From: JACRDV01 sp024860865 [NCBI: Methanobacteriota archaeon] | GTDB lineage: Archaea > JACRDV01 | Length of the DNA: 16,712 nucleotides | NCBI GenBank assembly: GCA_024860865.1 | Contig: JACRDV010000050.1 | Coordinates: 1-16,712 of the forward strand | Direction of reading: 5' to 3' | Shown here: positions 1 to 16,712 of the stretch, in pieces | Position numbering within the stretch: the first letter of the stretch is position 1 | Layout: the number at the start of each line of letters is the position of its first letter | Made by a program: the position numbers and the translations under genes | The notes under the pieces: model-generated | Told to the model about the DNA's origin: nothing | Seen by the model: the letters and a program-made list of their open reading frames with translations, nothing else | The model's database searches: none

Positions 1-108
1 AGAGAGCCTTTCCCAAAAATCCTATCTCAATGCCTCAGTAAAGTTCGAGAATTTCTACTTTTCTGACTATATTCTGGCATATGTCGGACTATTTCTTTCA
101 AAAGCTAG

Positions 109-665
109 AAAATTGAATTTGAAAAAACGCAAAACTTTAGTTTTCAAATAAAAAAGTACGCTCGAAAAGCTGGATTAAAGAAAGAGATATCTCCACACAG
201 CTTTAGGCATGAAGAGCCACGCATTTGGCAACTGTTTTAACCGAAGCACAAATGAGAGAGTTCTTCGGATGGACTAAAGATAGCGATATGTCTTCAATCT
301 ACGTCCATCTGAGCGGAAGAGATGTTGATGAAACTCTATTCAAGCACTATGGAGTCGATTTAGAAGAAGAAATTAAGAAAGAAGAATCGCCAACCAAGCC
401 AAAAACTTGTCCTAGATGTAAATTTGTCAATTCACCAGCAGCAAAGTTCTGTATGCAGTGCTCAGCAGTTTTGGGCATCAAAACAGCTATTGAGTTAGAA
501 AGCAGAGAAAGGGAGTACACTGATATCCGAACGCAAATAACGCAAGAAACTATTAAACGAGTGCCTGACGTACTGGCAGACATTCTCAAAGACCTAGACC
601 TAGAAGAAAAAATCTTAAATCTTAACCAGGGTTTGCAAGCAACCTTGGATAAAAGGAGTAGATAG
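109..665 (+). pseudogene. Tyrosine recombinase/integrase, 3' remnant with frameshift and C-terminal zinc ribbon
   Basis: This is the C-terminal part of an archaeal XerC/D-like site-specific recombinase. From 109 one frame reads into IKKYARKAGLKKEISPHSFRH (to 210), which holds the H-x-x-R box. The homologous sequence then continues one frame over from 213 as RATHLATVLTEAQMREFFGW, followed by MSSIYVHLSGRD with the nucleophile Tyr. Only two bases (211-212) stand where a Ser codon would be expected, so one base appears lost inside the catalytic box. Downstream is a zinc ribbon (CPRC ... CMQC), common at the C-terminus of such archaeal integrases, then a charged helical tail. An in-frame TAG at 106-108 closes the frame upstream, and the N-terminal domain and first catalytic Arg are not seen in 1-108. 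A TTG at 225 could restart translation but would lack the H-x-x-R box. Most likely a dead relic; a sequencing error at 211 is possible. Confidence 0.75.
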
Positions 666-948
666 CAGTATTTTTTTTATTCTACTTGCAATAGTTATTA
701 GTGTGCTTGCTGTGTCAATGTATACTGCAAACTTAGAAAGCAAGCCATCCTAATTAGAATATACTTGCAAGGAGCGACTAAGCTTTTTATTTTGAAAAAA
801 TAGCTCCAAAGTGAAGAAAGCAGCTAAAATTTAATTTTTAAAATTTAAAAAATTGAAAGGGAATAAAACTGCCCAAATATAACTTTTACCCGATTAAACA
901 TTTAAATGGAATAATACCTAAAATAATAAGACTAATTTAGACCATTAA
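666..948. other. AT-rich intergenic stretch, no gene recognised
   Basis: About 280 bases without a convincing gene. A T-run right after the recombinase stop (670-677) could terminate transcription. A short hydrophobic frame (about 671-752) has no usable start codon. The rest is A/T homopolymer-rich and I see no RNA gene. Confidence 0.5.
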
Positions 949-958
949 TTTATATTTA
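949..958 (+). promoter_or_regulatory. Archaeal TATA box for the eS26-like/transglutaminase operon
   Basis: TTTATATTTA lies about 55 nt ahead of the ATG at 1010. Transcription starting about 25 nt downstream (near 978) would leave a leader of about 30 nt that carries the GGTGAT Shine-Dalgarno at 1001-1006. It would start downstream of the other in-frame ATG at 968, which therefore could not be used from this promoter. Confidence 0.5.
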
Positions 959-1009
959 ATACTAAGGATGAATGCTACTTATTGTTGTTATACACATAAT
1001 GGTGATATA

Positions 1010-2869
1010 ATGCCAACCAGAGCAGCCTATAAACGTGGATATAAAGCCGGGAAATCGAAGGGAAAGGATACTACAGTCTGGTGCGAAGGTTGTGGAAGAA
1101 AGTTTCCCAGACATAAAGCCTTTTTAGGTCGCAAATCTTTCCGTATCTTCGATCCAGCCTTGAGCAGGATTATTGATAGAAGCCAGGTTGAAGTAGAGCA
1201 ATATAAGGTGTACTATTGCCCTAAATGCGCGAGGTATTTGGGAATTGTTGAGCCAAGCGGCAGAAGAGCTGAGATACGGGCAATTAAACCCATACTTGCA
1301 AAGTCTAGATTAACCGCTGGAGACATAGTTACATTTTATGTTCCTGAAATTCTATACCGAGGCGGATCCTACACTATTGGCGTTAGCGTCCGCAATAAAA
1401 GTGCGAGTCACGGCAGATTTGTAGTTTTACCGGGCACGATTATACATGGACTTGGTATATCTCCAAATGAAAAGAGGATATTTCTGAAAGCTGGTGGCTC
1501 TGATGCAGTGGCATTTGCGCTCCAAGTTAGGCCAGAAGCGCTAGAAAATGAAAGAGTGCCGATAAGTTTTAATCTAAAGAGTGAAGATGGGCGAATTTTT
1601 GACTCAAAGATAAAATACATTTCAATTAAAACTCCTGAAGTCATGCCAATTGAAGCAGTTAAGGAGATTACAATACTCAAGCAAATAGATAAAGCTGATA
1701 TTGAACTCAACAAAGTTGCGAATGTTACTTTGACTGCAGTAAATCCAGAAAATATTGAGTTAGTTAGCGTGGCAATTGCTGATCATATTCCTGAGATTTT
1801 TAAATTAGTTAATGGAAAAAACGTTTGGACTGGTAAGCTTAAGCCAGGCAAAAGCAAGCAAATTACATATAGAATTAAGGCAACAGCAGCCGGCGCATTT
1901 GAACTCCCACCAGCAGTTTTAACATATGAAGATGAAAAAGGAAACAAGAAAGAACTTAGATCAAAACCGATTAAAATCCAAGTTTCGCAACCACAGCCAA
2001 AAATAATTTTACCTACAATTTATGCGATGTATAATCCAGACGGGAAATTAACTTTAGTCAACCTTCAAAATATTGGGAGAGATTTAGCTAAAGAGGTTAA
2101 TGCTAAAATAATTTTAACACCACTTTCTGGAGAATTAATTGAAGCTGAAGGCAGAGCCCGTGCGCGCGACATTAGACCAGAAAGTTCACTTGAAATAAAA
2201 TTTGAACTTCCAGAACTAAAAGACTTATTTTATCCTTTTGAGTTAAAAGTTAATTACCAAAGTGAAGATGGAGTTCAATATTCAGAAGCATTTAATGGCT
2301 ATATGCTTTATGATATTTCAGCTAAGGTCTCTGCATATACTAAGTTTTTGCAAGGAGATAATGCTCAGCTCAAACCCTATGTAATGCTTAAAACTTCTGC
2401 TATTAAAGAAACAAATCAAATTGTTGAATCTTTTTATAAAGTCGTAACTGAAGGGACGGTGTATACCGAGACAACTGAAGGTATAGAACCCCAAGGATTA
2501 TTGATGCGAATCATATCACCACTAAAAAAGAGACCAGTTGCTTCTTGCTTTGATAGAAGTTTTCTGTTAGCGAGTTTATTAAATGCAAAAGGTCAGTCAG
2601 CTCGTGTAATTATGGGTTACATTTTGAATGGAAGATGGACCAAGCACGCTTGGGTTGAAGTGCACTATGGGAATAGATGGATACCGTTAGAAACAACTTT
2701 GAGCGCTAAAGAACTGCATAGACAGCTAACTAAGTCTGTATATGAAGATGGAAAGTATCTTCCAGTTATAGCCTTGCAAAGGGATGCATCGACTCAATGG
2801 AATCTAAAAACTAGATTTCACGAGAGATTTGAGGAATCAATAAAGAGACTTAAAAGTGAAATAAAATGA
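1010..2869 (+). CDS. eS26-like zinc-domain protein fused to Ig-like repeats and a transglutaminase-like domain
   Basis: A 619-aa protein. Residues 1-80 resemble ribosomal protein eS26: a basic Lys/Arg/Gly tail, CEGCGRKFPRHKAF (C25, C28), a DPALSR segment, then YYCPKCARYLGI (C70, C73). The motif order and spacing match archaeal S26e. Residues about 105-480 look like beta-sandwich modules; one has the BatD/DUF11-like pattern of IPEIFKLVNGKNVW followed by a Y-x-I-K-A-T-A-A-G-A-F run. The C-terminal domain is transglutaminase/cysteine-protease-like: Cys513 (ASCFDRSFLLASLL), His546 (KHAWVEVHYG) and Glu561 (WIPLETT), where Asp is usual. I see no signal peptide or membrane segment. The start is set at 1010 by GGTGAT at 1001-1006 and TATA spacing; an ATG at 968 would add 14 residues. 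Its stop overlaps the CBS gene start (ATGA), so the two are co-translated. Function is unknown; an eS26 role for the N-terminus is inferred from motifs only. Confidence 0.8.
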   Translation: MPTRAAYKRGYKAGKSKGKDTTVWCEGCGRKFPRHKAFLGRKSFRIFDPALSRIIDRSQVEVEQYKVYYCPKCARYLGIVEPSGRRAEIRAIKPILAKSRLTAGDIVTFYVPEILYRGGSYTIGVSVRNKSASHGRFVVLPGTIIHGLGISPNEKRIFLKAGGSDAVAFALQVRPEALENERVPISFNLKSEDGRIFDSKIKYISIKTPEVMPIEAVKEITILKQIDKADIELNKVANVTLTAVNPENIELVSVAIADHIPEIFKLVNGKNVWTGKLKPGKSKQITYRIKATAAGAFELPPAVLTYEDEKGNKKELRSKPIKIQVSQPQPKIILPTIYAMYNPDGKLTLVNLQNIGRDLAKEVNAKIILTPLSGELIEAEGRARARDIRPESSLEIKFELPELKDLFYPFELKVNYQSEDGVQYSEAFNGYMLYDISAKVSAYTKFLQGDNAQLKPYVMLKTSAIKETNQIVESFYKVVTEGTVYTETTEGIEPQGLLMRIISPLKKRPVASCFDRSFLLASLLNAKGQSARVIMGYILNGRWTKHAWVEVHYGNRWIPLETTLSAKELHRQLTKSVYEDGKYLPVIALQRDASTQWNLKTRFHERFEESIKRLKSEIK

Positions 2870-3408
2870 TTCCAGTTCGTGAAGTAATGACAAGACGCGT
2901 AGTTACGGTTAGGCTAGGAACAACTATTTCTGATGCTGCAAAGATTATGAGCGAACGCAGGGTTGGAGGAGTTATAGTTTTAGAAGATAAAATTCCAGTT
3001 GGTATTGTAACTGAGCGCGATATTTTGCTTCATATAGTAGCTCCTGGAAAGAATCCAAATAAAATTCGAGTTAAAGAGATAATGTCTTCTCCGGTTATTA
3101 CAATTGACAAAGAAACTGACATTAACGAAGCAGCAAAACTAATGAAAAAAGCAGAAATTCGAAGACTACCTGTTGTAGAGCGAGGAAAGCTTGTTGGCAT
3201 TGTAACTTCAGCTGACATAATGGCAGTGACTCCAGCTCTAAATGAAATTTTGCTCGAAATGATTAAAACAAAGGCTGATATCGAACCAAAATCAGAAGAA
3301 ATAAAAGGTCCAGGAATTTGCGAAAATTGCGGGAGCTATGTTGAATCATTAGATGAAGTTGATGGCAAGTGGGTTTGCGAAGATTGTAGAGAGGAATTGG
3401 TAGGATAG
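2866..3408 (+). CDS. CBS-domain pair protein with C-terminal zinc ribbon
   Basis: A 180-aa soluble protein. Two CBS motifs form a Bateman module: residues about 1-57 (IPVREVMTRRVVTV ... PVGIVTERDIL) and about 68-122 (VKEIMSSPVITI ... LVGIVTSADIM). Such modules usually bind adenine nucleotides or other adenosyl ligands and regulate a partner. After an acidic/lysine linker, the C-terminus has C152-x2-C155 and C171-x2-C174, which should hold one zinc. CBS-zinc-ribbon proteins are common in archaea, mostly without assigned targets. The ATG overlaps the TGA of the upstream fusion gene (ATGA), so it is translationally coupled; the natural inference is that it senses nucleotides for, or acts with, that protein. 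No catalytic domain is present. Confidence 0.9.
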   Translation: MIPVREVMTRRVVTVRLGTTISDAAKIMSERRVGGVIVLEDKIPVGIVTERDILLHIVAPGKNPNKIRVKEIMSSPVITIDKETDINEAAKLMKKAEIRRLPVVERGKLVGIVTSADIMAVTPALNEILLEMIKTKADIEPKSEEIKGPGICENCGSYVESLDEVDGKWVCEDCREELVG

Positions 3409-3520
3409 CCAACATCAATTTTGGCGATCTGATGCACTTTAATGCAGAATCCAGTTCAAATGGCTAAATAGATACATAAAAGGAAATTGTACTAAGTAAT
3501 GTTTCTTATTTGGTGAGATT

Positions 3521-4540
3521 TTGTTTCGAATTATTCTATTTTTTTTAGTTATAAGCTTGTTTTTATCAAATCTTGGGTTGGCGCAAGAATCAATCGTTCC
3601 AATTTATACAGTCGATGTAGAAATAGATGAAATTGGAAAAGTTTTGATTAATGAAACATGGGTATTTCTAAATATTGGGAATAAAACATTTGCCCCAAAT
3701 ATATTGTTCCAAAAAAGAGGTAATTTACTTTCGACTGAATCAACTCTTGAATTAAACATTAGCCAAACCAACGAGGGTTTTCTTTTAGAATTTAATCCCT
3801 TCCACAAGCCAATTTTTCCCAAAAATTTTTCAATTATGAAAATAGCTTATATTCGAGACGATTTAGTTTTTGCTACTAATTTTACATATCTTTTTCGCCT
3901 AGATATAGGAGACTCTCCACTGCCAATTTACAACACTGATATAAAAATTAAACTGCCTTTTAATTTTCAAGCCGGTCTAATTGAACCCCCTCCATTAAGT
4001 AGATTGTTAGAAAAAAATCGTCAAATCATCAGTTACTTTATAAGAAGTCTTGCTCCAACTGGAAAATTTATAATTCAGATAAAATACGGAAAATTTAGAC
4101 AAATGAGTCTTGAATCTATTGCTAAAGCTGAGGATAGCTTAAAAAAAGCAAATGTTTCTTTAATTGAAATAAAAGAGTTAATAACAAAAAATAATTTGAC
4201 TTCTTTAATCCAAGATTTCAAAACTACAAACGAAACATTTTTCCGCGCAAAGTACATTTTAAACGAATCGAAAATACTATATCAAACAGAACAATATCAA
4301 GACTCACTTGACTCTGCAAGCTCAGGATATCAACTTGCAAACATAGTGATTGATAGAGCTAATGCAATTAAAACAACAGCATTTGTCCTTCAGCAAGAAA
4401 GTACAGAAAAAGAGATCGAAAGTTTAAAAGAAAAATTAAAAAATATAGAGAAAACAAGAAATGTCATGATTTTGTTATTTGTATTAGTGATTTTTTCAGC
4501 CGCAGTAATAGTTTTAGTCAAAAGGAAAGGAGGGGATTAG
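3521..4540 (+). CDS. Secreted/membrane-anchored protein with signal peptide, coiled coil and C-terminal TM
   Basis: A 339-aa protein of unrecognised family. It starts at TTG with GGTGAG at 3512-3517. Residues 1-21 form a hydrophobic signal peptide or anchor ending LGLAQ. Residues about 25-190 are beta-rich with many N-x-S/T sites, as expected of an extracytoplasmic domain. Residues about 195-310 are Lys/Glu-rich heptad-like helices. Residues about 313-333 form a transmembrane helix (VMILLFVLVIFSAAVIVLV) followed by KRKGGD, so the C-terminus should lie inside the cell. The topology resembles surface proteins tethered by a C-terminal helix. The L41e frame begins 1 nt after its stop, and the SD for L41e (AGGAGGGG) lies inside its last codons. 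It could be a structural surface protein; no enzymatic motif is visible. Confidence 0.8.
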   Translation: MFRIILFFLVISLFLSNLGLAQESIVPIYTVDVEIDEIGKVLINETWVFLNIGNKTFAPNILFQKRGNLLSTESTLELNISQTNEGFLLEFNPFHKPIFPKNFSIMKIAYIRDDLVFATNFTYLFRLDIGDSPLPIYNTDIKIKLPFNFQAGLIEPPPLSRLLEKNRQIISYFIRSLAPTGKFIIQIKYGKFRQMSLESIAKAEDSLKKANVSLIEIKELITKNNLTSLIQDFKTTNETFFRAKYILNESKILYQTEQYQDSLDSASSGYQLANIVIDRANAIKTTAFVLQQESTEKEIESLKEKLKNIEKTRNVMILLFVLVIFSAAVIVLVKRKGGD

Positions 4541-4541
4541 C

Positions 4542-4619
4542 ACGAGGGCTAAATGGCGGAAAAAGAAAGCTAGAAGATTGAAAGCAAAAAGAAAGCGGGC
4601 ACGCGGAGAAAAGCGCTAG
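4542..4619 (+). CDS. rpl41e: Ribosomal protein L41e, apparent ACG start
   Basis: A 25-codon frame reading (M/T)RAKWRKKKARRLKAKRKR then ARGEKR and TAG. Archaeal/eukaryotic eL41 is a 25-residue peptide beginning MRAKW and made almost wholly of Lys/Arg, so length and sequence match end to end. eL41 is a single helix buried between the ribosomal subunits. The codon at the initiator position is ACG (4542-4544) rather than ATG, GTG or TTG, with an excellent SD (GGAGGGG, 4529-4535) six bases upstream and no better start in frame; an ATT at 4536 is too close to the SD. It follows the membrane-protein gene by 1 nt. It is too short for most gene callers. Either initiation occurs at ACG or an ATG was changed by mutation or sequencing error. 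Confidence 0.85.
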   Translation, partial: TRAKWRKKKARRLKAKRKRARGEKR

Positions 4620-4654
4620 TTTGAATTTATTTCGCCCTTTAAAATTTCTAATTT

Positions 4655-4690
4655 TGGGCTTTTAGCCCATTTTAGATTATTTTTCTAGAA
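4655..4690 (+). terminator. Hairpin plus T-rich terminator after L41e
   Basis: TGGGCT-TTT-AGCCCA (4655-4669) can form a short hairpin, followed by a T-rich stretch to about 4690. This would end the operon that finishes with L41e. Confidence 0.4.
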
Positions 4691-4804
4691 TTTTAAAATT
4701 GAACTCATTTGATATTTTTCCATTTAGTCGCATAAATAACCACATATTATTTAATGTTTATCCGATAAATAAGCTTAATTTAGTATTATAATTGGTGAGA
4801 ACCT

Positions 4805-4999
4805 TTGAGAGTAGCTGGAATTTGTGCTATTTGTGGAAAGGTAGTGCAATCTTTTAATACTTGTATGCTTTGTGGTCGGAATGTTTGTAACGAATGTTTT
4901 AATTATATCACTGGAACTTGTAAGAGGTGTGTTCCCGTTCACCAACAAAGAAAAGAAGAAATAAAAAACCAGGATGAGCATCCATACGCTAATTTTTAA
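4805..4999 (+). CDS. Small 8-cysteine zinc-binding protein
   Basis: A 64-aa protein with four CxxC pairs: C7/C10, C20/C23, C28/C31 and C39/C42, enough for two zinc ions in a cross-brace or double treble-clef arrangement, followed by a short charged tail. The start is TTG with GGTGAG at 4795-4800, four bases upstream. AT-rich promoter-like sequence (CGATAAATAAG, about 4763-4773) lies ahead. The next gene, Cdc48, begins about 35 nt downstream on the same strand, so they are probably co-transcribed; by context it could be an adaptor or cofactor for the unfoldase, but that is inference. No DNA-binding or catalytic motif is recognisable. Similar short zinc proteins are widespread and uncharacterised in archaea. 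Confidence 0.8.
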
Positions 5000-5034
5000 T
5001 CAAAGAAGAGCTTAATAATAATTTGAGGGATAGT

Positions 5035-7314
5035 TTGGCAGAAGAAATTCAACTTCGAGTTGCTGAAGCACTGCAGCCAGATGTTGGAAAAGGTATAATC
5101 CGAATTGATAAGAAGTCACGTGATGAAATTGGGGTTAAGACAGGGGAAATAATTGAGATAACTGGTAAAAGAACCACAGGAGCCATTGTTGGAGAAGCTC
5201 AACCCGCGGACGTTGGATTGAGTATTATCCGAATGGATGGTTTAACCAGAGCGAATGCAGGCACTAGCATCGGCGAGATTATTGCGATTAAAAAAGCAGA
5301 TGTAAAAGAAGCGAAAAAGATTGTACTAGCACCAGCGATGAAAGGCGTTCATATAGTGGTTCCTGGTGATTTGCTTCTTCGCAACCTAATGGGTCGAGTT
5401 GTAGCTAGGGGCGATATAGTAATGCCGATTAGCCCAAGGCGAACTCGCGAGACGTATAGAGAGTTTGCCCCCTCATTTTTTGAAGATTTTTTTGGGGAAG
5501 GTTTCGAATTTGGCCCAATGCCTTTTGCCCTTGGTGAGATTAAATTTACAGTAGTTTCAACTTCACCAAGCGGAATTGTTCGGATTACAGATATGACAGA
5601 AATTGAAGTTCATCCAGAAGCAGTTGAAGTAGTTGAAAAGAAAGTTCCTGAAGTCAGCTATGAGGACATAGGCGGCATGAAAGAAGAAATTCGAAGAGTA
5701 AGGGAAATGATTGAGCTGCCCCTCCGCCATCCAGAATTGTTTGATAGGCTTGGAATCGAGCCTCCTAAAGGAGTTTTGCTGCATGGACCGCCAGGCACAG
5801 GCAAAACTCTGATTGCCAAAGCATTAGCCAACGAGTCTGAAGCTCATTTCATTTCAATTGCGGGTCCAGAGATTATGTCAAAATATTATGGCGAGTCCGA
5901 GCAGAGACTTCGAGAAGTTTTTAAAGAGGCTGAAGAAAGTGCTCCCAGCATAATATTTCTTGATGAGATCGATTCAATTGCACCAAGGCGAGAAGAAGTT
6001 ACTGGAGAAGTTGAGCGAAGAGTTGTTGCGCAGTTGCTATCTCTAATGGACGGTTTAAAAGAGCGCGGGCAAGTTATTGTTATAGGAGCAACAAATCGGC
6101 TTGATGCAGTCGATCCTGCTCTTCGAAGGCCTGGAAGGTTCGACCGTGAGATTGAGTTAAGAGTGCCTGACAGAGAAGGGAGAAAAGAGATAATTCAAAT
6201 TCACACTAGATCAATGCCGTTAACCGATGATGTTAGCCTTGATGAGCTATCAAATATCACTCATGGTTTCGTTGGAGCTGACTTAGCAGCTCTCTGTCGT
6301 GAAGCAGCAATGATTACTCTTCGCAGAGTTTTACCCGAGATAGATTTTAAACAGAAAGTAATTCCTAAAGAGGTAATTGAGAAACTTATAGTTACAAAGC
6401 AAGACTTCATGGAAGCTTTGAAAGGCATTGGACCATCGGCACTTCGCGAAGTTCTAGTTGAAGTACCAAATGTGCACTGGGAGGACATAGGAGGTCTTGA
6501 AAGTGTAAAACAAGCGCTAAGAGAAGCTGTTGAATGGCCTCTAAAATATCCAGACGCTTTTAGAAAAATTGGAGTGCGCGCACCTAAAGGGATTTTATTG
6601 TTTGGGCCACCTGGAACTGGAAAAACTATGCTTGTAAAGGCTGTTGCCACAGAAAGCGAAGCGAATTTTATTTCAGTTAAAGGCAGCGAATTATTGAGCA
6701 AATGGTTTGGGGAAACTGAAAAACGAATTTCTGAAGTTTTTAAAAAGGCCAAACAAACGGCTCCCACTGTGGTCTTTTTCGATGAAATGGACGCTATTGC
6801 TCCTATGCGTGGAACATCAGTTGGTGAACCCAGGGTGGTAGAGCGTATGGTAAACACGCTTCTCTCAGAAATGGATGGCCTAGAAGAACTCCGTGGAGTT
6901 GTGGTAATTGGAGCTACTAACCGGCCTGACATAGTTGATCCGGCTTTATTGCGACCAGGTCGATTCGATGAGTTAATCTTAGCACACGCTCCAGATAGAC
7001 GGGCACGTTTAGAAATATTTAAGGTTCATATGAAAGGAATGTCTTTAGCTGAAGATGTTGATTCAGAGAAGTTTGCTAACGTGACTGAAGGATATACCGG
7101 GGCTGATATAGCCGCTGTTTGCCGTAAGGCAGGTATGCTAGCGCTCCGTGAGGATATTAAATCGGAAAAGGTTTATATGCGACATTTCGAAGAAGCATTG
7201 AAGAAAGTTGGCCCCTCATTGACCACAGAGTTAGTAAGATGGTATGAACGTCTTGGAAAAGATATTGAACGAGGAAAACCCAGGAAGCGAGAAGAAGCAG
7301 TTGAAGTATATTGA
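5035..7314 (+). CDS. cdc48: Cdc48/VAT family AAA+ ATPase (archaeal p97)
   Basis: A 759-aa double-AAA unfoldase that extracts and unfolds proteins, feeding the proteasome in archaea. The N-terminal double-psi barrel region starts [20 protein letters not shown] and extends to about residue 200. D1 has Walker A GPPGTGKT (251-258), Walker B IIFLDEID and the arginine-finger segment RRPGRFD. D2 has Walker A GPPGTGKT (524-531), Walker B VVFFDEMD and LRPGRFD. Both nucleotide sites look intact. It ends EAVEVY, lacking the penultimate Tyr of a canonical HbYX proteasome-docking tail. TTG at 5035 is preferred: GAGGG at 5025-5029 sits five bases upstream and the protein then begins like known VATs. TTG at 5023 would add four residues. 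It is followed after 9 nt by the KaiC-like gene, so these form an operon. Confidence 0.95.
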
Positions 7315-7323
7315 GGATTGTTG

Positions 7324-8064
7324 ATGGTAGAAGATATAGATCGCGTGAGAACTGGTGTACCCGGATTGGATGATATTTTAAATGGCGGATACCCCAAAGG
7401 TTTAGTAATTTTAATCTCTGGCGGAGCCGGAACCGGCAAAAGTATCTACGGTATCCAATTTTTATACACAGGTATTACCAAGTACGAGGAAAATGGCATT
7501 TTGGTGGCTGTTGAGGAGCGACCGCGAGACATCCGGCGTTACATGCTTGGGTTTGGCTGGGATCTTAAAAAACTTGAAGATCAAAATAAGCTCGCAATCA
7601 TAGATGCCTCAGCTGCGAGGCTTGGAATTCCTAGCGGAGAAAAGTATGTGGAGATGCGGCCTTTTGAGCTCGATTCTTTAATAACTACAATCAATAAGAT
7701 AGTAGAAAAAATGAATGCGAAACGCTTAGTAATCGATTCTATTCCATCCCTCTTTTTACAATTTGAACATGAGCTAGCTATACGAAGAGAAATTCTTAGA
7801 CTCGGAAGTCTTGTAGCTGAAACTGGTTGTACAACCATTTTGACGACTGAAGTGGAAGCAGGAGAGAGCAGGCTCAGCAAATTTGGGGTTGAGGAATTCA
7901 TCTGCCAAGGACTTATTCAGTTATTCATGAGGGAACGCGGAAACGAAATGAAGAGAAGTTTAGTAGTTCGGAAGATGAGAGGAACTAAGCATAGTACGCG
8001 AAGATATCCCTTTGACATCACACCAAGTGGAATTGCTGTATTTCCGGGCGAAGAGGTTTATTAG
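7324..8064 (+). CDS. KaiC-like RecA-superfamily ATPase
   Basis: A single-domain KaiC-family protein of 246 aa. It opens with the family signature RVRTGVPGLDDILNGGYPKG, then Walker A GGAGTGKS (residues 33-40), a catalytic-Glu segment (VAVEERP) and Walker B KRLVIDSI, and ends in a short PFDITPSGIAVFPGEEVY tail. Archaea carry many such RadA/KaiC paralogues; some regulate motility or stress kinases, but most have no known role and this one lacks a fused output domain. GAGGA (7313-7317), overlapping the Cdc48 stop, sits six bases before the ATG at 7324; upstream TTGs at 7318 and 7321 are less well placed. Spacing of 9 nt implies co-expression with Cdc48. Confidence 0.9.
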   Translation: MVEDIDRVRTGVPGLDDILNGGYPKGLVILISGGAGTGKSIYGIQFLYTGITKYEENGILVAVEERPRDIRRYMLGFGWDLKKLEDQNKLAIIDASAARLGIPSGEKYVEMRPFELDSLITTINKIVEKMNAKRLVIDSIPSLFLQFEHELAIRREILRLGSLVAETGCTTILTTEVEAGESRLSKFGVEEFICQGLIQLFMRERGNEMKRSLVVRKMRGTKHSTRRYPFDITPSGIAVFPGEEVY

Positions 8065-8068
8065 CGGC

Positions 8069-8109
8069 CATTTTTACTTTTTTTAGATTTATTTATTATC
8101 ACTTTTTTG
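8069..8109 (+). terminator. T-run terminator after the Cdc48-KaiC operon
   Basis: Several T-runs follow the KaiC-like stop by a few bases, the usual form of archaeal intrinsic termination. No hairpin is evident. Confidence 0.45.
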
Positions 8110-8156
8110 GAATTAAGCCTCGATTAGCAGAGTTATTAAATTACTTGGGAATTCTA

Positions 8157-9026
8157 ATGAAAATTGGTCTGATAACTTGGAAAGTTGACGAAAAAAACTA
8201 TTATGCTATCTCTCGTTTAAAAAAAAGTATTCAGAAGTTTAGAGCGCGACCAATTCAGATTGATTTATCGAATGTTTTGCTTGGAATTACTTCCTCACTT
8301 GAATTCTATAATAAGTCAGAAAAAATTGATCGAATAGATGTTGCTCTAGCCAGAATTACTGCACGAGATTTTTTTGTTATAGATGCACTCAAAAAACTTG
8401 AAGCTCAAAAGACCATAGTGATAAACCAAGCTCAAGTTTTTGAGAAAGCGTACGACAAATTTAGGACTAGTTTAGCCTTAAAGCAAGCAGGATTGCCAAT
8501 CCCCAAAACATATCTCACTAGGAGTTATGAGCAAGCCGTGGAAGCAATAAAAAAAATTGGAACACCTGTTGTATTTAAGCCAACCACTGGCGCTGGAGGT
8601 CAAGGTATTGTTAAAGCTCAAATTTTTGAGGATGCCTGTTCAATTGCTGAGATTTTGGCTAACATAGAGTCTCCGCTTTATATACAAGAGTTGATTCCAA
8701 CCGACCGAGACATTCGAACATTTGTTATTGGAGATGAAGTAATTTCTGCCATTTATCGAGTTGCTGCAAAAAGTTGGAAGACAAGTATCAGCCAAGGAGG
8801 TCGAGCTGAACTTTGCCCATTAACTGATGAACTGACAAACCTCAGCATTAAGGCTGCTAAAGCAATAGGTGCTGAAATTGCAGGGATAGATTTGATTGAA
8901 AGCAAAGATGGATATAAAATTTTAGAAGTGAATACGAGCCCCGGCTTCAGAGGAATCATCAAAGCAACAAAAATCAATCCATCTGATGCAATCGTTAAAT
9001 ACGCCATTTCAAGGGCTAAAAAATAG
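8157..9026 (+). CDS. RimK/LysX-like ATP-grasp ligase
   Basis: A 289-aa ATP-grasp enzyme of the RimK group, which joins an amino acid (often Glu) to a carboxylate of a protein or cofactor using ATP. Visible elements: an N-terminal Rossmann-like pre-ATP-grasp domain (MKIGLITWKV), the central ATP-binding segment PVVFKPTTGAGGQGI, YIQELIPTDRDIRTFVIGDEV, and the metal-binding end KILEVNTSPGFRGI. Relatives include RimK, LysX/ArgX of the LysW pathway and the MptN/CofF cofactor ligases; the substrate cannot be decided here and no LysW carrier gene is adjacent. ATG at 8157 is chosen because the protein then begins at the conserved strand; TTG at 8145 would add four residues. The SD is weak. It stands alone after a T-rich gap and converges with the next, leftward gene. 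Confidence 0.88.
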   Translation: MKIGLITWKVDEKNYYAISRLKKSIQKFRARPIQIDLSNVLLGITSSLEFYNKSEKIDRIDVALARITARDFFVIDALKKLEAQKTIVINQAQVFEKAYDKFRTSLALKQAGLPIPKTYLTRSYEQAVEAIKKIGTPVVFKPTTGAGGQGIVKAQIFEDACSIAEILANIESPLYIQELIPTDRDIRTFVIGDEVISAIYRVAAKSWKTSISQGGRAELCPLTDELTNLSIKAAKAIGAEIAGIDLIESKDGYKILEVNTSPGFRGIIKATKINPSDAIVKYAISRAKK

Positions 9027-9110
9027 TTTTTTCTTACTTTTAATATAATAGTTAATTGCACGAGCAAAATAAGAGATAAAAATTTCTCCAAATTATATTA
9101 TTTAAGAAAA
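9027..9110. terminator. AT-rich convergent terminator region
   Basis: Short gap between two convergent genes. TTTTTTCTTACTTTT directly after the ATP-grasp stop is a plausible rightward T-run terminator. No gene is seen. Confidence 0.35.
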
Positions 9111-9440
9111 TTAACGTAAGATCATTTTAAAGAAATACCCGCGTGGAGTATAATGATAGTGATATTGGCCTAAGAGCTTCCGTCTAAAAATTTTAAAATC
9201 TTCTATGTGGAGTTCAAAATGAGGAAAAAGATGATGCTTGAAGGATTTGCCGGCCAGCAGAATGCCAGCAACTATTAGAGCAAATCCCATGATCCACCCA
9301 AAAATCAGCACGAATGGAATGAGACCAAACAATCCTAGAGAAACTAAAAATGAGGAAGTTGGGATTTCCCAACTCGGCACTCCTGGCGATATTATCGCCC
9401 CAGCTGATATAAGTATACCGCCCAACTTGATATTTTTCAT
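9111..9440 (-). CDS. Small membrane protein, two TM helices
   Basis: A 109-aa protein of unrecognised family. Two hydrophobic segments (about residues 5-23 and 32-63, the second long and possibly two helices) are followed by a His/Lys/Arg-rich cytoplasmic-type tail (KHHLFPHFELHIEDF, QYHYHYTPRGYF). ATG at 9440 is chosen with GTGGAG just upstream acting as SD; the same GTG at 9449 could itself be the start and would add three residues. It lies about 60 nt downstream of ftsZ on the same strand, but a T-rich terminator-like stretch separates them, so co-transcription is uncertain. A link to division is only a guess from position. Confidence 0.65.
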   Translation of the reverse strand: MKNIKLGGILISAGAIISPGVPSWEIPTSSFLVSLGLFGLIPFVLIFGWIMGFALIVAGILLAGKSFKHHLFPHFELHIEDFKIFRRKLLGQYHYHYTPRGYFFKMILR

Positions 9441-9469
9441 AGTCTCCACTACTTTTGAATTGAAATTTT

Positions 9470-9499
9470 AAATAAAATAAAAAATAAAAAAGAAAAAAA
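9470..9499 (-). terminator. T-rich terminator downstream of ftsZ
   Basis: On the minus strand the sequence just past the ftsZ stop is a run of T blocks broken by single A or C bases, typical of archaeal oligo-T termination. Confidence 0.5.
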
Positions 9500-10606
9500 T
9501 TAGATTGTTAGGAAATCTATCCCTGAACTAACTTGCCTACCGCTTGGACTCCATCCTTCGTGGGCAGATGGACTATGACCAAGAAGTTGCTTAGAATGAA
9601 CGCCTGTCATGATAACCATTATGCGAATCGTGCCTTCAAGGTCTTCTTGTATTCTTGCTCCCCAGATGACATTGGCATTTGGATCAAGCTCTTGAGTCAC
9701 TAATTCACCAATTTTGTTTGCTTCACCAAGGGTTAGATCAGGTCCACCGCTTATGTGAAGAAGTGCACCAACAGCTCCTTGGTAGTCAACATCTAGCAAT
9801 GGACAGTTCATAGCGTCTTTAACCACAGCCTCAACCCGGTTTTGAGCGTTAGATTCTCCAATTCCTATGCTCGAGACTCCACCGCCGCTCATTATTGCTT
9901 TCACATCGGCGTAGTCAAGATTTATTAGACTGGGAATGGTCACTGTTTCAGTTATACCTTTTACCGCTTGAGAAATAATTTCGTCAGCTACACTGAATGC
10001 CTGATCTAGTGGCAAATGGGGTACAAATTGGACTAATCTATTGTTATCAATTACAACTACAGTGTCTGCTGCTTTTCTCAGTTTTTCGATGCCCTCATCC
10101 GCTTTCTTTAGTCTAGCTCGCTCAATCGCGAAGGGATATGTTACCATTCCAATAACAATGCTGCCCATTTGTTTTGCAATCTCTGCAACAACTGGAGCTG
10201 ATCCTGTTCCTGTACCACCTCCCATACCGGCGGTTATAAAGACCATGTCAGCATCTTTCAGTAGCTCTTCAAAAGCTGGTCGTGCAAGTTCAGCCGCCTT
10301 TGCTCCAACCTCTGGATATCCACCAGCACCGAGTCCGCGAGTTAAGTTTTTGCCTATAAGGACTTTTTTATCAGCTTTAACAACATCAAGATGAACTTTA
10401 TCTGTATTGACTGCAATTAGATCTGCACCTTGGACACCTATCTTTGCTAATCGGTTGATTGTATTATTGCCACCTCCACCGCATCCGATGACAACAATCC
10501 TTGGAGTTCCGAAAAGTTCTGGCTCTTGGTCTCCAACACTTACGTCAGCTCTCTTCAATGCATCCTCATGTGCATGAGCCAATGCTTCTTCAATTATTGA
10601 TTTCAT
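9500..10606 (-). CDS. ftsZ: Cell division GTPase FtsZ
   Basis: A 368-aa tubulin-family GTPase that polymerises into the division ring. Visible elements: a 34-residue N-terminal extension beginning [17 protein letters not shown], the first glycine loop (GCGGGGNN, 41-48), the tubulin signature GGGTGTG at 129-135, and the T7 loop NLDYADV (N229, D231, D234) that completes the GTPase site of the neighbouring subunit. Core length is normal; the C-terminal tail ([15 protein letters not shown]) lacks an obvious bacterial FtsA/ZipA-binding peptide. The N-terminal extension favours the archaeal FtsZ1 group, but subtype is uncertain. A very strong SD (GAGGAGGT) sits before ATG 10606. It is 17 nt downstream of an RHH regulator and most likely shares its transcript. 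Confidence 0.96.
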
Positions 10607-10623
10607 TCGTTGACCTCCTCTAG

Positions 10624-10800
10624 TTAGGAAAACTCAGCAGCCTGAACATCTGTGACTGCAACTTCCGGTTTATGCCTAGTTAACAGCTCGCGAATTGCTT
10701 GACGAATGGCTTCACTCTTTGATGTGTATTCACCATCTTGAACTAACAAGTCGATTTGCTCAACTTGTCTTCTTGGAAGACGGATCGTGATTCGTTCCAT
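10624..10800 (-). CDS. Ribbon-helix-helix (CopG-like) regulator, CdrS-like
   Basis: A 58-aa RHH DNA-binding protein: the beta-strand [19 protein letters not shown] followed by two helices ([17 protein letters not shown]). Such proteins bind operators as dimers through the paired strands. The start ATG at 10800 has a GAGGTGA SD. It is directly upstream of ftsZ (17 nt), the same gene order as cdrS-ftsZ2 in haloarchaea, where CdrS is a division regulator; homology by position and fold is suggestive, not proven. It is short, with a 15-residue acidic C-terminal tail. The frame continues open further upstream, but that part has no SD and crosses the promoter. Confidence 0.9.
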
Positions 10801-10818
10801 TATTCGGTCACCTCTCCC

Positions 10819-10862
10819 TGTGTGAATGTGTGAATGAAATAGTGAACGAGCATTATATAAGC
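10819..10862 (-). promoter_or_regulatory. Promoter and repeat-type operator of the RHH-ftsZ operon
   Basis: Read on the minus strand, a TATA box (TTATATAATG, about 10853-10862) lies about 55 nt ahead of the RHH ATG, giving a leader of roughly 28 nt. Around the expected transcription start the plus strand reads GTGTGAAT twice in tandem (about 10820-10835), then a related GTGAACG. Direct repeats next to the start are typical of RHH operators, so autoregulation is plausible. Confidence 0.45.
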
Positions 10863-11072
10863 GTTTTGCGTTGTTTTTAAAAGAGCAAGCTTTAAATATA
10901 GTTAACAAATTTCTAATTTTGAAGTTAGAACTTAAATTTGCAAATCTTTTTAAGCATAATATTGAGCAAAGTTGCATATGACAGTAGTCAGACAGAAAAC
11001 TACTTACGAATGCTGTTAACAAGTAAATATGTAAATAAAACTGAATTTGTTGATAGTGAAGTTGTGAGTCGA

Positions 11073-11603
11073 ATGGTCAAATATAAACAACGAATTGAAA
11101 TTCCAACGAAGTCAGGAAATAAATTAATTATTACAGCTGAAGCTGAACCAATTGATCATTCTGAGTTAGCTAAATTAGTAAACATCATTCACGCGGAGTT
11201 TGCACCGATTGAAAGTCAGGCTTCGAGTTCAATTGAAACCCCGCTTCAACCTCAACCTCAGAAGCTTTGGAAACCAGATTGGCTTCCATCTGAGCGTGAA
11301 CTTCGGAACCTCAGCCAAAAGGATAAGCTGTGGTTATTAACGCGAAATGAACATCCAGACGATTGGGTTATTTCTCAGGGCTTAAAGCGCGAATACGAAG
11401 CAATCTTCGGTGAGGAAATTAAGCTAACAGCAGTTTCAACTTATTTAGCTAGATTTTTTGAAGAAGGAAAAGTTGAGAGACAGGGTTCAAGGGCTCAACG
11501 AGAGTATCGCCTGCAAGTTAAAGCTGAGACTACTAAACCACCATCGGGTTTTGAAGGGGAGAAAGAGAAACTAAGGTCAGAATTCAATCCTATTTTACGT
11601 TGA
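11073..11603 (+). CDS. Unknown protein with predicted C-terminal winged helix, divergent from RHH-ftsZ
   Basis: A 176-aa protein. The N-terminal region (YKQRIEIPTKSGNKLIITAE) looks like a small beta domain followed by a helix. A Gln/Pro/Ser-rich linker (about residues 50-70) leads to a helical region ending in a winged-helix-like unit: LTAVSTYLARFFEEGKVERQG as recognition helix and wing start, then REYRLQVKAE as a wing strand. That suggests DNA or protein binding. Start chosen at ATG 11073 with GTGAG at 11064-11068; the frame is open back to TTG 10938 and an ATG at 11010 is another option, but neither has an SD. It is transcribed away from the RHH-ftsZ operon across a shared 270-bp intergenic region. 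Family not recognised. Confidence 0.6.
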   Translation: MVKYKQRIEIPTKSGNKLIITAEAEPIDHSELAKLVNIIHAEFAPIESQASSSIETPLQPQPQKLWKPDWLPSERELRNLSQKDKLWLLTRNEHPDDWVISQGLKREYEAIFGEEIKLTAVSTYLARFFEEGKVERQGSRAQREYRLQVKAETTKPPSGFEGEKEKLRSEFNPILR

Positions 11604-11612
11604 TCCCATTAA

Positions 11613-11620
11613 TTTTATTT
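11613..11620 (+). promoter_or_regulatory. TATA box of SRP RNA
   Basis: TTTTATTT is centred about 27 nt upstream of the first base of the SRP RNA terminal helix, the normal archaeal TATA distance. Confidence 0.4.
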
Positions 11621-11643
11621 AGCGATAGATTTAACTTTATATT

Positions 11644-11956
11644 GGCGGCGAGCTAGGCTGGGCGGCTACCCCTCGCCTCTACGCAAATGGGGTTATGGCG
11701 GGTCGAAGTTCGGGAGGCAGCATTACCAGCCAGTTATGCCCCAAATTTACGACGATGAAATTCTGTCCCACAGGGTTCGTTGTGGCAGAATGCGGGAGGG
11801 AGCTCCTGTGTTACTGCCTTTATCTGCTTAACCAGCTAGGCCTGGAAAGGAGCAACTGTAGGTGGAAGATGGACGCTTGTGGGGAAGCAGGGTAGAGCTC
11901 GGGTTTGGGAGCCATAATTGGAAAAGGGATGTTCACTTCCGTGCGCGCTCGCCGCC
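11644..11956 (+). ncRNA. ffs: Signal recognition particle 7S RNA
   Basis: About 313 nt. The ends form a perfect 10-bp helix (GGCGGCGAGC at 11644-11653 with GCTCGCCGCC at 11947-11956), the closed helix 1 typical of archaeal SRP RNA. Near 11839-11856, GGCCTGGAAAGGAGCAAC is the SRP54-binding helix 8 with the GGAA-type loop and AGCA asymmetric loop. GAGCTAGGCTGGG near the 5' end resembles the usual archaeal SRP start. The RNA scaffolds SRP19 and SRP54 for co-translational membrane targeting. Base composition is far more GC-rich than surrounding DNA, as expected of a structured RNA. An apparent 66-codon frame inside it is spurious. Confidence 0.93.
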
Positions 11957-11970
11957 GTAAATGCTCTAGG

Positions 11971-11978
11971 TATTTAAA
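11971..11978 (+). promoter_or_regulatory. TATA box of tRNA-Ser
   Basis: TATTTAAA is centred about 29 nt before the mature tRNA 5' end, between SRP RNA and tRNA-Ser. Confidence 0.5.
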
Positions 11979-12003
11979 AAAAGGAAAAAGAATATAGAAT
12001 TGA

Positions 12004-12089
12004 GCCGGGGTGGCCGAGTCTGGTAAGGCGCAGGCCTGCTAAGTCTGTGGTCCGTTTGGACCTCTTGGGTTCAAATCCCAACCCCGGCG
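12004..12089 (+). tRNA. tRNA-Ser(GCT)
   Basis: Class II cloverleaf with a long variable arm. Acceptor GCCGGGG pairs perfectly with CCCCGGC; the anticodon stem CAGGC/GTCTG encloses loop CTGCTAA, anticodon GCT (12038-12040) reading AGC/AGT. T loop TTCAAAT. G discriminator; CCA is not encoded. No intron. A decayed integrase begins 27 nt downstream, so its 3' end probably served as an attachment site. Confidence 0.95.
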
Positions 12090-12116
12090 CTTTCCAATAA
12101 AGCTGATTTTGAGGGC

Positions 12117-12420
12117 TTGGATAATTATGGTAATTATGGTAATGATCATTATAGCGAAGTTGAACCTATCGAATCCAATGGGACACAATTAATTGACTCG
12201 AGTGAATTTAAAAGATGGCTGAGAATTAACGAAAACAAAAATGCCGATACAGTCTACCACTATGCGAGACTTGTTGAAAATTCTAAAAGTCTGGAAAAAT
12301 CCTAAGAGAATACATCGAAGGTTTTAAAGAAAAATATCGAAACATATCGCAATCTTTTGAAGGTTTTAAGAGCATATTCAAAATTCTTAGGAGAATCAAA
12401 TTTCAAAAAAGAAGTCGATA
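12117..12420 (+). pseudogene. Archaeal integrase, N-terminal remnant
   Basis: A broken relative of the integrase at 15543-16391. SEFKRWLRINENKNADTVYHYARL matches the intact copy's KEFVKWLEVNENKAPITVYRY. After an in-frame stop at 12303-12305 the match resumes as EYIEGFKEKY (intact: EYIENFKRTH), then after another frame change as TYRNLLKVLRAYSKFLGESNF (intact: GYKNLLKALRNYAKFLKNKEF). Only the SAM-like core-binding N-terminal domain survives; the catalytic domain is missing. The match stops near 12420, where sequence from an IS transposase 3' end begins in the same frame. The frame upstream of 12117 stays open back through tRNA-Ser to 12027. An NYGNYGND repeat near the start parallels NYNHYNYD ahead of the intact copy. 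Dead remnant of an element once integrated at tRNA-Ser. Confidence 0.8.
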
Positions 12421-12534
12421 GGTACAAAAGGTCTTTTTCAAAGATTATAGCTCTAAGCAAGATGTGGGAAAAAATTTTAAGAGCCCTGAAAATAAAATAG
12501 AAATTACATAGTGTAAAAATGGGGCAAACTTAGG
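12421..12534 (+). mobile_element. 3' remnant of an IS1634-like element
   Basis: About 114 bp matching the right end of the complete element at 13729-15392. Coded residues KRSFSKIIALSKMWEKILRALKIK correspond to that transposase's C-terminal KRSFSKIITLNKLQEKILRALKIK. The right inverted repeat follows (TAGTGTAAAAATGGGGCAAACTTAGG, ending 12534). The left end and most of the transposase are deleted; the junction lies within the integrase remnant. It has diverged from the complete copy, so it is an older insertion, not a recent duplicate. Confidence 0.8.
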
Positions 12535-13080
12535 TTATCTAGTTTTGCCCACATTGACCTCAGTCCGGTTAGTATATCGCCATTCATATGAGGCTGTTCC
12601 TTTGCCTTGCTTTGTCATGTTTGAGATGATTATCAGCTCTTTTGTACCCTTGAAGCTGAGAGTTAGGTTTACTCCAGTGTGACACATTATGCAGGCTATG
12701 GGTTCAGGTTTTGTAGGGACGCTCCCGTGTCCACTTGCATTTATTATAGCCGGGTAAGTTGGATGGCATCCTGAGCGAGAACCACAGAAACCATAGCTTC
12801 GGTTGACATAGTGAGCACCTGCCCCATATTCATGGCAATCCTTACAATTAGAATCTGTCTGCGTTTGTTTATGTGGGCCTGCATTGGTAGTTGAACTAGC
12901 AGCCTCACTGGCAATGTTTTCGTGACATTGGACACAACCGGGACTTTGGTACCAAGTGTGCGAACCCAGGAATCTTGCTGTCACTGAAGGCAGTGCCAAA
13001 ACCATACCAACCGCTAGTGATAGTCCTAACAAAATCACTAATGCAGTAACCCAGATAGCTTGTTCTTTTAATATGCTCAT
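12535..13080 (-). CDS. Small membrane-anchored multiheme cytochrome c-like protein
   Basis: A 181-aa protein with an N-terminal membrane helix (residues about 9-30) that should place the rest outside the cytoplasm. Heme-attachment motifs: CVQCH (C49-H53), CKDCH (C79-H83), CIMCH (C130-H134), plus an unusual CGSRSGCH (C99-H106, CX5CH), so three typical hemes and one possible atypical one. Role would be extracytoplasmic electron transfer; no partner oxidoreductase or cytochrome maturation gene is in the window. The TAA stop (12535-12537) directly abuts the IS remnant at 12534, so the original C-terminus may have been cut by that insertion. The SD is weak. It lies between two same-orientation ends of one IS family, suggesting acquired or rearranged DNA. 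Confidence 0.8.
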   Translation of the reverse strand: MSILKEQAIWVTALVILLGLSLAVGMVLALPSVTARFLGSHTWYQSPGCVQCHENIASEAASSTTNAGPHKQTQTDSNCKDCHEYGAGAHYVNRSYGFCGSRSGCHPTYPAIINASGHGSVPTKPEPIACIMCHTGVNLTLSFKGTKELIIISNMTKQGKGTASYEWRYTNRTEVNVGKTR

Positions 13081-13721
13081 CTTTACTAAGCTTCCAAAAA
13101 TTTTATTTCTTAACTCCCAAAGTTTCAGTAGTTCTAGAGTGTCGGGAGTTTCGGCTGGTTAGAGGTAACAAGTACGATGGTATTTTAAATTAATACAAAA
13201 TTTCATGCTATAGTCAACAAAAAAATCTAAAAATCAGATTTTTAGCTAAGTCGTTCTATCGGTTGAAATTCCAAAGAGATTTGTTGCAAGTTGCAAGAGA
13301 ATGAACATCACAAAAAATTACCTCCAAAAAGCGAATGATTTATGAGCAATGCTCAAGGCAAAAACAAAAGGGCTTTGGAATCTGTCTTATTATGTGCTAT
13401 CATTGTGCAATTTTCTGCAAACGATACATACTTAGTGGCGAAGTTTGGATTTAGATCAGCCAACCAAAAACATAGGACGGCATAAGATAGTTAGCAAGCC
13501 AAAACTACTCGCCAGAAGAAGAAGCGGCAAAGCAGCTATCTTGACTTATTACCTTAAAAATAAAGTTAAATATGAAAGCGTTAGGTTAGGCCTAAATAGG
13601 CTGAAAAGGTTCAAAGAAAGCTGCCAAACTTAAAATTTTAAGTTTCTCTGTTATGCTCCATATGGTTTAGAGATACAGAAAACTTATTACAAGAGCAAAA
13701 CTTATCCGAGACAAAAGAAAT
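13081..13721. other. Poorly coding AT-rich region between cytochrome gene and IS
   Basis: About 640 bases upstream of the cytochrome gene. It should hold that gene's leftward promoter. A perfect 9-bp inverted repeat with one central base (CTAAAAATC-A-GATTTTTAG, 13227-13245) could be a terminator or operator. A short basic frame (13445-13633) is listed separately at low confidence. I recognise no RNA gene. Confidence 0.4.
13445..13633 (+). CDS. Possible small basic protein, unrecognised
   Basis: A 62-codon frame from TTG, rich in Lys/Arg (RHKIVSKPKLLARRRSGKA ... GLNRLKRFKESCQT). A weak GGCG lies a few bases upstream, with no clear promoter. No motif or family is recognised. It may be the tail of a lost gene or chance; composition (few hydrophobics, many basic residues) is not typical of random AT-rich frames, which is the only reason to list it. 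Confidence 0.2.
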   Translation: MDLDQPTKNIGRHKIVSKPKLLARRRSGKAAILTYYLKNKVKYESVRLGLNRLKRFKESCQT

Positions 13722-13728
13722 TAAATCA
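13722..13728 (+). repeat. Target-site duplication, left copy (TAAATCA)
   Basis: TAAATCA immediately precedes the IS left end and is repeated exactly at the right end, the 7-bp duplication made on insertion. Confidence 0.85.
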
Positions 13729-13756
13729 CCTAAGTTTGCCCCATTTTTACACTAGG
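13729..13756 (+). repeat. Left terminal inverted repeat
   Basis: CCTAAGTTTGCCCCA then TTTTTACACTAGG; mismatched to the right repeat only at positions 14, 15 and 27. Confidence 0.85.
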
Positions 13757-13848
13757 TTTCAAAATTTAATGTGATTTTTAAATAAGCCTTTCTGCCCTAC
13801 AAAGCCCTTTTAAAACGAATTCTGAACTAAAAAATCAAAAGAAAAATG

Positions 13849-13881
13849 TTATAAATCAATATAGTGTAATATTTACACTAT
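13849..13881 (+). promoter_or_regulatory. Transposase promoter with palindrome over the start codon
   Basis: TTATAAAT (13849-13856) is centred about 28 nt before the transposase ATG, implying a leaderless mRNA. ATAGTGTAA-TAT-TTACACTAT (13861-13881) is a perfect 9-bp-arm palindrome covering the expected start site and running into the ATG. Its half-site TTACACTA also occurs in the inner part of the terminal repeats, so transposase may bind here and repress itself. Confidence 0.6.
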
Positions 13882-15391
13882 GCCTTTTGTAAGGAAAATC
13901 AAAACAAAAAGTGGAACATACCTTGTAGAAGTAGAAAACACTTGGCAAAATGGAAAAGTAATTCAAAAGCACATAAGGATGGTCGGAAAGGTTACGGATA
14001 AAGGAATTGTTTACAACGAGCTGGAAAGGTCTGAGGTAAAAAAAGTTCTCTCGCATGCAAATGTTCTTGCACTTCACAAAATTGCAAGCGATATCGGAAT
14101 TGAAGATATTTTAGGAGAAAATTCAAAACAAATTTTAGCTTTAGCATATGCCCACTGCATAGAGCCAAGAAGCATAAATTCAATGAAAATTCTTTTGAGA
14201 AAAGCAAACATTGAAGAAATAATTGGAGAAGAAATCACACCAAAAAAACTTAGGGATGCTGTTCAATCAATTGGTGAAAAAGATCTATTCAAAATTGAGA
14301 TGAAGCTTTTTGAAAGGATTCAAAGTTTTTATTCAGAAATTAATTCAATTGTATACGATGTTACAAGAATTTACTTTTACGGAACTAAGTGCAAGCTAGC
14401 AAAGCCTGGCTATAATCCAAGGCACGCCTTTATTCCTCAAATAAACATAAGCCTCGCTGTAACAATGGAGCATTCATTTCCAATTTTTCACGATGTTTTT
14501 CCTGGCAATGTATACGACTCAAAGACTTTGCTTAGCTTTTTGGCAAAGCTGAACATGCTTGGGATTAGAAACAAGACGCTAATAATAGACAGAGGATCAT
14601 ACTCTGAAGAAAACGTTGGAAATGCCTTGGAAAGCGGATTTGAAGTAATTGCTGGAGTTCCCTTAAGAGGAGAGATGAAAGAAATTGCGAGAGAATTTAA
14701 GGAAAAAATTGCAGATGCAAAAAACAGGCTCAGCCTTAAAACAGTTTCAATCTATGCAAAAGAAATAAGGATTAAAAATAGGAAATTTGTAGTTTGTTTA
14801 AATGAAGAAGATAGAACATCAAGGAGGGAAGCAAGGAGGCTTGAAATAGATCAGGCGATTGAAAGGCTGAGCTCTGGCCTTCCAATAAAAGAGGGAATAA
14901 AAAAGTATTTGATAAAAACAAAAGAAGGATTTGAAATAAACTACGATAGATTAAGGGAAGCAGAAGAATTCGATGGGATATATCTCATTCTTTCCACAAA
15001 AGAAATTTCAAAAGGAGAAATTGTAAAAGCATATTTTGAAAAGGATAAAATAGAAAAGGCTTTTCGCTGCCTGAAAAGCGTGGTGGAAGTTGCTCCTGTA
15101 AGGCACAGGATTTGCAGCAATGTTTATGCTCACATTTTCATATGCTATCTTGCTTACCTTCTCCTCTCTCTTTTTGAGTATAAGCTTGAAAAAGCAGGCC
15201 TTTCTATAAATGGAAGAAAACTGACTGCAAAGAGAGCACTTGAGGAGCTTGAGACAGTTTATAAGGTAGAGATAGAAGATCCAATTACTAAAAGATCATT
15301 TTCAAAAATTATAACCTTAAATAAGTTGCAGGAAAAAATTTTAAGGGCTCTAAAAATTAAATTGCATAGTGTAAAAACAGGGCAAACTTAG
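13880..15391 (+). CDS. IS1634-like DDE transposase
   Basis: A 503-aa transposase. The N-terminus (MPFVRKIKTKSGTYLVEVEN) is the beta-stranded start typical of this group. The DDE catalytic triad is readable: D160 (SIVYDVT), D237 (LIIDRGSYSEEN) and E392 (DKIEKAFRCLKS), with the characteristic HDVFPGNVYDSKTL after the first Asp. A large insertion lies between the second Asp and the Glu, as in IS4-superfamily enzymes. Length is normal and no frameshift is seen. ATG at 13880 overlaps the palindrome, with no SD, consistent with leaderless translation. The last residues (HSVKTGQT) are encoded by the right inverted repeat. Confidence 0.92.
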   Translation: MPFVRKIKTKSGTYLVEVENTWQNGKVIQKHIRMVGKVTDKGIVYNELERSEVKKVLSHANVLALHKIASDIGIEDILGENSKQILALAYAHCIEPRSINSMKILLRKANIEEIIGEEITPKKLRDAVQSIGEKDLFKIEMKLFERIQSFYSEINSIVYDVTRIYFYGTKCKLAKPGYNPRHAFIPQINISLAVTMEHSFPIFHDVFPGNVYDSKTLLSFLAKLNMLGIRNKTLIIDRGSYSEENVGNALESGFEVIAGVPLRGEMKEIAREFKEKIADAKNRLSLKTVSIYAKEIRIKNRKFVVCLNEEDRTSRREARRLEIDQAIERLSSGLPIKEGIKKYLIKTKEGFEINYDRLREAEEFDGIYLILSTKEISKGEIVKAYFEKDKIEKAFRCLKSVVEVAPVRHRICSNVYAHIFICYLAYLLLSLFEYKLEKAGLSINGRKLTAKRALEELETVYKVEIEDPITKRSFSKIITLNKLQEKILRALKIKLHSVKTGQT

Positions 15392-15392
15392 G
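15365..15392 (-). repeat. Right terminal inverted repeat
   Basis: Inverted partner of 13729-13756; also contains the transposase stop codon. Confidence 0.85.
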
Positions 15393-15399
15393 TAAATCA
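15393..15399 (+). repeat. Target-site duplication, right copy (TAAATCA)
   Basis: Exact repeat of 13722-13728; ends eight bases before the tRNA-Val 5' end. Confidence 0.85.
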
Positions 15400-15407
15400 G
15401 TATATGC

Positions 15408-15480
15408 GGGCCCGTGGTCTAGGGGTTATGACACCTCGTTGACACCGAGGAGGTCGCCGGTTCGAATCCGGCAGGGCCCA
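15408..15480 (+). tRNA. tRNA-Val(GAC)
   Basis: 73-nt cloverleaf: acceptor GGGCCCG, D arm, anticodon stem CCTCG/CGAGG with loop TTGACAC and anticodon GAC (15441-15443), variable AGGTC, T arm GCCGG-TTCGAAT-CCGGC, then AGGGCCC and discriminator A. CCA is not encoded. Acceptor pairs 1-6 are perfect but the last pair is G7-A66 (15414 with 15473), a mismatch where archaeal tRNA-Val normally pairs. An IS ends 15 bp upstream, displacing the native promoter; the right IS end offers TGTAAAAAC (15370-15378) at about -33 as a poor substitute. An integrase follows directly, so the 3' half is probably an attachment site. Confidence 0.92.
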
Positions 15481-15542
15481 CTTTTGCCGTTATTAAGGCA
15501 ACCTCGGACACCCAAAATTATAACCATTATAACTATGACACC

Positions 15543-16391
15543 TTGTTTTGCGAAGAGAGGCTTAAAGAGTTTGTTAAGTGGCTTGAGGTCAACGAAAACA
15601 AAGCTCCGATTACCGTTTATAGGTACAAGAACCTCATAATGAAGATAATTAAAAGCAATATTCCAATCCACGAATACATAGAGAATTTCAAAAGAACGCA
15701 CCATCCAAATGGCTATAAGAACTTGTTGAAGGCATTACGAAATTATGCCAAGTTTCTAAAAAACAAAGAATTTGAAGAATTTGTTAAAGGGTTTAGGTTC
15801 CCGAGCGTTCCTTTCCAATACGAGATTTTGCCTTCAAAGGAAGAAATTATCAAATTTTACAACGAGATTAGAGATTCTCAACTAAAAGCAATTTTCCTAA
15901 TGTTGATTTCGAGCGGATTGAGGATAAACGAGCTTCTTGGCATTAGGGCAAAAGACATCGTTTTCAAAAGGAGAATAATTAACGCTTCTTTAATTCACAA
16001 TGGCACGACCAAGTTTTCCTATATCGCATTTTTCAACGAAGAAGCCGAAAAATCCTTGAAAGAATACTTGAACGGCATAAAATTGGATGCCGATTCTAGG
16101 ATTTTCACAGTGAAAGCAAGAAATGTTCAAGAGCTTTTCAATGAAATCTCAAAAAGATTAGGGATTAAAATAACTCCAAAGACCTTGAGAAAGATTTTCA
16201 CCAACGAGTTAGGGAGAAAGAGGATACCCGATAGGTTCATAGATGCTTTTTGTGGAAGAATACCAAATTCGACCATTGCAAAACATTATAGCGATTTTAG
16301 CCCGGAAAACTTGAAACAAATCTACGATGGAGCCGATTTAAAGGTTCTTAGTCGTACGATAGTCGAACACAACGGCGTTGTTTACGGATAA
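15543..16391 (+). CDS. int: Archaeal SSV-like tyrosine recombinase (integrase)
   Basis: A 282-aa integrase (counted from TTG 15543). An N-terminal core-binding domain (residues 1-85) is followed by the catalytic domain with R127 (SSGLRINELL), K157 (NGTTKFSYI), K213-x-x-R216 (ITPKTLRKIF, Lys in place of the usual His) and nucleophile Y249 (STIAKHYSDFSPENLKQIYD). This K-x-x-R and H-Y-x-D-F-S pattern is typical of archaeal virus/plasmid integrases (archaeal phage-integrase family). All catalytic residues are present. TTG 15543 is the first usable start but has no SD; the frame stays open upstream through the tRNA-Val 3' half to a TGA at 15429, and the NYNHYNYD stretch there parallels the remnant at 12117. 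The true N-terminus may therefore be encoded across the attachment site. Confidence 0.9.
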   Translation: MFCEERLKEFVKWLEVNENKAPITVYRYKNLIMKIIKSNIPIHEYIENFKRTHHPNGYKNLLKALRNYAKFLKNKEFEEFVKGFRFPSVPFQYEILPSKEEIIKFYNEIRDSQLKAIFLMLISSGLRINELLGIRAKDIVFKRRIINASLIHNGTTKFSYIAFFNEEAEKSLKEYLNGIKLDADSRIFTVKARNVQELFNEISKRLGIKITPKTLRKIFTNELGRKRIPDRFIDAFCGRIPNSTIAKHYSDFSPENLKQIYDGADLKVLSRTIVEHNGVVYG

Positions 16392-16509
16392 TTTGACAAA
16401 TTTTAGTATACACTTAGTATTCGTTTTTACGAATTTTTCGAAGAAAAAATAGTTATCGCTTTAGTATAGAAATAGAAAATTAAGGTAGATTTTTAAAACC
16501 TTGTCTTGT
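16392..16509. other. AT-rich gap between convergent genes
   Basis: Just over 100 bases between integrase and the leftward gene. TTCGTTTTTACGAA (about 16420-16433) is a small inverted repeat that could terminate either transcript. Nothing else seen. Confidence 0.35.
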
Positions 16510-16712
16510 TCACATACTCTTATCGGAAAATTCGAATTTTACTTTGTAATATTTCAATGACAAGTTATCATAAGCCGCCACGGCGGAGTCAAGAAATTTA
16601 TCAAACTTATTAACTATTATAACACCTCGAACCCGTTGTCCTTGCTGAGCTAAGTTTCTCCTCACCCAACCGATATATCTCGAAATTTGACCAACTACTT
16701 TATTCGAACTCC
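16510..16712 (-). CDS. Probable RecB-like/DUF91-type nuclease, C-terminal part (runs off window)
   Basis: The last 66 codons of a leftward gene whose start lies beyond the window. The visible sequence includes VVGQISRYIGWVRRNLAQQG, then VRGVIIVNKFDKFLDSAVAA and LKYYKVKFEFSD. QISRY fits the QxxxY motif found after the catalytic core of RecB/NucS-like PD-(D/E)xK nucleases, and the R-Y-x-x-W-V ... V-R-G-V-I-I pattern resembles archaeal DUF91-type proteins. The catalytic D/ExK residues would be outside the window, so activity cannot be judged. Convergent with the integrase; it may belong to the integrated element or to the chromosome. Confidence 0.55.
   Translation of the reverse strand, partial: SSNKVVGQISRYIGWVRRNLAQQGQRVRGVIIVNKFDKFLDSAVAAYDNLSLKYYKVKFEFSDKSM

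What the first reader, a model, noticed from the sequence alone, without database searches (positions are those of the whole stretch)
1010..2869. Ribosomal eS26-like zinc domain fused to a transglutaminase-like protein
Residues 1-80 carry the eS26 layout (basic tail, CxxCG..P..KA, DPAL.R, YYCxxCA..LGI) and run without a stop into beta-sandwich modules and a Cys-His-Glu transglutaminase-like domain. I know of no described protein with this architecture. It could be a ribosome- or RNA-bound cysteine protease or crosslinker, or the zinc domain could have been reused. The ATGA-coupled CBS/zinc protein would then be a nucleotide-sensing partner.
Basis: partly seen in the sequence, partly recalled or inferred. 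Interest (0 to 1): 0.68.

Follow-up and report, generated by a model that had tools for sequence, protein, structure and literature searches.

The report
Ribosomal protein eS26 fused to transglutaminase
In one deep-branching archaeal genome the only detectable gene for the ribosomal protein eS26 continues without a stop into a soluble enzyme-like transglutaminase module, which suggests an enzyme anchored to the ribosome, though only one genome shows it and nothing has been tested in the laboratory.

Summary
Window 1010-2869 (+) is one open frame of 619 residues. Residues 1-92 are a divergent but complete eS26: NCBIfam S26e E 2.1e-11 (below its cut-off), a family profile finds eS26 chains in the PDB at 3.6e-10, and all four zinc cysteines are kept. 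It is the only eS26 found in its genome. The rest holds a BatD-like module, probably two more beta-sandwich modules, and a transglutaminase core with Cys513, His546 and Glu561. No start codon lies in frame between residues 77 and 167. Of 23 archaeal transglutaminase relatives examined, 22 carry an N-terminal hydrophobic segment; the fusion has none, so it is probably cytoplasmic. Of 394 archaeal genomes, 162 match the eS26 profile, one place each; in the listed rows only this one is fused. The genome is alone in its phylum in the held set, so the fusion rests on one draft assembly. Best reading: a 30S-tethered transglutaminase-fold hydrolase or crosslinker at the mRNA exit site; ribosome binding and catalysis are inferred. 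By-product: eS26 occurs in Archaeoglobaceae and Methanopyri, against published statements that euryarchaeotes lack it.

The parts
950..959 (+). TATA-like element upstream of the fusion gene
   Evidence: Read directly from the sequence; consensus recalled, not tested
1001..1006 (+). Shine-Dalgarno-like GGTGAT before the ATG at 1010
   Evidence: Read directly from the sequence; motif recalled
1010..2869 (+). Fusion gene, 619 aa: eS26 domain, beta-sandwich modules, transglutaminase core
1010..1285 (+). eS26 domain (residues 1-92), zinc cysteines at 1082, 1091, 1217, 1226
   Evidence: NCBIfam S26e E 2.1e-11, profile against PDB eS26 3.6e-10, fold search, invariant residues kept
1337..1624 (+). Probable first immunoglobulin-like module
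   Evidence: Weak FixG_C match E 0.038, under its cut-off, and alignments of L137, L142 and L144 that start at residues 97-122; otherwise inference
1685..1984 (+). BatD/DUF11-like immunoglobulin-type module
   Evidence: Pfam BatD E 5.8e-7, over cut-off
2000..2299 (+). Probable third beta-sandwich module
   Evidence: Inference from length and partial alignments that end at residues 348-402; no family match
2420..2692 (+). Transglutaminase core with Cys513 (2546-2548), His546 (2645-2647), Glu561 (2690-2692)
   Evidence: Pfam Transglut_core 2.7e-8 and 1.8e-9 in the genome search; triad alignment; fold search
2866..3408 (+). Overlapping next ORF: two CBS domains and a cysteine-rich, zinc ribbon-like C-terminal end
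   Evidence: Pfam CBS 6.4e-33, two stretches; DUF7573 2.4e-4 under its cut-off at the C-terminal end; ATGA overlap

Best explanation
The gene encodes the organism's own (and apparently only) eS26, made as the N-terminal domain of a larger cytoplasmic protein whose C-terminal part is a row of immunoglobulin-like spacers and a transglutaminase-fold Cys-His-Glu hydrolase. The eS26 domain is expected to dock on the 30S subunit at the mRNA exit channel around the 3' end of 16S rRNA, as eS26 does in Saccharolobus and eukaryotes; the spacers would hold the enzyme in solution beside the mRNA exit site. There it would cleave or crosslink proteins that gather at that site (mRNA-bound proteins, initiation factors, neighbouring ribosomes). 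Shown by computation: eS26 homology, unbroken frame, intact triad, no membrane or signal segment, a single eS26 in the assembly. Inferred: that the fusion is real in the organism, ribosome binding, a free C-terminal side, cytoplasmic location, catalysis, and substrate.
For: eS26 homology by three profile comparisons. Fold: all 50 Foldseek rows shown are ribosome or initiation-complex entries, probability 0.99-1.00, best E 1.3e-3; several of these chains are named eS26 or S26; best VIA Z 6.3, rmsd 5.2, 75 aligned. The eleven residues invariant in 28 stand-alone relatives are all kept (G18, C25, C28, G29, P33, K36, D48, C70, P71, C73, A74). One eS26 place per genome: 162 of 394 genomes match at E up to 0.001, each once, and in this genome the place is the fusion. 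No in-frame ATG, GTG or TTG between residues 77 and 167, so no start for a separate enzyme gene at the domain junction. Triad: Cys in 22 of 22 and His in 22 of 22 aligned relatives; the acid is Asp in 20 and Glu in 2. The fusion has no hydrophobic segment (highest 19-residue mean 1.29), while 22 of 23 transglutaminase relatives reach 1.6 or more in their first 150 residues. [quoted passage not shown] Weak support for a free C-terminus: in eukaryotic chains the modelled part is often shorter than the full sequence (for example 100 of 118 in 5xyi_a, 99 of 117 in 9bh5_Aa).
Against: Single draft genome (160 contigs, 92% complete) with no relative in its phylum in the held set, so conservation of the fusion could not be tested. 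No experimental evidence of ribosome binding or activity. Both curated S26e cut-offs are missed. The eS26 model is weak (pLDDT 66.2, pTM 0.45): no Foldseek match reached E 0.001, and the tool warns that Z under 8 may mean only a common arrangement. The enzyme model is modest too (pLDDT 65.6, pTM 0.65). In the two archaeal eS26 chains compared only 2-5 residues are unmodelled (9fs6_b 93 of 95, 9e71_BX 95 of 100), so a free C-terminus is not shown for archaea. A large protein made at ribosomal-protein levels would be costly. The transglutaminase relatives look extracytoplasmic.
Confidence: 0.42

Rival explanations
1. The eS26 domain has been reused off the ribosome as a zinc and RNA-binding module that brings the enzyme to some RNA or to other targets; the true eS26 gene is absent or lies in the missing part of the assembly.
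For: The assembly is about 92% complete; many archaea show no eS26 (232 of 394 without a match at E up to 0.001), so it can be dispensable; the window domain sits on a long branch (0.94 changes per column).
Against: Every residue that is invariant in 28 stand-alone relatives is kept, as expected of a working eS26; only one eS26-like place in the genome.
Confidence: 0.22
2. The fusion is a precursor: the transglutaminase-fold protease, or another protease, cuts it after translation and releases free eS26, in the way that ubiquitin is cut from its ribosomal-protein fusions in eukaryotes (recalled).
For: A transglutaminase-fold core with an intact triad in the same chain; closest solved structures include LapG (best VIA Z 9.5, 113 aligned, rmsd 3.2) and a putative cysteine protease from Cytophaga (Z 8.9, 118 aligned, rmsd 3.1).
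Against: No cleavage motif was looked for; many transglutaminase-fold enzymes are not self-cleaving (recalled).
Confidence: 0.12
3. The joined frame is an assembly artefact, or a recent accident in one strain, with no functional meaning.
For: One genome, draft assembly, no other genome seen with the fusion; the eS26 part has higher G+C (45%) than the rest (33-41%); transglutaminase relatives normally have a hydrophobic segment where eS26 sits here.
Against: The join keeps frame and lies between two complete domains, about 1 kb or more inside the contig; there is no start codon left over for the second gene between residues 77 and 167, although GTG and TTG codons at residues 67 and 77 lie inside the eS26 part; the gene overlaps the next one by ATGA like a normal operon.
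Confidence: 0.15
4. The transglutaminase core is no longer an enzyme and the C-terminal part is a binding scaffold that recruits partners to the 30S subunit.
For: The third triad residue is Glu instead of the usual Asp (2 of 22 relatives also have Glu); binding-type modules precede the core.
Against: Cys and His are intact and the nearby motif is well kept; a Cys-His-Glu triad is named in the title of an N-acetyltransferase structure of this fold (4dmo).
Confidence: 0.09

Closest known systems
Ribosomal protein eS26 (Pfam PF01283, NCBIfam PRK09335)
   Same: Basic N-terminal tail, CxxCG and CPxCA zinc cysteines, D-P region, fold by model, one place per genome
   Different: Stand-alone eS26 frames seen here are mostly 80-125 residues; here it is the first 92 of 619 residues, divergent, and under both curated cut-offs
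Archaeal transglutaminase-like proteins (Pfam PF01841)
   Same: Cys-His-acid core
   Different: 22 of 23 relatives examined have an N-terminal hydrophobic segment; the fusion has eS26 in that place and no such segment
BatD/DUF11-domain proteins, including two in the same genome (C101, C18)
   Same: Same module at 26-30% identity
   Different: 14 of 15 such relatives examined have a hydrophobic segment of 1.6 or more near one end; the C101 protein does, the C18 protein falls just short (1.41 and 1.56). Neither has eS26 in the frames read
LapG and other transglutaminase-fold cysteine proteases
   Same: Best structural matches of the core (LapG Z 9.5, 113 aligned, rmsd 3.2)
   Different: Not linked to ribosomes (recalled); sequence identity 12% for LapG, 17% for the Cytophaga protein
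Ubiquitin-eS31 and ubiquitin-eL40 fusions of eukaryotes (recalled)
   Same: A ribosomal zinc protein made as one chain with another domain
   Different: Partner is ubiquitin, N-terminal and cut off; here an enzyme-like module, C-terminal

Membership tests
Ribosomal protein eS26 | Score over the curated family cut-off | tested here: not met
   Pfam 17.8-22.2 of 27 bits, NCBIfam 39.8-44.5 of 118 bits; but significant E-values (to 1.4e-11), and G007, G050 and G092, whose stand-alone proteins are among its closest relatives, also miss the Pfam cut-off
Ribosomal protein eS26 | Sequence homology to eS26 by profile | tested here: met
   PDB profile search, best E 3.6e-10, all 60 rows shown (of 74) bear an S26 name; profile-profile probability 98.8
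Ribosomal protein eS26 | Four zinc cysteines and conserved core residues | tested here: met
Ribosomal protein eS26 | eS26 fold | tested here: met
   All 50 Foldseek rows shown are ribosome or initiation-complex entries, probability 0.99-1.00, but best E only 1.3e-3 and model of low confidence; VIA Z 6.3 at rmsd 5.2 over 75 residues
Ribosomal protein eS26 | Binds the small subunit at the mRNA exit channel | not testable with these tools
   No experiment possible
Transglutaminase-like superfamily (PF01841) | Score over cut-off and Cys-His-acid triad | tested here: met
   34.5 bits against 23; Cys513, His546, Glu561
Transglutaminase-like superfamily (PF01841) | Catalytic activity | not testable with these tools
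   No assay
Exported archaeal transglutaminase proteins | Signal peptide or membrane segment | tested here: not met
   Highest 19-residue Kyte-Doolittle mean 1.29; 22 of 23 relatives reach 1.6 or more in the first 150 residues
BatD-type module proteins | BatD domain over cut-off | tested here: met
   30.5 bits against 24.1

The most novel reading that the evidence does not exclude
A deep archaeal lineage carries a transglutaminase-fold protease or crosslinker permanently built into the 30S subunit at the mRNA exit site through its only eS26, a ribosome-resident enzyme of a kind not described before.
Probability: 0.28. Interest if true: 0.82.

Novelty: new variant of a known kind. Interest (0 to 1): 0.55.

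Why it matters
An enzyme-like domain fused to a ribosomal protein at the mRNA exit channel would be a direct handle on what happens to mRNA-bound proteins as they enter translation. The side result matters independently: two papers state that eS26 is absent from euryarchaeotes or confined to TACK and Asgard archaea (PMC7531240, passages; PMC11698992, abstract and passages), whereas one clear eS26 place per genome is found in Archaeoglobaceae and in Methanopyri. That bears on when the eukaryote-like mRNA exit site arose. Yutin et al. 2012 (PMC3353972, passages and the section on archaeal r-proteins) do not list S26e among the five r-proteins inferred missing from the archaeal ancestor, so part of this may have been seen already; their figure on distribution is not held.

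Tried and rejected
Whole-protein scans of the genome collection (90 stretches) and of viral contigs (9 stretches) found no relative of the fusion; their patterns came from six short peptides, so distant relatives could be missed. The 13-row profile could not be scanned for lack of a conserved stretch; a closer set gave 21 loci, of which I set aside L134 (a 25-residue match inside a long frame that does not look like eS26). Neighbourhood: among 15 other genomes with eS26, clusters at BLAST E 1e-6 show no CBS, Cdc48 or transglutaminase neighbour in common with the window; shared are an FtsZ and a small-regulator ORF in G050 and a KaiC-like ORF in G013 and G035, most of them kilobases from eS26. 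Full-length structure prediction was not run, because MAFFT spread the domain fragments over wrong parts of the chain; I predicted the enzyme part and the eS26 part apart. eS30 was not found in the genome at E up to 0.001, and eS25 gave only a partial match below cut-off. Long frames over eS26 hits in G035 (383) and G089 (784) hold stops, and the eS26 ORFs there end after 88 and 101 residues. In one search two of the 23 matches are weak (G432, G683, the latter in a frame of 549 residues, E 6.9e-4 over 47 positions) and were left out of the count of 21. In the phylum of G046, 378 of 398 genomes have eS26 over cut-off and no listed row has a frame longer than 257 residues; that listing was cut, so it covers only the best-scoring rows. 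The listing was cut near its end too; next to 642 for the window its longest listed frame is 226, through upstream reading. Literature: terms eS26 with transglutaminase gave two papers and ribosomal protein, gene fusion, archaea, transglutaminase five, none on this subject by title; I saw listings only, and the library holds open-licence papers only. For eS26 outside TACK and Asgard I searched. From papers I saw: abstract and passages of PMC11698992, passages of PMC7531240 and PMC10380927 (the last not used), passages and one section of PMC3353972. The names Ferroglobus placidus (G092) and Methanopyrus kandleri (G031), used in my notes, are recalled from genome sizes and come from no call.

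Full report
Check of the observation. The frame 968-2869 (+) is open over 633 codons. The ATG at 1010 is the better start: it is where the stand-alone relatives seem to begin, GGTGAT lies at 1001-1006 and a TATA-like stretch at 950-959 (motifs recalled). From there the protein has 619 residues. A stop-free run of 540 codons would arise by chance with a probability of about 3e-18.

The N-terminal domain is eS26. Pfam Ribosomal_S26e alone is weak and under its cut-off. Searching 101 archaeal genomes, its own included, with the whole protein brought in small ORFs at 31-51% identity to its first hundred residues. The 35 loci read out have stop-to-stop frames of 81-226 residues; the longest run upstream of the presumed start, and none runs on past the eS26 end into another domain (by eye). 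A profile of the window domain and 12 of these finds solved eS26 chains at E 3.6e-10, and all 60 rows shown, of 74, bear an S26 name. NCBIfam S26e matches 13 of 13 members, the window's at 1.4e-11, without reaching its cut-off. The profile aligns with nine other archaeal eS26 rows at 98.8% probability. The eleven residues invariant in 28 relatives, among them the four zinc cysteines, are kept. The predicted model is of low confidence (pLDDT 66.2, pTM 0.45). Its 50 Foldseek rows shown are all ribosome or initiation-complex entries at probability 0.99-1.00, but the best E is only 1.3e-3; a second look gives Z up to 6.3 over 75 residues at rmsd 5.2, which by itself would not be decisive.

It is the only eS26 found in its genome. 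In 394 archaeal genomes 162 match the profile, each once. In a tree of 38 rows, seven eS26 rows that pass the Pfam cut-off form one side of a branch (support 100/97), and the window lies on a long branch with Archaeoglobaceae and Methanopyri rows in an open, weakly supported fork (90/92). This suggests that the divergent form is the eS26 of these lineages.

The rest of the chain. BatD (5.8e-7) and Transglut_core (2.7e-8) score over their cut-offs. Two further beta-sandwich modules are inferred from length and partial alignments. The core has Cys513, His546 and Glu561; in 22 aligned relatives Cys and His are invariant and the acid is Asp in 20 and Glu in 2. The model of this part (pLDDT 65.6, pTM 0.65) matches transglutaminase-fold proteins: Streptococcus TglA and a Cytophaga putative cysteine protease by Foldseek (E 1.2e-4 and 2.0e-4), LapG and the same Cytophaga protein by VIA-align (Z 9.5 and 8.9, 113 and 118 aligned, rmsd 3.2 and 3.1). 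The genome has three transglutaminase-core places, this one included.

Is it one protein? No ATG, GTG or TTG lies in frame between residues 77 and 167, that is from the end of eS26 to the middle of the first beta-sandwich module. A GTG and a TTG at residues 67 and 77 lie inside the eS26 part and cannot be excluded as starts by sequence alone. Of 23 transglutaminase relatives, 22 have a hydrophobic segment of 1.6 or more (19-residue mean) in their first 150 residues, including both others of this genome; the fusion's highest value anywhere is 1.29. Of 15 relatives of the BatD-like module, 14 have such a segment near one end. So a module that is usually exported seems here to have lost its signal and gained eS26. 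The weak point is that the genome is alone in its phylum in the held set and is a draft of 160 contigs. No other fusion was seen in 101 and 394 archaeal genomes (the last listing was cut), in 392 genomes of the phylum of G092 (23 matches, 21 of them strong, with frames up to 176 residues), among the listed rows of 398 genomes of the phylum of G046, in 20 of 21 named loci, L134 being set aside as a chance match, or in viral contigs.

How it may work. [quoted passage not shown] If the fusion binds the same way, its enzyme would hang beside the mRNA exit site. Whether the C-terminal end of eS26 is free for this is open: in several eukaryotic chains some 15-20 residues are not modelled, in two archaeal chains only 2-5. 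What it would act on is unknown; mRNA-bound proteins, initiation factors or neighbouring ribosomes are guesses. A self-releasing precursor, a reused RNA-binding domain, an inactive scaffold and an assembly artefact remain possible; the evidence separates them only in part.

What is new. I found no description of such a protein (listings only). The parts are known, the combination was not found in print, hence a new variant of a known kind. A by-product may matter as much: eS26 is said to be absent from euryarchaeotes (PMC7531240; PMC11698992), but 21 genomes of one family carry a clear match, and two of its members, G007 and G050, have contigs of the same length as records titled Archaeoglobaceae. 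Of the 20 accepted named loci, 17 are titled Archaeoglobales, Archaeoglobaceae, Archaeoglobus, Geoglobus or Ferroglobus, one Methanopyri and two Euryarchaeota. The 2012 survey by Yutin et al. (PMC3353972) may already imply it.

Noticed in passing
L114-L133 (named loci), G092, G007, G050 and others: A clear stand-alone eS26 in Archaeoglobaceae (21 strong matches among 392 genomes of that phylum) and in Methanopyri, against published statements that euryarchaeotes lack it.
   Followed up: partly
G004, G013, G047, G077, G089, G098 (loci L100, L101, L103, L105, L106, L108): A 563-682 residue ORF of one cluster lies near or beside the stand-alone eS26 gene in six genomes; by eye it resembles a secretion or pilus ATPase, not tested.
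   Followed up: no
9500-10606 and 10624-11022 (-); L095 (G050) 9212-10527: FtsZ gene with a ribbon-helix-helix regulator gene beside it; ORFs of the same two clusters also lie about 3 kb from eS26 in G050.
   Followed up: no
15408-15481 and 15543-16391: tRNA-Val gene next to a tyrosine integrase (Phage_integrase 1.2e-15), as in an integrated element.
   Followed up: no
13880-15391: DDE transposase (1.9e-12) of 503 aa beside the integrase and tRNA.
   Followed up: no
12535-13080 (-): Small protein with several CxxCH motifs and weak multihaem cytochrome matches, under their cut-offs.
   Followed up: no
225-665, 2866-3408 and 4805-4999: Three proteins around the fusion gene with zinc-ribbon or RING-like cysteine patterns, family matches for these parts weak and under cut-off.
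   Followed up: no
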